Shown: positions 1-64,000 of the stretch, one piece after another
How positions within the stretch are numbered: position 1 is the stretch's first letter
How the letters are laid out: every line of letters starts with the position of its first letter
NCBI GenBank assembly: GCA_017999915.1
Contig: JAGNKX010000006.1
Location: 1 to 64,000, forward strand
Length of the DNA stretch: 64,000 nt
Origin: Spirochaetota bacterium
GTDB taxonomy: Bacteria > Spirochaetota > UBA4802 > UBA5550
Reading direction: 5' to 3'
Translations under genes and position numbers: made by a program
The notes under the pieces: model-generated
Told to the model about the DNA's origin: nothing
Database searches by the model: none
The model's input: only the letters and a program-made list of their open reading frames with translations

Positions 1-21
1 GATAATCTTATCAGCTTTCAT
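1..21 (-). CDS. 5' end of a gene running off the left edge
   Basis: Only the first seven codons are in the window (MKADKII). I call a gene because a very strong Shine-Dalgarno (GGAGGAGG on the minus strand, about 28-35) lies six bases before an ATG at 21. It would be the most distal member of the leftward set that begins with the restriction enzyme at 4144. Function cannot be read. The ribosome site is part of an inverted repeat described separately. Confidence 0.55.
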
Positions 22-84
22 AAAAGTCCTCCTCCTGACTGTTTTAAATGTGGTAATTTAATTTTCGTCAGTTAGAGGACTTTT
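22..84 (-). promoter_or_regulatory. 5'-UTR hairpin that pairs with the Shine-Dalgarno
   Basis: AAAAGTCCTC at 22-31 is the exact inverse of GAGGACTTTT at 75-84, and a second 5-bp arm pairs 35-39 (CTGAC) with 67-71 (GTCAG) across a 3x3 internal loop. In the minus-strand mRNA the 3' arm is the purine-rich ribosome site of the gene starting at 21, so folding would hide it. On the plus strand the same repeat ends in a T run and could act as a terminator. Whether it senses a ligand, temperature or protein is unknown. Confidence 0.5.
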
Positions 85-134
85 TTATTGCATGAAAAAT
101 GTGCGAAAGATACTATACGTTATCCGGCGGGGCA

Positions 135-156
135 AATGTCGCACCGGTGCGACATT
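135..156. repeat. Perfect 22-bp palindrome
   Basis: Two 11-bp arms (AATGTCGCACC and its inverse) meet without a spacer. It lies in the gap between two leftward genes. It could be an operator for a dimeric regulator or a short cruciform or terminator stem; there is no T run after it on either strand. Confidence 0.5.
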
Positions 157-221
157 GAATATTAGTAACTCGATTCAGGCTTGTATTAGACAAATAGGGG
201 ACAGAGGCGAAGGTCGACTTG

Positions 222-413
222 TTATGATTTATTTGAGGAATTTTTTTTAGGTTTTAATATATTAACAGTTCCGGTGGATGACTGAACAATTCCACTTTGT
301 GTAACTGTTAATTTAGAAGGATCAATGGACGTAGTAGTATTGCCGGTAAATGCCTTTTGTAAGCTATCTCCGGAAAAGGATTCATCCAAACGATTGAATT
401 TTTTGTTAGTCAT
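222..413 (-). CDS. Small Ser/Thr-rich hypothetical protein (63 aa)
   Basis: Unrecognised short soluble protein beginning MTNKKFNRLDES and ending in a Lys/Asn/Ser tail. It has no signal peptide, membrane segment or Cys/His cluster. I chose the ATG at 413 because GAGG lies six bases upstream. An in-frame TTG at 425 overlapping the upstream stop is possible but has no ribosome site of its own. It follows the membrane-protein gene at 422-1096 with almost no gap, so the two are probably cotranscribed and may work together. Base composition is AT-rich like its neighbours, unlike the rest of the window. Confidence 0.5.
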   Translation of the reverse strand: MTNKKFNRLDESFSGDSLQKAFTGNTTTSIDPSKLTVTQSGIVQSSTGTVNILKPKKNSSNKS

Positions 414-421
414 TTCGATCC

Positions 422-1096
422 TCAAGAATTAATTTTCAATATACTTTTATCGTAGGCTTTAATTTCGTCAATTTCATTAATTCTTATAATAATATAATCA
501 ACAATAGTTAATTCTTCAAGTTTTTTATTTCTACCGCTATGAATAACGTATGGTTTTGTAATAATAATGTATTTATCGTCTACTGTATCTGGAGCGCTAT
601 ATAAAATGCCTAAAAATCTATTATTCCCGGATTTTACTTCCACCGCTTTGTTCATATTTTCGTTAAAAAATCTAAACGCAACTGATGGATACCAATCACG
701 ACCCGTAAACCATTTAATAATTCCATTGTAGTATTTCCATTTTCGCAGTATCCCAAATAGATTTGATAATGCAAATGTCCATAAACACACAACGAGAAAA
801 TAAATTATCACCGATTGCTTTATTTTAAATATTCTAAGATGCAATTCATCAAATTTTTTATCCGCAAATAAATCATTAAGAGTATTCAGTATTATTACCC
901 TCTCGGAATTTGCCAATGGAATACAGGGTATCGCTATAGCGATCACCCAGATAATGGCGCTCCATAAGATTATATTTAATGTTTTTTCAAATTGAGGGAT
1001 TTTTTCTCTTAGCAAATGGTGTTCTCTTGTTTGAACGAATATGAATCCCGGAATTAGCAATAAAATATATAATCCGATTTTCAAAGGTTCAATCAT
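422..1096 (-). CDS. Membrane protein, DUF6338-like (224 aa)
   Basis: Hydrophobic segments lie at about residues 5-22, 44-62 and 95-113, followed by a soluble C-terminal half of about 100 residues. The N-terminus (PGFIF followed by a charged stretch and FEKTL) resembles DUF6338 membrane proteins, from memory of the family. The family has no firm function, although such proteins are often met beside restriction systems and other defence genes. AAGGA lies eight bases before the ATG. It is 81 bp downstream of the type IIG enzyme on the same strand and directly upstream of a 63-aa gene. AT-rich, probably acquired with the restriction gene. Confidence 0.55.
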   Translation of the reverse strand: MIEPLKIGLYILLLIPGFIFVQTREHHLLREKIPQFEKTLNIILWSAIIWVIAIAIPCIPLANSERVIILNTLNDLFADKKFDELHLRIFKIKQSVIIYFLVVCLWTFALSNLFGILRKWKYYNGIIKWFTGRDWYPSVAFRFFNENMNKAVEVKSGNNRFLGILYSAPDTVDDKYIIITKPYVIHSGRNKKLEELTIVDYIIIRINEIDEIKAYDKSILKINS

Positions 1097-1177
1097 GAGA
1101 ATAATCCTTTTTTATATATTCTGAGTAGTTCTAACGGTTGTTCTATAGCTTAACGAATGAGTTTGCATAATATAAAA

Positions 1178-4144
1178 TTATTTACACATATTTTCCACGA
1201 TTTTTATCTCCTCCTCCGTGAGGCCATACAGTTCGTAGACCAGGGCGTCTATCTGGCGGTCGATAAGATCGGCTTTTTTTCTTATAGCTGATAATGCTAA
1301 TTCAGATTGAGATTGTAACTTCTCTTTTTTAGTCTCGATCATCTGTAACGTTAAAGACGCTAATTGTTGTTTTTTATCATTGGAAACATTTTCAAGTGGA
1401 ATGGGAATTTGTGATATATACATCGGTTTATATTCATAATAACCACCCTGCTTGGTTGAGGCAATCGAATAAATAATATAATCAGATACTTTTGAATTTA
1501 GTATCGCCACGAGTAAGAATAAAAATTTTATTTCATTATCTAATGAAGATTTATCATTTGGTCTAATAATTGTTGTCTTGTCATTTGAGTAATTTGAATT
1601 ATTATCTATTAAATATGATGCATTTTGTACAATTGCTGGTACAATTATTTTCGGCTTTTCAAATTCCTCATAATATGCAACAGTATCCTGAATTTCATAC
1701 CATTGATAACTCCCCGGTTTTCTCCCAGTCCCTGGTTCAAGTTGTTTTTTATATTGGCTTAAATATTCTTTTATCGCAGGATAATCATTAATCTTGATGC
1801 CACGGCGGGTGAATATTAAGTACTTATCAGCCACCGGCGTTTCATATCGTTTGATGTCCCGACCGGCAAGAAAGGGTTTGATGATCTCAGCGCTTTTAGG
1901 GTCTTCCTTGATGAGCCTTTCCCTTGTTTCCGCATCTATAACAAATGCTTCATTAAGTCCGGTCTTGATTCCATAATAAATCTTCCCGCCGACATATTCC
2001 CCCAGTGGAACGCCCTTGCTCTTTATCTTTTCCAGCAGATTCGCTGTTTTTTCATCCGAGAGTGACCATCCTTCGTTGTTGAGGCCTGACGTTGAAACAG
2101 CGAAGCGCTTCCCGTCAAGATAAGTCCTGAGATCGATGAAATCAAGGTCCCCGACTTTAGCGGCGTCAAATCCGCCGGTTTTTCCTTTGGCAACGGTGAT
2201 AATGCATGGATAGGTGGTGGCGTCCTGGAACACCGGCAGGTCGCCGAAGTCTATGATTTCGGCTATGCCTGATTTCAGCAGTAACTCCCTCAAAGGTCCG
2301 CCGTAGTTGGCGCGCATCCACTTGTTCGCCACGATATATGAGAAGCGGCCGCCGGGTTTCAATAGAGATACACCTTTTTCTATAAAATAGGCGTATAGGT
2401 CCGCCACACCATGATAGGCCTTGAAATGGCTCTGGAAATACTCTTTATAATCCGAAATCATCTCCTGGCGAACGTACGGCGGGTTCCCGATAACGCAATC
2501 AAAGCCGCCGCTTTTCATGACTTCCGGAAACCCATTTTTATCGGCCCAGTCGAAGGCGTTCACGCTTTTGAATTCCTCGTCGCTGAAGAGCTTCAGGTCC
2601 CTGCCATCGTAGTAGTCGCTTCCGATCAGGCTGTTGCCGCACCGGATGTTCTTCGTCATGTCCGGCAGGAGGGTTCCCACGAAGAGCTGCGCCTCGCCCT
2701 TGTCGAAACCCTCTTCAAGAAGTTTCAGGTAGAGGCTCATGATTGCAACTTCCGTTGCCTCACGGTCTATGTCCACGCCATATATATTGCCGGTGAGAAT
2801 TTCCCTTTTTTTCTGGATGGTGAGATTCACTTCGCCTTCGGGCGTTTCATACCAGTGGTCCTTGTATTTCTTCTCGGCCCTGTGTTCACTGTACCAGTGG
2901 CGGTGGTATTCGATCAGATAGTCAAGGGCGCCGATAAGAAAGCTTCCGGACCCGCACGCCGGGTCGAGTATTTTGATCTTGCCGATTTGCTCAGGCGAAA
3001 GCCCCTTAACGGCTTCGCCGACGGTGTTTTCGACGATATATCGGACGATGTATTCCGGCGTGTAGTATACGCCGCCGGCCTTGCGCACTTCCGGCTTCTC
3101 CTCAACCTTGGCCCGGTGCTCGCCGGTGAGGCGTATCTTTGAGCCGAGAAACTTTTCATAAATGCGGCCCAGAATTTCCGGCTCTATGATATCGAACTGG
3201 AAGGGCGATTCCGGCCAGCAGAGGCTCTTGACGATGCCCTTTATGGCTTTTCCGTCGATGGCAAGGTCTTCGCTGAAATGTTTTTTAAACAGGAGGCCGT
3301 TGTAAGCTCCGTCAAGACGCTGGAACACGGGTATCAGGGATTTATATACCGCATCATCATCTTTTGTTTCGGCCATGCGCATGAGCAGGCCTTCTTCCTC
3401 TATGCCCCGGTCCTCGATGTTTCTTATAAATATCAGACGATCGAGTATTCGCTGTACAGCTTCATTGATTTCGTCTACAGACAGGGCTTTATTCCGCAAA
3501 GCGATATTTTTTGCCAGTGTTTCCCTGTATTGGGTTATATCAGCAAGGAATTCCGTATCAAGTGATTTGGTGCTCTTGGAAATTTTTCCAGCAAGAAGGT
3601 CAAGGCTTCCTTCAAGGACCGCTTCTTTAGAGAACATTCCGTAGAGGCGGTCCCATTTGTCAGGGAAGTCCGTGTACTTAAAATCATAATCTTTTATGAG
3701 CCCCTGCAACGGATTGTCAAAAATCGGACGCGCCATACTGTTGAAGACCCGGAATTCCTGAAAATCGGTGAGAACCACGATCGGCGTTTTACCGCCGGTT
3801 GAAAAGGCATATCGCTTGGCCTGGAAAACCGGCCCTTTTTCTGTGAGAGGCACCCAGGGAGCTTTGGCTTCGACAAAGAATTTTACCTTGCCGTTAATCC
3901 TGAATGCATAATCAGGTTTTTTTGTGCTTGAATTGTCTCGCTGTGAAAACTCACGGTGCACATCCCAGTGGCGCCGTTGAATTCCGGTCTGGTCGAATTC
4001 CCATCCAAGGGCCATGAAGAGGGGATCTATGAAACGGTTGCGCGCCTCAGTCTCCTGAAATGATTTGTCCAGGTACATCTTTTCGTTTTTGTGGAAATCC
4101 TCAACCTTCTGCTCCACAAGCAGCTTTCCGCTTTTCATGTCCAT
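1178..4144 (-). CDS. Type IIG restriction-modification enzyme, Eco57I class (988 aa)
   Basis: A single polypeptide that should both cleave DNA and methylate adenine N6. The N-terminal nuclease region shows a PD-(D/E)xK pattern (P77-D78 then E92-A-K94). The amino-methyltransferase core follows, with a GVYYTPEYIV segment near 358, the AdoMet motif DPACGSGSF near 394-402, and the catalytic NPPY at 555-558. The C-terminal third (about 690-980) fits the TaqI/Eco57I-type target-recognition domain. Full length for the class and no visible frameshift, so probably active. Start: ATG at 4144 with GGGGA about eight bases upstream; MxM gives an alternative two codons later. It heads a leftward set with a membrane protein and a 63-aa protein. 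Recognition sequence cannot be predicted. Confidence 0.93.
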   Translation of the reverse strand: MDMKSGKLLVEQKVEDFHKNEKMYLDKSFQETEARNRFIDPLFMALGWEFDQTGIQRRHWDVHREFSQRDNSSTKKPDYAFRINGKVKFFVEAKAPWVPLTEKGPVFQAKRYAFSTGGKTPIVVLTDFQEFRVFNSMARPIFDNPLQGLIKDYDFKYTDFPDKWDRLYGMFSKEAVLEGSLDLLAGKISKSTKSLDTEFLADITQYRETLAKNIALRNKALSVDEINEAVQRILDRLIFIRNIEDRGIEEEGLLMRMAETKDDDAVYKSLIPVFQRLDGAYNGLLFKKHFSEDLAIDGKAIKGIVKSLCWPESPFQFDIIEPEILGRIYEKFLGSKIRLTGEHRAKVEEKPEVRKAGGVYYTPEYIVRYIVENTVGEAVKGLSPEQIGKIKILDPACGSGSFLIGALDYLIEYHRHWYSEHRAEKKYKDHWYETPEGEVNLTIQKKREILTGNIYGVDIDREATEVAIMSLYLKLLEEGFDKGEAQLFVGTLLPDMTKNIRCGNSLIGSDYYDGRDLKLFSDEEFKSVNAFDWADKNGFPEVMKSGGFDCVIGNPPYVRQEMISDYKEYFQSHFKAYHGVADLYAYFIEKGVSLLKPGGRFSYIVANKWMRANYGGPLRELLLKSGIAEIIDFGDLPVFQDATTYPCIITVAKGKTGGFDAAKVGDLDFIDLRTYLDGKRFAVSTSGLNNEGWSLSDEKTANLLEKIKSKGVPLGEYVGGKIYYGIKTGLNEAFVIDAETRERLIKEDPKSAEIIKPFLAGRDIKRYETPVADKYLIFTRRGIKINDYPAIKEYLSQYKKQLEPGTGRKPGSYQWYEIQDTVAYYEEFEKPKIIVPAIVQNASYLIDNNSNYSNDKTTIIRPNDKSSLDNEIKFLFLLVAILNSKVSDYIIYSIASTKQGGYYEYKPMYISQIPIPLENVSNDKKQQLASLTLQMIETKKEKLQSQSELALSAIRKKADLIDRQIDALVYELYGLTEEEIKIVENMCK

Positions 4145-4302
4145 GACTGTGTTCCCCGGCAGGATGATGGCGTAATGGTTCTATACCTTATTAATTAATC
4201 AACAATAATTCCGGTTAAATACCATTTATAGTGTGTTATTTGATCTGTAATCAGATCGCCGGGCACGAGGCCCGGCGTCGCGAGGATGCCCCAGGAGGTT
4301 CC

Positions 4303-4342
4303 CGACACGGATGTCGCAATGCCGGCTTCGCCACGGATGGCG
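4303..4342 (+). repeat. Paired GGA-loop hairpins, copy A
   Basis: Two adjacent stem-loops, CGACA-CGGA-TGTCG and CGCCA-CGGA-TGGCG, are separated by CAATGCCGGCTT. The same order (GATGTC, then CAATGCCG, then CCACGGATGG) recurs at 34935-34973, and a decayed single unit (CGGATGTCGCATTGCCGG) lies near 47295. As RNA, each loop would display an ANGGA motif. Confidence 0.6.
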
Positions 4343-4727
4343 AAAAGAAGCCGGCGCCCTTCCGGAGCGAAAGGCGTAAAAGACATTATTGCAATCATCT
4401 TTGCCAGGACGATCACACCTTCAGTCGATTCCCCATAAACCAGCAACCTGAAACCAACCAGGCCTCAAAACGTCCGCCGACAGGCGGACAAACCTAACAA
4501 GGGTGGATGTCTGAGTCGAATCCGGCGAAGCCGGTTCGACGAGTTCACCCGAAGCCCGTCGCGGCGTTTGAGCGACCCGGTGGGAGGAGCACGAGGAGGG
4601 AGGCCGGGGAGGCCTTCCTCCTCGTAAAACCGCAGACCGTCTCACGGTCAAAGCCCCCGCCCTGGTTCAGGGCAAAAAACAGGCAGCATCGTGGAGCCTG
4701 AGCTGCCGGGATGAATGGGAAACCATT

Positions 4728-4757
4728 CGAGGGCGAGGATACGCATCCTCACCCTCG
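4728..4757. repeat. GAGGAT hairpin repeat
   Basis: CGAGGG-c-GAGGAT, loop ACGC, then ATCCTC-a-CCCTCG. It is homologous to the hairpin at 31003-31036, which has the same GGCGAGGAT...GCATCC core with different outer arms, so both are copies of one dispersed repeat family. Confidence 0.55.
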
Positions 4758-4859
4758 GATGTGGTCCTGCCCCGGATAGGGGCACAATAATAAAGTCCAT
4801 TATTTCTTGACGCCCCGCTGCGGGGCACTACAACAGATACCACCGCACCGGAGGACGCC

Positions 4860-5222
4860 ATGGACAACACCACCACAATCGAAGATTTGAAAAAATCCGT
4901 AATAGAATTCCGAGACCGGCGGAACTGGAAGCAGTTCCACGACATCAAGAACCTTTCCATGGGCCTTTCGGTGGAGGCGGCGGAGCTGCAAGAGCTCTTT
5001 CTCTGGAAGACTCCGGCTGAGATCGAAGCCATGGTCGGAACTGCCGGAGAGCGGAAAAAAATAGAGGAGGAGCTCGCGGACGTATTCGTGTTTCTGCTGT
5101 ACCTGGCAGAGGCGGCAGGCATCAACCTTTCGACAGCGGTACGGGAGAAGCTCCAGGTGAACGAGAAGAAATATCCAGTGGAAAAAAGCTACAACAGCAG
5201 CAAAAAGTATACTGAATTCTAA
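4860..5222 (+). CDS. MazG-like nucleotide pyrophosphohydrolase (120 aa)
   Basis: An all-alpha NTP pyrophosphatase of the MazG / RS21-C6 superfamily, which hydrolyses (d)NTPs to the monophosphate and pyrophosphate as a cytosolic house-cleaning activity. The Mg-binding pattern is visible: EAAELQE (about 39-45), then EEELADV about 30 residues later. A single short domain of this length matches RS21-C6-type enzymes rather than the two-domain MazG. GGAGG stands five bases before the ATG. It is convergent with the thioesterase gene, with a 7-bp gap. Exact substrate is not readable; dCTP and its analogues are typical for the subgroup. Confidence 0.85.
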   Translation: MDNTTTIEDLKKSVIEFRDRRNWKQFHDIKNLSMGLSVEAAELQELFLWKTPAEIEAMVGTAGERKKIEEELADVFVFLLYLAEAAGINLSTAVREKLQVNEKKYPVEKSYNSSKKYTEF

Positions 5223-5229
5223 GACCCGG

Positions 5230-5703
5230 CTACTCCTTCGGAATCATGGAGTCAGGGATCTTCACGGCCACGACGGTGCCCCTGGCGCAGACGATGCCGC
5301 CCACCGACAGGTCCGTCTCCACCACGACCTTCCGCTCCTTGATCTCTGTTACCCGTGAGCGGAGCTCCAGGGGCCCCTCGATGGGAGTGGGCTTCAGGTA
5401 ATCCACGTGGAGCGACCCGGTGACGAACCGCAGGGGAGGTTCCGTGCCCATTTCCCGCCCTTCCCGGCGGTACGCGGCAGCTGCAGCTGTCCCCGTGCTG
5501 TGGCAGTCGATGATCGACGCGATGAGGCCGCCATAGACGAATCCCTTCATGCCTATATGGTACGGCTCCGGACAGATCGTGCACACGCTCTCGTCCCCGT
5601 CCCAGTGGCTCTTGATCTTTAAACCATGGTCATTGAGACGGCCGCAGCCGTAACAGTGGCTGAAGTGGTCCGGGTAGAAATCCTGAAAGGCTTTGCGATC
5701 CAT
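5230..5703 (-). CDS. PaaI-type hotdog thioesterase (157 aa)
   Basis: Hotdog-fold protein of the PaaI/4HBT superfamily, expected to hydrolyse an acyl-CoA or related thioester in the cytosol. Near residues 17-21 it has the CYGCG motif of one PaaI-like subgroup. The central helix and its preceding loop (HIGMKGFVYGGLIASIIDCHSTG) carry the expected Gly-Gly and a conserved Asp, and the final strands (LRSRVTEIKERKVVV, VGGIVCARGTVV) are typical. AAGGAGG lies before the ATG at 5703. It stands alone, convergent with the MazG-like gene. Substrate unknown. Confidence 0.85.
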   Translation of the reverse strand: MDRKAFQDFYPDHFSHCYGCGRLNDHGLKIKSHWDGDESVCTICPEPYHIGMKGFVYGGLIASIIDCHSTGTAAAAAYRREGREMGTEPPLRFVTGSLHVDYLKPTPIEGPLELRSRVTEIKERKVVVETDLSVGGIVCARGTVVAVKIPDSMIPKE

Positions 5704-5911
5704 GTCGGTCCTCCTTTGCGGATAAAGGCCTGTTTCGTCGATGGCCGGTGTCCGGCGAGTTATGTAAAATCCTGTATATTTATGTCGCTGTTGTGTGCTT
5801 TGAATATTATGTGGTCAAGAATAAAATAGTTATATATTATTGATGATAGATACCGATGCCCTTTCGAATTAGCGTAAGCATGCATTTCACCATAATATAA
5901 AGCGAGGGCCT

Positions 5912-7462
5912 ATGGGAAAAAAACCTGATTCCTTCTATTACTACTTTCTGAGCGCCTACTCGACAAGCTCCTTCATGGCCCAGCAAAAGGCCAAGGTCTT
6001 TCTCTGGTTCGAGGTGGCGGGCCTCGCGCTCATTGTTGTTGCCGCAACGGCCACCAATATCGTGACCCCCGAGGTCGCGGGCACGGTCTATAATGTCACA
6101 ATGGGGATCATTGCGCTATCCTTCATCTTCTGCATGGTCATTCTGAAGAAAGGTCTGTACAAGCTCGCGTCGAATCTGGGCGTGTTCATCCCCTTTGCCG
6201 TCGTGGTGCTCCAGGCCTACCGGGTGCCCACGGGTGTGGGCAAATACATCTACCTGCTCTACCTCATCATGTTCATCGTGATGATAACCCTGTACGGGAA
6301 CAAGCTTTCCCTGGTTATCGGCACGGCTCTCATTATAGCAGCCGGGGTCTTCGTCGTCCTGACCGCCGGCGCGCTGATAGAACAGGACAAGGTCGTGACG
6401 TCGGTCGTCAACTTCGTCATTGTCGTCCTCTTCATGTCATCCCTCTGCTTCCTGCTTCTCTCGATCGTCACGGCGAACATCAGGGAGATAGAGAAAAAGA
6501 ACGCCGCGGCGGAGGAGCAGCTGGGGAAAATCAACAGCATGGTGGAAACATGCGCCGCGGTGTCGGCACAGTTGAAGTTGATATCCGGAAATATCTTCAA
6601 CGGCGCGGCGTCCTTTTCCGAGGATGCCCAGTCCCAGGCCTCCAGCGTCGAGGAGATCACCTCCTCCATTGAAGAGATCGCGGCCAGCGCCGAGTCCTCC
6701 GCGTCCATGGCGAAGCAGCAGCAGCAGAGGACCGGTGAGTTCATCGAAAATCTCAAGGCGATGTTCGACCTGGTGAGCGAAAGCGCCAACAAGATGACCT
6801 CCGCCATGAGCATCAAGAGCGAGCTCAACGCGCGCATCGGCGATTCCGGGGAGGAGGTGGCCACGTGCCGGAGTTCCATGGAGAAGGCCCTCGTGTCCAG
6901 CGGCATGGTCTTCGAGGCCACGAACCTGATCAATGACATATCGGACCAGATCAACCTCCTGTCACTCAATGCCTCCATCGAGGCGGCCCGGGCCGGCGAG
7001 TACGGCAAGGGCTTCGCCGTAGTCGCAGAGGAGATCGGCAAGCTCGCGGAAAAGACCCTGGTGAACGCCAAGGAGATCACCAGGCTTGTGGGGGAAACGA
7101 ACACAGAGCTCAAGGTGACGAGCGATTCCCTGGGGAACGTGGCGAACGTGGCGGAGAGCATCGCGCAAATAGGGGAGCGCTTCGGCGACATCATCAATGA
7201 GGTCGCCGGCCTATCCGAGAGGGACCTGGAGATCAACCGGAACATGCAGCGGAACGCGGAAAGCGTCCTCGGGGGATCCAACGAGCTGAAGATGTCCATG
7301 GAGGAATTGAAACTGGCCATCAACGAGATCACGAAGTCGTTGTCGATCATCAATGAGTCGACACAGCATCTCGCCTCGGGATCGGAAGATCTTTCAGGGA
7401 CAGCGGACGGCCTCGTGAAGTCGATCAATGAATTGAATGTCAACCTGAGCTCGATGACGTGA
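5912..7462 (+). CDS. Methyl-accepting chemotaxis receptor with six-helix membrane sensor (516 aa)
   Basis: The N-terminal 190 residues hold about six hydrophobic helices with very short loops, instead of the usual two helices around a periplasmic domain. The input is therefore probably sensed in or at the membrane. The rest is a long helical signalling module. The CheA/CheW-binding hairpin tip is clear near residue 346 (INLLSLNASIEAARAGEYGK), followed by GFAVVAEEIGKLAEKT. No HAMP domain is obvious. The ATG at 5912 follows GCGAGGGCCT. The gene is monocistronic with no che genes nearby. Ligand unknown. Confidence 0.93.
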   Translation: MGKKPDSFYYYFLSAYSTSSFMAQQKAKVFLWFEVAGLALIVVAATATNIVTPEVAGTVYNVTMGIIALSFIFCMVILKKGLYKLASNLGVFIPFAVVVLQAYRVPTGVGKYIYLLYLIMFIVMITLYGNKLSLVIGTALIIAAGVFVVLTAGALIEQDKVVTSVVNFVIVVLFMSSLCFLLLSIVTANIREIEKKNAAAEEQLGKINSMVETCAAVSAQLKLISGNIFNGAASFSEDAQSQASSVEEITSSIEEIAASAESSASMAKQQQQRTGEFIENLKAMFDLVSESANKMTSAMSIKSELNARIGDSGEEVATCRSSMEKALVSSGMVFEATNLINDISDQINLLSLNASIEAARAGEYGKGFAVVAEEIGKLAEKTLVNAKEITRLVGETNTELKVTSDSLGNVANVAESIAQIGERFGDIINEVAGLSERDLEINRNMQRNAESVLGGSNELKMSMEELKLAINEITKSLSIINESTQHLASGSEDLSGTADGLVKSINELNVNLSSMT

Positions 7463-7497
7463 GACGGCGCGCGGCCTCTTCGCCCGGCCCGGCGGGA

Positions 7498-8247
7498 TCA
7501 GTACTTGAAGGGGTCCTTGTAGGTAAGGCCGTTCCCCTCGGGGCGCTCCAGCTTCTTATATTCGTCCTCGTACTCCTTGAGGTACTTCCTGGCTTTCTGG
7601 AACGTCAGGAACAGCTCGTTGTCCTTTCCCCGCTTTCCCTTGTGAAACTCGAAGCCGTATTTTTTTATGTACAGATCATTTATGAGGGCTTCGTCGGACC
7701 GCGCGGTGAGGTCCACCGCGACGGTTTCGGGCTTTTCGTTCGGGTGCATGTCGATGGCGAAGCAGCACGCCATGGCTATGGTGGCCCGGGCCACGCCGCG
7801 GACGCGGTAGAAGGTGTCGTCCCCTTTAAATTTGCCGAAATAGGCAGGCTTGATATTGTCGGGATAATTCAGCGGCAGGGACGTGAAGTAGTCGATGTAT
7901 ATGCCTGAACGCGGGTGCGTGGTGGTGAAGCGGTAGTTGAAAATGTTGTACCCCAGGAGGAGAAGGGTCTTGTCGTGGCTGATCACGATGGCGTTGCAGA
8001 CGAAATGGTTCTTTTTCAGGAAATCCATCGCCGTCAGGCGCTTGTCCTCCGGTTCGCAATGAAGGCCATAGCGGCTGTAATAGAACTCCTGGAGATGGTT
8101 CTGCCCCCTGCTGTCGATCTTGTTGAACAGGCGCTCCTCCATCCGGTGAAGAGGCATGATGCGTCCGGCGAGCAGCTTCTTGTTGATGTGAATGGGCGCC
8201 CAGTTCGCCTTGATGCTGAATTTGAGTAAGGAATCGGGACCGGTCAT
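7498..8247 (-). CDS. Unrecognised soluble protein (about 249 aa)
   Basis: No family recognised. The protein is basic and mixed alpha/beta, without signal peptide or membrane segment. It has a central aromatic stretch (YFTSLPLNYPDNIKPAYFG) and a hydrophobic cysteine-containing segment (RATIAMACCFAID) that could be a core helix. The layout (central beta-rich half, YxKKYGF and a charged C-terminus) faintly recalls acyltransferase (GNAT-like) folds, but I see no CoA-binding signature and do not assign one. Start is uncertain: the ATG at 8247 has GGAG twelve bases upstream, while an in-frame TTG at 8319 would add 24 low-complexity residues. Confidence 0.6.
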   Translation of the reverse strand: MTGPDSLLKFSIKANWAPIHINKKLLAGRIMPLHRMEERLFNKIDSRGQNHLQEFYYSRYGLHCEPEDKRLTAMDFLKKNHFVCNAIVISHDKTLLLLGYNIFNYRFTTTHPRSGIYIDYFTSLPLNYPDNIKPAYFGKFKGDDTFYRVRGVARATIAMACCFAIDMHPNEKPETVAVDLTARSDEALINDLYIKKYGFEFHKGKRGKDNELFLTFQKARKYLKEYEDEYKKLERPEGNGLTYKDPFKY

Positions 8248-8379
8248 AATTATCACGTTCTCCGTCAATGATGGTGTCTTTTTTCCTGCAGTACCAGCAT
8301 TTTTTTCTTGCCGGTCCAAAATAGTGCGATTCGTTTCCGGCAGTGCGGGCGGGTTTTTCTGTAAAAAAGCGCTATCCCT

Positions 8380-9333
8380 TCAGGCGGGGATTTCGGCCGC
8401 GTTGTCCGGTTCTTCCTGTTCCCGGTCAAGGCGCGTGAAGAGCAGCGCGTAGATCCGGGGCCCGAACATATATACGCCGGCCACCGCGATCAGTATCCCC
8501 GCTACGGCGTCTACCGCGTAGTGGTACCGGCCGTACACGGTGGATATGCAGAGGCTGACCACGATCGGCGACGTGGCCCAGAAGGCCCTGCGGGCGTAAC
8601 GCCACGCGAATATGAAGATAGCCACGGTCCCGGCAATGTGGCCGGAGGGCATGGCGCCGCCGGGAATGTCCGCTCTGGCGAGAAATTCACGGGCAAACCA
8701 GGAGACCGGTCCGGCCTCGAGGTAACCGCACGTTGCGGGATCGTAATGTACCGGGCCCTGGGCGGGAAAAATGGCCTGGATGATAAAGCAGGCGTAAATG
8801 ACCAGGCCCGCGTTGAACATGACGTACATGAATTCCTTCTGTCGTTTCGAAAAATAGAGGTAGAGGGGCAGGTACAGGGTGACCCAGTAATAGGAGAGAT
8901 AGGAAAAGTTCATCCATTCGGTGAGCCAGTACCGGTCACCCCACCGGTGCACAAGGTCGCGGGCGACATGGAAACCGAAGAGGGCCATGTCCGCCCGCAG
9001 CAGGAAGTCGTCAAAGGGTACGGGAAAGTAGAATTTCCCGATCGGGTATGTCCACCGGAAAAACGGTCCCAGCAGGAACAGCGGGTAGATGTGCCTGAGC
9101 CACCGCACCAGGGGATTCCGCACCAGGGGGTGCCGGATGCGGTCCGTCAGGGGCGCTATGACCGCGGATGTCAGAAGGACCGCGGAATAATTCAGCATCA
9201 GGACCACTGCGGTCCGGCCACCCTCCCTGATCCGCAGGGCCACCAGGAGGAGCATGGCGCCGCAAAAGGCGGACACGAGGACATCCACCGGCGTGAGGCG
9301 GGCATAGTATTGTTTGAGGCGATAGGTCATCAT
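8380..9333 (-). CDS. PAP2-superfamily membrane phosphatase / Aur1-like (about 317 aa)
   Basis: Polytopic membrane protein with about six helices. The phosphatase core is at the C-terminal half: GAMPSGHIAGT (motif C2, catalytic His) and STVYGRYHYAVD (motif C3, with the His and Asp of the relay). The spacing and flanking helices fit the PAP2_3 / Aur1-type branch, which acts on lipid phosphates or transfers phospho-head groups at the membrane. The usual KxxxxxxRP motif C1 is not clear. I prefer the MM start at 9333 just before the first helix; the ATG at 9399 has no better ribosome site. It stands alone between two unrelated leftward genes. Confidence 0.8.
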   Translation of the reverse strand: MMTYRLKQYYARLTPVDVLVSAFCGAMLLLVALRIREGGRTAVVLMLNYSAVLLTSAVIAPLTDRIRHPLVRNPLVRWLRHIYPLFLLGPFFRWTYPIGKFYFPVPFDDFLLRADMALFGFHVARDLVHRWGDRYWLTEWMNFSYLSYYWVTLYLPLYLYFSKRQKEFMYVMFNAGLVIYACFIIQAIFPAQGPVHYDPATCGYLEAGPVSWFAREFLARADIPGGAMPSGHIAGTVAIFIFAWRYARRAFWATSPIVVSLCISTVYGRYHYAVDAVAGILIAVAGVYMFGPRIYALLFTRLDREQEEPDNAAEIPA

Positions 9334-9462
9334 AAATTGTTCACAGCGGCCATGGGCGGTTCTCGATACCGGAACAGCCGGTAAGGAATTCCATGCCATG
9401 GCCTGGTAGGCTACCAGTTCCGGTACGGCGTGTCAAGAGCAAATCATGGGCCGCCCGGGTTA

Positions 9463-9918
9463 TCAGGGAGCCTTCGTTGTTTTCCTTAAGTGAAAAGTGC
9501 CCCGGTCATCCGGTTTCACCGATTCGTATTCGCCGTTGAGCTCCGTGAGATCTTCGCCGGACCGCGCCGTATAGGTGATGGTCCCGCCCTCTTCGACAAT
9601 GACGCCCTTGAATTGCGGATCCCCGGTCACGGCCGCGGAGGCGGCTGTAATAGTGGTGGTGACCTTTTTCTCGATACGGCGGGGACCTTCGCCGTATGAA
9701 ATGGTCGCTTCCACCGTGAAGGAGCCCTGTTTCGGCAGAGGATCGGGGAACAGGGCCGATACCGCGCCCGCGGCTTTGCCGCCTCCGGAGCTCGACCATG
9801 TTCCTTCCCACAGGGCCCGGGCCGGCGCCGCCGCCCGGGTTGGGGCGCCGCTGGAGCTGCAGGTCATAACGCCGGCGGCCATGATAATCGCGCAAAAAAT
9901 TTTCAGAAATTGAAGCAT
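9463..9918 (-). CDS. Predicted lipoprotein of unknown function (151 aa)
   Basis: The N-terminus MLQFLKIF...AGVMTC-SSSG is a type II signal peptide with a lipobox Cys near residue 19, so the product should be a membrane-anchored lipoprotein. The mature part is Gly/Ala/Ser-rich at first, then strand-rich (SFTVEATISY, RIEKKVTTTIT, TITYTARSGED), perhaps a small beta-sandwich. No family recognised. The start at 9918 gives the best signal peptide, although its ribosome site is weak; the open frame upstream to 10179 has no such signal. Confidence 0.65.
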   Translation of the reverse strand: MLQFLKIFCAIIMAAGVMTCSSSGAPTRAAAPARALWEGTWSSSGGGKAAGAVSALFPDPLPKQGSFTVEATISYGEGPRRIEKKVTTTITAASAAVTGDPQFKGVIVEEGGTITYTARSGEDLTELNGEYESVKPDDRGTFHLRKTTKAP

Positions 9919-10021
9919 GGACGATATTTTGATTGAAATGCTCCGCCTATCAAGCACAATTTCGCCATCGGCAGGGATGCTGTCCGGGGCCGCCGTATCA
10001 TACAGCGCTCGTCGGAATGAC

Positions 10022-10345
10022 ATGAAAGAATTCATACACAGGAAAACCGGTGAGGAAATGATGACCGCTCCCTGGTCCTGCACCGTCGTGGAGGAGGGGA
10101 CGTTGACCTGTAAAGGGCGGCAGTTCCTGTTCGTTGTCGGCGACGCCCTGGTGGGCAGCTCCTGCGTGGGCGTCGGCACCCTCCGCTATATCCAGGTCCC
10201 CGGCTTTGTCGCGCTGTGGCGGTTCCGTGTCGATGACAATGGCGATCCTGTCAGCGCCGTGGACCCGGTAACGGACGATGAACTGCGCGACGCCATACAG
10301 CAGGCCCTCACGGAAAAATTCCCCGGCCTCCAGGTCTGCTTTTAG
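10022..10345 (+). CDS. Small hypothetical protein (107 aa)
   Basis: Unrecognised cytosolic protein beginning MKEFIHRKTGEEMM, with three Cys scattered through it and an acidic C-terminal helix (TDDELRDAIQQALTEKFPG). I chose the ATG at 10022 because GGAA precedes it and the longer frame from 9917 overlaps the start of the divergent lipoprotein gene. No neighbour gives a functional hint. Moderate coding confidence: GC at third codon positions is high, as in surrounding genes. Confidence 0.55.
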   Translation: MKEFIHRKTGEEMMTAPWSCTVVEEGTLTCKGRQFLFVVGDALVGSSCVGVGTLRYIQVPGFVALWRFRVDDNGDPVSAVDPVTDDELRDAIQQALTEKFPGLQVCF

Positions 10346-10443
10346 CGGAATTTAATTCCATCATAATCCCCAAAAAATTTTAATATTCAGGCAGTGTCAT
10401 TCGTATATTCTATCAAAGTGCTTTTTTATCGGAGGCGGAAGAT

Positions 10444-10947
10444 ATGGATGTCATGACTGAGAAACAGATTGTTGATAAAATATATATCGTTAGAGGGATC
10501 AAGGTGATGTTTGATAACGATCTGGCAATGTTGTATGGTGTAGAAACAAAACAATTGAAACGGCAGGTTGGCAGAAATATCGATCGATTTCCCGATGATT
10601 TCATGTTCAAACTGAATTATGAGGAATACCGTGAGTTTATAAGGTGCCAATTTGGCTCCTTAAAACAAGGTAAACATTCCAAGTATCAGCCGATGGTCTT
10701 TACCGAGCTTGGCGTGGCTATGCTTTCGAGTGTATTGCAATCGCAACGGGCTGTTCATGTAAATATTCAAATAAAGAGGATATTTGCCAATCTTCGGAGA
10801 ATAATATCATCCAATGAAACACTTATGAAGAGAATCGATGAAATGGAACGAAAGTATGACGGTCAGTTCAGAATTGTTTTTGTGGCGATCAGGCAGTTAT
10901 TAAAAGAAGAAGAAACAGAAGACCGGAAGATTGGATTTACCTTTTAA
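10444..10947 (+). CDS. ORF6N-domain protein (167 aa)
   Basis: The N-terminal 100 residues fit the ORF6N (KilA-N-related, PF10543) fold: VDKIYIVRGIKVMFDNDLAMLYGV, then TKQLKRQVGRN, FPDDFMFKLNYEE, and a FTELGVAMLSSVLQS segment. The C-terminus is a helical tail. ORF6N proteins occur in phages and as solitary chromosomal genes and are thought to bind DNA, with little experimental evidence. GGAGGCGGAAGAT gives a good ribosome site. The gene is clearly more AT-rich than the flanking genes, suggesting acquisition. No other phage gene is adjacent. Confidence 0.85.
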   Translation: MDVMTEKQIVDKIYIVRGIKVMFDNDLAMLYGVETKQLKRQVGRNIDRFPDDFMFKLNYEEYREFIRCQFGSLKQGKHSKYQPMVFTELGVAMLSSVLQSQRAVHVNIQIKRIFANLRRIISSNETLMKRIDEMERKYDGQFRIVFVAIRQLLKEEETEDRKIGFTF

Positions 10948-11007
10948 ATAATTCTTGACCTCTTTCCCCGCATTGCCCTTCGTCATGATTATACGGCCAC
11001 TGCCGGC

Positions 11008-12348
11008 ATGTACACTTACATGAACGCCTCCAATCAAATATCAGCCAATAGAATCAGCCATGCCCTGCGCTCGCTGCGGCACCGGAATTACCGGCTCTTT
11101 TTTTTCGGCCAGGGCCTGTCGCTGGTCGGCACCTGGATGCAGTCCGTCGCGACGAGCTGGCTGGTGTACCGCATGACCCATTCCGAGTTCATGCTGGGCC
11201 TTGTCGCCTTTGCCGGCCAGGTGCCCATCCTTCTGCTCTCGCCCATTGCCGGGGTCCTGGGGGACCGGGTGCACCGGCGCTCCATCCTAATCGCGGTGCA
11301 GGTCGTCGCCATGGCGCAGGCCTTCGCATTGGCCGCCCTGACTATCGCCGGCGTCATCCGGATCTGGGAGATCGCCCTCCTTGCCCTGCTCCTCGGCGTG
11401 GCCAACGCCTTTGAGATGCCCTCGCGCCAGGCCTTTGTCGTGGAAATGATCGATGACCGGGCGGATCTGGGGAATGCCATAGCCCTGAATTCCGGCATAT
11501 TCAACGGCTCTCGCCTTCTCGGACCGGCCGTCGCCGGCATCCTGGTGGCCTGGGCCGGGGAAGGGATCTGCTTCGCCCTGAACGGGGCGAGCTATGTGGC
11601 CGCGCTGGCGGCCTACCTTATGATGAACATGACGGCGCGGCGGCCTGTCAGGCCCGGCGCCGGGCTCCTGTTCCAGATGAGGGAAGGCGTCGCCTATTCC
11701 TTCGGCTTCCGGCCCATCCGCGACCTCATTGCCACGGTGTCCCTTATCAGCCTGGTCGCCATGGCGTTCCCGGTGATACTACCCATTTTCGCCGGCACGG
11801 TGCTCCGGGGAGATTCCCATACCTACGGATTCCTGGTGGCGGCGACGGGCGCCGGCGCTCTCTCCGGGGTGGTCTTCCTGGCCATGCGGAAGAGCGTCCT
11901 GGGGCTGGGTCGCGTCATCAGCGTGTCCCTGGTGATGTTTGGCGTCACCCTCATCGGGTTTTCCTTCTCCCGCTCGGTGGCCCTGTCATTTTGCATACTG
12001 GTGCTGACGGGCTTCGCCATGATCACCACCATGGCCTCCTGCAACACCATGGTGCAGACCATCGTTGACGAGGACAAGCGTGGCAGGGTCATGAGCATTT
12101 ACGTGATGGCGGTCATGGGCGCGGCGCCCCTGGGAAGCATCATTGCCGGGTCCGTGTCCGCGGCCGTCGGGGCGCCCGACACGGTCCTCGGCGGAGGCGT
12201 GCTGTGCATCCTGGGGGGCATTGTCTTCGCCCTCCGGCTTCCTTCCCTCAGAAAGATCGTGCGGCCCATTTACCGCCAGATGGGGATCATACCCGAAGTG
12301 GCCGCGGGGATACAGGCAGCCGACGAGGTGCCGCGGCCGACGGAATGA
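11008..12348 (+). CDS. MFS transporter, EntS/MFS_3-like (446 aa)
   Basis: Twelve-helix major facilitator. The N-terminus (ALRSLRHRNYRLFFFGQGLS) and the TM1-TM2 region (GTWMQSVATSWLVYRMT) are typical of the EntS / MFS_3 group, which exports siderophores or drugs. The loop motif GVLGDRVHRRS between helices 2 and 3 matches the MFS signature G-x3-D-R-x-x-R. A cytosolic basic tail follows the last helix. No siderophore or drug gene is nearby, so the substrate stays open. The ATG at 11008 has no clear ribosome site; M5 is an alternative. Convergent with the paralogue pair at 12410-14110. Confidence 0.88.
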   Translation: MYTYMNASNQISANRISHALRSLRHRNYRLFFFGQGLSLVGTWMQSVATSWLVYRMTHSEFMLGLVAFAGQVPILLLSPIAGVLGDRVHRRSILIAVQVVAMAQAFALAALTIAGVIRIWEIALLALLLGVANAFEMPSRQAFVVEMIDDRADLGNAIALNSGIFNGSRLLGPAVAGILVAWAGEGICFALNGASYVAALAAYLMMNMTARRPVRPGAGLLFQMREGVAYSFGFRPIRDLIATVSLISLVAMAFPVILPIFAGTVLRGDSHTYGFLVAATGAGALSGVVFLAMRKSVLGLGRVISVSLVMFGVTLIGFSFSRSVALSFCILVLTGFAMITTMASCNTMVQTIVDEDKRGRVMSIYVMAVMGAAPLGSIIAGSVSAAVGAPDTVLGGGVLCILGGIVFALRLPSLRKIVRPIYRQMGIIPEVAAGIQAADEVPRPTE

Positions 12349-12387
12349 TTGGATGGATGATTCTTATCACCGAAGCTGCGGGGCAGG

Positions 12388-12409
12388 CCGCTCCGGTCTG
12401 CCGGAGCGG
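12388..12409. terminator. Hairpin between convergent genes
   Basis: CCGCTCCGG-TCTG-CCGGAGCGG, a perfect 9-bp stem that abuts the stop codon of the leftward gene and lies 40 bp after the MFS gene. No T run, so it may protect 3' ends or stall polymerase rather than terminate intrinsically. Confidence 0.5.
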
Positions 12410-13252
12410 TCAGTAGCTCTGCTGGGTACCGAAGGCGCCGCGGCCGGCCAGCGGGGTGAATTCGAAGTCGGGATACACTTTCTTGAGGCCCGCCACAACA
12501 GACTCGCTCACGTGGAGGGGCGTTTTCACGCCGCGCCCGAAGTAGGTCGATCCGGCGTCGACAATAAAATGCTTTTTACCGTCCTTGAGGCCCATCGCTT
12601 TTATATGGCCGCCGTTGGTGGGACTGAAATTGAAGGGCTCGTCCATGAGGAGCTTGGCGGTCTCCTCGTGGGGCCTGGTCCCGATCGAGTAGAAGCGGGG
12701 AATGTGGTGCTTCTGCTGCATGATCAGCGCCAGGTAGGTGATATGGTTTCCCCTTTGAAGCGTCTGGAGCCATTGCAGAAAGGTTTCGTTGCACAGCCGT
12801 TCCGGGTTCCGCCGCTCGTGGAACCGTCCTATGCGGAAACGCTCCTGGATGGGAATGAACAGGTGCGTCAGGGTGTCGTTCTTCGACATTTCAATGATCT
12901 GCTCCGGCACATAGGAGAGGGTGGCGAAACTGAGTATCTGCTGCTGTAGCTTGGCGTTGTCCTTGAAGAGGGGCCACTCCTTGATGATCCTGAGGGCCTT
13001 GGCCGCGTCCGGGCTTGTCGCGAAGGAGGAGGAATAGTAATAAAGCGCGTCCCCTTCCTTCGGCTTCAGGACGCCTTCGCTGGCCGCCAGTGTGCCGCTC
13101 TTCATGTCGATAATGTTGATGAGAATGTAATTTCCCTCGTCGTCGAATTCAAGGAAGCTTCCCTGCTGGTCCTTGCCGTTGCCGATGCGCCGGATCACCG
13201 TCCCCGGCTCCAGTTTCGTCGATTCTGTCAGCGGTTTTAATAGTTCATCCAT
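12410..13252 (-). CDS. Unknown protein, paralogue 2 of a tandem pair (280 aa)
   Basis: No family recognised. Cytosolic, with no signal peptide or membrane segment. Conserved blocks shared with the next gene upstream: PGT(V/I)(V/I)RRIGNGKDQQGSF near the N-terminus, ASExVLKP, LYYYxSSF, a helix ending MSKND, FIPxQExFRIGRFxERR, HITYLA, GGHIKAxGLK, and a C-terminal VDAGSxYxGxGVKTP block. The order suggests an N-terminal small beta domain, a helical middle and an alpha/beta C-terminal domain. It lies 30 bp downstream of the paralogue, so the two probably form one transcript. GGAGG stands 13 bases before the ATG, a loose spacing. Ends in GAFGTQQSY, longer than its partner. Confidence 0.7.
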   Translation of the reverse strand: MDELLKPLTESTKLEPGTVIRRIGNGKDQQGSFLEFDDEGNYILINIIDMKSGTLAASEGVLKPKEGDALYYYSSSFATSPDAAKALRIIKEWPLFKDNAKLQQQILSFATLSYVPEQIIEMSKNDTLTHLFIPIQERFRIGRFHERRNPERLCNETFLQWLQTLQRGNHITYLALIMQQKHHIPRFYSIGTRPHEETAKLLMDEPFNFSPTNGGHIKAMGLKDGKKHFIVDAGSTYFGRGVKTPLHVSESVVAGLKKVYPDFEFTPLAGRGAFGTQQSY

Positions 13253-13282
13253 GAGGCGTTCACGTCCTCCGGGGATTGTTTG

Positions 13283-14110
13283 CTATTTCAGGGCGCCCTG
13301 TCCCTCAACCGGGGTAAATTCAAATTCCTGGTAGGTCTCACGGAGCGCGTTAACGACGACTTCGCTGACGTGGAGGGGTGTCTTGACGCCCAGCCCCATG
13401 TACTTTGAGCCGGCGTCGACCAGGAAATGCCGCCGGGAGCCTTTCAGCCCGTCGGCCTTGATATGGCCGCCGTGGGTCGGGTCGAACTTGTAGATTTCCT
13501 TCCGGAGCTGCGCGGCGGTCTTGTCATGGGCGATGGTGCCTTTGGAATAAAAGAGCGCCCCCTGGTCATTCTGATGAACGATCCGCGCCAGGTAGGTAAT
13601 GTGCTTTCCGGGTTTCACGGATTCGAGCCACAGCATGAACACGTCGTTGCACACCCGCTCCAGGCTTCTCCGCTCGCTGAACCTTCCGATACGGAACTTC
13701 TCCTGTACCGGGATGAACAGCAGGTGCAGCGCGTCGTTCTTCGACATGTCGATTATCTGGTCCGGGGTGTAGCAGAGGCTGATGAAGTTCATGATCTGGT
13801 CCTGCAGGTCCGGATGCTTCTTGTACAGGGGCCAGTCCGTGATGATCTTCACGGCCTTGTCGGAGTGAGGGCTGTCGCCGAACGATGACGCATAGTAATA
13901 AAGCTTATCGTTCTGCTGGGGCTTCAGGACCGCCTCGCTGGCCACGAGATGGCCCGACTGCATGTCTATGATGTTGGCGAGGATCATGTTGTAGGTATCG
14001 TCGAATTCGAGGAAGCTTCCCTGCTGGTCTTTGCCGTTGCCGATGCGTCGGACGATCGTTCCCGGCGCCAGGCCGTCTTTCGTATTCAATGGCTTCAACA
14101 TGGTTTCCAT
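13283..14110 (-). CDS. Unknown protein, paralogue 1 of a tandem pair (275 aa)
   Basis: Full-length paralogue of the gene at 12410-13252. The proteins align end to end with few gaps, and I judge roughly half the positions identical. The shared invariant residues include RIGNGKDQQGSFLEFDD, FRIGRF and KTPLHVSE. The pair probably arose by tandem duplication and diverged, and may form a heteromer or act on related substrates. The start METMLKP aligns with MDELLKP of the partner and follows a G-rich ribosome site. No enzyme motif is evident; conserved Arg/Lys/Asp/Asn in the first block could bind a nucleic acid or nucleotide, but that is only a guess. Confidence 0.7.
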   Translation of the reverse strand: METMLKPLNTKDGLAPGTIVRRIGNGKDQQGSFLEFDDTYNMILANIIDMQSGHLVASEAVLKPQQNDKLYYYASSFGDSPHSDKAVKIITDWPLYKKHPDLQDQIMNFISLCYTPDQIIDMSKNDALHLLFIPVQEKFRIGRFSERRSLERVCNDVFMLWLESVKPGKHITYLARIVHQNDQGALFYSKGTIAHDKTAAQLRKEIYKFDPTHGGHIKADGLKGSRRHFLVDAGSKYMGLGVKTPLHVSEVVVNALRETYQEFEFTPVEGQGALK

Positions 14111-14238
14111 GGCTGTTTCATGCCCCCCTCGTTGTATGTTTTAACCATACCAATGCTAGCATATCCGCATTAATTAGTCAAGAACATTGACTCCGGGGGC
14201 ATCTTCGGGCCGTAACCTGAAACCGGTGACCGCGATCG

Positions 14239-14967
14239 TCACGAAACAATGTCTTTGAGGTCCTCGTAGTACTTGCGTCCCATGGGGATGGTGGTTTTTT
14301 CATCGTCGTCGAGGAAGATGACGTATTGGCCGCCGCTGTAGTATTTCACGTGGGAAACATAATCGAAATTGGCTATGTACTGCTTGTGAACGCGCTTGAA
14401 GTTCTTCACCGGCAGCCTGCCGGCGATATCCTTTAAGAGGCTGTGGATCCTGAGGTCTTTTGCGGTTGTATGGACCACCGTGTGCTTCGCCTGCGACTCC
14501 AGGTAGATGATTTCGTCAAAGGGAATGATGTGATGGTTGCGGTCGTCCCTGCAGGAGAGCCCGAGGGCGCCCATGGGTCTTTGCCCTGAAGAGGGCTTCC
14601 CGATCATGGAGAGGGCCCGGTCCACGGCCTTGTTGAAGCGCTCCCTGTCGAAGGGCTTGAGGATATAATCGATGGCGCCCAGCTCGAAGGCCTTTATGGC
14701 GTACTGGTCGTAGGCGGTGGTGAAAATGACATAGGGAAGGCGGGTGAGACGCTCCACCACCTCAATGCCGGACAACACCGGCATGTTGATGTCGATGAAA
14801 AGCAGGTCGTAGGCGCCGGCGTTGATCTTGTCAAGGGCCTCATCTCCGGTTTCGGCGAAATCCTCGAACTTCAGCTCGGACCGCTCCTCTATGTAGCGCA
14901 GGAGGAGCTTACGGGGATACGGCTCGTCCTCCGCGATGAATACCCGTATGGCTTTCTTGCTATCCAT
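14239..14967 (-). CDS. LytTR-type response regulator (242 aa)
   Basis: Receiver domain (1-120) with acidic pair E13-D14, phospho-acceptor D59 in FIDINMP and K104 in YILKPFD. A LytTR DNA-binding domain follows at about 140-240 (ITYLE-like segment FDEIIYLESQAKHT, FKRVHKQYIANFDYV, TTIPMGRKYYEDL). LytTR regulators (AgrA, LytR, AlgR) bind tandem 9-bp-type repeats one to two helical turns apart. The start at 14967 overlaps the end of the sensor gene by 8 bp, so sensor and regulator are translationally coupled. Likely target: the direct repeat at 20083-20117 upstream of this operon. Confidence 0.93.
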   Translation of the reverse strand: MDSKKAIRVFIAEDEPYPRKLLLRYIEERSELKFEDFAETGDEALDKINAGAYDLLFIDINMPVLSGIEVVERLTRLPYVIFTTAYDQYAIKAFELGAIDYILKPFDRERFNKAVDRALSMIGKPSSGQRPMGALGLSCRDDRNHHIIPFDEIIYLESQAKHTVVHTTAKDLRIHSLLKDIAGRLPVKNFKRVHKQYIANFDYVSHVKYYSGGQYVIFLDDDEKTTIPMGRKYYEDLKDIVS

Positions 14968-17900
14968 GGCGCAGCTCCTTCTTAAGCGCGTACATGATGG
15001 TGGCCCTGGCGCCGTCCTTGACGTTCTCGATGACAAGGTCCGAATCGGCGGAGTGGAACCGCAGGCGGTCGCGGATGTTGCCCAGCGTCCGGCCGTAGGG
15101 GTCGGGAGCGGTAAGTCCTTCGCCGTTGTCGGTGATCTCAATCTTCAGCATGTCCCGCTCCAGCGCGGCCCGCACGTCGATGCGGCAGGAGTCCCTTTTC
15201 TTCCGGAACCCGTGCTTGATGCAGTTCCCGACCAGGGGCTGGATGATGAGGGGCGGCACCATCAGCGGGCCGAGTTTCGGCGGCGCGCTCAGGGAGAAGG
15301 AGAACCTGTCCTCCAGCCTGATCCGCTCGAACTCCAGGTAGTGCTCCGTGAAGCGCCACTCGTCCTGGAAGGGCACCAGGGTGTCGAAGGAGCGGTCGGT
15401 GAAATAGCGGCAGATCTCCGCGAAGTTGACCAGGGCCCTGTCCGCGACGGCCGGGTCTATCTGCAGCAAACCGTGTATGGTGTGGATGGCGTTGTAGATG
15501 AAGTGGGGACGCATGCGCTCCTGCAGGTTCTTGTAGCGGGCGTCCTCGTACTGGCGCAGGATGTTGTCCCTGAGCCGGATCGACTCCTCCTGCTCGCGGT
15601 AGAGCCGCGCGTTTTCCAGGGCGATGCCGATCTCGGAGGCGAGGAAGAGCAGTATCTCGGGGCTCACCGACGCGAAGGTGTCGGCGGTGATGCTGTTCTC
15701 CATGTAGATGATGGCGGACGTCTTTCCCAGGTTCCCCACCTTGAAGCAGAGGATCGATTTCGGCCGTCGTTCGGCCAGGTACGGATCGGCGCCGAAGGCG
15801 TCGGACCCGCGGGCGTCGTTGAGGGAGATGGCCTCGCCGGTCCGCCACACGTAGTGGATGACGGACAGGGGCAGCGTTTCTTCGCAGAGGGGTTCGGCGC
15901 GAAGGAGCTCGAGGCGGTTCTTCGCCGGCTCGATCTCTCCCTCGATGAGAAGGCACCCCCGCCGCTCCATGAGGATGGCCACCTTCTGGGCGGAAACGTA
16001 TTTCACCGCCGCGGTCATGATGGTTTCCAGGAGGCGATCGATGCGGATCTCCCCCATGATCTGGCGGGATATATCAAGAAGGGTATCTGCGGGGAGGGCG
16101 CGGTCGCCGATTTGCCTGCCGATGACGGGGGCCCGGCGTACCATCAGGATGTCGGCATAGCGACGTTCAAGGTCCCGGACCTTGCGCTCGGCGCCCCATT
16201 TTTTATAGGCGTCCCGGGCCTTCAGGAGATATATGCCGGCGAAGTCCGCCTTTCCCCGGCCGAGCCAGAACTTCCCGGCCAGCTCGCTGGCGATGGCCTC
16301 GTCCTGGACGAAGCCGTTGTCGCGGGCCGCCTCTATGGCGCGGTCGTACAGGGCCATGGCGTCCGGGACGTTGTCCACGATCCGGGAAATCTCGGCGTCC
16401 ATCAGGAGGTACTTATGTTTAAAATTTTCCGGGCATTGGCCGGAGAGAATTTTCATGAAGTCCCTGTGTTGCGTCATGGCCGAGGCGTACAACTCCTTGT
16501 CGCTCTCCGTGGACGATGGATAAAGAGCCGCCATGGACAGTGTCATGTAATAATAGATTTCCGGTATTATGTACAGCCCCTTGAAAATATGGATAATTTC
16601 TTTAGCCTGCTTCAGGAGGCGATAAGCTGTATCGTATTCTCCGAGGATGAAACGCGCCCCCCCTTCGATGGCTTGTAAATAATTAAGAGGGAACGGAATG
16701 GTGTCAGTGGGCCATTGATTCGCCAGATCATATGTTTTTTTGTTATATATCCCGAGGCCTCCCTCTGAATCTTCTTTAAGGAATATAACTGACACAAGTA
16801 GGGACTCGGTTATATACAGGGTGAGCCTGTCATCGATTTTTTTAAGATAACCACGGGTAGATAAGACCGATTGTTGAACGGTGTCGAGTTTTTTTCCTTG
16901 GTAATAATCATTGCCGACAATATGGGAATAGAGGTCGCCGGTGTGCTTCAGGTTGCCAGATTCGATTCCTGCCTTTATCCCTTTCATGTTTATGAATTCT
17001 GTGTCTTTTAGTGAGAGATGAAAGGGAGCTATGAAGTTGGCGAAGATGAGGCATGTTTCGCAGATAGACGATTTGGACCCAAGCGTTTCGGCAAGGTCCA
17101 TGGCAAGGCGGCCGAATTGATAGCCCACGTTTGTATGGGGCATCTGATCATTCAGGATCCTGCCATAGTGAAGGTATCCCGGTACTGATTCAGGGGCGTT
17201 GCCGGATTCCAGGGAGATTCTGATCATGGTCATGATAAGAAGATCGTTTATTGACGAATTACTGTAGTGAGCGGGTAATAATAAATCACTGAGGATCCGC
17301 ATCGCGGTTCTCATCTTCAGGTCCTTCATGGGAGGGAGTCCCATCAGGGACGATATCTCTTTACGGTACAGGCCTTTCTTGACTACGGCTTGTAATTCCT
17401 TTCGCTGTTCATCCGGATTTGTCGTGTTTATATCAATGCCAAGGGTCCGGAGGATTTCCAAACCTATGTCCAGTGCCTCCCTGTGCCTGGTGAACTGGGT
17501 CGTATACATGACAACGAGGATGTTTTTAAGATTTGCCGTTTCAATTTCATCGCCGGTGTAGGCGACCGCCTTCTCAATGATCGGTTCGACCCGGTCGTAA
17601 TTGTGGTTGAGGAATTCGGAATCGGCCAGCTCCAGGTGCACGCAGTAGGCCAAATGATGATGGCGTTCCCATATATTTTTCGCCGATCCCTGAAGGGAAT
17701 AGAGATGATAATAGGCGGTCCTGAAATAGGGAAGGGCCGTTTCAAAGGCGCCCATCATCTTCGCCTTCCTGCCGGCGAGGTAGTTAAGGTCCGCCACGTT
17801 GGCCCGCTCTTCTTCGTCCAGTATCTCGGAGGCCCCGTTATACTGGTCCGCAATGGCGAAGATGTTGTCCGTCAATCCCTCCGGCAGGGCGTTTGCGAAG

Positions 17901-19993
17901 ACCATGATGGCGATGCGGTAGTGGACGGCCGCCCGGTCTTTGCTCGTCATCATCCGCCGGGCCGCCTCCTGGACCCGGTCATGGACGAAGCGGAACGAAA
18001 ATCCTTCCGGTACGACCAGCCCTTCGTCGATGAGGGCGGCCAGGGCCGGCTCCATCGAGGTGGCCCGCATCCCCCGGGCGCAGGTGAGAACGTCGCCGCT
18101 GAAGGTCGAGCCGATGCAGGAGGCTATCATCAGGAGCTCCCGCTGGTCCGCGGGGAGGCCGTTTATCTTCGCCGTGAGAAAATCGATGACATTATCCGTG
18201 GACGGCAGCTGCCGTATGCTTTCCAGGTCCCAGGTCCATCCCCTCCGCGATGCGCGGCGCACCAGGGGCTCCCGTGCTATGCCCAGAAGAAATTCATGGA
18301 TGTAAAAGGGGTTCCCCATGGTTTTCTCATGGACCAGCTCCGCCAGGGGCGCGGCCTTTACCGGGGATGCGGTGAACATGTCCCCGATCATCAGGGCCGC
18401 GGCTGACCGCTTGATCGGCCCGAGGTCGATATGGATAATCTCTTTACCGGGGGAGAGGGCGGCGATGGCGGCGGTCAGGGGGTGTTCCGGACCGGTCTCG
18501 CCGCTTCTGTAGGCGCCGATGACGCAGAGGTTCCCCGTCTCCCCGCTCGATGCCAGGGCCTTGAGGAACTCCAGGCTCGCCGGGTCGGCCCAGTGGAGGT
18601 CGTCCAGGAAGATAACGAGGCTATTCCCTTCTGAAGCGAAGACCCGGGCGAATTTCTCCAGGTACCGGTGCAGTCGGTTCATGGCCGATACCGGGTCCGC
18701 GGCCGGAACCGGGTCGGCTGTCCCGATGATCATCTGGAGCTCCGGCACCAGGTCCATGATGAGCTTCGTGTTGGGGCTCAGGGCCTCGCCGATCCTTGTC
18801 TTCCAGGACCCTATCTCGCTGTCTTTGAGCTTCAGCAGTTGGCGCGCCAGGCCGCCGAAGGCCCCGGTAAAGGCGCTGAAGGGTATGTCCCTGCGGTACT
18901 GGTCGAACTTGCCCTGACAGAAAAAGCAGTTGTCCGCTATAAGGGTTTTTCGGAATTCCCTCACCAGGGCCGTTTTACCAGCGCCGGTGTCGCCGGAAAC
19001 CATGACCAGGACGTTGGCGCCCTTTTCAGCCGCGCCGTATGCGGCTGACAGGGCCGCGAGGTCCTGTTCCCTGTCATAGAGACGGTCGGGGATGACCAGG
19101 CGTCCGCTCCTGTCGCTGCGGCCCAGGGGAAAGGACCTGAGCCTGCCGGATTTTTCAACCATGGCCAGGCATTTTTTCAGGTCTTCCCCGAGGCTGCGGG
19201 CGCTCTGGTAACGCTCCTCGGGATTCTTGCCGAGGAGCCTCATGATGATGTTCGAAATAACGGGCGGAATCTCTCCGTTCAACCGTCGTGGAGGAGCGGG
19301 TTTTTCCGTCAGGTGCGCGTAGATGATGTCGGTCGGATTGTCCCCGTTGAAGGGGGGCGCGCCGGTCGCAGCCTCATAGAGGACCGCGCCCAAAGAATAG
19401 AGGTCCGACCTGCGGTCAGGGGCGCGGTTCACCTTGCCGGTCATTTCGGGCGAGATATAGGACAGCCACTGCAGCGGCCGATGATCGAGGAACGATCCCG
19501 CTTCCGCCATGGCCGATATGCCCGAGGCGCGCTCGAAGCCCGTTATGGCGGCCATGGAGCCGTTCCCGCCGCCGGCACGGTCGTCGGTAACGAATATCGA
19601 CCAGGGGCTGATGTTGTTGTGAATGAGATGCTGTTCGTGGATGCCGGCCAGGATCTCCGCGAGGCCCAGGGCGAGGGAGAGAAAGCCGCTTATGCCGGGC
19701 CATCCCAGCCGGCCCGAAAGCGCCAGGGGCCTGCCGGGAAAATCCTCCAGCACCAGGGCCGGGTTCCGGTTATAGCGCATGACCTGAAGCGCCCGTATGA
19801 TGCCGCCACAGGTGAGGCCGTCAATGGTCGCTTTTTCCTTTTCGAGGAGCTCTGAGGCGTTCTCCACGGATTGTTCCGGCGCGATCTTGACCAGCACGGA
19901 CGTATTGTCATCGGTCCTGACGGCGCGGCATAACATGATCGACCCGTTATTGAAAAGGGTCTCGTTGATCGTTAACACGCAGGTAGTGCCCAT
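14960..19993 (-). CDS. Giant sensor: pseudokinase + AAA ATPase + helical repeats + GAF + LytS-type histidine kinase (1677 aa)
   Basis: Domain order: Ser/Thr-kinase-like fold 1-280; P-loop AAA/MalT-like ATPase about 300-600 with Walker A GDTGAGKT (333-340) and Walker B FLDD (461-464); TPR-like helical region about 600-1250; GAF about 1290-1450; His_kinase (LytS/YehU type) with PHFIYN phospho-acceptor His near 1497, then a HATPase with its N-box near 1590 and DNGEG. The kinase part keeps a Lys (LVKI) but has HNNISPWS where HRDxxxxN is expected and TGF in place of DFG. The Asp residues needed for catalysis are missing, so this part is probably a pseudokinase. Cytosolic, no membrane helix. Partner: the overlapping LytTR regulator. 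Promoter at 20045-20072. Confidence 0.92.
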   Translation of the reverse strand: MGTTCVLTINETLFNNGSIMLCRAVRTDDNTSVLVKIAPEQSVENASELLEKEKATIDGLTCGGIIRALQVMRYNRNPALVLEDFPGRPLALSGRLGWPGISGFLSLALGLAEILAGIHEQHLIHNNISPWSIFVTDDRAGGGNGSMAAITGFERASGISAMAEAGSFLDHRPLQWLSYISPEMTGKVNRAPDRRSDLYSLGAVLYEAATGAPPFNGDNPTDIIYAHLTEKPAPPRRLNGEIPPVISNIIMRLLGKNPEERYQSARSLGEDLKKCLAMVEKSGRLRSFPLGRSDRSGRLVIPDRLYDREQDLAALSAAYGAAEKGANVLVMVSGDTGAGKTALVREFRKTLIADNCFFCQGKFDQYRRDIPFSAFTGAFGGLARQLLKLKDSEIGSWKTRIGEALSPNTKLIMDLVPELQMIIGTADPVPAADPVSAMNRLHRYLEKFARVFASEGNSLVIFLDDLHWADPASLEFLKALASSGETGNLCVIGAYRSGETGPEHPLTAAIAALSPGKEIIHIDLGPIKRSAAALMIGDMFTASPVKAAPLAELVHEKTMGNPFYIHEFLLGIAREPLVRRASRRGWTWDLESIRQLPSTDNVIDFLTAKINGLPADQRELLMIASCIGSTFSGDVLTCARGMRATSMEPALAALIDEGLVVPEGFSFRFVHDRVQEAARRMMTSKDRAAVHYRIAIMVFANALPEGLTDNIFAIADQYNGASEILDEEERANVADLNYLAGRKAKMMGAFETALPYFRTAYYHLYSLQGSAKNIWERHHHLAYCVHLELADSEFLNHNYDRVEPIIEKAVAYTGDEIETANLKNILVVMYTTQFTRHREALDIGLEILRTLGIDINTTNPDEQRKELQAVVKKGLYRKEISSLMGLPPMKDLKMRTAMRILSDLLLPAHYSNSSINDLLIMTMIRISLESGNAPESVPGYLHYGRILNDQMPHTNVGYQFGRLAMDLAETLGSKSSICETCLIFANFIAPFHLSLKDTEFINMKGIKAGIESGNLKHTGDLYSHIVGNDYYQGKKLDTVQQSVLSTRGYLKKIDDRLTLYITESLLVSVIFLKEDSEGGLGIYNKKTYDLANQWPTDTIPFPLNYLQAIEGGARFILGEYDTAYRLLKQAKEIIHIFKGLYIIPEIYYYMTLSMAALYPSSTESDKELYASAMTQHRDFMKILSGQCPENFKHKYLLMDAEISRIVDNVPDAMALYDRAIEAARDNGFVQDEAIASELAGKFWLGRGKADFAGIYLLKARDAYKKWGAERKVRDLERRYADILMVRRAPVIGRQIGDRALPADTLLDISRQIMGEIRIDRLLETIMTAAVKYVSAQKVAILMERRGCLLIEGEIEPAKNRLELLRAEPLCEETLPLSVIHYVWRTGEAISLNDARGSDAFGADPYLAERRPKSILCFKVGNLGKTSAIIYMENSITADTFASVSPEILLFLASEIGIALENARLYREQEESIRLRDNILRQYEDARYKNLQERMRPHFIYNAIHTIHGLLQIDPAVADRALVNFAEICRYFTDRSFDTLVPFQDEWRFTEHYLEFERIRLEDRFSFSLSAPPKLGPLMVPPLIIQPLVGNCIKHGFRKKRDSCRIDVRAALERDMLKIEITDNGEGLTAPDPYGRTLGNIRDRLRFHSADSDLVIENVKDGARATIMYALKKELRHG

Positions 19994-20044
19994 TTGATGC
20001 CCGGTTGTGTCTATGTATATCGGTTACAGAAATAGATAACGACA

Positions 20045-20072
20045 ATAGTATCCATATATATTGTTTTGTCAA
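20045..20072 (-). promoter_or_regulatory. Sigma70-type promoter of the sensor/LytTR operon
   Basis: On the minus strand TTGACA (20072-20067), a 16-bp spacer, then TACTAT (20050-20045). It lies about 50 bp before the ATG of the sensor gene. The direct repeat at 20083-20117 begins 11 bp upstream of the -35 box, a position suited to activation. Confidence 0.65.
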
Positions 20073-20082
20073 ACAGGTTAGG

Positions 20083-20117
20083 GTGTGGTTCATTCCCTAA
20101 AAGTGCGGTTCATTCCC
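20083..20117. promoter_or_regulatory. 15-bp direct repeat with 20-bp period between divergent promoters
   Basis: GTGTGGTTCATTCCC (20083-20097) is repeated as GTGCGGTTCATTCCC (20103-20117), a single difference in 15. Tandem same-orientation sites two helical turns apart, containing GTTCAT, suit a LytTR dimer; the published consensus ends in GTTN(A/G)(T/G). The repeat is 8 bp upstream of the rightward -35 and 11 bp upstream of the leftward -35, so one bound dimer could activate both the sensor operon and the rightward transcript. Confidence 0.6.
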
Positions 20118-20124
20118 CCGGGTA

Positions 20125-20153
20125 TTGACAAAAAAATGAACTTGATTTATTCT
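20125..20153 (+). promoter_or_regulatory. Strong sigma70-type promoter reading right
   Basis: TTGACA at 20125-20130, a 17-bp A/T-rich spacer and TATTCT at 20148-20153. Predicted transcription start near 20160. No gene on this strand follows before the converging gene that ends at 20679, so the transcript should be short and independent. Confidence 0.65.
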
Positions 20154-20159
20154 TAAAAA

Positions 20160-20343
20160 GTAAGATCAAAAGGAGAATTCTTATACTTATAAAGGAGGAG
20201 TTCTGGAACTAATTCTTTAAATGTTACGCGGGGGGATGTGAAATGCAATCCCTGAGATTGCATTATCATGTTTGAGTGTAACATCTGCAGCACGACCGTT
20301 AACAGAAGCCCGGGGCAGTTGGGTACCCCGGGTTATTTTTTTT
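20160..20343 (+). ncRNA. Candidate structured small RNA, about 185 nt
   Basis: Lies between a near-consensus promoter and an intrinsic terminator. Helices: AGAATTC (20174-20180) with GAGTTCT (20198-20204), leaving AAAGGAG in the loop; a perfect 9-bp stem AATGCAATC/GATTGCATT (20242-20264); and the terminator stem (20309-20332). Two ribosome-site-like runs (AAAAGGAG near 20168, AAAGGAGG near 20191) are not followed by a usable ORF. The only reading frames are a 10-codon one at 20243 and a 46-codon one at 20268 that starts inside the hairpin stem and reads through the terminator. No Rfam family recognised. The several GGA motifs would suit a CsrA-binding or anti-Shine-Dalgarno RNA; this is inference. 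Confidence 0.5.
20309..20343 (+). terminator. Intrinsic terminator of the candidate small RNA
   Basis: CCCGGGG (20309-20315), 10-nt loop, CCCCGGG (20326-20332), then TTA and eight T residues. Classic rho-independent form. Confidence 0.75.
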
Positions 20344-20369
20344 CGATTGCGGCAACAGCCATTAATAGC

Positions 20370-20395
20370 GGAAGCCACCCTCCCGGGTGGCTTCC
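20370..20395. repeat. 11-bp hairpin after the terminator
   Basis: GGAAGCCACCC-TCCC-GGGTGGCTTCC, perfect arms with a 4-nt loop and no T run. It may be a second, backup 3' structure for read-through RNA from 20160 or a 3' element for the leftward strand. The remaining bases to 20678 show nothing I can name. Confidence 0.5.
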
Positions 20396-20678
20396 TACGA
20401 ACCGTTGATCATAGATGTTCCTTGAACCCATATTCTTCAGCTTTTATCACATCTGCTTTAATCAAGCTTAAGATCGCACTTGCGGTGCTGATTCTTTAGT
20501 GACAGGCTGAACGTCTGTAATTAATATAAAAAGCATTGGTCGATTAATCAAGTTTTTTGAATGAAAAAACAGAAATATTTTTTTAAAGCACAAATCGGGC
20601 CACGGGGTAATCTGGTGAGGATTTAATGACGGATAAGGTTGTGAGCAAAGACCATGTTGTCCGGCCCGGGCGGGCCCT

Positions 20679-21599
20679 TTACTGGATTATCGAATCGCCG
20701 TCATCGCTGTCGTCGCCAAGGAGGTCTCGCACCGTTTCATCGTAGAGGGTGCCGTTCTCATCGGCCTCGTCATCGGTCGAATCCATGGCCGACGTTACTT
20801 CCTTGTCGGTTATGGAATATCCGCTTCCCTCCTCGGAGTCGATTGAATGTCCCCTGTTGGAGGAAATGCTGGCGGAGCCGTCTTTTACCATGACCCTGGT
20901 CTTTTGCGGCTCGACCCTCATGGCCAGCCGTGATCCCGCCGATGACACCTTACCGTGGGGCGTTATGAGGGTATACTGGAGCTTCCATCCCTTGACTGTC
21001 TCGGCAAAGATGGAGCCTTTGTCTATGACCATCTCGATATAGATCTTGCCGCTTTTCTTGTCGATATGGGACTTCGTGATGGATATCCGGGATTGGGGGC
21101 CGGCGATGAGCTTCATTATCTTTCCATACATGATGGCCAGCTTTGAATCGTCCCCGGTCGTGAGAAGGACCCCCGGCCTGACCTCCTGCCCCTTGCGGAG
21201 GATGTGTGTATCAGCCCTGACCGTGCCTTTCACCTTGGAAGCGTATATCGGGGCGCTCTCATACTGCAGGCGGGTATGCAGGGCAAAGATGAGGACGCAG
21301 GCGCAGGCGGCGCCGAGGGCGATGACCGCGTATCTGAGTTGGAGCTTGCGCGGAACCGGCGCCGGTACCGCGCGGCTGCTGTCGTAATTGTCGTAATAAT
21401 CAAGAACGCCCGCAAGGACCGACCTGGCCGGCTTTATCTTTTTTTCACCTGATGGAGAAAGGGCCTTGGCAAAAATGGCGAGGTTTTTCCGGCAGCTATC
21501 GCACGTTTCGAGATGATTTCTGACGGCCATGACCTTTCGCTCATTCAATGTTTTCTGAATGTAGCCGATCAGAATTGTTTTTGTCACATGGCCATTCAT
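20679..21599 (-). CDS. Transmembrane anti-sigma factor with periplasmic FecR domain (306 aa)
   Basis: The cytosolic N-terminus has the zinc-finger anti-sigma pattern H29-x3-C33-x2-C36. A single membrane helix follows at about 90-108, then a periplasmic FecR-like beta domain (about 120-245; KGTVRADTHILRKGQEVRPGVLL is its typical opening) and a very acidic Asp-rich tail. The gene lies directly downstream of the ECF sigma gene (start 51 bp after its stop), so it should hold that sigma factor at the membrane and release it on a periplasmic cue. GAGG lies eight bases before the ATG at 21599; an earlier in-frame start at 21647 lacks this. Unlike TonB-linked FecR systems, no outer-membrane receptor gene is adjacent. 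Confidence 0.85.
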   Translation of the reverse strand: MNGHVTKTILIGYIQKTLNERKVMAVRNHLETCDSCRKNLAIFAKALSPSGEKKIKPARSVLAGVLDYYDNYDSSRAVPAPVPRKLQLRYAVIALGAACACVLIFALHTRLQYESAPIYASKVKGTVRADTHILRKGQEVRPGVLLTTGDDSKLAIMYGKIMKLIAGPQSRISITKSHIDKKSGKIYIEMVIDKGSIFAETVKGWKLQYTLITPHGKVSSAGSRLAMRVEPQKTRVMVKDGSASISSNRGHSIDSEEGSGYSITDKEVTSAMDSTDDEADENGTLYDETVRDLLGDDSDDGDSIIQ

Positions 21600-21649
21600 G
21601 ATAACGTCCTCATATAGTATAACAATCGGCCCCTGTGTTTTGGACAAAA

Positions 21650-22165
21650 TTATGTCAAAAAACCATCTTTTTTTAACTCAGCATAGAGAAGGTCAAGGAC
21701 ATTTTTTATCCTTCTCCGCACCGTCCGCGCGGAGATTGAAAGGGCGGCCGCCACTTCCTCGTAGGTCATGCCATCTTCCTTGTGCATTATGAAGATGGAC
21801 CGCGATTCCGGATCCGTTGATTCCAGGATCCTGTAGATTGCACGGTTAAGGTCATCCAGGACAAGTCGATCGAGGTGCCTGTCCTCGGTCCTGAGGTTTT
21901 CCTCCATGTCCTGAAGTTCACCCGGATGGGTTCTGTTTTGTTTTATAAGGTAATTAATGGAGAGATTATGGGCTGTTTTATATAAAAAAGCGCGGATTTT
22001 TTCATCCTGGATCTCTTTTTCAGCCGTGTAGGCTATAAATTTTTCAAAGGTTTCCTGTAAAAGGTCCTCTGTGGCGTCTTTATTGCGTGCCAATTTGTAA
22101 ATATAACGGTATAATTCCGCTGAAAATTGCCTGTAAAAGCCTGAAATTTTATCTTTTGGTAACAT
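21650..22165 (-). CDS. ECF-type RNA polymerase sigma factor (171 aa)
   Basis: Sigma region 2 at about 10-75 (YRYIYKLARNKDATEDLLQETFEKF, then IRAFLYKTAHNLSINYL) and region 4 at about 105-160, with the helix-turn-helix GMTYEEVAAALSISARTVRRRI. Length and absence of region 3 are typical of ECF factors. Its ribosome site is weak (A-rich), so levels may be low. It forms an operon with the membrane anti-sigma/FecR protein and is divergent from the Lys-rich exported peptide at 22281, a possible target. I could not find a shared ECF -35/-10 pair by eye. Confidence 0.92.
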   Translation of the reverse strand: MLPKDKISGFYRQFSAELYRYIYKLARNKDATEDLLQETFEKFIAYTAEKEIQDEKIRAFLYKTAHNLSINYLIKQNRTHPGELQDMEENLRTEDRHLDRLVLDDLNRAIYRILESTDPESRSIFIMHKEDGMTYEEVAAALSISARTVRRRIKNVLDLLYAELKKDGFLT

Positions 22166-22206
22166 TTTTTCTATAAAAATGGCCGCATTTTGTAACAGCT
22201 ATGTCA

Positions 22207-22212
22207 TATAAT
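22207..22212 (+). promoter_or_regulatory. TATAAT box upstream of the Lys-rich peptide gene
   Basis: A consensus -10 hexamer 68 bp before the ATG at 22281. No good -35 is seen at 16-18 bp, so activation by another factor, or an extended element, would be needed. Confidence 0.35.
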
Positions 22213-22280
22213 ATAGTTGCATTAAATACTGCAATAAAATTTGGTTCCGGGAAAATACAATTTTACAGGAGAAATCAAAC

Positions 22281-22544
22281 ATGAAAAAGATTCTTGCAGT
22301 TGCTATCGCTATGGTATTTGGTCTGACAATGATGGGCTACAGCGCTGACAAAAAAGCTGATCCCAAAGCTGACAAAAAAGTAGAAAAGAAAGCTGAAGAC
22401 AAGAAAGTAGAAAAGAAAGCCGACGACAAGAAAGCCGACAAGAAAGCTGACAAGAAAGCTGACAAGAAAGCTGACAAGAAAGCCGACGAGAAGAAAGCTG
22501 ACAAGAAAGCCGACAAGAAAGTTGACGAAAAGAAAAAGAAGTAA
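22281..22544 (+). CDS. Exported Lys/Ala/Asp repeat peptide (87 aa)
   Basis: Signal peptide 1-22 (MKKILAVAIAMVFGLTMMGYSA). The mature 65 residues are almost only K, A, D and E, built on repeats of KADK and KVEK. I count 31 Lys against about 19 acidic residues, so the chain is strongly cationic and surely unstructured or a charged single helix. No known family. Possible roles are binding to acidic polymers (lipopolysaccharide, peptidoglycan, extracellular DNA) or buffering of envelope charge; all inference. CAGGAG lies eight bases before the ATG. Divergent from the ECF sigma gene, followed by its own terminator and by a second Lys-rich peptide gene. Confidence 0.8.
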   Translation: MKKILAVAIAMVFGLTMMGYSADKKADPKADKKVEKKAEDKKVEKKADDKKADKKADKKADKKADKKADEKKADKKADKKVDEKKKK

Positions 22545-22577
22545 TTTGACCTCTTCAAACGGTTGAACAAAAAAAAG

Positions 22578-22618
22578 CGCGGATTTAATACCCCGGTACC
22601 GGAATCCGCGTTTTTTTT
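22578..22618. terminator. Intrinsic terminator after the first Lys-rich peptide
   Basis: CGCGGATT (22578-22585) pairs with AATCCGCG (22603-22610); the loop contains a second small palindrome, and eight T follow. An A run on the other side would let it work on both strands. Confidence 0.8.
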
Positions 22619-22661
22619 ATTAATTTAATGATAATCTATATTAATTATTAAGGAACATATA

Positions 22662-22949
22662 ATGAAAAAGTTATTATCGATCGTAGTATCATTCATGCTG
22701 GTCCTGCCGGTATCACTCATGGCCCAGGATGTCAAAGACGAAGGGTCCATGCTTGAAAAAGAAGGGTCCGCGAAAAAAGTCGAAGAGCCGAAAGAAGTAA
22801 AAAAAGACAAGAAGCATGCCAAGAAGGAAAAAAAGCAGGCTAAGAAAAACAAGAGCAAGAAAAAACATCATGCAAAGAAAGCAAAAAGCCATAAAAAGCA
22901 TGTTGAAAAAAAGGACGAAATGAAAGACAATCCGGAAGATGTGAAATAA
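22662..22949 (+). CDS. Exported Lys/His-rich peptide (95 aa)
   Basis: Signal peptide 1-21 (MKKLLSIVVSFMLVLPVSLMA) followed by a 74-residue mature chain. It begins acidic (QDVKDEGSMLEKEGS) and becomes a dense run of K, H, A, N and S (HAKKEKKQAKKNKSKKKHH). The histidines set it apart from the first peptide and could bind metals. AAGGAA precedes the ATG. It has its own downstream terminator and follows the terminator of the first peptide, so it is probably a separate transcript. No family recognised; histone-H1-like composition, but with an export signal. Confidence 0.78.
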   Translation: MKKLLSIVVSFMLVLPVSLMAQDVKDEGSMLEKEGSAKKVEEPKEVKKDKKHAKKEKKQAKKNKSKKKHHAKKAKSHKKHVEKKDEMKDNPEDVK

Positions 22950-22980
22950 GAATCGAATAAAGAATCAAAGATGAAGCAGT

Positions 22981-23016
22981 AAAGGCTGCCGTGACCGTAT
23001 CCGGCGGCCTTTTTTT
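22981..23016 (+). terminator. Intrinsic terminator after the second Lys-rich peptide
   Basis: AAAGGCTGCCG (22981-22991) pairs with CGGCGGCCTTT (23002-23012) with one G-T pair, followed by a T run. Confidence 0.75.
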
Positions 23017-23182
23017 ATGTATCGCGGCGCGCAAACCCCGGAACTTGCCGCGGGGTATTTTATCCATCCTTCAGAGAAAATGATTTGAAAAATATTGTGC
23101 CTGTGATTGTTATATTGAATAAGGTCATTTTCTCCGCTGCGGGCTTCGGGTTGTCATATCCATAAACAGAGGGGATCGGTTT

Positions 23183-24322
23183 ATGAAAAAACTGCTGTTT
23201 AAAATGCCGGCCATCATAATTACCGTACTATTGATCAGCCAGGGGCCGTGGGCTCCCTTGTCAGCCCGGGAGAACCCCGGGGAAGCGGAGGAAAAGGAAA
23301 AAACCGGCGATGCGACAGGGGGGAGCGCCGGGGAAGGGGACGCCAGGAGGCCAAGGATCGTCGGGTTTGAAGCGGGATACAATGGAGCTTATGCTGAAGG
23401 GACCGTGCCGAAGAGTTATTACTCCCAGCCCTATGTGGATATCTTCCTTAACCATGCCTACCTGAAGTTCACCTTCGGCATTTCCCGCATCTGGGACTAT
23501 CAGATAACGAGCGGCGAGGGCGCGTACGAAACGGTCAATTGCACCCAGCCCAAGATCGCTTTTTCGGTCTATCCCTACAAGGGGATCGAAATTCTGGCCG
23601 AGTACCGCTACTGGACCGGCGACAGATCCCATTATTACAAGACCCATGACGCAACCGGCGGTTTTTACCTCGATTTTACTCCGGTCAGCCTGGGGTTCAC
23701 GGGCAATTACAGGAAGATCGATTACAAGTTCCATTCGGACGACAGGAAGGACAAGCTGTCCATATTGATGTATGCCGCCCCTCCCTATACGCTTTTCGAT
23801 CGGCTGTTGCTGCATTACAAGTACAAGGACTTCAAGAAACAGAACACCAAGCATCTTGCGGAGTACACCCTGTCACCGGTCTTCACATGGCATATTATCG
23901 AGAGCACCGGCCTTGATCTCGGCTATGATTATTATCATACCTACTTCGAAAATCCATATTCCTTCAAAAATGCCTATACCTTCAAGAACGATAGCGTCAT
24001 CTATTATTCCCATACGGGTAAGCTCGGCGTCTCCTCGGAAACCTGCAGGTTCTTTTCCCTCAAGGCCGGGGTCACCGCCGGGTGGGGATCGGACAAGTAT
24101 ATCCAGGCGGGGGGCGATATAGAGGGGATCGTCAATCTCTTCGAATACGCGAGCCTGTCCGCGGCCTATGCGCCGACGTACAACATCGCGCCATCCATGG
24201 ATCCCATGAAAAGGAAGTTCCTTGAATTCCGCTCATACCTGTCGATGTTCAGGGCAATGCGCGGAAAGCGGTTGAATGTCAACCCCTACATGAGGCTGAA
24301 GGATATCGGCAAATCCTTCTGA
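23183..24322 (+). CDS. Predicted outer-membrane beta-barrel protein (379 aa)
   Basis: Signal peptide about 1-29 (ending PLSARE), a Glu/Gly-rich linker to about residue 55, then a chain of alternating hydrophobic/polar strands with many Tyr, Trp and Phe (GFEAGYNGAYAEG, YLKFTFGISRIWDY, EILAEYRYWTGD, FSLKAGVTAGWG). This is the signature of a 14-16-strand barrel. It does not end in the usual aromatic residue-x-Phe strand but in DIGKSF, with a terminal Phe that would serve as the assembly signal. No named family. The FecR-domain gene follows at 24400 on the same strand, and the two may be one transcript. Confidence 0.75.
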   Translation: MKKLLFKMPAIIITVLLISQGPWAPLSARENPGEAEEKEKTGDATGGSAGEGDARRPRIVGFEAGYNGAYAEGTVPKSYYSQPYVDIFLNHAYLKFTFGISRIWDYQITSGEGAYETVNCTQPKIAFSVYPYKGIEILAEYRYWTGDRSHYYKTHDATGGFYLDFTPVSLGFTGNYRKIDYKFHSDDRKDKLSILMYAAPPYTLFDRLLLHYKYKDFKKQNTKHLAEYTLSPVFTWHIIESTGLDLGYDYYHTYFENPYSFKNAYTFKNDSVIYYSHTGKLGVSSETCRFFSLKAGVTAGWGSDKYIQAGGDIEGIVNLFEYASLSAAYAPTYNIAPSMDPMKRKFLEFRSYLSMFRAMRGKRLNVNPYMRLKDIGKSF

Positions 24323-24399
24323 AACCACACGGTGACCGTCAATGTCGCCTTCAGGTACTGACGGTGATGGGGAAAATTCCGGCGGGGAGGTGAGTGATT

Positions 24400-25203
24400 A
24401 TGACCATGCGGATGAGAATAGTAACGGCGGCGGCAGCGGCGATGTTCCTGATCCCCCGGATTGAGGGGGGCCAGGCGCAGTATCACGTGGAGGCGATCGC
24501 GGGAGACGTGAAGATCATTTCCGGCGGCGTCACCAGGCATGCGGCGGTGGACCAGGCGCTGATCGGCGGGGACGTCATCATGACCGGCGGGAGCTCCATG
24601 GCCGATATCTCCTGGGGCGACCGCGGCCTCGTGCGGGTCGAGGAAAAGACGAGGGTTGCCGTTTCCGCCCTGGCGAAAAAGGCCGATGACCCGGACCTGG
24701 ACATGAGCGCGGGCAGCATCATGATAATGCTGTCGAACCTGGTGCGCGGCGAAACGTACCGGGTCAAGACGCACACCCAGATCGCGTCGGTCAGGGGCAC
24801 CAGCTTCCGCGTAAGCGCCGATGACGACCTCTCCCGCGTCGATGTGCTGACCGGATCGATCATGGTCCACCCCGTGCTGGCGGGAGCCGTCATCCGTGAG
24901 ATCGGGGAGGCCGTTACCGAGGACCATTCGGTTTCGATGAACCGGTCGCTGGTGAAGGAGATCGTCGCCAGGCGGGTGAAGATATCCGTGCTGATGCTTC
25001 AGAAGAGGGACCTGGACGGACTGGCGGACCGGTTCGATTCCATGCAGAAGTCACGCGGGTTCAAGAGGCTTAACGCCAGGATCAGGAACGAGATCGGCGA
25101 AAGGATAAAAAGGCACCGGGAGCGCCTGAGGGACGGCGGCAAGCGCCGACCCGGCAGGAAGCCCCAGGACGGAGGCATGAGGCGGCCGAGGCCGGGACGA
25201 TGA
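24400..25203 (+). CDS. Exported FecR-domain protein (267 aa)
   Basis: Signal peptide (about 1-25, ending EGGQAQ), then a FecR beta domain (about 28-170) with the usual features: AIAGDVKIISGG, GGDVIMTGGSSMADISWGDRG, RVEEKTRVAV and TQIASVRGTSFRVSADDD. The C-terminal 80 residues are helical and end in a very basic tail (RHRERLRDGGKRRPGRK). There is no membrane helix or anti-sigma zinc finger, so this is a free periplasmic or surface FecR protein, a type common in spirochaetes with unknown function. I chose ATG at 24400, nine bases after GGGAGG; a GTG at 24394 is too close to it. Confidence 0.8.
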   Translation: MTMRMRIVTAAAAAMFLIPRIEGGQAQYHVEAIAGDVKIISGGVTRHAAVDQALIGGDVIMTGGSSMADISWGDRGLVRVEEKTRVAVSALAKKADDPDLDMSAGSIMIMLSNLVRGETYRVKTHTQIASVRGTSFRVSADDDLSRVDVLTGSIMVHPVLAGAVIREIGEAVTEDHSVSMNRSLVKEIVARRVKISVLMLQKRDLDGLADRFDSMQKSRGFKRLNARIRNEIGERIKRHRERLRDGGKRRPGRKPQDGGMRRPRPGR

Positions 25204-25300
25204 AACGAAGCGGACCCAGGACCGCAGCCGATGATCTGATTACAAAAGCGCCCTTGAGACGTGATGGCAGGGGATTACGGGGAACGTTCCTGATACGGCA

Positions 25301-26377
25301 ATGCTTGTTACCATAGGAATCGAAATTACCTTGTTCGGGTGCGGACTCTGCCTGCTGCAGGCCCTGGAGCGCATGCCTGAATCCGGGAAGGGGACCGCGC
25401 CGGGTATCCTTTTCTACATCTTCAATGCCGTGATCATGCTGGGAACGGCCCTGATCGCCCGCGGCGTTCCCCAGGAGTATCCCGCTTCGATCTTCCTTTT
25501 TATAACGTCCCTTGTCATCATCGGGCCGCTGAACCTCTTCTACTATCACACCCTGCTCTATCCGGGAGCGCCGCTCCCCTACCGGGTCGCGCTCCACCTG
25601 GCACCGGCCATGGCGTGCTTCATCGCCGAGGTCCTGTTCCAGCTCCAGCCCGCGGCGTTCAAGATGGAAATGATCGGCGCTTTCCTGGCCGATCCCCTCG
25701 GTTCCCCGCTGGTTTACCTGCTGGCCGCGGTGGTGGCCCACATCCTCATCTATGTCGCGGCCATCATCAAGGTGGCCCTGTCGGACGTGGGCATCAGCGG
25801 ATCGCCGCGGGGGTTCCGCTTCATCCTCTATATCGCCATAGGCATACTCCTGGTCATCGCGTTCCTCGCCGGCGGGTTCCTGGGCGGAAGCCCGGCGGTG
25901 TTCATTGCCGGCGGCATCATCAACGTCTGGGTCCACATCTCCCTCTACATCGGGATCAGGGCGTACCCGCAGTTCTTCTTCGAGCTGAAGCGCGAGATCA
26001 GGAAAAAGCGCTACGAGAAATCGATGCTCCGCGGCCTTGACACGGACATCATCAGGGACCGCCTGGAGGAGCTCATGTCGGATGAGGGGCTCTTTCGCGA
26101 CAGCGACGTGTCCCTCGCCTCCGTGGCTGAGAGGCTCTCCATAACGCCCCACCAGCTTTCCCAGGTGCTGAACGAGCTGATGAACACCGGGTTCTGGGAC
26201 TTCGTGAACCGCTACCGCATCGACGAGGCCAAGCGGCTCCTCCGGGACAATCCGGACGCGAACATCATCTCCGTCTGCTTCCAGGTCGGGTTCAATTCAA
26301 AGTCCTCGTTCAACAGCGCCTTCAAGAAGATGACGGGAATGACTCCGCGGGAATTCAAGCAGGGCCGCCCTGCTTGA
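25301..26377 (+). CDS. AraC-family regulator with membrane N-terminal half (358 aa)
   Basis: About seven hydrophobic helices fill residues 1-225, followed by a short charged linker (RKKRYEKS) and a C-terminal AraC/HTH_18 domain (about 250-355): VSLASVAERLSITPHQLSQVLNE is the first helix-turn-helix, and ISVCFQVGFNSKSSFNSAFKKMTGMTP is the highly conserved second. Such membrane-bound AraC proteins are frequent in spirochaetes and Leptospira-like bacteria. The sensor half presumably reads a lipophilic or envelope signal. It lies 104 bp upstream of the SDR gene that begins the putative lipid cluster and is a fair candidate for its regulator. Ribosome site weak. Confidence 0.88.
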   Translation: MLVTIGIEITLFGCGLCLLQALERMPESGKGTAPGILFYIFNAVIMLGTALIARGVPQEYPASIFLFITSLVIIGPLNLFYYHTLLYPGAPLPYRVALHLAPAMACFIAEVLFQLQPAAFKMEMIGAFLADPLGSPLVYLLAAVVAHILIYVAAIIKVALSDVGISGSPRGFRFILYIAIGILLVIAFLAGGFLGGSPAVFIAGGIINVWVHISLYIGIRAYPQFFFELKREIRKKRYEKSMLRGLDTDIIRDRLEELMSDEGLFRDSDVSLASVAERLSITPHQLSQVLNELMNTGFWDFVNRYRIDEAKRLLRDNPDANIISVCFQVGFNSKSSFNSAFKKMTGMTPREFKQGRPA

Positions 26378-26481
26378 ATTTTTTCGTATGACTTTATAAG
26401 TACGGTCGACAGGCGCCGCTGAATATGATAGAAATGCGTCATGGCTGACGCACCGGCTGACATCACCGGGAGGAGTACTCT

Positions 26482-27465
26482 ATGAAGGCACTGGTCACGG
26501 GGGTAAGCGGTTTTATCGGGTCCGTCCTGGTAAAGGAGCTCATTGCCCGGGGGCACAAGGTCAGGGCCCTGGCCTTTCCCCAGGAGCAGGCCTATGACCT
26601 GGTGAAGATGGGAGCGGAGATCGTCCGCGGCGACCTGACCCGGCCCGAAAGCCTCCGGGGAATCTGCGACGGCGTCGACACGGTGTTCCACCTGGCGGCC
26701 CGCGTCACCGACTGGGGCACGAAAAAGCAGTTCTACGACGCCATATACGGCGCCACCGAAAGCCTCCTGAAGGAGGCGGAGGGAAAGGCCTCCCGCTTCG
26801 TGTACGTAAGCTCCATCGCCGCCCTGGGCATGGGACGGCACCTCAGGGGCGTGAAGGAGACAGACCCGCCCCGCAAATCAGGCGTGTACTATAACGACGC
26901 CAAGGCAGACGCCGAGGCGCTGGTGCGGCGCTACCATGACGGGGGGACCATCGCCTGCACCATCGTGCGGCCCGCCAACGTGACCGGGCCCGGGAGCGTG
27001 TGGGTCCGGGACATAATCGACCAGATGAAAAAAATGCCGGTCCCCCTCTTCGACGGCGGCCGCCATCCCACCAGCTTCGTGTACGTGGACAGCCTGGCGG
27101 ACGGCATCATCCGCGCCGGCACCATGGACATAGCCCGGGGGAAGGCCTACCACTTCAGGGACGACTGGACCGCCACCTGGAAAGAGTACATCACGGCCCT
27201 TGGGTCCTTCATCGGCCGGAAGCCCTGCGGGAGAATTCCGTTCCGCCTGGCCTGGTCCCTCGGTTTTGTGATGGAAAAGATACTGAACCCGCTCCAGGTC
27301 CGCGCGCCGCTGACGCGTCTCAACGCCGGCGTCCTGGGCAGGAACAACGATGTGGACACTACCCTTGCCCGCACCGAGCTCGGCTGGCGCACGACGCATT
27401 CCTACGAGGAAGCGATGGAAGCCATCGGCCGGTGGGTGAAGGATACATACGGCGGCAGGCCCTGA
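26482..27465 (+). CDS. NAD(P)-dependent epimerase/dehydratase, extended SDR (327 aa)
   Basis: Rossmann fold opening with the nucleotide-binding VTGVSGFIGSVLVKEL (5-20) and the acid DVDT/HLAAR region of extended SDRs. Catalytic YxxxK is Y-N-D-A-K in GVYYNDAKADAE (about 134-145), with an upstream Ser (YVSSIA). It resembles dihydroflavonol-4-reductase / 3-beta-hydroxysteroid-dehydrogenase-like enzymes that reduce or oxidise a hydroxyl on a hydrophobic molecule, so a lipid or isoprenoid substrate is plausible. GGAGG precedes the ATG. First gene of a five-gene co-directional set with an SCP2-like protein, a ThDP enzyme, an alcohol dehydrogenase and a CFA-synthase-like methyltransferase. Confidence 0.88.
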   Translation: MKALVTGVSGFIGSVLVKELIARGHKVRALAFPQEQAYDLVKMGAEIVRGDLTRPESLRGICDGVDTVFHLAARVTDWGTKKQFYDAIYGATESLLKEAEGKASRFVYVSSIAALGMGRHLRGVKETDPPRKSGVYYNDAKADAEALVRRYHDGGTIACTIVRPANVTGPGSVWVRDIIDQMKKMPVPLFDGGRHPTSFVYVDSLADGIIRAGTMDIARGKAYHFRDDWTATWKEYITALGSFIGRKPCGRIPFRLAWSLGFVMEKILNPLQVRAPLTRLNAGVLGRNNDVDTTLARTELGWRTTHSYEEAMEAIGRWVKDTYGGRP

Positions 27466-27512
27466 GTGAGATCACTACCGGCCGCCGCGATCACGTTATA
27501 CAGGAGAAGCCT

Positions 27513-27872
27513 ATGAGATTCACGCTGCTGCTTTTTGTTCTGCACAGGATACTGAAATGGGCATCGAAGCACAGGCCCGCGTACCGCAACTACATCGGCT
27601 CCATTCACCAGGTGAAGATCATGATCAAGACCGCCGACGGGAAGCGGGGGAGGCTCTTCATCTTCGACAAGGGCGACGTTCTCACGAAAGGAGGCGCCCG
27701 GCACCCCTATGACGCGGCCATCGTCTGGTCCGACGCGAAGACCGGCTTCAGGGTGATGGCGTCGAAGAGCGACGAGGAGCAGTTCATGGCCGCGGCCGCG
27801 GGGAAGATGAAGCTCGACGGCATGGCCTTTTTCGCCCAGTGGTTCAACGACGGCGTGAAGCTGGTGATGTAG
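27513..27872 (+). CDS. Small SCP2-like lipid-binding protein (119 aa)
   Basis: Begins MRFTLLLFVLHRILKWASKHRP with a hydrophobic/basic N-terminal helix. It then has strand-rich segments (VKIMIKTADG, GRLFIFDKGDV) and a C-terminal part (FMAAAAGKMKLDGMAFFAQWFNDGVKLV) reminiscent of the SCP-2 sterol-carrier fold, where AGK and FxxxFxxGxxL-type patterns line a lipid tunnel. The call is from pattern only. CAGGAG stands before the ATG at 27513. It sits between the SDR and ThDP genes, consistent with holding a hydrophobic substrate for them. Confidence 0.6.
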   Translation: MRFTLLLFVLHRILKWASKHRPAYRNYIGSIHQVKIMIKTADGKRGRLFIFDKGDVLTKGGARHPYDAAIVWSDAKTGFRVMASKSDEEQFMAAAAGKMKLDGMAFFAQWFNDGVKLVM

Positions 27873-27881
27873 GAGGCCTGT

Positions 27882-27999
27882 CCCTCCCCCTTGATGGGGG
27901 AGGTTAGGAGGGGGTGATACAATGAAAGCACAATAGCGGTTTTGGTATGTGATAATGATCTTTTTCACCCTCCCCTTTCCACTCCCATCGAGGGAGGGG
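27882..27999. mobile_element. MITE-like inverted-repeat element, copy 1
   Basis: About 118 bp, starting CCCTCCCCCTTGATGGGGG and ending in the inverse-type arm ATCGAGGGAGGGG, with inner segments TAGGAGGGGGTGAT and TTTTTCACCCTCCCC. The same blocks in opposite orientation make up the element at 34850-35000. No coding capacity. It lies between the SCP2-like and ThDP genes and may affect their cotranscription. Confidence 0.6.
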
Positions 28000-28047
28000 A
28001 ATGTCTCAATAACATGTGCTCAATCAACAACAATGAGGAGGAACACA

Positions 28048-29715
28048 ATGGCTCAGATAAGCGGCGGGCACCTGGTTGCCAAATACCTGAAAGAAGTAGA
28101 AAAAATCGACACCGTCTTCGGCATTTCCGGCGGGCATATCGAGGCGATGCTGGACGGCTTTACGGAATACAAGATCCGCACCATAGACGTGCGGCATGAG
28201 CAGGCGGCGGCGATGATGGCCCACGCCATATCCATTTACACGGGCAAGCCGGGGGTGTGCTTCCTCACCGCCGGTCCCGGCTTCACCAACGGCGTCACCG
28301 GCATAGCCAACGCCTACCTGGACAACGCCCCCCTGGTGGTGCTCTGCGGCAGGGCGCCGATCCGGGACGACCTGAAGGGCGCGCTCCAGGAGATGAACCA
28401 GATCGAGGTCGTCAGGCCCATAACAAAATGGGCGGCCACCTGCTATGACACGAAGCGCATCCCGGAGTACATGGCCATAGCCTTCAGGAACGCCACCGAG
28501 GGACGGCCCGGACCCGTGTTCCTCGAGTTGCCCCCGGATATCCTCAATATAAAGGTGGACGAGTCCCTCGCGCCCATGCCGGCCAGGTCCACGCCGAAAT
28601 TCACCGTCCATCCCGACGACGGCGAACTCAAGGCCGCGGCGGAGATCATCAACAACGCGAAGAAGCCCCTCTTCCTCGGCGGCAGCGGCGTGAACTTCAG
28701 CGGCTGCTCCGAGAGCCTCGGGCGGTTCGTGGATAAGACCGGTGTCCCCTTCATGCTGCTCAATTACGGCAGGGGCGAGCTTCCGGACGATCATCCCCTG
28801 TCGGTCATGGACATGGGCAACCTGGGCCTCTTTTTCGCCATCGGCCAGAACGACGTGATCATCGCCGCCGGCCTCCGGTTCAACTGGCTCCTGCAGTTCG
28901 GCAAGATCATCCCGCCGACGGTGAAGATGATCAGGATAGATATCGATCCCCACGAGATCAACCGCAACGTGGAGGCCACGGTCGGCCTGGTCGGCGATAT
29001 CGGCTCCGTCCTCGACCAGCTTCTCCCCTTCGTTCAGAAGATCGACCACGGCGATTGGATAAAGACCCTGAAGTCGGCGGGAAGTTCCATACTGGACTAC
29101 GAGATAAGGATGCGGGAAACGGCGTCCGATCCTATCCATCCGATCCGCCTCGTTTCCCAGATACAGAAGTTCGTGGGAAGCGACGCCATCTATGTGGCTG
29201 ACGGCGGCGATACCCAGTATTTCGGACTCGGCTTCATGACGCGGCAGAAGGCCGGGGTCATAGCCTCGGCGGCGGGCCTCCTCGGGTGCCTGGGCACCGG
29301 CATCCCCTTCGGCATGGCGGCGAAGCTCGCCCGGCCCGACAAGAAGGTCGTGGTCCTCAACGGCGACGGCTCCTTCGGCTTTAACTCCATGGAGTTCGAC
29401 ACCATGGTGCGCCACAATATCCCGGTGGTGGTCGTGGTCAACAACGACTGCGCCTGGGGCATGATCAAGCACAGCCAGGAGCTGTCCATAGGCAAGGACC
29501 GGCTCCAGTGCGCCGAGCTGGGCACGCGGCATTACGAGAAGCTGGCCGAGGGCCTCGGCGGCCACGGCGAGTTCGTCACCAGGGACGAGGAGATCATACC
29601 GGCGCTGGAGCGGGCCTTTGCCTCGGGCAAGCCCGCCTGCGTGAACGTCATGACGGACCCCACGGTGACGAGCCCGGCGACGCCGCTGTTTTATCAATCG
29701 CTGAAGATGGATTGA
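28048..29715 (+). CDS. ThDP-dependent enzyme, acetolactate synthase / 2-hydroxyacyl-CoA lyase superfamily (555 aa)
   Basis: Three-domain ThDP enzyme. The pyrimidine domain has the activating Glu in RHEQAAAMMAHA (E51). The central domain is near 190-330. The diphosphate domain carries the GDGSFG...NND cofactor motif (about 437-466). No FAD-binding region typical of true acetolactate synthase is evident, and no small subunit or ilv gene is near, so a carboligase or lyase on an acyl or keto substrate is more likely than branched-chain amino acid synthesis. The ATG at 28048 follows GAGGAGG. Neighbours suggest lipid or ketone metabolism: alcohol dehydrogenase downstream, SDR and SCP2-like upstream. 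Substrate unknown. Confidence 0.85.
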   Translation: MAQISGGHLVAKYLKEVEKIDTVFGISGGHIEAMLDGFTEYKIRTIDVRHEQAAAMMAHAISIYTGKPGVCFLTAGPGFTNGVTGIANAYLDNAPLVVLCGRAPIRDDLKGALQEMNQIEVVRPITKWAATCYDTKRIPEYMAIAFRNATEGRPGPVFLELPPDILNIKVDESLAPMPARSTPKFTVHPDDGELKAAAEIINNAKKPLFLGGSGVNFSGCSESLGRFVDKTGVPFMLLNYGRGELPDDHPLSVMDMGNLGLFFAIGQNDVIIAAGLRFNWLLQFGKIIPPTVKMIRIDIDPHEINRNVEATVGLVGDIGSVLDQLLPFVQKIDHGDWIKTLKSAGSSILDYEIRMRETASDPIHPIRLVSQIQKFVGSDAIYVADGGDTQYFGLGFMTRQKAGVIASAAGLLGCLGTGIPFGMAAKLARPDKKVVVLNGDGSFGFNSMEFDTMVRHNIPVVVVVNNDCAWGMIKHSQELSIGKDRLQCAELGTRHYEKLAEGLGGHGEFVTRDEEIIPALERAFASGKPACVNVMTDPTVTSPATPLFYQSLKMD

Positions 29716-29717
29716 TA

Positions 29718-29753
29718 CCCGGTAGCCCCGGGTTTAAACCCGGGGCTACCGGG
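29718..29753. repeat. Perfect 36-bp palindrome
   Basis: The arm CCCGGTAGCCCCGGGTTT is followed at once by its exact inverse. It lies directly after the stop of the ThDP gene and 29 bp before the alcohol dehydrogenase ATG. Such GTAGCCCCGGG palindromes are met as dispersed intergenic repeats in many environmental genomes. Could attenuate the transcript or protect its 3' end. Confidence 0.7.
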
Positions 29754-29782
29754 GCTAACAGAAATATCCGTGGAGGTATCTC

Positions 29783-30994
29783 ATGAAGGCTTTAATGCTC
29801 AATCTCGATCCGCTGCGGTTCGCCGCTCTGCAGGTGCTGCGGCCCCTGAGCCTCAAGTTCTGCTACAACGGGCCCTTTTCGACGATCAGCCTTGCCGATA
29901 TCCCGGAGCCGAAGCTGCCATCGCAGGATTGGGTGAAGATAAGGATCAGGCTCTGCGGCCTCTGCGGGAGCGACATCAACCTCATGTTCATGAAGGACTC
30001 GCCTACGGCCATGCCTTTCACCTCCTTCCCCTGCGTGCCGGGCCACGAGTTCTGCGGCGAAATAGTCGAAACGGGAAGCGCCGTGAAGTCGGTGAAGATA
30101 GGCGACCTGGTCACCGCGATCCCGGTACTCAACTGTGACACGCGGGGGATCAAGCCGGTATGCAAGAGCTGCGCCGCCGGCGTCCCGGGGAACTGCGAGA
30201 ATTTCGCCGAGGGGAACATGGCGCCGGGCATGTTCATCGGCATCTGCAGGGATATTAACGGCGGCTTCGCCGAGTACGTGGCAGTCCATAAGAGCCAGGT
30301 GGTGCCGGTGCCGAAGGGCGTATCGCCCGAATCGGCGACCCTGACCGAGCCCCTGGCCGTGGGCCTCCAGGCGGTGCTGGACAACCTGCCGGGCAACCGC
30401 GACCGGGTCCTGGTCATAGGCGGCGGCGTCATCGGCGCCATGACGGTCAAGGCCATACGCGCCCTGGGGAGCGGCTGCGATATCACCGTGGTGGAGCCCT
30501 CCGGGTTCGCGGCAGCTTATGCGAAGGAGTCCGGAGCCGACAGGGTCATCGGCGGCAGTCTCATTGACGCGGCCGTGGATATCGCCGGCGGCAGGGCGTA
30601 CAAGCCCCTCCTGGGAGAGCGGATCGTGATGGGAGGCTTCGACCGGATATTCGATACCGTGGGTCACCGGGAGACCATCAACAACTCGCTTCGTATTCTC
30701 GCCACGAAGGGGACCCTTTCTGTGCTCGGCATCGGCAAGGAGGTGAAGCTGGACCTCACGCCTATCTGGCTCAAGCTCCAGACCGTGAAGGGCTGTTACG
30801 CTTATCGCTACAATGATGTCAGGGGCGGCAGGAAGCAGGCTTTCGAGATTGCCCTTGACCTGATCGCGAAGAGGAAGGTCCGCGTTGATGACATGCTCAC
30901 CCACAGGTTCAGGATCGAAGATTTCAGGAAGATGATCGAGGTGAACGTGCACAAGGGCCGCCACAGGGCCATGAAGACCGCGGTGGAATTCTGA
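29783..30994 (+). CDS. Zinc-type medium-chain alcohol dehydrogenase (403 aa)
   Basis: GroES-like catalytic domain with the zinc ligands CGLCGSD (Cys near 55-58) and GHEFCGE, a Cys-containing loop in the structural-zinc position (PVCKSCAAGVPGNC), and the Rossmann motif VLVIGGGVIGA near 213-223. Longer than average (about 350 residues): there is a 40-residue N-terminal extension before the usual first strand and an insert near 260. It should oxidise an alcohol or reduce a ketone with NAD(P). GGAGG precedes the ATG. Member of the putative lipid set between the ThDP enzyme and the CFA-like methyltransferase, in an order that would reduce the ThDP product. Confidence 0.87.
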   Translation: MKALMLNLDPLRFAALQVLRPLSLKFCYNGPFSTISLADIPEPKLPSQDWVKIRIRLCGLCGSDINLMFMKDSPTAMPFTSFPCVPGHEFCGEIVETGSAVKSVKIGDLVTAIPVLNCDTRGIKPVCKSCAAGVPGNCENFAEGNMAPGMFIGICRDINGGFAEYVAVHKSQVVPVPKGVSPESATLTEPLAVGLQAVLDNLPGNRDRVLVIGGGVIGAMTVKAIRALGSGCDITVVEPSGFAAAYAKESGADRVIGGSLIDAAVDIAGGRAYKPLLGERIVMGGFDRIFDTVGHRETINNSLRILATKGTLSVLGIGKEVKLDLTPIWLKLQTVKGCYAYRYNDVRGGRKQAFEIALDLIAKRKVRVDDMLTHRFRIEDFRKMIEVNVHKGRHRAMKTAVEF

Positions 30995-31002
30995 TTGCAT
31001 GA

Positions 31003-31036
31003 CCCGAAGGCGAGGATGTGCATCCCTGCCTTCGGG
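31003..31036. repeat. GAGGATG hairpin repeat / possible terminator
   Basis: CCCGAAGGC (31003-31011) and GCCTTCGGG (31028-31036) enclose an inner GGATG-TG-CATCC stem. Homologous to 4728-4757. It directly follows the alcohol dehydrogenase stop codon. No long T run. Confidence 0.55.
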
Positions 31037-31170
31037 GGCACCTCCATAATTATTTGATTATCCCTCATTTCTTAATTATTATATCTATATCAAAAGGCGG
31101 CAGCGGACATTCACGGACCTGATCATGGCATTTGAGAGAAGTCTATCTCGTTGGTTCAGTGAGGTGCCTT

Positions 31171-32286
31171 ATGATCCACAAAAAGATATGCCGGTACATT
31201 GAAAATCTCTTCAATTCGGCGGATATCCGCGTTGACGGTCCCAGGCCCTGGGACATCCAGGTGCACAACGACGAGTTTCTCGCGAAGGTCTTCAGGGGCG
31301 GCTCCCTTGCCCTGGGCGAATCGTACAGCGACGGGTGGTGGGACTGCGAGGCCCTGGACCAGTTCTTCGACAGGGTCTTCCGCGCCCGCTTGAACGAGAC
31401 GGTGAATCCCAGGTCCTTGCTGGCTATACTGGCGTCCCTGTTCATCAATATGCAGAACAGGGCACGGTCCCACCTGGTGGTGAAGAAGCATTATGACCTG
31501 GACGTGAACCTGTACCTCTCCTTCCTTGATCCCTACAACCAGTACACCTGCGGCTATTTCAATGACACCGAGGATCTCGCCAGGGCCCAGGAGCAGAAGC
31601 TCGACCTCATCTGCCGGAAGCTCATGGTATCGCCGGACGACTCGGTCCTCGACATCGGGTGCGGGTGGGGCGGCTTCGCCAGGTTCGCGGCTGAGCGGTA
31701 CGGGTGCCGCGTCACCGGGATCACCATATCCGACGAGCAGCTGCGTTATGCCAGGGAATTCTGCCGGGGCCTGCCCGTGGAGATAGTCAAGTCGGACTAC
31801 CGTGATTTCAGGGGCGTCTTCGACAAGGTCCTGGTCTGCGGCATGATCGAGCACGTGGGGTACAAGAACCACCGGAAGCTCATGGAGATGGCCTGCCGTT
31901 CCCTGAAGGAAAGGGGCCTCTTCCTCCTCCAGACCATCGGGTCGAACATCTCATCGCGGATGGGGGACCCCTGGATCAACAAGTACATTTTCCCCAACGG
32001 CCTTATTCCGTCGGCCAGGCAGATCGCCGCCGCCGCCGAGGGGCTCTTCACCATCGAGGACTGGCATTTCCTGGGACAGCACTACGACCGAACCCTCATG
32101 GCCTGGTACGGAAACTTTATAAAAAACTGGGACCGCGTAAAGAGCGCCTTTGACGAGCGGTTCTTCCGCACCTGGAAATACTATTTTCTGAGCTGCGCCG
32201 CTTCCTTCAGGGCGAAGGTCAATGACCTGTGGCAGGTGGTGTTCTCGAAGAATGGCCTGTCCCGGGACTATGCCTGCGTCAGGTGA
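31171..32286 (+). CDS. Cyclopropane-fatty-acyl-phospholipid synthase family methyltransferase (371 aa)
   Basis: AdoMet-dependent enzyme that methylates or cyclopropanates a lipid acyl chain at the membrane surface. The N-terminal region carries ESYSDGWWDCEALDQFF, typical of the family. The AdoMet motif is VLDIGCGWGGFARFAAERYG (about 157-176), followed by GITISDEQ, then the HVG and MxxxF segments of the lipid pocket. C-terminal WxYYFLSCAASFRA is also typical. About family length. I chose the ATG at 31171 with GAGG upstream rather than an earlier in-frame codon. Last gene of the lipid set and convergent, 8 bp apart, with the SpoIIE phosphatase gene. Confidence 0.93.
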   Translation: MIHKKICRYIENLFNSADIRVDGPRPWDIQVHNDEFLAKVFRGGSLALGESYSDGWWDCEALDQFFDRVFRARLNETVNPRSLLAILASLFINMQNRARSHLVVKKHYDLDVNLYLSFLDPYNQYTCGYFNDTEDLARAQEQKLDLICRKLMVSPDDSVLDIGCGWGGFARFAAERYGCRVTGITISDEQLRYAREFCRGLPVEIVKSDYRDFRGVFDKVLVCGMIEHVGYKNHRKLMEMACRSLKERGLFLLQTIGSNISSRMGDPWINKYIFPNGLIPSARQIAAAAEGLFTIEDWHFLGQHYDRTLMAWYGNFIKNWDRVKSAFDERFFRTWKYYFLSCAASFRAKVNDLWQVVFSKNGLSRDYACVR

Positions 32287-32294
32287 GAGGTCCC

Positions 32295-34391
32295 TCACTC
32301 AATTTCCAAACAGATAATGCACACGTCGTCCTCGAAGGAGTCGCTGCCCCGGTACTGCACGAGTCTTTTGAAGAGCTGATCCACGAAACCGCCGCAGGGC
32401 AGGGCCGCCAGCTGCCGCAGCGCCTCGGCCAGGCCGTTCTCCTCGAACATGAGCTGGTGCCCCTTCACGGGGCTGGCCTCGGAGAGGCCATCTGTATACA
32501 TGAACAGCTTGCCGCCCGAAGGAAGCGTGACCTCGTTGGTGACATAGGCCTTGCCTTCCTGTATCATCAATTCATTGTCCATGATGCCTATAGGCAGGCT
32601 GGAGGATCCTCTCAGCTCGGAAACGCCCCCGGGCGTTATGATATACGGATAGTTGTGCCCGGCGTTGGCGTACCTGAGGGTCCTTGTCGACGCGTCGTAT
32701 ACGCAGTAAAAGGCGGTGATGAAGTTGTCGCCGGTCTGGCTGAAGATGACCTCGTTGATGTACTGTAAAAGCTCCGACGGATTGTTCTTCCGCTCGCCGG
32801 CCTGGAGGATGATGGTCTTGATCATCGATGTTATGAACGCCGCGGGCACGCCGTGGCCCGTCACGTCGCTCAGGAATATGCCGATCCTGTCCTGGTCCCT
32901 GAACTGGATGAAATCGAAAAAATCGCCCCCGACGGCCCGCATCGCGCGGTACAGCGAGCAGATGCTGTTCCAGGGGCTCGTGGACGGGATGAGATGCTCC
33001 TGTATCATCCGGGCCATGTTGATTTCCCGCTCGATTTCAGTGTTGCGCGCCTGCAGCTTGTTCCGCTCGATTTCGAGCTCCCGCGTCCTTTCGGTGACTT
33101 TTATTTCCAGGTCCCTCGATAGCTCCTCCGCGGTGGAGAAGGCCCTGGAAACGCGGCTGGAGAGAAGAAATGACTGGACGAAGAAAAACATGAAGAGACC
33201 GTAGGCCATCATGTAGGTCGTCTGTATAACGCGATAGTTGTAGAGAATGTCATTGGTGACGGTCATGAACAGTATCACGGTGCCGGCCAGGAAGATATTC
33301 GCCTCTTCACGTTTTCTCGCTATGGCGAGGGAGATGTAATATATAAACAGCAGTATCAGGAGCCCCACGAAGAGGTTGAAGGCGATGAGGGTCCTGGCGT
33401 ATATCATGATCGGTGAAGCGGCGACGATCAGCGTGAAAACGGCGCATACGGCGGCGATGATCCTGATCGCAAGGGCCGGTATTTCCCGCGGATACAGGCT
33501 TCTCATGTAGAGGGCGCAGGTCAGGACGCAGCAGTAATAGAAAATGTATTCGGCGGCGGTGCCCATGTTCCAGGTGAACCAGGGAAAGCGGTAGGCGTAC
33601 CCTTCCCCGATGACCGCGAGGCGGCCGACTGTGCAGAGGCAGAAAAGGGAGAAGTAGAGGGATGATAGGTCTTTCCGCCTCAGATAATAGAATCCGAGAT
33701 GGTACATGAACATCATAAAAATCGATCCGATCAGGAAGATGTCCACGATAAGAAGGCTTTCTTTTTTTTCCACGAGGGCTTTCTTCTCATCGAGAATTAT
33801 CTCGTCCCTGAGGCCGGGGCGGGGATAGTGAAAGTTCGACACGTGTATGACGATCGATGTTTCTTTTGTCGGGTGAAATTCAATCAGGACCGGCATGTAA
33901 TGGACCGGCTTTGACGATTTGCCGGTCGCGCCGATCGGGCCGTTTTCGTAGAGCTTTTCACCGTTGACGAAGAGCCGGTAGGCGGTATCGACAGCGGGCA
34001 TCCTGATCGAAAGGTTGGCGGGCGCCTGCTCAGGGAGGAGTATCTTCAACCGGTAGGTGGCCATTCCCGTGACCGGGAGAGGGCGCGCACCCACCTTCTG
34101 TTCGGTCCAGATTGATGGGACTTTTATGTATCCGGTGAGGAGTGGCACCGGGCCGGGCTTCAGCATGCCCTGGTCATGGAGCATCCCCCAGTAAAACTCC
34201 CACTGGCCATGGAGCTTCACTGGGCCGTCGTGGCTGAAATCCCAGGAGGAAAGGTCAAGGACGCCCTTTGTCGCCCGTGGCGATGGTTCGGCGAGGGCCC
34301 GCGAATCGCACGCCATGATAATCGCCGCCGCCAGAAGAGAGAAGAGGAGAGGGATGGTGATCGCGGATCGTGATCCTTTCATGTACGCCAT
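32295..34391 (-). CDS. 7TMR-DISM receptor fused to a SpoIIE/PP2C phosphatase (698 aa)
   Basis: Lipoprotein-like or cleaved signal (ending MACDSRALAEPS), extracytoplasmic 7TMR-DISM2 jelly-roll domain about 45-185 (sugar- or carboxylate-binding fold), seven membrane helices about 195-400, a coiled coil about 405-465 with a strong heptad of Glu/Arg/Leu, then a SpoIIE/RsbU-type Ser phosphatase about 470-695 (GGDFFDFIQF, LSDVTGHGVPAAFITSM, YANAGHNYPY, MYTDGLSEA). The metal-binding Asp residues are all present. It probably dephosphorylates an anti-sigma-factor antagonist in response to an external ligand; no such partner is adjacent. I chose ATG at 34391, nine bases after GGAG. Confidence 0.92.
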   Translation of the reverse strand: MAYMKGSRSAITIPLLFSLLAAAIIMACDSRALAEPSPRATKGVLDLSSWDFSHDGPVKLHGQWEFYWGMLHDQGMLKPGPVPLLTGYIKVPSIWTEQKVGARPLPVTGMATYRLKILLPEQAPANLSIRMPAVDTAYRLFVNGEKLYENGPIGATGKSSKPVHYMPVLIEFHPTKETSIVIHVSNFHYPRPGLRDEIILDEKKALVEKKESLLIVDIFLIGSIFMMFMYHLGFYYLRRKDLSSLYFSLFCLCTVGRLAVIGEGYAYRFPWFTWNMGTAAEYIFYYCCVLTCALYMRSLYPREIPALAIRIIAAVCAVFTLIVAASPIMIYARTLIAFNLFVGLLILLFIYYISLAIARKREEANIFLAGTVILFMTVTNDILYNYRVIQTTYMMAYGLFMFFFVQSFLLSSRVSRAFSTAEELSRDLEIKVTERTRELEIERNKLQARNTEIEREINMARMIQEHLIPSTSPWNSICSLYRAMRAVGGDFFDFIQFRDQDRIGIFLSDVTGHGVPAAFITSMIKTIILQAGERKNNPSELLQYINEVIFSQTGDNFITAFYCVYDASTRTLRYANAGHNYPYIITPGGVSELRGSSSLPIGIMDNELMIQEGKAYVTNEVTLPSGGKLFMYTDGLSEASPVKGHQLMFEENGLAEALRQLAALPCGGFVDQLFKRLVQYRGSDSFEDDVCIICLEIE

Positions 34392-34675
34392 CGGTACAAT
34401 CTCCATGCAGCAGAATATGGAAAACATGTTGAGCCGATGAAACAGTCAGCCGGCGATGCTGATAATTGGAAGTGGAACTATTTGTCTCCGCTGATGGTAT
34501 CATCGGGCTGTTCTTTCGTCAAACCATTAATTGCACCCAATGGCGCGGGGTGGCCCCGGTTTCATGATGATGCGCGGCGCTTCAGGGATATGCACCATAA
34601 TGTCATACTGAAATACATGATAAAATTATTTGACGAGTACTTGACGCCGGGAGGGTATTTTAGTATTGTTGTATT

Positions 34676-34752
34676 GCCATGGGGTGGTTCCTTAAGGAGC
34701 CTGAGATTATACCCGATGAACCTGCTCTGGGTAATGCCAGCGAAGGGAGCCA
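34676..34752 (+). promoter_or_regulatory. TPP riboswitch (thi box)
   Basis: Matches the conserved TPP aptamer: GGGGTGGTTC, the CTGAGATTATACCC pyrimidine-sensing helix J3, then GAACCTG and CTGGGTAATGCCAGCG with the closing GAAGGGA. It senses thiamine diphosphate and precedes thiM-thiE-thiC-thiL on the same strand by 280 bp. A small CTCAC/GTGAG hairpin follows near 34773-34795, but I see no clear terminator, and the ribosome site of thiM is far away, so the expression platform is unclear. A MITE-like element lies between it and thiM. Confidence 0.93.
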
Positions 34753-34849
34753 AGGCCAATAATCCGATCTCCTCACGACAAACCCTCCGGTGAGTATATA
34801 TGGCATAAGGTATAGTCATTAGATAAAATAATATCAGTATCAAAAAATA

Positions 34850-35000
34850 CCCCTCCCTTGATGGGAGGGGAAAGGGGAGGGTGAAAAAAGTATACTCTTA
34901 CTGAAAGAATAATCACCCCCACCTGACATCTGCCGGACAGGATGTCCCAATGCCGCGGAGGCCACGGATGGCCAAGAGCGGCCCCCATCAAGGGGGAGGG
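34850..35000. mobile_element. MITE-like element, copy 2, carrying GGA-loop hairpins
   Basis: About 150 bp. The left arm CCCCTCCCTTGATGGGAGG and the right arm CCCCCATCAAGGGGGAGGG are the inverse of the arms of the element at 27882-27999. The interior contains GGACA-GGA-TGTCC (34935-34947) and GGCCA-CGGA-TGGCC (34960-34973), the same hairpin pair as 4303-4342. It therefore looks composite: one repeat family sits inside the other. It ends 33 bp before the thiM ATG. Confidence 0.65.
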
Positions 35001-35033
35001 AAAATGATTTTATAACAGCAAGGATTATCATTC

Positions 35034-35825
35034 ATGAACGCTTATCCCTATCTTGAAGCGGTCCGCGGGAAAAGTCCCGTGGTCCATCATCTGACCAACT
35101 GGGTCACAATCTACGACTGCGCCCAGGTGGTGAAGTCCTTCGGCGCGTCGCCGGTCATGGCCCACGCGCCTGAGGAGGCGGCCGACATGGCGGGCATCGC
35201 CTCGGCCCTGGTGCTGAATATCGGCACCCTGACCTCGGATATCATCGAGACCATGAAGATCGCCGCGAAGGCGGCCAATAAAAAAGGAATCCCGGTGGCG
35301 CTGGACGTGTGCGGCGCCGGCGCCACTCCCTTCAGGGACGCCAAGAGCTTCGAGCTGCTCGACTCGGTGAGAATCGACATTATAAAAGGAAACGCCTCGG
35401 AGATTGCGCGCATCGCCGGAAAGGACGTGCGCACCCGCGGCGTCGACTCCACGGAGGTGGCCCATGACCTGCGCGAGGTCGCGTCATCCCTGGCGAAGGA
35501 GCGGAAGTGCGTCGTTGTGATAACCGGCAGGGAAGACATCGTCGCCGATGCCGCGACGATCTACTCCGTGAAGAACGGCCACGAGATGATGACCCATGTG
35601 GTCGGCACCGGGTGCATGGCCGCGTCGGTCATCGGGGCCTTTGCCGGCGCGACGCCGGGGGATATGGCCGCAGCGGCAGCGGCCGGCCTCGGCTGCTACG
35701 GCATCGCGGCGGAGCTCGCCATGATGCTCTCGGCCGGGCCCGGCACCTTCAAGGAGCGCCTCTTTGACTGCATCTATAACCTGAAAAAAGAGGATGTCGA
35801 ATCAATGCAGAAGATCGTCCCATGA
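35034..35825 (+). CDS. thiM: Hydroxyethylthiazole kinase
   Basis: Phosphorylates 4-methyl-5-(2-hydroxyethyl)thiazole with ATP, the thiazole-salvage step of thiamine synthesis. 263 residues, usual length, ribokinase-like fold. Recognisable blocks: VHHLTNWVTIYDCAQVVKSFG at the N-terminus, LDVCGAGAT, IIKGNASEI, VVITGREDIVAD, and VVGTGCMAASVIGAFAG with the catalytic GTGC. AAGGA precedes the ATG by nine bases. First gene of the riboswitch-led operon and overlaps thiE by 4 bp. Confidence 0.95.
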   Translation: MNAYPYLEAVRGKSPVVHHLTNWVTIYDCAQVVKSFGASPVMAHAPEEAADMAGIASALVLNIGTLTSDIIETMKIAAKAANKKGIPVALDVCGAGATPFRDAKSFELLDSVRIDIIKGNASEIARIAGKDVRTRGVDSTEVAHDLREVASSLAKERKCVVVITGREDIVADAATIYSVKNGHEMMTHVVGTGCMAASVIGAFAGATPGDMAAAAAAGLGCYGIAAELAMMLSAGPGTFKERLFDCIYNLKKEDVESMQKIVP

Positions 35826-36433
35826 AAGGATATTATTTTATCACCGACGAGGCCCTGAGCGCGGCCGGCATCATGAGCGACGCTGAAAAGGCCGCGGCCG
35901 CCGGCGTTGCGGTGGTCCAGTACCGGAACAAGACCGCGGACACGCGGCGCCTCTACGACGAGGCGCGCCGCCTCAGGGAGATCTGCGCCGGGAGCGGCGC
36001 CCGTCTCATCATCAATGACCGGATCGACATCGCCCTGGCGGTGGACGCAGACGGCGTCCATATCGGGAACGAGGACCTGCCCTACGGAGAGGCGCGGCGC
36101 CTCCTGGGAGCGGGGAAAATCATTGGCGTCACCGTCCATGACGTCGCCGAGGCAGTGGCGGCGGAGCGGGCCGGCGCCGATTACCTGGGCGTGAGCCCCA
36201 TCTACGCCACGGGAACCAAGGCCGACGCCGGCGCGCCCTGCGGCACGGAGACCCTGGCGGCGATACAGCGGGCCTGCAGGGTGCCCCTGGTGGCCATCGG
36301 CGGCATTGATCTGTCCAACGCGGACGATGTGATCAGGGCGGGCGCGGACATGGTGTGCGCCATATCTGCCGTAGTCACTAAGCCCGATGTCGCGGCTGAA
36401 ATATTAAAGTTTCAAAGGAAGTTCAACCTATGA
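35822..36433 (+). CDS. thiE: Thiamine-phosphate synthase
   Basis: Joins hydroxymethylpyrimidine diphosphate and thiazole phosphate into thiamine phosphate. TIM barrel of 203 residues, usual length. Conserved blocks: VQYRNKTADTRRLYDEA, LIINDRIDIALAVDADGVHIG, GVTVHDVAEAVAAERAGADYLGVSPIYATGTK and VAIGGIDLSNADDVIRAGA. The ATG overlaps the thiM stop (ATGA) and its own stop overlaps thiC by 4 bp, indicating translational coupling across the operon. Confidence 0.95.
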   Translation: MKGYYFITDEALSAAGIMSDAEKAAAAGVAVVQYRNKTADTRRLYDEARRLREICAGSGARLIINDRIDIALAVDADGVHIGNEDLPYGEARRLLGAGKIIGVTVHDVAEAVAAERAGADYLGVSPIYATGTKADAGAPCGTETLAAIQRACRVPLVAIGGIDLSNADDVIRAGADMVCAISAVVTKPDVAAEILKFQRKFNL

Positions 36434-37701
36434 CACAACTTGAAGAAGCGAAGAAAGGAACCATTACCCCGGAGATGCGCTCCGTGGCGGAGCGGGAGCC
36501 CCTCTCGGCTGAAGAAATCCGCGACGATATCGCGGCCGGGAAGACCGTAATCTGCAAGAGCGGTCTCCACGACTGCGTTCCGGTGGGGATCGGCCGGGGC
36601 ATGAGGATCAAGATCAACGCCAACATCGGCACCTCCGGATACAACAACGACCCGGCCATGGAGCTGGAGAAGCTGGCCGCCTCCGTGCGCTACGGGGCCG
36701 ACACGGTGATGGACCTTTCCACCGGCGGCGACATCCGCGCCATGCGCAGGACGATCGTCGCCGAGTCGAGGGTGCCCGTGGGCACGGTGCCGGTGTACGA
36801 GGCCATCGTGCGCTGCCCCGACGTGGCGGGCCTCGGTGAGGACGATTTCCTCGAATCGATCCGGACCCATATCGAGGACGGTGTCGACTTCATCACCGTC
36901 CACTGCGGCGTGACGAGGCAGTGCGTGCCCCTCCTGGACTCCCGCATCATGGGCGTGGTGTCGCGGGGCGGGAGCTTCCTCATCAAGTGGATGCTCCACC
37001 ATGACCGGGAGAACCCGCTCTTCACCCGCTACGACGAGATTCTGGACATGGCCCGGGAGCACGACGTTACCCTGAGCCTGGGCGACGGCCTCAGGCCCGG
37101 CTGCCTGGCGGACGCCAGCGACCGGGCGCAGTACGAGGAGCTGAAGACCCTGGGCGAGCTGGCTGCCCGGGCCCGGGCGAAGAACGTGCAGGTCATGATA
37201 GAGGGGCCGGGCCATGTGCCGCTCCACCTGATAAAGGAAAACATTGAGATGCAGAAGAAGTACTGCGACGGCGCCCCCTTCTATGTCCTCGGGCCCCTGG
37301 TGACCGACTGCTCGCCGGGCTACGACCATCTCACCGGCGCCATCGGCGGTGCCCTGGCCGCCTTTTACGGGGCTGATTTCCTCTGCTACCTCACGCCGAA
37401 GGAGCACCTGGGCCTTCCGGATATCCAGGATGTCATCGACGGCGTGGTGGCCTCGAAGATAGCGGCCCATGCCGCGGACATAGCCCGGGGCATCCCCGGC
37501 GCGAGGGACCGGGACGACGCCATGTCCCGGGCCCGGAGCAACCTGGACTGGGAGTCCATGTACCGGATATCCATGAACCCGGAGAAGGCCCGCGCGGTCC
37601 GGAAGGAGACGGGAAAGGATGACGCCGATGTCTGCACCATGTGCGGCGACTTCTGCTCGGCGAAGATCAACAAGGAATGCAGGACGCGGTACCATAAATG
37701 A
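36430..37701 (+). CDS. thiC: Phosphomethylpyrimidine synthase
   Basis: Radical-SAM-type enzyme that rearranges aminoimidazole ribotide into hydroxymethylpyrimidine phosphate using a C-terminal [4Fe-4S] cluster. 423 residues: the short form, without the N-terminal extension of the enterobacterial protein. Seen: NANIGTSGYNNDPAMEL, MDLSTGGDIRAMRR, VPVGTVPVYEA, HCGVTRQC, SRGGSFLIKWM, MIEGPGHVPLHLI and the terminal cluster motif CTMCGDFC (spacing Cx2Cx3C, one residue shorter than the Cx2Cx4C of the E. coli protein). Coupled to thiE and thiL by 4-bp overlaps. Together with thiM/thiE/thiL it supports de novo pyrimidine supply plus thiazole salvage; no thiG/thiS/thiH is in the window. Confidence 0.96.
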   Translation: MTQLEEAKKGTITPEMRSVAEREPLSAEEIRDDIAAGKTVICKSGLHDCVPVGIGRGMRIKINANIGTSGYNNDPAMELEKLAASVRYGADTVMDLSTGGDIRAMRRTIVAESRVPVGTVPVYEAIVRCPDVAGLGEDDFLESIRTHIEDGVDFITVHCGVTRQCVPLLDSRIMGVVSRGGSFLIKWMLHHDRENPLFTRYDEILDMAREHDVTLSLGDGLRPGCLADASDRAQYEELKTLGELAARARAKNVQVMIEGPGHVPLHLIKENIEMQKKYCDGAPFYVLGPLVTDCSPGYDHLTGAIGGALAAFYGADFLCYLTPKEHLGLPDIQDVIDGVVASKIAAHAADIARGIPGARDRDDAMSRARSNLDWESMYRISMNPEKARAVRKETGKDDADVCTMCGDFCSAKINKECRTRYHK

Positions 37702-38663
37702 AGATCTCCGATATTGGCGGAGAGTTCGCCTTCATTAAGAGGATGACAGGCGTATCCTACAGGGACCCCGCCATCATACGGGGCGTGGGGGACGACTGCG
37801 CCGTGCTGGAATACACCGCGGACAAATATCTCCTCGTCACCGTGGACATGATGGTGGAGAACAGCCACTTCCGGATGGACTGGTACAGCCCCTACCAGGT
37901 GGGAATGAAGCTCATGGAGGTGAACGTGTCGGACATCATCTCCATGGGGGGGAGCCCGCGGTGGGCCTTCATATCCCTTGCCCTGACCCATGAGACCGAG
38001 GTGGAGTTCATGGACGAGCTCTACCGCGGACTCTACGATTCCGCGAACAGGCACGGCGTGGCCCTCATCGGCGGCGACACCACCCACGGCCGTGAGCTGG
38101 TCCTCAACCTTGCCCTGATCGGCGACGTTGAAAGGGAGCGCGTACGCCTCCGCTCCCAGGCGGAGCCGGGGCACCTGATCTGCGTCACCGGCACCCTGGG
38201 GAAGAGCGAAGCGGGCCTCAGGCTCCTTCTCGCCGGAAAAAAGGACGGCTACCTGGCCGGATACCTCGAGCCGAAGAGCCGCCTGGAGGCTGAGGGAAAG
38301 GCCATAGCACGCCACGGCCGGGCCATGATCGACGTGAGCGACGGACTCGGCAGCGAGGTGGGCCATATCTGCGAGGAGAGCGGCACCGGGGCGCGCATCG
38401 ACTGGGAGAATATCCCTCTCTCCGGCATTACCATCGAGGCGGCGCGCATCGCCGGGGGCGATCCCAGGCTCTACGCCCTTTACGGCGGAGAGGACTTCGA
38501 GCTGGTCTTCACCATCCCTCCGGAAAACCTGGAGCCCCTTAAAAAAGATTTCTCCGATTTTACCGTGGTGGGAGAGATCCTTCCCAAAGAGAAGGGCCTT
38601 TTCATCAGCAGGGGAGGTGAGAGGGTGGAGCTGAAAGGCGGTTATGACCACTTCAAGGGGTGA
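37698..38663 (+). CDS. thiL: Thiamine-monophosphate kinase
   Basis: Phosphorylates thiamine phosphate to the active diphosphate. 321 residues of the AIRS/PurM-like fold: GVGDDCAVLEYT near the N-terminus, VTVDMMVENSHF, VNVSDIISMGG, LIGGDTTHGRELVLN, DVSDGLGSEVGHIC and YGGEDFELVFTI with the metal-binding Asp residues. Usual length. Overlaps thiC by 4 bp, and its stop overlaps the ribosome site of the small cysteine-rich gene that follows. Confidence 0.95.
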   Translation: MKISDIGGEFAFIKRMTGVSYRDPAIIRGVGDDCAVLEYTADKYLLVTVDMMVENSHFRMDWYSPYQVGMKLMEVNVSDIISMGGSPRWAFISLALTHETEVEFMDELYRGLYDSANRHGVALIGGDTTHGRELVLNLALIGDVERERVRLRSQAEPGHLICVTGTLGKSEAGLRLLLAGKKDGYLAGYLEPKSRLEAEGKAIARHGRAMIDVSDGLGSEVGHICEESGTGARIDWENIPLSGITIEAARIAGGDPRLYALYGGEDFELVFTIPPENLEPLKKDFSDFTVVGEILPKEKGLFISRGGERVELKGGYDHFKG

Positions 38664-38665
38664 TC

Positions 38666-38848
38666 ATGCAGATAAACGTCCAGTATACACTGAAGCGATG
38701 CGAGGACTGCAAGGGATGCATGCAATGCGGCGTTACCCACTGTCTGTATCAGTCACATGGGAACGTCGAAACATGCTATTATGAAATATGCCGGTATTGC
38801 ACGGATTATCTGCAAAAACCGAAGATGTTCTTAAATAACGTCGGGTGA
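38666..38848 (+). CDS. Eight-cysteine mini-protein at the end of the thi operon (60 aa)
   Basis: Unrecognised. Numbered from the ATG at 38666, Cys are at 12, 15, 18, 21, 26, 37, 42 and 45: a Cx2Cx2Cx2Cx4C run followed by C-x4-C-x2-C. Eight cysteines in 60 residues, with one His between the two groups and one beside C26, would suit two Zn sites or one or two Fe-S clusters. There is no signal peptide, so it should be cytosolic. AAGGGG lies five bases before the ATG and overlaps the thiL stop, so it is translated from the thiamine operon; GTG at 38660 is an alternative. It may serve ThiC, the only Fe-S enzyme of the operon, but this is inference. Confidence 0.65.
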   Translation: MQINVQYTLKRCEDCKGCMQCGVTHCLYQSHGNVETCYYEICRYCTDYLQKPKMFLNNVG

Positions 38849-38957
38849 TGCTTGTTTTTGATTGACATGATATCATCCATGATGTTGGTGATAATTCAAA
38901 ATCTAAATAATCCGGGGTATGCCATCCATGAGCGCCGTCACGAAGGGAGGTCCGCTG

Positions 38958-39800
38958 GTGCGGTTTCTGATCACCAGGTTCGATTTCATCATACGCTTTG
39001 TTTACTGCAGGCTGAAATTTTACAAGGTCTTCAATTTTCTGCTTCCCTGGCTCTACAGCAGCAACTATGAATCGCTCAACAGCTATTTTGACATAATAGC
39101 CGGCGCGTTGAAAAAGAACAGGTTCAAGATCGAGGGCAAGAGGATCCTGGAGCTGGGGCCGGGGAACTCCTATATCAACGCCTTCAATTTTCTCCGGAAC
39201 GGCGCCAGGGAGGTCATCCTCATCGATAAGTTTCCCCGCTATACCGATTCGGAGAGGCAGAAATCCTACATAAGAAACGAGATTGAGTTTTTCAAGACAA
39301 AGCGCCGGGTGAAGAAGTTCGACTACGTGGACGAAAGGACCTGCTGCCTCAACGAGAAGTGCGTCACCTTCATCGGCGGCGACCTGTGCGAATGCACCCT
39401 CGACCGGAAGGTTGATTTCATATATTCCATAGCGGTGCTCCATCACATAAAGGGCCTCGACCGGTACATCCGGAGGATGTCCGGGCTCCTCAATCCCGGC
39501 GGCATGATGTATCATGTCATCGACCTCAAGGACAAGTTCCATTTCTTCGGCAATCCCTTCCTGTTCTACAAGTATTCGGATTTCACCTGGGACCACCTTC
39601 TCACCGACGAGGCCGTGACCTACACCAACAGGGTTCGCTACAGGGAATATCTCGACATGTTCGAAGCGAACGGCCTCGAGCTGGTGTGGGAGAATACCAT
39701 CTCCCATGAAATACCACGGATGAAGATCAATAAGAAATTCGCCGGCAGGGACGACCTCAATGTGGGAGACGCGCATTTCCTGGTCAGGAAAAAAAAGTGA
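38958..39800 (+). CDS. Class I SAM-dependent methyltransferase (about 280 aa)
   Basis: Methyltransferase of the type 11/12 superfamily. AdoMet-binding GKRILELGPGNSYINAF (motif I, ending in an acidic residue two strands later: VILIDKFPR), DFIYSIAVLHHIKGLDRYIRRM (motifs II/III with the HH typical of small-molecule methylases) and LLNPGGMMYHVIDL. A hydrophobic, aromatic N-terminal 40 residues (FDFIIRFVYCRLKFYKVFNFLLPWLY) could attach it to membranes. I prefer the GTG at 38958, seven bases after AAGGGAGG, over ATG codons at 38919 and 38928, which have no ribosome site. Substrate unknown; perhaps a lipid or envelope sugar. Confidence 0.82.
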   Translation: MRFLITRFDFIIRFVYCRLKFYKVFNFLLPWLYSSNYESLNSYFDIIAGALKKNRFKIEGKRILELGPGNSYINAFNFLRNGAREVILIDKFPRYTDSERQKSYIRNEIEFFKTKRRVKKFDYVDERTCCLNEKCVTFIGGDLCECTLDRKVDFIYSIAVLHHIKGLDRYIRRMSGLLNPGGMMYHVIDLKDKFHFFGNPFLFYKYSDFTWDHLLTDEAVTYTNRVRYREYLDMFEANGLELVWENTISHEIPRMKINKKFAGRDDLNVGDAHFLVRKKK

Positions 39801-39806
39801 ATAGAA

Positions 39807-39915
39807 AGGGGCACGGGTCACTCCCGCTCACCCGCCAAAATAGTACGTCCTTGTACTATGGCGGGCGGGAACATCCTGTTCCCTGTTAGCGTGAGCAACC
39901 CGCGCTCCTTTTTGT
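39807..39915. repeat. Hairpin repeats between convergent genes
   Basis: Contains TAGTAC-GTCCTT-GTACTA (39841-39858) nested in CCCGCC/GGCGGG, and GGGAACA-TCC-TGTTCCC (39867-39883). Read on the minus strand the second is an ACA-GGA-TGT hairpin, the same loop signature as the repeats at 34.9 and 63.6 kb. A T run (TCCTTTTTG, 39906-39914) follows on the plus strand, so the block may terminate the methyltransferase transcript. Confidence 0.6.
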
Positions 39916-39943
39916 AATTCAAGTTATTAATCAGTCGTAACCA

Positions 39944-41506
39944 TTAACCCTTACGAGACGCGGCCGGCGACTGGTACATGATCCTTCCCCCCTTGATGAC
40001 CGCGAGGGGCTCACGGCAGGCCCTGATATCCCGGAGCGGGTCCTTCCCGAGGAGCACCAGGTCGCCCAGCTTGCCGGTTGCGATTGATCCGATCCTGTCT
40101 TCCATCCTGAGGATCCTGGCGTTGTTCAGGGTGGCGCAGCGGAGGGCCTCAAGGTTGGAAAAGCCGATGCGGGTCAGCATTTCCATTTCGCGCCAGATGG
40201 TGCCGTGATATGAATAGCCGACCCCAGCGTCGGTGCCGCAGCCGATCAGGACCCCGGCCTGCTTCATTTTTGCGAGATTGGCCGGGCCGTATTTCAGGAC
40301 GCCGAAATAGAGGTCCGACTTGGTGAGAAGTATCTTGCGCTGGTACAGCTCTTCGCAGGGATACTTCTTATAGCTTTTCAGCAGCTCCATGTTGAACCGG
40401 TGGAGCGACGGCTGCGCGTACCTGTCGTTGAAGTTGTAGAGAAAGTCCCTGCGATCCTTAAGCTCCTCGTCGATGTAGTCGCTGCGGAAATCGTCTGGGA
40501 GCTTATCGTATTGCTCCTCGTGGCAGAGGACCTGGGCCAGCTGCATGGTGGGGACGATGGAGAGCTTCTTCGCCGCCATCTGCCCGGCTTCCTTGTCTGT
40601 TATGGAGGCGTCGCCGATGGTGTGCTCCATGTTGATGCCGTACTCGATGGCCCGGTCGAAGCCGAACTTGCGGTGGATATGGGCCGTCACCGGCAGGTTG
40701 CGCTCCGCCGCCCAATCCTGGATGACCTTCAGGTGTTCCCCGGAGTAGGTGTCCAGCTTTTCCCTTCCGCACATGACGGAAACATTATCCATGGTGAGCT
40801 TTACGAAATCAGGCTTGCTTTCGTAATTCAGGGCGAGCTTCCGCTTCAAGTCGTTGATGTCGGTGAAGTGGCAGTTGGGATCGCCGGAGAAAGCCAGGAC
40901 CATGGCGCCGAAGGCGCTCACGAAGCGGATATCTATGTCGGGATGGCTGTTTTTAATATTGATAAACCTGGTGCAGTGGTTTATCCGCGGGCCTGCGATG
41001 GACCCTTTTTTTATCTTATCGAGGTACTTGGGGAGAAGCTTCGGCGCGGACCCGGCGTCGCGCACCGTGGTAACCCCGGCGTGGATCTGCTGGACGTAGT
41101 TCCGGTCAATCTGGATGAGGATGTCGTTCAGGAGCCCCGCGTCCGCGCCGTTGATGCAGGGGAGCGTGGTGTGGCAGTGGGCGTCTATGAGGCCGGGGAT
41201 GACGAATTTATTATCCCCGTCCATAACGCCGAAATCCGGCGAGGGAGGGTTCTTCGCCTCATCTATCCTGACGATTCTTTCATCAATGATGGTGATGCTC
41301 TGACCCCTTCTGATCTCGCCCTTCTCGACATCGACTATATTGCAATTCCTGATGAACAGGCCCTTCCTGGAATCTGACGCTGGAGGCTTCATTCCCTGGA
41401 GGGTGGAGCACCCGGTCTGGGAGCCGGCGATGGTGGCATAGGCCAGGGAGGCCGCCGACAGTTTCAGGAAATCCTTTCTGCTCATTGTTGTTTTATTGCC
41501 GCCCAT
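39944..41506 (-). CDS. Exported amidohydrolase (520 aa)
   Basis: Metal-dependent hydrolase of the urease/amidohydrolase superfamily. PGLIDAHCHTT gives the HxH metal ligands near residue 95, with further ligands in VTAHIHRK and MEHTIGDA and a GCGTDAGVGYS Asp late in the barrel. The N-terminus (MSRKDFLKLSAASLAYATIAGSQTGC) looks like a Tat-type signal with RK instead of RR, ending in Cys, so a secreted lipoprotein is possible. I chose ATG at 41506, five bases after CGGGGG, over an ATG at 41527 without ribosome site. Related proteins are annotated as imidazolonepropionase- or prolidase-like; substrate not readable. Confidence 0.85.
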   Translation of the reverse strand: MGGNKTTMSRKDFLKLSAASLAYATIAGSQTGCSTLQGMKPPASDSRKGLFIRNCNIVDVEKGEIRRGQSITIIDERIVRIDEAKNPPSPDFGVMDGDNKFVIPGLIDAHCHTTLPCINGADAGLLNDILIQIDRNYVQQIHAGVTTVRDAGSAPKLLPKYLDKIKKGSIAGPRINHCTRFINIKNSHPDIDIRFVSAFGAMVLAFSGDPNCHFTDINDLKRKLALNYESKPDFVKLTMDNVSVMCGREKLDTYSGEHLKVIQDWAAERNLPVTAHIHRKFGFDRAIEYGINMEHTIGDASITDKEAGQMAAKKLSIVPTMQLAQVLCHEEQYDKLPDDFRSDYIDEELKDRRDFLYNFNDRYAQPSLHRFNMELLKSYKKYPCEELYQRKILLTKSDLYFGVLKYGPANLAKMKQAGVLIGCGTDAGVGYSYHGTIWREMEMLTRIGFSNLEALRCATLNNARILRMEDRIGSIATGKLGDLVLLGKDPLRDIRACREPLAVIKGGRIMYQSPAASRKG

Positions 41507-41717
41507 GGAAACCCCCGAGGTCGTCATTGAGTATCGATCATTTCTGATCCAAAATATGAACCGATGGAGCTAATTATTGTCCAGATATAAATTGTTCTTT
41601 GACGGAATTTTTTGGTAGGAAGACGCGATAGTCGATCGCGTACACTGTATACACAATGCTTGAATCAGGGGCCGGATTATTTTACTCTGACACCCCGATG
41701 CAACAGGGCGCGTCATT

Positions 41718-42248
41718 TCAGCCGGGTAGGTTCACGATAATATCGCCATGGCAGTAACCCTTTTCATGCATCATGCAGGTGTCGGGATTCGGCTCAATGC
41801 GGTGTTCTATTCCCAAAGCATCGAGCCAGCAGCCAATCCTGTAGATGACACCGCAGGAGTAGCGGTCAATGCAGCCGGCCAGTTTTATTCCCTTGTAGGC
41901 AAAGCACTCTCCGGGCTCCCATTCCCACCTGAAAATGTTTGGAGGCAGCATCGTGGCATGGTAGTGCTTTAATATGGAAGCCGGCAGGACCATGTCCAAT
42001 GCCCTGATCATGAAATCCGCAAGGTCCGGAAAGGCGCCGAGATCCTGGGGCGTTATGCCCAGTATGGCCATGGTCCTCTGCATCTCCATTGACGCCATGG
42101 AGCGGATGGCTGCCCGGTTCAGTGCATTGGCTGTTTCGATTCCCAGGGTGTTCAGGGCGTTGAAAAACCACATGCCGTCATGGGTGAGCCATCCCTTGGC
42201 GAGATAATCCCGGATGCGGTACGGTGAAAGGTGCTGTAAAGAATCCAT
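41718..42248 (-). CDS. DUF6125-like protein (176 aa)
   Basis: Begins with a helix pair (IRDYLAKGWLTHDGMWFFNALNTLGIETANALN) and ALNRAAIRSMASMEMQRTM, a pattern I associate with DUF6125. The second half has conserved Cys and Trp (FRWEWEPGECFAYKGI, AGCIDRYSCGVIYRIGCWLDAL, CMMHEKGYCHGDI). About six cysteines could bind metal. Function unknown. Third and last gene of an operon with TetR and a two-cluster ferredoxin protein; GGAGG before the ATG. The association of an Fe-S reductase-like protein with this domain suggests a redox or reductive detoxification role (inference). Confidence 0.65.
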   Translation of the reverse strand: MDSLQHLSPYRIRDYLAKGWLTHDGMWFFNALNTLGIETANALNRAAIRSMASMEMQRTMAILGITPQDLGAFPDLADFMIRALDMVLPASILKHYHATMLPPNIFRWEWEPGECFAYKGIKLAGCIDRYSCGVIYRIGCWLDALGIEHRIEPNPDTCMMHEKGYCHGDIIVNLPG

Positions 42249-42264
42249 GATAAACCTCCGCGAT

Positions 42265-43329
42265 TTACATCTTGCCGCGCTCTTTTGCGATCTTCACATA
42301 GGTGGTCATGAAATTCTCGGAGGGCACATAGAGCGAATCATCCGGTTTCTTTTCGAGCCTCACCGCCCCCGAGGGACAGCCGGTGGCGCAGTTTCCGCAG
42401 CCTATGCAGCGCCTGTGATCGATGGTCGCGGTCCCGTCGGCCATGGCGATGGCGTCCATCTGGCACCGGTCAACGCAGGCCTCGCACCCTGAGCAGGAGG
42501 AGCCGTCCACCGCGGCGCGATAATTGCTTCGCGCCGCCTCCGCCGGGTTCGGCTGCATTTTCAGGGAGCGGAGCAGGCCGCAGCAGTCGCCGCAGCACAT
42601 GCAGAAGCCCCCGCCCTTTTGGGTGTTGGCCATCTGGATCACCAGGGGCGCGGCGTCGAGGTTCTTCTTCACGAGGGCCTTCGCTTCGTCCGGGCCCAAG
42701 TACCGTCCCATGCCGTTTTCGACGTAGAAATCGGCCTGGGTGCCGAAGGAGAAGCAGGCCTCGAGGGGCATATCGCACCCCTTGCCGAGGAGACCGCTCG
42801 CCTTGCGGCAGAAACATTCCGCGACCATGATCGTCTTCTGCTCGCCGAGGATCTTCATGACATCATCGTAGGGGGCGATGGAGGCCCCGGCGGCCACGTC
42901 CCTGTCGACCGGCACCGATCGCATCAGGGGGGTCGCGGTGGCGGTGATCGATCGGCCGAAACCTCCCTCGTAGTTGGCTTCCATCTCCCGGGCGAGGTCC
43001 TTGTCCAGGTGACCCACCTGGAACTCCATGATGCCGATGATGAAGGGAATGGCGCCGTATTTCACGGAATCGGGCCGGCGCAGCCGGAACAGGAGGCCAC
43101 GCTTCGCCATGTCTTCCATGTGGCCGGCCAGCTCCTCCTCGCCGCGGCCAAGTCTTTTCGCTGCGTCCGCCGGCGTCTCCAGCATCGGGGTCATCTGGAG
43201 AAAGAGCGAGGCGTCTTTCTCCGTAAAGAGCCGCCTGAGGATCGCCATATCGCCCCTGTTCTCTGTCCTGGGGAACCCGGTCGACATGGCGTCGAGACGC
43301 TCCCGCAATTGTTCATATACATCGCCCAT
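42265..43329 (-). CDS. 4Fe-4S ferredoxin-domain protein (354 aa)
   Basis: The C-terminal part has two classical cluster motifs, CSGCEACVDRCQMDA and CIGCGNCATGCPSGA (about 275-320), preceded by a separate Cys-rich knot (FCMCCGDCCGLL, near 245-256) that may hold a third metal site. The N-terminal 130 residues look like a winged-helix-like/helical domain (TPADAAKRLGRGEEELAGHMEDMAKRGLLFRL), followed by a conserved helical region (CFCRKASGLLGKGC). AAAGGAGG lies before the ATG. It is 16 bp upstream of the DUF6125-like gene and 20 bp downstream of the TetR gene. Probably an electron carrier for a partner enzyme not encoded here, or for the DUF6125-like protein. Confidence 0.85.
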   Translation of the reverse strand: MGDVYEQLRERLDAMSTGFPRTENRGDMAILRRLFTEKDASLFLQMTPMLETPADAAKRLGRGEEELAGHMEDMAKRGLLFRLRRPDSVKYGAIPFIIGIMEFQVGHLDKDLAREMEANYEGGFGRSITATATPLMRSVPVDRDVAAGASIAPYDDVMKILGEQKTIMVAECFCRKASGLLGKGCDMPLEACFSFGTQADFYVENGMGRYLGPDEAKALVKKNLDAAPLVIQMANTQKGGGFCMCCGDCCGLLRSLKMQPNPAEAARSNYRAAVDGSSCSGCEACVDRCQMDAIAMADGTATIDHRRCIGCGNCATGCPSGAVRLEKKPDDSLYVPSENFMTTYVKIAKERGKM

Positions 43330-43349
43330 GACCCGCCTCCTTTGATTTT

Positions 43350-43973
43350 TTATATAGTATTCTGTTCCGACGTCGTCGCCAGTGCGCGCCAGACCGCGTC
43401 GGCGATCAGCTCAATGGCTTTTTCCAGGGGAGTTGCAGCCTGCCCTGAAAGGTGGACCCTGGAATATTCCTGGCAGGGACCCATCATGATGGCCGGGTAC
43501 AGGTCCGGCGTGAGGCGCCGGATCGTTCCCGCCTCGATATGCTTTTTGAACCAGGACGATACTTCCTTGTAAAATCCCTCGTTCAATTTCGCAAACTCAT
43601 CCTCCGTGTCGCCCATGAAATCGGCATGGCGCTTCTGGAAGAGATAGCGGGCCCATTCCCGGTTTTTATCGACCCAATGCAAATGGTAACTGATGATGGC
43701 GGTCACACCGTTCCGCGCCCCTGTCTCCGATTGAAGGGCCTTGATGTAACCCTGCTGGTAATCCCTGATCCCTTCGATATAGACGGCCGCAGCGAGCTGC
43801 TCCTTGGACTTGAAATGGTGGTAGAGGCTCCCGACGCTCATGCCGGACCGGGCGCACACGTCGCTGATGCTTGTCTCGGTGAAGCCCTTTTCTGAAAAGC
43901 AGGCGAGGGCTCCATGGATAACTTTGAGTTTACGTCCCGGAGACGCGGAATGTTTAGATTTGAGTTTTTTCAT
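43350..43973 (-). CDS. TetR-family transcriptional regulator (207 aa)
   Basis: N-terminal helix-turn-helix at about 15-65 (VIHGALACFSEKGFTETSISDVCARSGMSVGSLYHHFKSKEQL) is clear. The C-terminal ligand-binding half has no close subfamily signature. It leads the TetR / Fe-S / DUF6125 operon and presumably represses it. A 17-bp palindrome built on TTAGAAT lies 36-52 bp upstream of its ATG, overlapping the promoter region, and is the obvious operator candidate. Confidence 0.92.
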   Translation of the reverse strand: MKKLKSKHSASPGRKLKVIHGALACFSEKGFTETSISDVCARSGMSVGSLYHHFKSKEQLAAAVYIEGIRDYQQGYIKALQSETGARNGVTAIISYHLHWVDKNREWARYLFQKRHADFMGDTEDEFAKLNEGFYKEVSSWFKKHIEAGTIRRLTPDLYPAIMMGPCQEYSRVHLSGQAATPLEKAIELIADAVWRALATTSEQNTI

Positions 43974-43995
43974 GGGTTAACTGTTAAATCTTAAA

Positions 43996-44033
43996 TTAGA
44001 ATTATATTTTAGAATAATATTCTAATATGTCAA
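43996..44033 (-). promoter_or_regulatory. Operator/promoter of the TetR operon
   Basis: TTAGAAT-AAT-ATTCTAA (44009-44025) is a perfect 7-bp-arm palindrome, and a third TTAGAAT half-site lies at 43996-44002. On the minus strand TTGACA (44033-44028) is just upstream, so a repressor on the palindrome would cover the promoter spacer. The -10 is poor at ideal spacing (AAAATA), and TATAAT at 44006-44001 gives a 21-bp spacer. Confidence 0.6.
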
Positions 44034-44046
44034 CAATAAAATAGTA

Positions 44047-44332
44047 GGGGGTCAGAGTAATGTGGATTGGCGATGTTGATTATTTAAACAAAAATATTTA
44101 AATGTATAATTATTTGTGGTGAAAATTTTACCGATTGTTATCGGTGGATAGAATTATTTTTAATTGGCGCAGTTTATTTTCCCCTGCAACCGATAACTAT
44201 CGGAATCAATCGTGGGGTCAGAGCAACCAGGGACGATAACAATCGTTAAAAGCCCGTCAAAATTACTATCTGCTCTGACTCCACAGTGGCTCACCTACCG
44301 GTAACAACCGCCTATCAGCCGATAACTATCGG
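44047..44332. repeat. Cluster of CCGATAAC palindromes and GGGGTCAGAG repeats
   Basis: Four 14-bp palindromes of the type CCGATAACTATCGG: 44131-44144, 44190-44203, 44233-44246 (arms changed to ACGAT/ATCGT) and 44319-44332. Interleaved are GGGGTCAGAGTAA (44047-44060), GGGGTCAGAGCAA (44214-44226) and its inverse CTCTGACTCC (44273-44282). A further inverse copy (TTACTCTGACACCCC) lies at 41682-41696. GGGGTCAGAG repeats are typical dispersed REP/MITE-like sequences. There is no gene in this stretch. Confidence 0.6.
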
Positions 44333-44342
44333 AAAAATACAA

Positions 44343-44446
44343 AGCCCATGGCATTAAGTTGCGCCATGGGCTCGTAAATGCAGCATTTAGCAGTTTGCTG
44401 AAAAACAGCAAACCACCATTGAAAAACTCCAGGGAAGGAGTTTTTC
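44343..44446 (-). terminator. Three hairpins downstream of the porin gene
   Basis: 44421-44446 (GAAAAACTCC / GGAGTTTTTC) lies 10 bp after the porin stop and ends in a T run on the minus strand: a likely intrinsic terminator. Two more perfect stems follow, 44393-44413 (GTTTGCTG/CAGCAAAC) and 44343-44372 (AGCCCATGGC/GCCATGGGCT). Confidence 0.65.
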
Positions 44447-44455
44447 AGGTAACAG

Positions 44456-45850
44456 TTAGAAGGATATTTCCGCTTTTACATAAACCCGCTTCGTATCCTT
44501 GGGGTCCTTGGCCGGGACAAAGGCATAGGTGCTGGCGCCGTTGAATACCGCATTGAACCAGTTAGTGCCGGCAGATTGCGTTTCCAGGTACCGGAGCTCC
44601 CGGGGTTTCCTTACGATATATCTCTGGAGCTCGCCGCCAAGAAGGATGCGGACATTTTGGTTGAACTTCCATCCGATCCCCAGCGCATAGAGAAGGGAAA
44701 CCCTTTCCTTATGGTATTCGGTGTCGGTGTAGGCTTTCTGGGTTGTTTTCCTCTGGAGTCCATAGACAAAGCGGCCAGTGACAAGCAGCGGGGCTTCGGG
44801 AACCACTGCGCCGAGGTTGAAGTTGAAAAATGTGTCTATGATCATGTATCCCCGTCTCAGCTTCGGGTAAAAATAAAGCTCTGCGCCGTTCCATTTATAG
44901 GCCGAATTGAATTTCGACGCCAGGCCCACGGTGGTGATATAGGGAAAGGAATGGGTCGCGCCGATCTTGATCAGGTCTGTCGAATAGATGATGCCATAGC
45001 CGTAGTATTCGCGCTTCGCCTTTTTGCCGGTGTAGTCGTATTTGTCAGTGATCTCATTCCTGCCGAATCCGAGGAGGTAGAGGTCCTTGACCGGGCTCAC
45101 CTGGGCGATGTAGGTGGCGGCCTTGTACGAGTTCGACTCGTCTTTTTTAAATCCGCCGCCGTTGGTAAAGGAGCCTGACAGGGTCAGGTATTTCTTCACG
45201 CCGAAGGAGGCCTTGATGCCCAGGTCGGCGGAGTTGTCCAGTGACTGGCCGATAACGTTTTTCGATTGGTCGATGTAGTTCTGGCTGATCCAGCGGTAAT
45301 CGCTGATCTTATCAATAAGGCTTATGGTCGGGGTCTCTAAAAGGCCGCCGGTAGCGCCTATCCATACCGGGCCGAAATCCTTTTTAGCTTCGATATAGGC
45401 GTATTTCAGGAAAATGTGGAACGCGGCGTTGGTGTCGGCCGCCGGCGTTACCTGGCCGTCCACGTCCGTTGTCAGCCGGGCGGTCAGGATATCGTTGATC
45501 TTGTACCTGATATCGAGGTAGGCGCGGTTGATTCTGAATGAGTTGTTGTTCTTCTCCTGGTAGGAGCTCGGGTCCTTTTTCGCTAGTCCCACCTTGTCGA
45601 AGGTGGAGGGGTCCTTGTGGCCCCACTGGCTGATCCAGTCCATGTAGATCTTTACCCCGATATCGAGGCGGCGGTAGATGTCCTTGATGGCTTCGAGGGC
45701 CTTGTCGTCGCTTTTCCTGTCTCCCTTCTTTTCTTCCACGGCGGCTTTCTTGTCGTCGTCTTTTTTTTCCTGCTTCTCCTGTGAAAATACAGCGCTGCTG
45801 CTCAGGACAATGACGGTCCCTATGATTAGTGACAGTATTTTATTACTCAT
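44456..45850 (-). CDS. Outer-membrane porin, probably phosphate-induced (464 aa)
   Basis: Signal peptide 1-23 (ending AVFSQ), a highly charged Lys/Asp/Glu segment to about 55, a short helix (KALEAIKDIYRRL; OprP/OprO-like porins also start with a coiled-coil trimer segment), then a long strand-rich barrel ending in KRVYVKAEISF with terminal Phe. Strands such as SFRINRAYLDIRYKI and LTARLTTDVDG resemble phosphate/polyphosphate-selective porins. ATG at 45850 has GGAGG five bases upstream. Three phased Pho boxes precede it and pstS is the next gene upstream, so a role in phosphate uptake across the outer membrane is well supported by context, less by sequence. Confidence 0.82.
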   Translation of the reverse strand: MSNKILSLIIGTVIVLSSSAVFSQEKQEKKDDDKKAAVEEKKGDRKSDDKALEAIKDIYRRLDIGVKIYMDWISQWGHKDPSTFDKVGLAKKDPSSYQEKNNNSFRINRAYLDIRYKINDILTARLTTDVDGQVTPAADTNAAFHIFLKYAYIEAKKDFGPVWIGATGGLLETPTISLIDKISDYRWISQNYIDQSKNVIGQSLDNSADLGIKASFGVKKYLTLSGSFTNGGGFKKDESNSYKAATYIAQVSPVKDLYLLGFGRNEITDKYDYTGKKAKREYYGYGIIYSTDLIKIGATHSFPYITTVGLASKFNSAYKWNGAELYFYPKLRRGYMIIDTFFNFNLGAVVPEAPLLVTGRFVYGLQRKTTQKAYTDTEYHKERVSLLYALGIGWKFNQNVRILLGGELQRYIVRKPRELRYLETQSAGTNWFNAVFNGASTYAFVPAKDPKDTKRVYVKAEISF

Positions 45851-45908
45851 ATAATCCTCCACGTAAGTGTTTAATATGTGATGCGGGGAATAAATATCCC
45901 GGCATTAT

Positions 45909-45926
45909 GTGAACTTTCAAGTTCAC
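45909..45926. repeat. 18-bp palindrome in the porin leader
   Basis: GTGAACTT-TC-AAGTTCAC, 59 bp upstream of the porin ATG and downstream of the Pho boxes. It could be an operator for a second regulator or a leader hairpin. Confidence 0.45.
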
Positions 45927-45968
45927 AGGAAATATAGACACTGATTCATGAAGAAAAAATTATGGTCC

Positions 45969-45996
45969 TGTAAATAAATTGTGAAATAGAGGTGAA
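45969..45996 (-). promoter_or_regulatory. Pho box (three phased repeats) upstream of the porin
   Basis: Minus-strand hexamers TTCACC (45991-45996), TTCACA (45980-45985) and TTTACA (45969-45974) have starts exactly 11 bp apart. They fit TT(A/C/T)A(C/T)A, with one mismatch in the first. Confidence 0.6.
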
Positions 45997-46050
45997 TGGA
46001 TAAACTGGCGCTGTGTAATAATAATTTTTATTTTGAATATAATGAAAAAA

Positions 46051-46083
46051 AACCGGATCGGCATCAGGACGACCCGGTTTTTT
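46051..46083. terminator. Intrinsic terminator after pstS
   Basis: AACCGGATCG and CGACCCGGTT pair with one mismatch around a 9-nt loop. An A run on the left serves as the T run for the leftward pstS transcript, which ends 20 bp earlier. It separates pstS from the porin gene. Confidence 0.75.
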
Positions 46084-46102
46084 GATTTTTTGGGGTATTT
46101 AT

Positions 46103-46930
46103 TTACAGGGGAATGTATCCGGCTTCTTTTACCAGGGCCTGGCCTGCGGCGCCCATCAGGTAATCGATGAATCTTTTCGCGTTATTCGATAGCTTGTTTT
46201 CGTTGATATACATGTACAGTTTCCGTGATACAGGGAATTTGCCCGATTTGCCGTTTTCTATGGTGACGTCGACGCCGTTGACGGTGACGCCCTTGACCGT
46301 GTCGTTGATATAGCCGAAACCGACATAGCCGATCGCCTTGGCGTTGCCGGCGACGGTCGTCACGATGGCGCCATTGGAGGCCTGCAGGAGCGCGTCGCCC
46401 CGAACATCGGTCTTCTTCATGACCTTTTCATGCCAGATCTCATAGGTGCCGGAGCTGGTATCGCGGGAAATGACGACGATGTTCTCATCCTTGCCGCCCA
46501 GCTCCTTCCAGTTCTTGATCGAGCCGTCATAGATGGCTTTGAGCTGGTCCATGGTAAGGTTTTTTACCGGGTTCGACGGGTGCACGATGGGCACGATCAT
46601 GTCATAGGCTATGAGAATTTCTTTGACCTGGATCTCTTTCTTCTTTGCGGATTCCTTTTCTTCAGCCTTCATTTCGCGGGATGAGTTGGCGATATCGCAG
46701 CCGCCGTCGACGAGGGCCTTGATGCCGTTCCCGGATCCGCTTCCCTCGACGAAGACGTTGATGCCTTCCGCTTTTTTAAAGGCTTCCGCCGCCTTCTGCG
46801 TTATGGGCAGGACGGTGGTTGATCCTTTGACCACGACGCGGTTTCCCTTGTCCTTCTTGCAGGAAACGAATGTGACGGTCATGGCTGCCGAAAGCAGGGC
46901 GGCACAGGCCATTAATAATATTTTCTTCAT
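46103..46930 (-). CDS. pstS: Phosphate ABC transporter periplasmic binding protein
   Basis: 275 residues with a lipoprotein signal (MKKILLMACAALLSAAMTVTFVSC-KK). The PBP-like fold carries the phosphate-contacting segments KGSTTVLPI, NSSREMKAEE and SRDTSSGTYEIW. It captures phosphate for the PstCA permease encoded 8-9 kb away. Four phased Pho boxes lie 63-101 bp upstream of the ATG. It is monocistronic: the permease, ATPase and binding protein of this transporter are in three separate transcription units here. Confidence 0.94.
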   Translation of the reverse strand: MKKILLMACAALLSAAMTVTFVSCKKDKGNRVVVKGSTTVLPITQKAAEAFKKAEGINVFVEGSGSGNGIKALVDGGCDIANSSREMKAEEKESAKKKEIQVKEILIAYDMIVPIVHPSNPVKNLTMDQLKAIYDGSIKNWKELGGKDENIVVISRDTSSGTYEIWHEKVMKKTDVRGDALLQASNGAIVTTVAGNAKAIGYVGFGYINDTVKGVTVNGVDVTIENGKSGKFPVSRKLYMYINENKLSNNAKRFIDYLMGAAGQALVKEAGYIPL

Positions 46931-46992
46931 TTAATAATCCTCCTGGATATGTATTGAATTAATAAGATTGTATGGCTTCAATTTAAAGAAAA

Positions 46993-47031
46993 TATGAAGA
47001 ACTTATGAATATGATGTTAATTATATGTTAC
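46993..47031 (-). promoter_or_regulatory. Pho box (four phased repeats) upstream of pstS
   Basis: Minus-strand hexamers GTAACA (47026-47031), TTAACA (47015-47020), TTCATA (47004-47009) and TTCATA (46993-46998) are separated by exactly 5 bp each. Three fit TT(A/C/T)A(C/T)A exactly, one with a single mismatch. Confidence 0.75.
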
Positions 47032-47163
47032 ATAATAATGAGATTATGATGCCGCCTCCAGGAACATAAAGCCGCGTTATATTTAACAGATTATCGCCTG
47101 CATGATTTTACCGGGCTGTTTCAGCCCTGATGATGGCAGGACCTATTCCTGGACGCCATGATA

Positions 47164-47202
47164 TTAACAAAATCTTTACAATAATGTTATATTTCTTTAA
47201 CA
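47164..47202 (+). promoter_or_regulatory. Pho box (four phased repeats) upstream of pstB-phoU-phoB-phoR
   Basis: Plus-strand hexamers TTAACA (47164), TTTACA (47175), GTTATA (47186) and TTAACA (47197) are 11 bp apart. They end 181 bp before the pstB ATG, leaving a long leader that includes a decayed GGA-loop hairpin at 47290-47303. Confidence 0.72.
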
Positions 47203-47289
47203 GATAATAGGAATTATAGTAATGATGAAAATTGATGCCAAGTTGATTGCGGAGAGGCGTTTACCTCATCGGCCCGGGACCCTGTGAAA

Positions 47290-47303
47290 GCGACGGATGT
47301 CGC
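47290..47303 (+). repeat. Decayed GGA-loop hairpin in the pstB leader
   Basis: GCGAC-GGAT-GTCGC followed by ATTGCCGG. This matches the first half of the paired hairpins at 4303-4342 and 34935-34973. It would be part of the pstB mRNA leader. Confidence 0.5.
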
Positions 47304-47383
47304 ATTGCCGGTGAAAAACGAAACGAAATTCTTGATAATTCCTATTTTTTAAGGGACCCAGATATTATAAGCAGGCATATGAC

Positions 47384-48139
47384 ATGACGGTAAAAATAAC
47401 CACGTCAAATCTTACGTTTTATTATGGAAGCGTTCCGGCGATCAAAAACGTTTCCCTGACCGTTAAGAGCAATACGGTGCTCGCCCTCATAGGGCCGTCC
47501 GGATGCGGAAAATCGACCTTTCTGCGCTGCATAAACCGCATGAACGATATCATACCGAACACCAGGGTCGAGGGGGACCTGAGCATCGACGGCGATTCGA
47601 TATTTCACCCGAAGTATAACGTGACCGCCCTGCGCCGCAGGGTCGGCATGGTGTTCCAGAAGTCCAACCCCTTTCCGAAATCCATTTTTGAAAATATCGC
47701 CTATGGCCTCAGGATCAACGGCATCAGGGACAAATACGAGATCGAGAGCATAGTGGAGAAATCCCTTAAAAGCACCGCCCTCTGGGACGAGGTCAAGGAC
47801 CGCCTGGACGAGTCGGCCCTGGGCCTGTCCGGCGGCCAGCAGCAGCGGCTCTGCATTGCCCGCACCATAGCGGTCCAGCCGGAAGTGATACTCATGGACG
47901 AGCCGGCGTCGGCCCTGGATCCCATATCCACGCAGAAGATCGAGGAATTGATACAGGACCTCAAAAAGAACTACACCATCATCATCGTAACGCACAATAT
48001 GCAGCAGGCGGCGCGGGTGAGCGATGAAACGGCCTTTTTCTACCTGGGAGACCTGATAGAAATTAATTCGACCGAGAAGATATTTACCAAGCCGGACATA
48101 GAAATGACTGAAAATTATATCACCGGGAAGTTCGGATAA
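47384..48139 (+). CDS. pstB: Phosphate ABC transporter ATPase
   Basis: 251 residues. Walker A GPSGCGKS (37-44), ABC signature LSGGQQQR (148-155), Walker B VILMDEP (168-174), switch His in [13 protein letters not shown]. The MNDIIP and [12 protein letters not shown] segments are characteristic of PstB. It powers phosphate import through PstC-PstA. First gene of pstB-phoU-phoB-phoR, 14 bp before phoU. Expected to be induced by phosphate limitation through the upstream Pho boxes. Confidence 0.96.
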
Positions 48140-48153
48140 TAAGGGGGGAGTCG

Positions 48154-48810
48154 ATGACCACGCATCTTGAGCAGGAGCTCGAAACAATAAAATCAAAGGT
48201 GTTCGAAATGGCCGACCTGGCCATCGAATCCATAGCGAAATCCGTGCGGGCCATGAAGGAATCCGACGCGCGGCTGGCCGAGCAGGTCCTGCGGGACGAT
48301 TCGCTGCTCGACAACCTGGAGGTCGAGATCGACAACGAGTGCATCAAGGTGCTCGTCACGCGACAGCCCGCGGCCGTTCACCTGAGGTTCGTCCTGGCGA
48401 TGCTGAAGATCAACACGGACCTGGAGCGCATCGGCGACCTCGCCACCAATATCGCCAACGAGGCCATAAGCCTCCACGGCCGCCCGACGCTGAAGCCCCT
48501 GGTGGACATTCCGCGCATGGCCGAGATAGCGATCGCTATGCTCCGCGACGTCTTCACAGCCATTACGGATCGCAATGCCGACAAGGCGAGGGAAGTCATC
48601 GCCCGTGACCGCGATATAGACACGCTGAACATGCAGGTGTACCGTGAGCTCTTCACCTACATGGCGGAGAACGCCCACAGCATATCCCAGGCGCTGGGGC
48701 TCATCATGGTGTCGAAGGCGCTGGAGCGTATCGGGGACCATGTCACCAATGTCGCGGAACGCTCCATATATTATATTGAAGGGGTTGACATCAGGCACGC
48801 CGACGAGTAA
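48154..48810 (+). CDS. phoU: Phosphate-signalling regulator
   Basis: 218 residues forming two related three-helix bundles (about 5-105 and 115-215). It shows the Glu/Asp metal-binding motifs ERIGDLATNIANEA in the first half and ERIGDHVTNVAERS in the second. PhoU links the Pst transporter to the PhoR kinase and damps the Pho response when phosphate is sufficient. GGGGGAG precedes the ATG. Normal length, between pstB and phoB. Confidence 0.95.
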   Translation: MTTHLEQELETIKSKVFEMADLAIESIAKSVRAMKESDARLAEQVLRDDSLLDNLEVEIDNECIKVLVTRQPAAVHLRFVLAMLKINTDLERIGDLATNIANEAISLHGRPTLKPLVDIPRMAEIAIAMLRDVFTAITDRNADKAREVIARDRDIDTLNMQVYRELFTYMAENAHSISQALGLIMVSKALERIGDHVTNVAERSIYYIEGVDIRHADE

Positions 48811-48840
48811 AATAGACGCGTTATAATAGTGCCGGGGTGT

Positions 48841-49533
48841 ATGATGCAAAAAAAAATTTTTGTCATCGACGATGAAAGGGACATACAGGATATCGTTAAG
48901 ATAAACCTCCGCGCCGAGGGGTATGACGTTTTCTGCCACTCCTCCGCCGAGGAGGCCCTGAAGGCCCTGGAGACCGATGTCCCGGACCTGTTCATTCTTG
49001 ATATCATGATGCCCGGCATCGACGGGTTCGAATTCTGCCGGAGGGTCCGCGCCGCGACGCAATACAGGCATATCCCGATCATTTTTCTTTCCGCACGGTC
49101 CGATGAGATCGACAGGGTCCTCGGCCTCGAGCTGGGCGGGGACGACTACATGACCAAGCCCTTCAGCGTTAAGGAGCTCAAGTCGCGGGTGAAGGCCATG
49201 TTCAGGCGCCTGGCGCGGGTGGAAAACGGGGCCCCCGCCTCGTGCTCCCTCGTCCACGAGGGGATTGAGCTGAATCCGGACCATTACAGCCTGACCGTGG
49301 ACGGGAACGGCGTCGACCTGACCAAAACGGAATTCGAGATCCTCCGGCTCCTCCTGGCCAATCCCGGCAAGATCTTCACGCGGGACAATATCATCGACAG
49401 CATCAAGGGCCAGGACGTGTACGTCATCGACCGGACCATCGATGTCCATGTCATGAATCTCCGTAAAAAGCTGGGGCCGTACAAGAACGTCATAAAGACG
49501 TTCTCCGGCGTCGGCTACGGATTTAAGAAATAA
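48841..49533 (+). CDS. phoB: Phosphate-regulon response regulator
   Basis: 230 residues in the OmpR/PhoB class. The receiver has D10-D11, phospho-acceptor D54 and K106 (MTKPFS). A winged-helix DNA-binding domain lies at about 130-230 (LTKTEFEILRLLLANPGKIFTRDNI, DRTIDVHVMNLRKKLG). Identity as PhoB rests on the pstB-phoU-phoR context and on the repeated 11-bp-spaced hexamers near five phosphate promoters. ATG at 48841 follows GGGG; an earlier in-frame start at 48829 is possible. Followed after 9 bp by the sensor gene. Confidence 0.93.
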   Translation: MMQKKIFVIDDERDIQDIVKINLRAEGYDVFCHSSAEEALKALETDVPDLFILDIMMPGIDGFEFCRRVRAATQYRHIPIIFLSARSDEIDRVLGLELGGDDYMTKPFSVKELKSRVKAMFRRLARVENGAPASCSLVHEGIELNPDHYSLTVDGNGVDLTKTEFEILRLLLANPGKIFTRDNIIDSIKGQDVYVIDRTIDVHVMNLRKKLGPYKNVIKTFSGVGYGFKK

Positions 49534-49542
49534 AGGAACGCC

Positions 49543-51279
49543 ATGCTGAAGAAAAAGATCGGGAACCGCATCATCGTTTCGTATATAGTCCTGATAACGA
49601 CGCTCATCATCGTGCTGCTTTTTCTCATCATAGATCATATAAGGGACTACCATCATTCTGTCCTCAAGCGGGAAATGACGGAGAAGATCAACTTCATCGA
49701 GCTGGAGATCCGCAACGCCCCGCAGCGGTACCTGGCCGGGACCGTGACCGACAGGGAATCTCGCGTTCGGGAGCTGTCTTCCATCGTCAATCTGCGCATA
49801 ACGCTGGTGGATTTCTCCGGCAGGGTCCTCGCCGATTCGGAATACACCCATGTGGATGAGATGGACAACCACCGTTACCGCGTCGAGATCAAGGACGCCA
49901 TTTCCCGCGGGTCCGGCGAAAGCATCAGGTACAGCGGCACATTGAAGACGGACATGCTCTACATCGCCAAGAAGTCCGACATGGAAATCATCAGGCTCGC
50001 CAAGCCCCTGCGGGAGGTCGACGAGAGCATAGCGTTGCTCAGGGGATACATCCTCATGGTCGGCGCCGCGGCCCTCTTCCTCTCCTCGATCATCGTCGTT
50101 ATCGTTTCCCGGCGGATCACCAGGCCGATCAACGAAACCGTGCGGTTCGCCCGCGATTTTTCAAACGGCGAATTCGGGCGGAGGATCCCCAATTACAGCG
50201 ACGACGAGATCGGAACGCTCCAGAAGGCGCTCAACCGCCTGGCCGACACCGTCGTTGAAAAGATCGACTCGCTGCTTTTTGAGCAGAACAAGCTGGAGAC
50301 GACGATCGAAAGCATCAACGACGGCATCGCCGTGGTCGGCAGGGACAAGAGCATACTTATCGCGAACCGCGCCTTCAAGTCCCTGCTTGATATAGAATCG
50401 GCGGTCGTGGGGAAGCTTTTTTTCGAGGCCATACGGAACCGGGCATTGAACACCAGGATAGAGCAGGCCCACGCGACCAACATGCCGGCGATGTTCGAGG
50501 AAACGTTCCTGAACGGGCGGCACTGCGACGTCTTCATCAATCCCATTTCCGGCGAGCAAAACGCGGGGGGCATACTCATCGTACTCCACGACACCACCGA
50601 GAGGAAAAAGGTCGAACAGATGAAGACCGACCTGGTGGGCAACATGTCCCACGAGCTCAAGACACCCATCGCGATCCTGAAGGGATATCTTGAGACCATG
50701 GAGCCGCACCTGTCCGATCCGGTTATGGCGAAGGAGCTGCTGCACAAGGCCCTGGCGAACGTCGATCGTCAGAGCTCCCTTATAAACGACATATTGAAGC
50801 TAAACCGTCTTGAAACATCGATGGAGTTCGCGGCCGAGTACGTCGACGTGCGCGAAATAATACGCAGCAGCATCGATATACTTATCCCCAAGGCCCAGAA
50901 GAAGAACATTTCAATTACGTTCAATACGGACGGGCAGAACGCCCGGGTGCAGGGGAATAAGTTCCTTGCCGAGGAGATTCTCTTCAACATCATCGATAAT
51001 GCCGTCAATTACAATACGGAAGGCGGATCCATAGCCGTCGACATGGAAAAAAACGGCAGCCGGCTGACTGTCGCGATCGTTGATACCGGAGTCGGCATCC
51101 CCGAAGACTCGATAGACCGCATATTTGAACGTTTTTATCGTGTCGATAAAAGCAGGTCCCGGGCCACCGGCGGCACGGGCCTGGGGCTTTCCATCGTGAA
51201 GCACGCGGCTGAGATACTGGGATGGAATATCAAGGTCACATCCTCATCGTCCGGGACGAAGTTCATCATAGAAATTTAA
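49543..51279 (+). CDS. phoR: Phosphate-regulon sensor histidine kinase
   Basis: 578 residues: membrane helix 10-30, a periplasmic domain about 35-165 (larger than in E. coli PhoR, closer to the Firmicute type), second helix 168-190, HAMP about 191-243, PAS about 250-350, HisKA with phospho-acceptor His 370 (MSHELKTPIAI), then HATPase (NIIDNAVNYNTEGG, DTGVGIPEDSIDRIFERFYR, GGTGLGLSIVKHA). Complete, all boxes present. The PAS domain is where PhoU contacts the kinase in known systems. Cognate partner is the upstream phoB. Confidence 0.93.
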   Translation: MLKKKIGNRIIVSYIVLITTLIIVLLFLIIDHIRDYHHSVLKREMTEKINFIELEIRNAPQRYLAGTVTDRESRVRELSSIVNLRITLVDFSGRVLADSEYTHVDEMDNHRYRVEIKDAISRGSGESIRYSGTLKTDMLYIAKKSDMEIIRLAKPLREVDESIALLRGYILMVGAAALFLSSIIVVIVSRRITRPINETVRFARDFSNGEFGRRIPNYSDDEIGTLQKALNRLADTVVEKIDSLLFEQNKLETTIESINDGIAVVGRDKSILIANRAFKSLLDIESAVVGKLFFEAIRNRALNTRIEQAHATNMPAMFEETFLNGRHCDVFINPISGEQNAGGILIVLHDTTERKKVEQMKTDLVGNMSHELKTPIAILKGYLETMEPHLSDPVMAKELLHKALANVDRQSSLINDILKLNRLETSMEFAAEYVDVREIIRSSIDILIPKAQKKNISITFNTDGQNARVQGNKFLAEEILFNIIDNAVNYNTEGGSIAVDMEKNGSRLTVAIVDTGVGIPEDSIDRIFERFYRVDKSRSRATGGTGLGLSIVKHAAEILGWNIKVTSSSSGTKFIIEI

Positions 51280-51344
51280 ACGCGGGCGTTTCCCGCCGGC
51301 AGGAAAACAGGGCGTCCCATGAACGGCGTGGAGGCCCTGCCTCG

Positions 51345-52343
51345 TCATGAAACAATGAAATAGGTGATGGCCGATATGACCGCGGCGCACGGTATGGTGA
51401 GTATCCAGGCCCATACGATCTGGCCGGCGACGCCCCATCGAACGGCTGCCAGGCTTCTCATCGCGCCGACGCCCATGATGGATCCGGTGATGGTGTGGGT
51501 CGTGCTGACCGGCACGCCGAGGAACGTGGAAAAGTAAAGGGTCGCGGCGGCGGCGCTCTCCGCGCAAAAGCCGTCGACGGGCCTCAGCTTGGCGACTTTC
51601 TGGCCCATGGTCTTTACGATGCGCCAGCCCCCGAACATTGTGCCCATCGATATGGCTCCCTGGCAGGAAAGGACCACCCAGAGTGGGATGGCGTCCTGCA
51701 TCTGCTGGCCCGGGGCGAGGGTTATCGAACCCGTGCTGATCAAAAGGCCGGCTATGATACCCATGGTCTTCTGGGCGTCGTTGCCCCCGTGTCCCAGGCT
51801 GTAGAGGGCCGCCGATACGAGCTGTCCCTTGCGGAAATATTTGTCGACCTGGGTCGGCGCGCTTTTCCTGAAGAGGCGATATACGATGGTGCCGAAGACC
51901 AGTCCGAGAAAAAGACCCAGCAGGGGAGAGATAAATATGAAGGCGATGGTTTTGAGTATGCCGGACCAGACGAGGCCCTTGAGTCCCGCCTTGACAACGG
52001 CCGCCCCGATAAGCCCGCCCATAAGGGCGTGGGACGAGCTGGTCGGAAGCCCGAAATACCAGGTGATGACATCCCAGAGGCAGGCGGCCACAAGGGTGGC
52101 CAGGATAAGGTCCTTGTCCATTATGGAAATGTCGATGATTCCCTTGCCAATGGTGCCCGCCACGTGGAGGCCGAAGAAAAGAAAGGCGATGAAGTTGAAA
52201 AAGGCTGCCCACGCCACGGCATAGCGGGGGGAAAGAACGCGCGTAGATACGACCGTGGCTATCGAATTGGCGGCGTCATGGAATCCATTGAGAAAATCGA
52301 AGAGGAGCGCCAGCAGTATGAGGAAGAGAACATAATAGTCCAT
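51345..52343 (-). CDS. PiT-family phosphate transporter (332 aa)
   Basis: Low-affinity, cation-coupled phosphate permease with about ten helices. The two family signatures are visible: FDFLNGFHDAANSIATVVSTR near the N-terminus and GGNDAQKTMGIIAG in the second half. It lies directly downstream of the DUF47 gene, overlapping or 2 bp apart. I chose ATG at 52343 with AGGG six bases upstream, which also matches the start of the second copy at 62848; an ATG at 52349 overlaps the DUF47 stop. No Pho box found upstream of this pair. Close paralogue of the gene at 61859-62848. Confidence 0.92.
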   Translation of the reverse strand: MDYYVLFLILLALLFDFLNGFHDAANSIATVVSTRVLSPRYAVAWAAFFNFIAFLFFGLHVAGTIGKGIIDISIMDKDLILATLVAACLWDVITWYFGLPTSSSHALMGGLIGAAVVKAGLKGLVWSGILKTIAFIFISPLLGLFLGLVFGTIVYRLFRKSAPTQVDKYFRKGQLVSAALYSLGHGGNDAQKTMGIIAGLLISTGSITLAPGQQMQDAIPLWVVLSCQGAISMGTMFGGWRIVKTMGQKVAKLRPVDGFCAESAAAATLYFSTFLGVPVSTTHTITGSIMGVGAMRSLAAVRWGVAGQIVWAWILTIPCAAVISAITYFIVS

Positions 52344-52345
52344 CG

Positions 52346-52972
52346 TCATCCCTGCTTGACCAGTATCGATTCCATCAGGTTGGCGATGTCCTCGCATATA
52401 TCAAGGACAGTTTCGACGCTCTCGAATATTTCCTTCCATTTAATGATCTTTATCGGGTCCTTTGTCTTGTCGAAGAGCTTGAGGATTATGGCGTCCCTGA
52501 GCTGGTCGCCCATGTTCTCGATCTGGTTGACCTCTATGCAGGCGTCGTATATGTCCTTCGGATTCTTGTGGTTCCGCATTGCCTTGATGCCCCGGCTGAG
52601 GGCCGATACCGACTGAACGATCAGGTCCGAGAACTGGATCAGGTCGTTGTTCACGACCGCAAGCTTGTACAGGCGCAGGCGTTTCGACGTGGTGTAGAGC
52701 ATGTCCACGACGTTGTCCAGCTCATGAGCCAGGGAGTGTATATCCTCGCGGTCAAAGGGGGTGATGAAGGTGCGGTTCAGCTTGTCGATAATATCGTGGG
52801 TGATGGAATCGCATTCATGTTCGAAATCGCGCATCATCGTTATGCCTTCATCATCCCACTTACCCGAGGCAGCCAGGTCTCTGAAGGCGCTGGCAGCCAG
52901 GGAAATCTTGTCCGCCTGCTGGTCAAACATGTCGAAAAACTTCACTTCCTGCGGGATAAAACGAAATGCCAT
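52346..52972 (-). CDS. DUF47 / PhoU-like accessory protein of the PiT transporter (208 aa)
   Basis: All-helical PhoU-related protein: MAFRFIPQEVKFFDMFDQQADKI is the usual DUF47 start, followed by HECDSITHDIIDKLNRTFITPFDREDIHSLAHELDNVVDML and NQIENMGDQLRDAI with Glu/Asp metal ligands. In bacteria these genes nearly always sit beside PiT permeases and regulate or support them. Here it precedes pit on the same strand with start/stop overlap. Good ribosome site (AAAGGAG) before the ATG. Confidence 0.92.
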   Translation of the reverse strand: MAFRFIPQEVKFFDMFDQQADKISLAASAFRDLAASGKWDDEGITMMRDFEHECDSITHDIIDKLNRTFITPFDREDIHSLAHELDNVVDMLYTTSKRLRLYKLAVVNNDLIQFSDLIVQSVSALSRGIKAMRNHKNPKDIYDACIEVNQIENMGDQLRDAIILKLFDKTKDPIKIIKWKEIFESVETVLDICEDIANLMESILVKQG

Positions 52973-53222
52973 GTAGATGTCTCCTTTCGGAAAGCAGAAT
53001 TGTATTCAGGGAAACACGAAAACAATCAGACAGATGATTTAGCGGGGATACTGAACCCCTTATCTGATGCCGTGGAATTATATAAATTAATAGGTCCATT
53101 TCGTCAATATTAATGTTTATAATTCTGAATTAATATGTCGGATTAAAAAAATATACAAAAATCAATTCTGTGTATATTCGTTGGTAGATTACCATCAGAA
53201 ATAATTGATTTTAAAATTTGCT

Positions 53223-53391
53223 GACCCCCCTGTCCCCCTGAGGGGGCACGAAGGAAATATTACATGAATATATGTAAAAAAATAATGATTGAAAGCTATA
53301 TTTAACTTATATATAGCTATATCTGTATACTGATCGTAAAAATCATCTATAAAAGATTATGACGCATGCCCCCTCAGGGGGACAGGGGGTC
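53223..53391. mobile_element. MITE-like element with about 25-bp terminal inverted repeats
   Basis: The left end GACCCCCCTGTCCCCCTGAG (running to 53248) and the right end at 53367-53391 are inverse copies differing by one C. Each end is itself nearly palindromic (CCCCCTGAGGGGG). The roughly 118-bp interior is very AT-rich and has no ORF. The element ends 11 bp before the next start codon. Different arms from the elements at 27.9 and 34.9 kb. Confidence 0.65.
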
Positions 53392-53402
53392 TACGTTTAA
53401 TT

Positions 53403-54455
53403 ATGAAGAAAACCAGGCACATTCACATAATCGGGGCGGGCCTGGCCGGCATGACGGCGGGGATATCCCTGGCCCGGGAAGGATTCCGGGTCACGATTTC
53501 CGACGCGCAAAAGAAGATCGGCGGCTCTCCCATGCTCCACCCCTCTGTTCACACCACTCCGGCGCAGCTCCCGGAGCTGTGCCGGTTCACCGGCATCGAT
53601 TTTACCGGCGCCTTCGCGCCCTGCGATCCCTACCCGGTTTTTTACAACAAGACACGGCGCCTCACTTTTCCTTCCTACGTGAAATACAACAGGGCCTTCT
53701 GTATCGAGCGGGGACCCCGGCCCACGTCCATCGACAATTTCCTGTATCACATCGCCGTCAGGGAAGGAGTGAAGTTCGAATTCGGCGGAAAAGCCGATTT
53801 CAAATCCCGCCGGCCCGGAACCATCGTGGCCACGGGCCTTGACGCGGCCGGCTACGGGGCCTTCGGTGTCCCCTGCCGGACGGTCTATGGGGCCTGGTCG
53901 GCGCGGGAGACCGGCGACCGGTCCGCTACCGGCAGCATCTACATGGGGCCCTTTTCCACCGATTACGGGTACACGGCCCGGGTCCACGGCCTCGACTACA
54001 ATCTCCTCTTCTCGCGGAAGCCATTGACCGACGGCGACCTGGACGCCTACCGGGCCGTTCTCGCGAAAATAGGCGTTACCGGTTATCCCGAGCCGTGGCG
54101 GTCCGTGACCATGGCGGTGCCGGCGGCGGTGCGCCTTTTCGCCGGGGACGTGATCCTCGCCGGGACATTATCCGGCATGATCGAGCCTTTCTGGGGTTAC
54201 GGCATCGTGGGCGCCATCATCTCCGGGCGCCTCGCCGCCAAGGCGGCGGTGGACAGGAACGCCGCAGAATGGGAATTCAATCTCTTCAACAAGGGCTTCG
54301 ATAAGAAATTTGCGCGGCGGGAAAAGTTCTCCTCCTATTCGTCGCCGGTACGGTCTATCCTGACCGACTTCGGCCTCGCCGCGGCGCGGCTGCAGTGCCT
54401 CTTCGACAAAGAGCTCGCGTCCAACCCGCGGGAGCCCCTCCGGTGGTTCCGCTGA
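53403..54455 (+). CDS. FAD-dependent oxidoreductase (350 aa)
   Basis: N-terminal dinucleotide-binding GAGLAGMTAGISLAREGFRV (11-30) with an acidic residue closing strand 2 (TISDA), and the late FAD motif VILAGTLSGMIEPFWGYGIVGAI. General form fits the geranylgeranyl-reductase / PHBH-like or NAD(P)-FAD families, which act on isoprenoid or aromatic substrates. The middle region is short. The start codon has no good ribosome site: the only purine run is inside the end of the MITE-like element, 13 bases away. The insertion may have replaced the native upstream region. Convergent with pstA, 1 bp apart. Confidence 0.75.
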   Translation: MKKTRHIHIIGAGLAGMTAGISLAREGFRVTISDAQKKIGGSPMLHPSVHTTPAQLPELCRFTGIDFTGAFAPCDPYPVFYNKTRRLTFPSYVKYNRAFCIERGPRPTSIDNFLYHIAVREGVKFEFGGKADFKSRRPGTIVATGLDAAGYGAFGVPCRTVYGAWSARETGDRSATGSIYMGPFSTDYGYTARVHGLDYNLLFSRKPLTDGDLDAYRAVLAKIGVTGYPEPWRSVTMAVPAAVRLFAGDVILAGTLSGMIEPFWGYGIVGAIISGRLAAKAAVDRNAAEWEFNLFNKGFDKKFARREKFSSYSSPVRSILTDFGLAAARLQCLFDKELASNPREPLRWFR

Positions 54456-54456
54456 T

Positions 54457-55323
54457 TTATCCCTTCAGGCGCTTCCGGAAGCGGTAGCGCGTCACCAGGC
54501 CGATCGAATTGAGAAGAAGCACGAGGACGATGAGGATGATGGCGGTCCCGTACTGGAGGTGCCGCGTCTCCTGGATGTGCGTCCCGGCGGTGGCCATCAC
54601 GTAGATGTGGTAGGGGAGGGCCATCACTTCGCTGAAAATGCTGTTGGGGAGGTCCGGCGCGTAGTAGGATGCGGCGGTGAACATGATGGGCGCCGTCTCC
54701 CCGGCGGCGCGGCCCAGGGAGAGCATCACGCCGGTGAGAATGCCCGGCAGGGCGTTGGGAAGCACGATCCTGAAAATGGTCTGGAGCCGCGTCGCCCCCA
54801 GTGAGAGGGACGCCTCGCGGTAGGTCATGGGCACCGTCATGAGCGCCTCCTCGGTGGAGCGGATGATCACCGGCAGGTTCAGCACGCCCAGGGTGAGGGA
54901 CCCGGCGATGATGGAGGTGCCGAAGTCGAGGAAGACCACGAAAAGGGCGAGGCCGAAGAGGCCGAATACCACGGAGGGCACGCCGGCCAGGTTGCTCACG
55001 CCGAGGCGGATGATCTTCACCAGGGCGGGCTTTTTCGCGTATTCGGTCAGGTAGATGGCGGTGATGATTCCGATGGGGATCGACACCAGGGCCGAGCCGA
55101 TCATCAGGTACAAGGTGCCGAGGATGGCCGGGAAAATTCCGCCCCGGGTCATTTCGCTCATGGGCATCTCGGATATGAATTCCCACGATATGGCGGTGTA
55201 GCCCTTCATGATGATGTAGCCGACCATGAACAGGAGCGCCCCCAGCACCATGAAGGACATTACCCGGATGACTGTGAACATCGTTCTTTCGATCGCTTCG
55301 GATCTGGATTGACGTGAAAACAT
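54457..55323 (-). CDS. pstA: Phosphate ABC transporter permease
   Basis: 288 residues with six helices and the BPD-type inner-membrane permease fold. Typical PstA blocks: GGIFPAILGTLYLMIGSALVSIPIGIITAIYLTEYA, VSNLAGVPSVVFGLFGLALFV, REASLSLGATRLQTIFRIVLPNALPGILTG (the EAA loop that docks on PstB) and AAGETAPIMFTA. Begins 1 bp after the pstC stop with GGGGAA upstream, so it is coupled to pstC. Confidence 0.95.
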   Translation of the reverse strand: MFSRQSRSEAIERTMFTVIRVMSFMVLGALLFMVGYIIMKGYTAISWEFISEMPMSEMTRGGIFPAILGTLYLMIGSALVSIPIGIITAIYLTEYAKKPALVKIIRLGVSNLAGVPSVVFGLFGLALFVVFLDFGTSIIAGSLTLGVLNLPVIIRSTEEALMTVPMTYREASLSLGATRLQTIFRIVLPNALPGILTGVMLSLGRAAGETAPIMFTAASYYAPDLPNSIFSEVMALPYHIYVMATAGTHIQETRHLQYGTAIILIVLVLLLNSIGLVTRYRFRKRLKG

Positions 55324-55324
55324 C

Positions 55325-56281
55325 TCAGTTCCCCTTGAATTTGTACTTGCTGGAGAGATAATCCGCGATCAAATTGAAGATGAACGTGATTATAAAGAGC
55401 ATGATGCCGATGGCGAAGAGGGCGTGGTAATGGCTCCCGCCCACGGGCGCCTCGGCCATCTCGGCCGCTATGTTCGATGTGAGGGGCCGGACCGGATCGA
55501 AGATGGATCCCGGTAGGACCGCCGCGCCCCCGGCGACCATCAGCACCACCATGGTTTCGCCGATGACGCGGGATATGCCCAGGATGACGGCGGTCCATAT
55601 CCCGGACAGGGCCGCCGGCACGGTGATGTGGAAGATCGTCTCCCAGCGGTTCGCTCCCAGGGCGTAGGACGCCTCCTTGAGGGACACCGGCACCGACGAT
55701 ATGGCGTCCTCGGATATGCTCGCGATGGTGGGAATCGCCATGAAGGCGAGCATCAGGGAAGCGTTAAAGAGGTTAAGGCCCGTATCGATGTGGAAATATC
55801 GCTGCAGAAAGGGCGCCACCACCACCATGCCGAAGAAGCCGATGATGACGGATGGAATGGACGCGATGACCTCCACCGCTGGTTTCACGACCTCGCGCAC
55901 CCGGGGGGACGCCAGCTCCGACAGGTACACGGCGATGGCCAGGGAAAGGGGAACCGCGAAGACCGAGGCCAGCAGGGTAACCGCCACCGATGCGGCGATG
56001 AGGGGCATGATGCCGAAGCGGGGATTGACGCTGGTCGGGTACCACTGGGTGCCTAAGAGAAAATCCCCGATTCCGACGTCCTTCAGCACCGGAAGTCCCT
56101 CTGAAAAGAGGAAGATCATTATGAGGAGCAGGACAAAGAGGCACGACAGCCCAATTATCATGAAAAACTTTTCGAATATTTTTTCCGCAACGAGGCTCAT
56201 GGCGTTGTTGTCTTTTTTTTTCTTTTTTTCTGTCATAGGCGCGGACGCATATTGATATTGGACATTTGGGGTTTCCATCAT
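55325..56281 (-). CDS. pstC: Phosphate ABC transporter permease
   Basis: Up to 318 residues with six helices. PstC blocks: FLLGTQWYPTSVNPRFGIMPLIAAS, ELASPRVREVVKPAVEVIASIPSVIIGFFG, KEASYALGANRWETIFHITVPAALSGIWT (EAA loop) and SRVIGETMVVLMVAGG. The listed ATG at 56281 lies only 19 bp from the end of the Pho box, and no ribosome site precedes it. Translation probably begins at an internal ATG such as 56236 (MTEKKKKK) or 56200. Heads the pstC-pstA unit, separate from pstS and pstB. Confidence 0.92.
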   Translation of the reverse strand: MMETPNVQYQYASAPMTEKKKKKDNNAMSLVAEKIFEKFFMIIGLSCLFVLLLIMIFLFSEGLPVLKDVGIGDFLLGTQWYPTSVNPRFGIMPLIAASVAVTLLASVFAVPLSLAIAVYLSELASPRVREVVKPAVEVIASIPSVIIGFFGMVVVAPFLQRYFHIDTGLNLFNASLMLAFMAIPTIASISEDAISSVPVSLKEASYALGANRWETIFHITVPAALSGIWTAVILGISRVIGETMVVLMVAGGAAVLPGSIFDPVRPLTSNIAAEMAEAPVGGSHYHALFAIGIMLFIITFIFNLIADYLSSKYKFKGN

Positions 56282-56300
56282 TGTTAAGATGAGCCAGATT

Positions 56301-56339
56301 TGTTAAGAAATTATAAAGGGATTATCAATAAAAAGTTAA
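56301..56339 (-). promoter_or_regulatory. Pho box (four phased repeats) upstream of pstC
   Basis: Minus-strand hexamers TTAACT (56334-56339), TTGATA (56323-56328), TTTATA (56312-56317) and TTAACA (56301-56306) are 11 bp apart. Two match TT(A/C/T)A(C/T)A exactly and two with one mismatch. An 18-bp stretch here (TGTTAAGAAATTATAAAG on the plus strand) is identical to the box upstream of the second pit gene. Confidence 0.7.
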
Positions 56340-56503
56340 AAAAAGGCGGCCTCTGTCGGCGTATTCCTCATAGACCCGGCTGTTTTAAATGGAGGATTGG
56401 CCGTGAATGATTCTTCTTTTTCATGCTGCCAGCCTGATGACGCGGGGTAGGTTGTATCTGTCCAGTCGCCAGTGAAAAAGCGGAATCAGTAATAATTTTA
56501 CAC

Positions 56504-56531
56504 TTGCAATTTTTGTGTGATATCGTATTAT
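56504..56531 (+). promoter_or_regulatory. Promoter of the PIN-PhoH gene
   Basis: TTGCAA (56504-56509), 16-bp spacer, TATTAT (56526-56531). Predicted start near 56538, only about eight bases before the ATG at 56546, so the mRNA may be almost leaderless. Confidence 0.5.
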
Positions 56532-56545
56532 GTCTCATAGAGTGT

Positions 56546-57874
56546 ATGCTAGACACGAACTCCAACAAGATATTCGTTCTCGACACCAACGTTGTTCTCT
56601 ATGATTACCGCTGCATCTACTCCTTTGAGGAGCACAATGTAGTCATCCCCATCACCCTCCTGGAAGAAATCGACAAGTTCAAGCGCGGCAACGAGATCAT
56701 CAATTACAACGCCCGGGAGTTCTCCCGGGAGCTTGACGCCATCATCGGCTACGACCTTCCGGGCACCGGCGTGCCCCTGGGCACCGGCGGGTTCCTCTTC
56801 GTGGAGACCAACGTCAAGATGGGGAGGGACCTGAAGGACATCTTCTGGGAGGACAGCTCCGACCACCGCATCCTATCCCTCGCCCACAACCTCTCCGGGC
56901 AGTACGGCAGGGACCGGGTCTTCCTGGTGTCGAAGGACATCAACCTGCGCATGAAGGCGAAGAGCATCGGTGTGCAGGCGGAGGACTACGAGACCGGCAA
57001 GGTCAAGGATATCGGCGAGCTCTACACCGGGAAGAACATGATAGAGAACGTCGAGCCGGGCCAGGTGGACCGGATCTACCGCGAGGGGGCCATTCCCGCC
57101 GGGGAGCTCCTGAACGGCCGGGACCCGATGCCGAACGAGTATTTCATCATACGGAACGGCACCAAGAGCGCCCTCACCTCGTACCAGAAGCATTCGGGCC
57201 TGCTCCACGTGGTCGAGAAGAAGAAGGCCTACGGCATCCATCCCCGCAACGCCGAGCAGACCTTCTCCCTGGACGCCCTCATGAACAACGACATCAAGCT
57301 CGTGACCCTGGCGGGCAAGTCCGGCACCGGCAAGACCCTGATGGCCCTGGCCGCGGCGCTGGAAAAGCGCAACAGCTACAAGCAGATACTCCTGGCGAGG
57401 CCCATCATCCCCCTGTCGAACCGCGACATCGGCTACCTTCCCGGCGATATCAGGAGCAAGCTCGATCCCTACATGCAGCCCCTCTTCGACAACCTCTCGG
57501 TGATCAAGAACCAGTTCGACGAGGACACCCAGGACTACCGCCGCATATCCGACATGGTGAACAACGAGAAGCTCCTCATCATGGCCCTGGCCTACATCCG
57601 GGGCCGGAGCCTCTCCAAGGTCTTCTTCATCGTGGACGAGGCCCAGAACCTGACGCCCCACGAGGTCAAGACCATCATAACCCGCGCCGGCGAGGGCACC
57701 AAGATCGTGTTCACCGGCGACCCCTACCAGATCGACACGCCCTACCTCGACTCCCGCTCCAATGGCCTCACCTACCTCATCGACAAGATGAAGGGCCAGG
57801 AGATTTACGCCCATGTGACCCTGGAGAAGGGGGAGCGCTCCCAACTCGCGGAGATCGCCAGCGATCTGCTCTAA
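56546..57874 (+). CDS. PIN domain - PhoH ATPase (442 aa)
   Basis: N-terminal PIN nuclease domain (about 1-150) with acidic active-site residues in [19 protein letters not shown], and EDSSDHRIL. The C-terminal PhoH-type P-loop ATPase (about 210-440) has Walker [29 protein letters not shown], Walker [12 protein letters not shown] and FTGDPYQID. The PhoH2-like fusion is regarded as an RNA-unwinding ribonuclease. Full length. Proximity to phosphate genes is probably coincidental despite the name (E. coli phoH is phosphate-starvation inducible); I see no Pho box here. Confidence 0.93.
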
Positions 57875-57947
57875 ATTTTTTGCTTGCCGAAGCCGTCCTG
57901 CAATGCCATATTTAATGGTGATACCTGTCGCAGTCAAGGGAGGCCCC

Positions 57948-59696
57948 ATGAAAAAACGCCATGCCATAGTCTCGTTGATCCTTATCGCCGCAATACTCTT
58001 TGTCGCTCCCGCCTCCCAAACGGTGGCGAAAGATACTGACAGGGGCCGCGTGCCGGGCTGGAGCCTCGTCGATGAAAAGGGAATACGGACCTTCGGCGAG
58101 GGCAGGATGGAAACCCGCGAGGGAATTCCCTTCGTGAAGCTCAGCGGCTCGCCCTATGAAATGGGCTACCAGTACGGGGCCCTGCTGAAGAATGAGATCC
58201 ACCGGTCCTACGGCGAAATGCAGAAGACGATCGACGCCTTTTTCACCCTTGTGCCCCCGATCCTCCGGCCCCTGGCGCGGCTGATGTACAACATCCAGGC
58301 CTCGAAAAAAGGGAAGGCCATTCCGGAGCGCTACCGGGAGGAGCTCAGGGGATTCGCTGACGCCACGGGCCTTGACTATGACTACATCATCCGCATCATT
58401 TTCTCCGCCGATATCGTGGGCGCCCTGGGGTGCAGCTCCGTCATCGTCAACAATGACGGGAACCTGATCCACGGCAGGAACCTGGATTATACGCCGTCGA
58501 ACCTGGGGCGGTATCCCCTTATCATGGAAATGAGTCCCCTGGGCAAGCGGTCGTACACCATATTGAGCATCATGGGATATCTTCCCGCACTGAGCGGCAT
58601 GAGCGACGCGGGGATTGCGATCACCCTGAACATCAGCTTCCTGACGGAAGAGGTCAAGAACCCCGGGGTACCCGTCGGGTACAAGGCCCGGGAGGTGCTG
58701 GAAGACGCGGCGACCCTGGCCGACGTCGACAGGCTGCTGAAAGGATACGTGTGCGACGGCGGATGGTTCTTCACCATCAGCAGCGCCTCGGAGAAGACCG
58801 GCGCCATCTATGAGATGGCCGGGGCCGAGATAAGGAAAAATCCGCTGACGTCGAACTTTGTCTTCGTGGAGAACAGGTACCTCCACGACGAGCTGAACCG
58901 CCGCTACAAGCAGATAGAGGAGGCCGCCGGGGATTACAACGAGAACAGGATATGCCGCGTTACGGAGCTGGCCCCGAAGGTGAAGAGCGTCGATGACATG
59001 GCGGCGCTGCTGGGCAATACCGATTACTACTCCCATAAGAACGCCTACGGCAAGTTCACCGTCAACAACTACGAGACCGTGCAGTCCATGGTGCTCCTGC
59101 CCGGGTCAGGCGACATCTATTTCAGCACGGCCCCGATGTACGCGGCCTTCGCCCGCATGATACGGTACAACAGGAACACCGGGAAGGTGTCGGTGTTCCG
59201 GGAGGCCGATCCCCGCATCAACGACCCGGCGATAAAGGGCCTCCTCGCCTCGGCCGATCTCTTTTATGTCGATCCGGACAGGGCCCTCAGGGAGATAAGC
59301 CCGGACAATGCCAACCTGCTCCAGATATCCTTCGCCTACCGGCTCTGGAGCTTTGATGAAGACCTGTACAAGCTTGAGACTCTCATCCCGTCCATGGACC
59401 GATGGCTGGCGGTGTACCCGGACGACGCGAGCCTCTACCGGATCAAGGGCCACGCCCTCCTTGAGACGAAGCGGTATGACAGGGCCATCGAGACCCTTGA
59501 GGCGGGGCTGAAATCGGCCATAGCCGCTCCGGCGGACCTGATGTATATCCATGCCCTGCTGGCCAAAGCCTATAAGAAAGCGGACCAGAAAGAAAAGGCG
59601 TCGCTCCACGCCGGCGCCGCCCTTGACATGATGGCGAAATATCAGCTCAACAGCGACCAGAAGAAACTGAAGCGAGAGTTGAAGTGGATCAGGTAG
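57948..59696 (+). CDS. Exported C45 / acyltransferase-type Ntn hydrolase with C-terminal TPR (582 aa)
   Basis: Signal peptide 1-27 (ending TVAK). The catalytic domain (about 60-400) resembles the acyl-CoA:6-aminopenicillanate acyltransferase / acid-ceramidase-like family: GSPYEMGYQYGALLK, then a predicted N-terminal nucleophile Cys162 in GALGCSSVIVNNDGNLIHGRNLDY. The Cys becomes N-terminal by self-cleavage in known members. The last 130 residues are TPR-like (LYRIKGHALLETKRYDRAIETLEAGL). Should hydrolyse an amide or N-acyl lipid in the periplasm. AAGGGAGG before the ATG. Followed by two small lipoprotein genes on the same strand. Confidence 0.85.
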   Translation: MKKRHAIVSLILIAAILFVAPASQTVAKDTDRGRVPGWSLVDEKGIRTFGEGRMETREGIPFVKLSGSPYEMGYQYGALLKNEIHRSYGEMQKTIDAFFTLVPPILRPLARLMYNIQASKKGKAIPERYREELRGFADATGLDYDYIIRIIFSADIVGALGCSSVIVNNDGNLIHGRNLDYTPSNLGRYPLIMEMSPLGKRSYTILSIMGYLPALSGMSDAGIAITLNISFLTEEVKNPGVPVGYKAREVLEDAATLADVDRLLKGYVCDGGWFFTISSASEKTGAIYEMAGAEIRKNPLTSNFVFVENRYLHDELNRRYKQIEEAAGDYNENRICRVTELAPKVKSVDDMAALLGNTDYYSHKNAYGKFTVNNYETVQSMVLLPGSGDIYFSTAPMYAAFARMIRYNRNTGKVSVFREADPRINDPAIKGLLASADLFYVDPDRALREISPDNANLLQISFAYRLWSFDEDLYKLETLIPSMDRWLAVYPDDASLYRIKGHALLETKRYDRAIETLEAGLKSAIAAPADLMYIHALLAKAYKKADQKEKASLHAGAALDMMAKYQLNSDQKKLKRELKWIR

Positions 59697-59752
59697 GATC
59701 GGGGCCCCGGGACCGGATGGCGCCATGACACTGTTAAGGAGGAGTGACGATA

Positions 59753-60196
59753 ATGAAAAAGACAATCGTATCAGTAGCGGTTATGATCGCGGCCGCCTTG
59801 CTTTCGGGCTGTTCCGAGGGGTACACCGGAAAGGACGGGGCCGCGCTCAAAGAATACATGGAGCCGGCGAAGCTGAAGGAGCTGACGGAAAAGCCGAGGA
59901 AGGATATCTGGATCATTGATGTGAGGCCCGCCGAGGCCTACCGCAAAGGCCACATTCCCACGGCAAAGAGCTTTCCGTCGGGAGAGATCATGGATCGTCT
60001 CAACGAAATCCCCAAAACGCAGAATATCATCATGTACTGCGAAACCGGCGGCAGGGCCCAGATGGTTCTCAAGAAGCTTGAGAAGGCCGGCTACACCCGC
60101 TTCATCAACTGGGGCGGCGGTTACCGCTATTTCGATCGTTTCGGATCGATGACCGAAGAGCCGAAGGCCGATAAAAAGAAGCCTGATAAAAAATAG
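59753..60196 (+). CDS. Rhodanese-domain lipoprotein (147 aa)
   Basis: Lipobox signal (MKKTIVSVAVMIAAALLSGC) and a single rhodanese domain: IWIIDVRPAEAYRKGHIPTAKSFPSGE, with active-site loop CETGGRA (Cys near 100) and FINWGGGYRYF. It can carry a persulfide and transfer sulfur or act as a redox switch in the periplasm. Lys-rich tail. AAGGAGGAG precedes the ATG at 59753; an in-frame GTG at 59744 is too near it. It follows the Ntn hydrolase and is 13 bp ahead of another lipoprotein gene, so probably an operon. Confidence 0.87.
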   Translation: MKKTIVSVAVMIAAALLSGCSEGYTGKDGAALKEYMEPAKLKELTEKPRKDIWIIDVRPAEAYRKGHIPTAKSFPSGEIMDRLNEIPKTQNIIMYCETGGRAQMVLKKLEKAGYTRFINWGGGYRYFDRFGSMTEEPKADKKKPDKK

Positions 60197-60208
60197 AGGA
60201 AGGTCCAG

Positions 60209-60694
60209 ATGAGACGGATACGCCAACTGGCCGTGATAATGCTCCCGATCATGGTCCTGGCATACTGCGGCAAAGGGATACGGGAGGTCGGCCCGGCCGA
60301 CGCGAAGAAGAAGATCATGATAGCGACCCTGTCGAGCGAATACAAGGACCGGGTCGCCAGGGGCCTGGAGGAGCGCTACAGGGAAAGCTGCCGCGTTTCC
60401 ATGGTGCCCATAGAAAAGATCGATTCGGTGGAATACAAAAAATACGACGCCCTTGTGATCGTGGACGCGCTCCTGGCGTGGCAGATGTTCAACGCCCGGA
60501 CGCGGTGGTTCATCGGCAGGGTGAAGGAGCCCGAGGAAAAGAAGAAGATCGTGCTCTTCTTCACGGCCGGGAAGCCGAAAAATCCTTACAGTGTCATGGG
60601 AGTCGACTGCGTCACCGGCGCGTCGGAGATGAGCGCCGAGGCCGAGGCGGTGAGGAAGCTTTCGGAGAGGATAGACGCTATCCTGAATCGGTAA
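60209..60694 (+). CDS. Small lipoprotein, flavodoxin-like fold suspected (161 aa)
   Basis: Signal with lipobox MVLAYC (Cys near 20). The mature part alternates strand and helix (KIMIATLSSEYKDRVARGLEERY, YDALVIVDALLAW, KIVLFFTAGKP, SEMSAEAEAVRKLSERI) as in a flavodoxin-like alpha/beta domain, but the FMN-binding phosphate loop is not clear (TLSSE). Two Cys in the mature chain (RESCRV, GVDCVTG). Unrecognised family. 13 bp after the rhodanese gene, with which it may cooperate in periplasmic thiol chemistry (inference). Confidence 0.7.
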   Translation: MRRIRQLAVIMLPIMVLAYCGKGIREVGPADAKKKIMIATLSSEYKDRVARGLEERYRESCRVSMVPIEKIDSVEYKKYDALVIVDALLAWQMFNARTRWFIGRVKEPEEKKKIVLFFTAGKPKNPYSVMGVDCVTGASEMSAEAEAVRKLSERIDAILNR

Positions 60695-60776
60695 GGTTGG
60701 TCCGCAGTGCGGATCAACAGTGTTTGAAAAAATTAATTTTTATCCCCGCGTCAATTCATCGGATTGTTAGAGGATC

Positions 60777-61628
60777 CTACTTCATCCTTGCGAGGAGCTC
60801 CTTCTTCCATTTTGAAATATCGTCGAATCTCTGCTGGTCATAGCGCTCCATCAGGGAAACGCCTGCCTTCAGGGTGTTGATCTTCCTGATGACGTCGGGG
60901 CGGTCCTGACGATAACGTTCATACCGCTTATCGAGCTTTCCGGAAAGGATGACATGGGTTTTCTTCAATGGTTCCATTTCCTTTTTGTTTAACGTTACAA
61001 GGAGGTACACCAGGGGCTGGTTGATCTTCATCCAGTAGAGCATATAGTATGACTTGTTCATGGCAGTGACCGACTCCGGCGATTTCCTGTAGAGCTGCAG
61101 CAGCTCCGCCTTGTCGTTGAGAGCCATTTCCCCGGATGCCGGCATGCGCACCGCGTTCACCAGGATCTGGCGCCCCGTTGCCACGTCGATCACCCTTGTT
61201 TCGATGGTCACCATGGCCGCGTCATGGACGATGGTGCCGTAGATGATGGCGTCGATCGGGAGGCCTCCCCCGCTCTTGCGGACAGCGTCGATATCGTACA
61301 TGGTGGCATGCTCAATTGCGCTGTTTTTCATCATCGCGTCCAGCCTGGCCAGCGGAACCAGGGTAAGGCCTCCCTTGGCGGCAAGGTAATCGGTCAGCTT
61401 CCCGGACAGGCGCCTGCCCGCGTCAACGATACGCCAGTCCAGGGTGGTGAAATAGAATACGCCGATCCTTTTGCGCGCCAGGAGCACCTTGTGAAAACGG
61501 ATGTCGTCTCCCAGCCTGGCGATGGCCGCGTCCTCGCTTCCCACAACGGCCGCCGGCCTGGTGAGAGACGCGCAGGAGGACAGGGACAGGGCAAGCACAA
61601 TGAATATGATTACAGGGGTGTGTCTCAT
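60777..61628 (-). CDS. Lipoprotein of unknown function, FlgO/CsgG-like N-domain (283 aa)
   Basis: Lipobox signal MRHTPVIIFIVLALSLSSC. Residues 50-150 (KRIGVFYFTTLDWRIVDAGRRLSGKLTDYLA, LTLVPLARLD, IDAIIYGTIVHD, VIDVATGRQI) have the pattern of FlgO- and CsgG-like domains, which bind peptidoglycan or form secretion pores at the outer membrane. The C-terminal third is helical and basic. Isolated gene, convergent with the small lipoprotein. Assignment to a family is tentative. Confidence 0.7.
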   Translation of the reverse strand: MRHTPVIIFIVLALSLSSCASLTRPAAVVGSEDAAIARLGDDIRFHKVLLARKRIGVFYFTTLDWRIVDAGRRLSGKLTDYLAAKGGLTLVPLARLDAMMKNSAIEHATMYDIDAVRKSGGGLPIDAIIYGTIVHDAAMVTIETRVIDVATGRQILVNAVRMPASGEMALNDKAELLQLYRKSPESVTAMNKSYYMLYWMKINQPLVYLLVTLNKKEMEPLKKTHVILSGKLDKRYERYRQDRPDVIRKINTLKAGVSLMERYDQQRFDDISKWKKELLARMK

Positions 61629-61858
61629 TTCCTAACAACCTCGATCAATGCGTTATGCAATATGTTTCTTGATTAAAACCAAGTATGAATTGAATCAAAA
61701 AATCTGTCAATAATGATTGTGTGCCGCCGTCGGAGCAAAGGTTACATTTTAATTACTATCCTGCCGGATCAAGGCGGCTGGCGGGGTGACGGCGAGGGAT
61801 GGCCGGTGATCCTTGCTGCGCCTATGGGCTGATGAGTTGTACCGGGAGTAAGAGACTG

Positions 61859-62848
61859 TCAGAACAGTATGCCGCATGCATAATAGACAAGGGCGGAAAT
61901 AACGGCTGCCGCCGGTATGGTCATTATCCAGGCCCACACGATCTGGCCGGCCACGCCCCACCGCACCGCGGTCAGGCGCTTCAGGGAGCCGACCCCCATG
62001 ATGGCGCCGGTTATGGTGTGGGTGGTGCTCACCGGGATGCCGAGAAAGGACGCGAGGAAAAGGGTGCCGGCAGCGCTCGTCTCCGCGCAGAAGCCGTCCA
62101 CCGGCTTGAGCTTGGCCACGCGCTGCCCCATGGTCTTCACGATCCTCCATCCGCCGAACATGGTGCCCAGGGCGATGGCGCCGTGGCAGGAAAGGACCAC
62201 CCAGAGGGGAATGTGAAACTCACCCTTGAGAAAGCCGGAGCTGAAGAGGAGGCCGGCAATGATACCCATGGTCTTCTGCGCGTCGTTGCCGCCGTGGCCC
62301 AGGCTGTAGAGCGCGGCCGATAGGAGCTGGCCCTTCCTGAAGAGGTGGTCCACCTGGCCCGGGGCCTTGTTCCAGAAGACGCGGTATACGATGGTACCGA
62401 TCAGCAGACCGAGGGTCAGTCCGAGGATCGGCGAAACGAAGATGAAAATCACGGTCTTGACAATTCCCTTCCATACAAGGGCGGTGGTGCCGGCCTTTAC
62501 CAGGGCTGCGCCGATAAGGCCCCCCATGAGGGCGTGGGAGGAACTGGTGGGAAGCCCGAAATACCAGGTTATGAGGTCCCAGGTGATGGCGCCTGCCAGG
62601 GTGGCCAGTATGATCTCATTGTCCATGATGTTGATGTCGATGATGCCCTTGCCGATGGTGCCGGCCACGTGGAGGCCGAAAAAGAGGAAGGCAATGAAGT
62701 TGAAGAAGGCTGCCCACATCACGGCGTACCGGGGAGAGAGAACCCGTGTCGACACGACGGTGGCGATGGAGTTGGCTGAATCATGGAATCCATTGATGAA
62801 ATCAAAGGCGAGGGCGAGAAATATTAAAAATATTATATAAATATCCAT
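61859..62848 (-). CDS. PiT-family phosphate transporter, second copy (329 aa)
   Basis: Very close paralogue of the product of 51345-52343 across its whole length (FDFINGFHDSANSIATVVSTRVLSPRYAVMWAAF; GGNDAQKTMGIIAGLLF). No DUF47 gene accompanies it. AGGA lies seven bases before the ATG. Four phased Pho boxes are found 95-133 bp upstream, which the first copy lacks. The pair probably provides a constitutive and a starvation-induced form; this is inferred from the promoters. Confidence 0.93.
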   Translation of the reverse strand: MDIYIIFLIFLALAFDFINGFHDSANSIATVVSTRVLSPRYAVMWAAFFNFIAFLFFGLHVAGTIGKGIIDINIMDNEIILATLAGAITWDLITWYFGLPTSSSHALMGGLIGAALVKAGTTALVWKGIVKTVIFIFVSPILGLTLGLLIGTIVYRVFWNKAPGQVDHLFRKGQLLSAALYSLGHGGNDAQKTMGIIAGLLFSSGFLKGEFHIPLWVVLSCHGAIALGTMFGGWRIVKTMGQRVAKLKPVDGFCAETSAAGTLFLASFLGIPVSTTHTITGAIMGVGSLKRLTAVRWGVAGQIVWAWIMTIPAAAVISALVYYACGILF

Positions 62849-62942
62849 TGCGTAATCCTGGGTATTGATGCAGTATTGGGATTGATGATCATCGATTTCA
62901 AAGAATTCATGTATTCTGAATAATATACTAATTCTAAAAAAT

Positions 62943-62981
62943 TGTTAAGAAATTATAAAGATTCTGTTAATAATAAGTGAA
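62943..62981 (-). promoter_or_regulatory. Pho box (four phased repeats) upstream of the second pit
   Basis: Minus-strand hexamers TTCACT (62976-62981), TTAACA (62965-62970), TTTATA (62954-62959) and TTAACA (62943-62948) are 11 bp apart; three are exact and one has a single mismatch. It shares an identical 18-bp core with the pstC box. Confidence 0.72.
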
Positions 62982-63061
62982 TATGGAGCTGCGGATTGAT
63001 CGCAGCTCGCGCAAAACCTTATGCGACACGATGCCCCCGTAGCGTGCTGCCGGATATTGTG

Positions 63062-63451
63062 TCAGGATAAGACTATTCCTGTTACTTTGCGGGCAATGAT
63101 GAGAATGATGATTATCCAGAGTAGGATGATCACTGCCGCGAACTTCCAGTTCTTTTTCAGAGTGACGGGGCGCTCCCCGGCCTTCCGGCGGCATTCCTCC
63201 ATAACATCGGCCGGGATGAGCCGCACCGACAGGGCAATGAGGAGCGGAATGATAATGAGGTCGTCCAGGTATCCGATGACGGGAATGAAATCCGGTACCA
63301 GGTCCACCGGGCTCATGGCGTACCCGAGGGTGAAAAGAATGATGAGGCGCGGCGCCAGGCCTGTCCGGGGATGCTGATAGGCGTAATAGATGGCTGATAG
63401 CTCCTTTTTCAAAGCCGCGGCTTTCCGCTTCAATGAGGACGTGAGGGACAT
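63062..63451 (-). CDS. YkvA / DUF1232 membrane protein (129 aa)
   Basis: Small protein with two membrane segments around the DUF1232 signature LFTLGYAMSPVDLVPDFIPVIGYLDDLIIIPLLI (about 50-85), and a third C-terminal helix (FAAVIILLWIIIILIIARKV). The basic N-terminus is predicted to be cytosolic. The family is widespread and without established function. Usual length. Monocistronic. Confidence 0.88.
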   Translation of the reverse strand: MSLTSSLKRKAAALKKELSAIYYAYQHPRTGLAPRLIILFTLGYAMSPVDLVPDFIPVIGYLDDLIIIPLLIALSVRLIPADVMEECRRKAGERPVTLKKNWKFAAVIILLWIIIILIIARKVTGIVLS

Positions 63452-63564
63452 AGCGGAAGGATTATCTGATTTTGAAATACGTCAAGTATACTTTTGAATT
63501 TTCAATTATTTGATAGATAATGCCCATGTTTTGAATACTTTTGACCCCTCATCCCCGGCCCGCG

Positions 63565-63770
63565 TTCTCAGGATGAGGTTGATGCAAACGCAGCCACAGG
63601 ATGTGGCGAAGGCGTTTGCCTTCTCCCATTGAAAATTGGAAAAAGGAGAAGGGGATTTAGGAAAGGAACCCTCTCTTTTTTCCCTGGCTTAATGGGAGAG
63701 GGCGCGCCGGCTTGTCCCGCTTGCACTGAGCTTTGTCGAAGTGAGCCGTGTTGAGGGGAAGATGTGATAC
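63565..63770. repeat. Non-coding hairpin repeats near the right edge
   Basis: CTCA-GGA-TGAG (63567-63577), then a nested stem: GCAAACGC (63584-63591) with GCGTTTGC (63612-63619) around GCCACA-GGA-TGTGGC (63593-63607). Then a GAGAAGGGG / CTCTC-type stretch, and CACTGAGCTTTGTCGAAGTG near 63724, a very common dispersed repeat of environmental genomes. No gene between 63452 and 63845. Confidence 0.6.
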
Positions 63771-63790
63771 ACATTTATATCAAACGTTTA

Positions 63791-63817
63791 TTGACAAATA
63801 AAAGCGGAAATTGTAAT
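63791..63817 (+). promoter_or_regulatory. Possible promoter of the right-edge gene
   Basis: TTGACA at 63791-63796, with TGTAAT 15 bp downstream or TAATGT at 17 bp. The -35 is perfect, the -10 imperfect. The start codon is at 63846. Confidence 0.35.
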
Positions 63818-63845
63818 GTGTGAAAAAATCGCGATTTGACCATAT

Positions 63846-64000
63846 ATGAAACTATTGCCTGCTCTATTCAGAAAAAAGTATCCCATAATAGTGCCCCAGA
63901 CCCGTCACTCCATGTCCCGGAAGCACATCGAGCGGAACGTCCTTGACATCATGCAGCGCCTGAAGGGCAACGGCTACGATGCCTTCCTGGTGGGCGGATG
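63846..64000 (+). CDS. Poly(A) polymerase / CCA-adding enzyme, 5' part only
   Basis: The first 51 codons are present and the frame is open at the edge. The segment VPQTRHSMSRKHIERNVLDIM followed by LKGNGYDAFLVGG is the start of the class II nucleotidyltransferase domain of PcnB-type poly(A) polymerases; the RHxxSRK-like N-terminus favours PcnB over tRNA CCA enzymes. The catalytic GGxVRD is just being reached where the window stops. No clear ribosome site before the ATG at 63846, so a different start is possible. Confidence 0.8.
   Translation, partial: MKLLPALFRKKYPIIVPQTRHSMSRKHIERNVLDIMQRLKGNGYDAFLVGG

Follow-up and report, generated by a model that had tools for sequence, protein, structure and literature searches.

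A LytTR sensor-regulator pair of a Spirochaetota genome with a probable operator in front of a candidate regulatory RNA

The direct repeat located between the divergent promoters of a LytTR sensor-regulator pair in the Spirochaetota assembly GCA_017999915.1 is very probably a LytTR operator, since the geometry of the repeat and a following TTGACA box was conserved beside orthologous sensors as well as beside other LytTR genes of related genomes. The window, i.e., the whole stretch of DNA that was analyzed, comprised 64,000 nucleotides of contig JAGNKX010000006.1, and binding of the regulator to the repeat is predicted from sequence comparison. We give even chances to the reading that the locus is a self-contained LytTR cassette whose regulator activates a promoter for a functional regulatory RNA. 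As judged from its family, the cytoplasmic sensor would integrate a signal and phosphorylate the LytTR regulator encoded by the overlapping gene. The regulator would bind as a dimer to the tandem GTTCATTCC half-sites, of which the operator character is supported by comparison, and would activate the adjacent right-reading promoter. From this promoter a terminated RNA of ~183 nt with no credible ORF would be transcribed, most likely, by its anatomy, a trans-acting regulator. The same operator probably also controls the sensor operon, which would result in autoregulation. The features are listed in Table 1.

Table 1. Positions and strands of the features of the LytTR locus and of the neighboring RNA2 in the window.
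Feature	Position	Strand	Details
LytTR response regulator	14239..14994	-	251 aa; Response_reg and LytTR (Pfam)
Sensor	14960..19993	-	1677 aa; Pkinase, AAA_16, GAF, His_kinase (LytS type), HATPase (Pfam)
Promoter-like site of the sensor-regulator operon, TTGACA-16-TACTAT	20045..20072	-	Promoter scan
Operator half-site 1, GTGTGGTTCATTCCC	20083..20097	+	Core G at about -72 from the predicted start
Operator half-site 2, GTGCGGTTCATTCCC	20103..20117	+	Core G at about -52 from the predicted start
Target promoter, TTGACA-17-TATTCT	20125..20153	+	Promoter scan; TTGACA at fixed distance in relatives
Predicted short RNA	20160..20342	+	~183-186 nt; start placed from the -10 box
Orphan Shine-Dalgarno, AAAGGAGGA	20191..20199	+	No ATG, GTG or TTG at usable distance
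Central long hairpin	20221..20284	+	64 nt; z -5.5, 0/200 shuffles
Intrinsic terminator, GCCCGGGG..CCCCGGGT then T8	20307..20342	+	Sequence and fold
Cassette limits (approximate)	14195..20347		Block missing at this site in sister species
RNA2, unannotated structured RNA candidate	20368-20518	-	Conservation, promoter, fold
RNA2 promoter, TTGATT-17-TATATT	20551-20523	-	Conserved

Both left-reading genes claimed in the preliminary description, the large sensor and its overlapping LytTR regulator, were found with a gene overlap of 35 bp and with Pfam domains in agreement. The regulator scored above the cut-off for LytTR (PF04397, 78.8 bits) and for the receiver domain (PF00072, 78.2 bits), and the receiver context YDLLFIDINMP is conserved. 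The sensor matched the LytS-type histidine kinase family (PF06580, 61.6 bits) with an intact H-box (RMRPHFIYN, with PHFIYN) and N-box (NCIKHGF), and it also contains a TPR-like part. The N-terminal Ser/Thr kinase is degenerate, with HNN replacing HRD and GFE replacing DFG. Given the receiver and LytTR domains and the LytS-type kinase with its H- and N-boxes, the gene pair is assigned by sequence to the LytS/LytTR two-component systems. The sensor belongs to the class of dual Ser/Thr-histidine kinases (HstK type), described from cyanobacteria and Leptospira, in which a kinase is joined to GAF and histidine kinase domains (PMC1262709). It departs from them in that its N-terminal kinase is devoid of catalytic motifs and its histidine kinase, of LytS type, is paired with LytTR. 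The sister species G002 encodes two orthologs of the sensor (46-47% identical to that of the window), and a full-length ortholog with the same architecture was found in G028, from another family of the order; regulator orthologs were present in both genomes. The related-locus search with the whole sensor as query returned no locus.

The 15-bp direct repeat with a 20-bp period and the near-consensus rightward promoter were both located as previously described. The two half-sites are identical in 14 of 15 positions and separated by TAAAA, and the repeat ends 7 bp before the rightward TTGACA (8 bp counted from GTTCRTTCC). The two 9-nt repeats, the 11-nt spacer and the nearby -35 box conform to the format of a LytTR operator, published sites consisting of repeats of 9-11 nt that are 11-13 nt apart (PMC4847170). 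Moreover, the critical Gs of PspoZ, the promoter of the C. difficile sRNA spoZ, are positioned at -72/-51 (PMC10602386), compared with about -72/-52 in the window when the start is placed at 20160. The rightward and the leftward promoter were the two best matches in 3 kb (11 found, 2.7 expected from shuffles). The leftward -35 box sits 10 bp from the operator, and the same distance was found at both G002 sensor loci, so that the geometry is conserved on both sides.

A DNA search of 148 relatives recovered the repeat region at three sites in G002, two of them directly upstream of the sensor orthologs, and at one further site in the own genome, on contig C12. All five sites (window, C12 and three in G002) follow the pattern GTTC[AG]TTCC-11 nt-GTTC[AG]TTCC-8 nt-TTGACA, the first half being ATTCATTCC in one case. 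When a gap of 7-8 nt was allowed, the same box was found immediately downstream of other LytTR genes in G004, G007, G009, and G035. Judging by domain names read from sequence, we take three of these loci to encode an FMN-binding-LytTR protein followed by a flavodoxin and one to encode a membrane LytTR protein with FecR next in line. When any tandem repeat preceding a -35 box was searched for, a divergent site was revealed beside the full-length sensor ortholog in G028 and a site beside a LytS-type sensor in G011; in mononucleotide-shuffled sequence, only 0.03 occurrences per 10 kb are expected of a 9-bp tandem repeat at 20-22 bp before a TTGAC box. Among 84,980 species genomes, the full box was matched on only 4 contigs. 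This conservation beside orthologous sensors and other LytTR genes strongly supports the interpretation of the repeat as an operator.

Two observations were made alongside. A Ruminococcaceae MAG, far from the spirochaetes, contains two LytTR-like boxes of like form before TTGACA (L090, CADBOC010000071.1, 2724 and 3803). In three genomes (L075, L076, and L077) a fusion of an FMN-binding (pyridoxamine-oxidase-like) domain with LytTR recurs, followed by the same operator and then by flavodoxin; the FMN-binding-LytTR/flavodoxin pair resembles a one-component LytTR system for redox sensing.

The transcript predicted downstream of the rightward promoter is poor in ORFs and ends in an intrinsic terminator, in agreement with the preliminary description; ORFs that start within it and end before the terminator have at most 11 codons. 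Its minimum free energy (20160-20345) was -56.4 kcal/mol (z -3.1 to -3.3), and the fold signal was concentrated in the long hairpin and the terminator, with z -0.5 for the first 60 nt. After removal of the terminator z was only -2.4, and ~9% of the control tiles (7/80) reached -2. The orphan Shine-Dalgarno is perfect (duplex -11.6 kcal/mol). No Rfam family matched the transcript at gathering or relaxed thresholds. A single-sequence covariance model (R1) recovered only itself from 44 genomes of the order (0/43 others), and a DNA search for relatives of the RNA was likewise empty. Two further identities of the region were rejected: a REP/MITE repeated palindrome, as the region occurs only once in the genome, and a CsrA sponge, as its 5 GGA motifs are in the range of shuffled sequences (p ~0.23). 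On these comparisons, the RNA half of the proposal appears weaker than the operator half, the RNA being confined to one species among the 44 genomes of the order. The sensor-to-RNA circuit suggested earlier is thus partly supported, strongly so in its operator part, with conserved geometry, whereas its RNA part has no homolog in the 43 other genomes of the order; as a whole, it appears plausible from sequence.

Comparison with related genomes outlined the cassette limits. The flanks of the locus (a 275-aa gene on the left and the element from 20361 onward on the right) are 140-200 bp apart in G001, G003, and G004, compared with 6.2 kb in the window, and the corresponding site of G002 is empty as well. 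The missing block, gained here or lost there, consists of the regulator, the sensor, the operator, the RNA and its terminator and nothing else. Its right edge lies just beyond the terminator, within ~5 bp of the T-run, and the RNA is therefore part of the cassette and no accident of its surroundings. The operators of G002 lead to a 279-aa probable lipoprotein, a 400-aa beta-propeller (Lactonase family) protein and a 288-aa TPR protein, and that of G028 to a 117-aa protein. When repeat and hairpins were looked for together beside orthologous sensors, as had been proposed, the repeat was present whereas the hairpin RNA was found at none of these loci, the divergent target being a protein gene at every one. 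The operator is thus conserved and its output is not, with an RNA here and differing proteins elsewhere. We tentatively put forward the possibility, in which our confidence is limited, of a transferable LytTR cassette of uncultured spirochaetes in which the operator is fixed and the output behind it can be exchanged, with lipoproteins or other proteins in relatives and a species-specific regulatory RNA here.

The same facts bear on the chief alternative, in which operator and promoter are functional while the transcript is an inert remnant of a target gene, typically one for a lipoprotein or a secreted protein, that lost its ORF and kept the 5' UTR, Shine-Dalgarno and terminator. Protein genes occupy the slot at orthologous loci, the RNA is species-specific, the target slot abuts the edge of the cassette, and a perfect Shine-Dalgarno without a start codon fits a lost ORF. 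However, the long hairpin and the strong terminator are both intact, unlike the result of random decay, and no coding remnant was recognizable: the longest readable frame (MFECNIC...) has no Pfam match and runs through the terminator. We regard an inert remnant as rather unlikely. It is improbable that the transcript serves as mRNA of a tiny peptide, e.g., MQSLRLHYHV from 20243 or MLRGGM from 20221. A G-rich stretch upstream of the ATG at 20243 could pair with the anti-Shine-Dalgarno (-9.4 kcal/mol), and RNAIII likewise encodes a peptide, delta-hemolysin (PMC4227749), but these frames are very short, have no homolog and start within the 5' arm of the stable hairpin.

A further question is which protein reads the operator. 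The own genome contains only four LytTR genes, the window regulator and those on contigs C17 (a second LytTR response regulator), C8, and C18, and this number, together with the almost identical boxes adjoining FMN-binding LytTR proteins in sister genomes, which indicate that the box is not unique to the window regulator, would allow the operator to be read mainly by one of the other three. Against this, the box accompanies this sensor in G002, none of the kind adjoins the C17 and C8 genes, and the C18 gene, encoding a 957-aa membrane protein, is immediately followed by its own variant (L098 6127; CGCCGTTCATGC twice with a 21-bp period, then TTGACA), which leads to a 201-aa probable lipoprotein. 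Another main reader is accordingly held to be highly improbable. The window regulator probably has at least one further genomic target: a second perfect operator copy with TTGACA was found at G000:C12:32382-32423 (L035 8383-8424), followed by a ~170-nt leader and a DUF4180 gene, with no LytTR gene adjacent. This leader and the window RNA are alike by eye, but their folds differ and a shared fold was rejected. A near match in the own genome (C6:267480) has no promoter, lies inside a gene and was treated as chance.

For the reading of the locus as a LytTR cassette with an RNA output, precedents exist in three Firmicute systems, in which LytTR regulators switch on RNAIII, VR-RNA with VirT and VirU, and SpoZ (PMC4227749, PMC2838878, PMC10602386). 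The preliminary description had pointed to staphylococcal agr, but VirR/VR-RNA (PMC2838878) and RgaR/SpoZ (PMC10602386) are closer in operator position and promoter type. RgaS-RgaR/SpoZ of Clostridioides difficile shares with the window locus a LytTR-class (VirR-like) regulator and a promoter with two direct repeats, through which the regulator activates an sRNA in C. difficile (PMC10602386). It differs in that the VirS/AgrC-like kinase RgaS is an orphan, its gene not lying next to that of RgaR, in that it is a Firmicute system, and in that SpoZ function was shown genetically. In the VirS-VirR system of Clostridium perfringens, which controls VR-RNA, VirT, and VirU, paired direct repeats are likewise positioned immediately before the -35 box, and the regulon is a mixture of protein genes and regulatory RNAs (PMC2838878). 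Its box sequence is different, and it was shown experimentally. We know of no VirS-VirR RNA that is encoded divergently from the sensor. The AgrC-AgrA/RNAIII system of Staphylococcus aureus is alike in its LytTR regulator and in its divergent promoters, one of which serves the sensor operon and the other an effector RNA, in the window a candidate (PMC4227749). It is unlike the window locus in having repeats for each promoter, suboptimal spacers of 18/20 bp (17 here) and a peptide-sensing membrane kinase. RNAIII, which is ~500 nt long, is partly coding, whereas the window transcript holds only the short frames noted above. No agr-type peptide or export gene was recognized among the ORFs between 12 and 24 kb, and the sensor is cytoplasmic and multi-domain; with no AgrC-type membrane sensor and accompanying peptide genes, the locus does not belong to the agr systems.

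To our knowledge, no LytTR-to-sRNA circuit has been described outside the Firmicutes, and here it would be combined with a giant cytoplasmic pseudokinase-AAA-TPR-GAF sensor. No description of such a circuit in spirochaetes was found in the literature searched, the coverage of which was partial. If the proposal is true, the locus represents a LytTR-to-sRNA circuit in a new phylum, and if the RNA is functional, the LytTR-to-RNA design of agr, VirSR, and RgaSR arose or spread beyond the Firmicutes with an unrelated sensor. The operator is defined and searchable by half-site, spacing and distance to the -35 box (about ten loci), so that regulons can be predicted from sequence in a poorly studied spirochaete lineage. 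Exchange of the output behind a fixed operator would provide a tractable case of regulatory rewiring.

Just outside the cassette, a second structured RNA candidate, RNA2, was found in 6/6 genomes of the genus, where the matched part is 75-88% identical and RNA2 mostly adjoins a FecR-type gene. Its fold is branched and ends in a GGAAGCCACCC/GGGUGGCUUCC hairpin; 97% of cells are paired, and two helices show compensatory changes. RNA2 had no match in Rfam. Its covariance model found a convincing relative in G007, from another genus (E 2e-8); those in G008 and G006 were weaker. The case for a non-coding RNA is stronger for RNA2 than for the cassette RNA. Finally, Rfam gave a single hit in the window, a TPP riboswitch at 34669-34765 (+).
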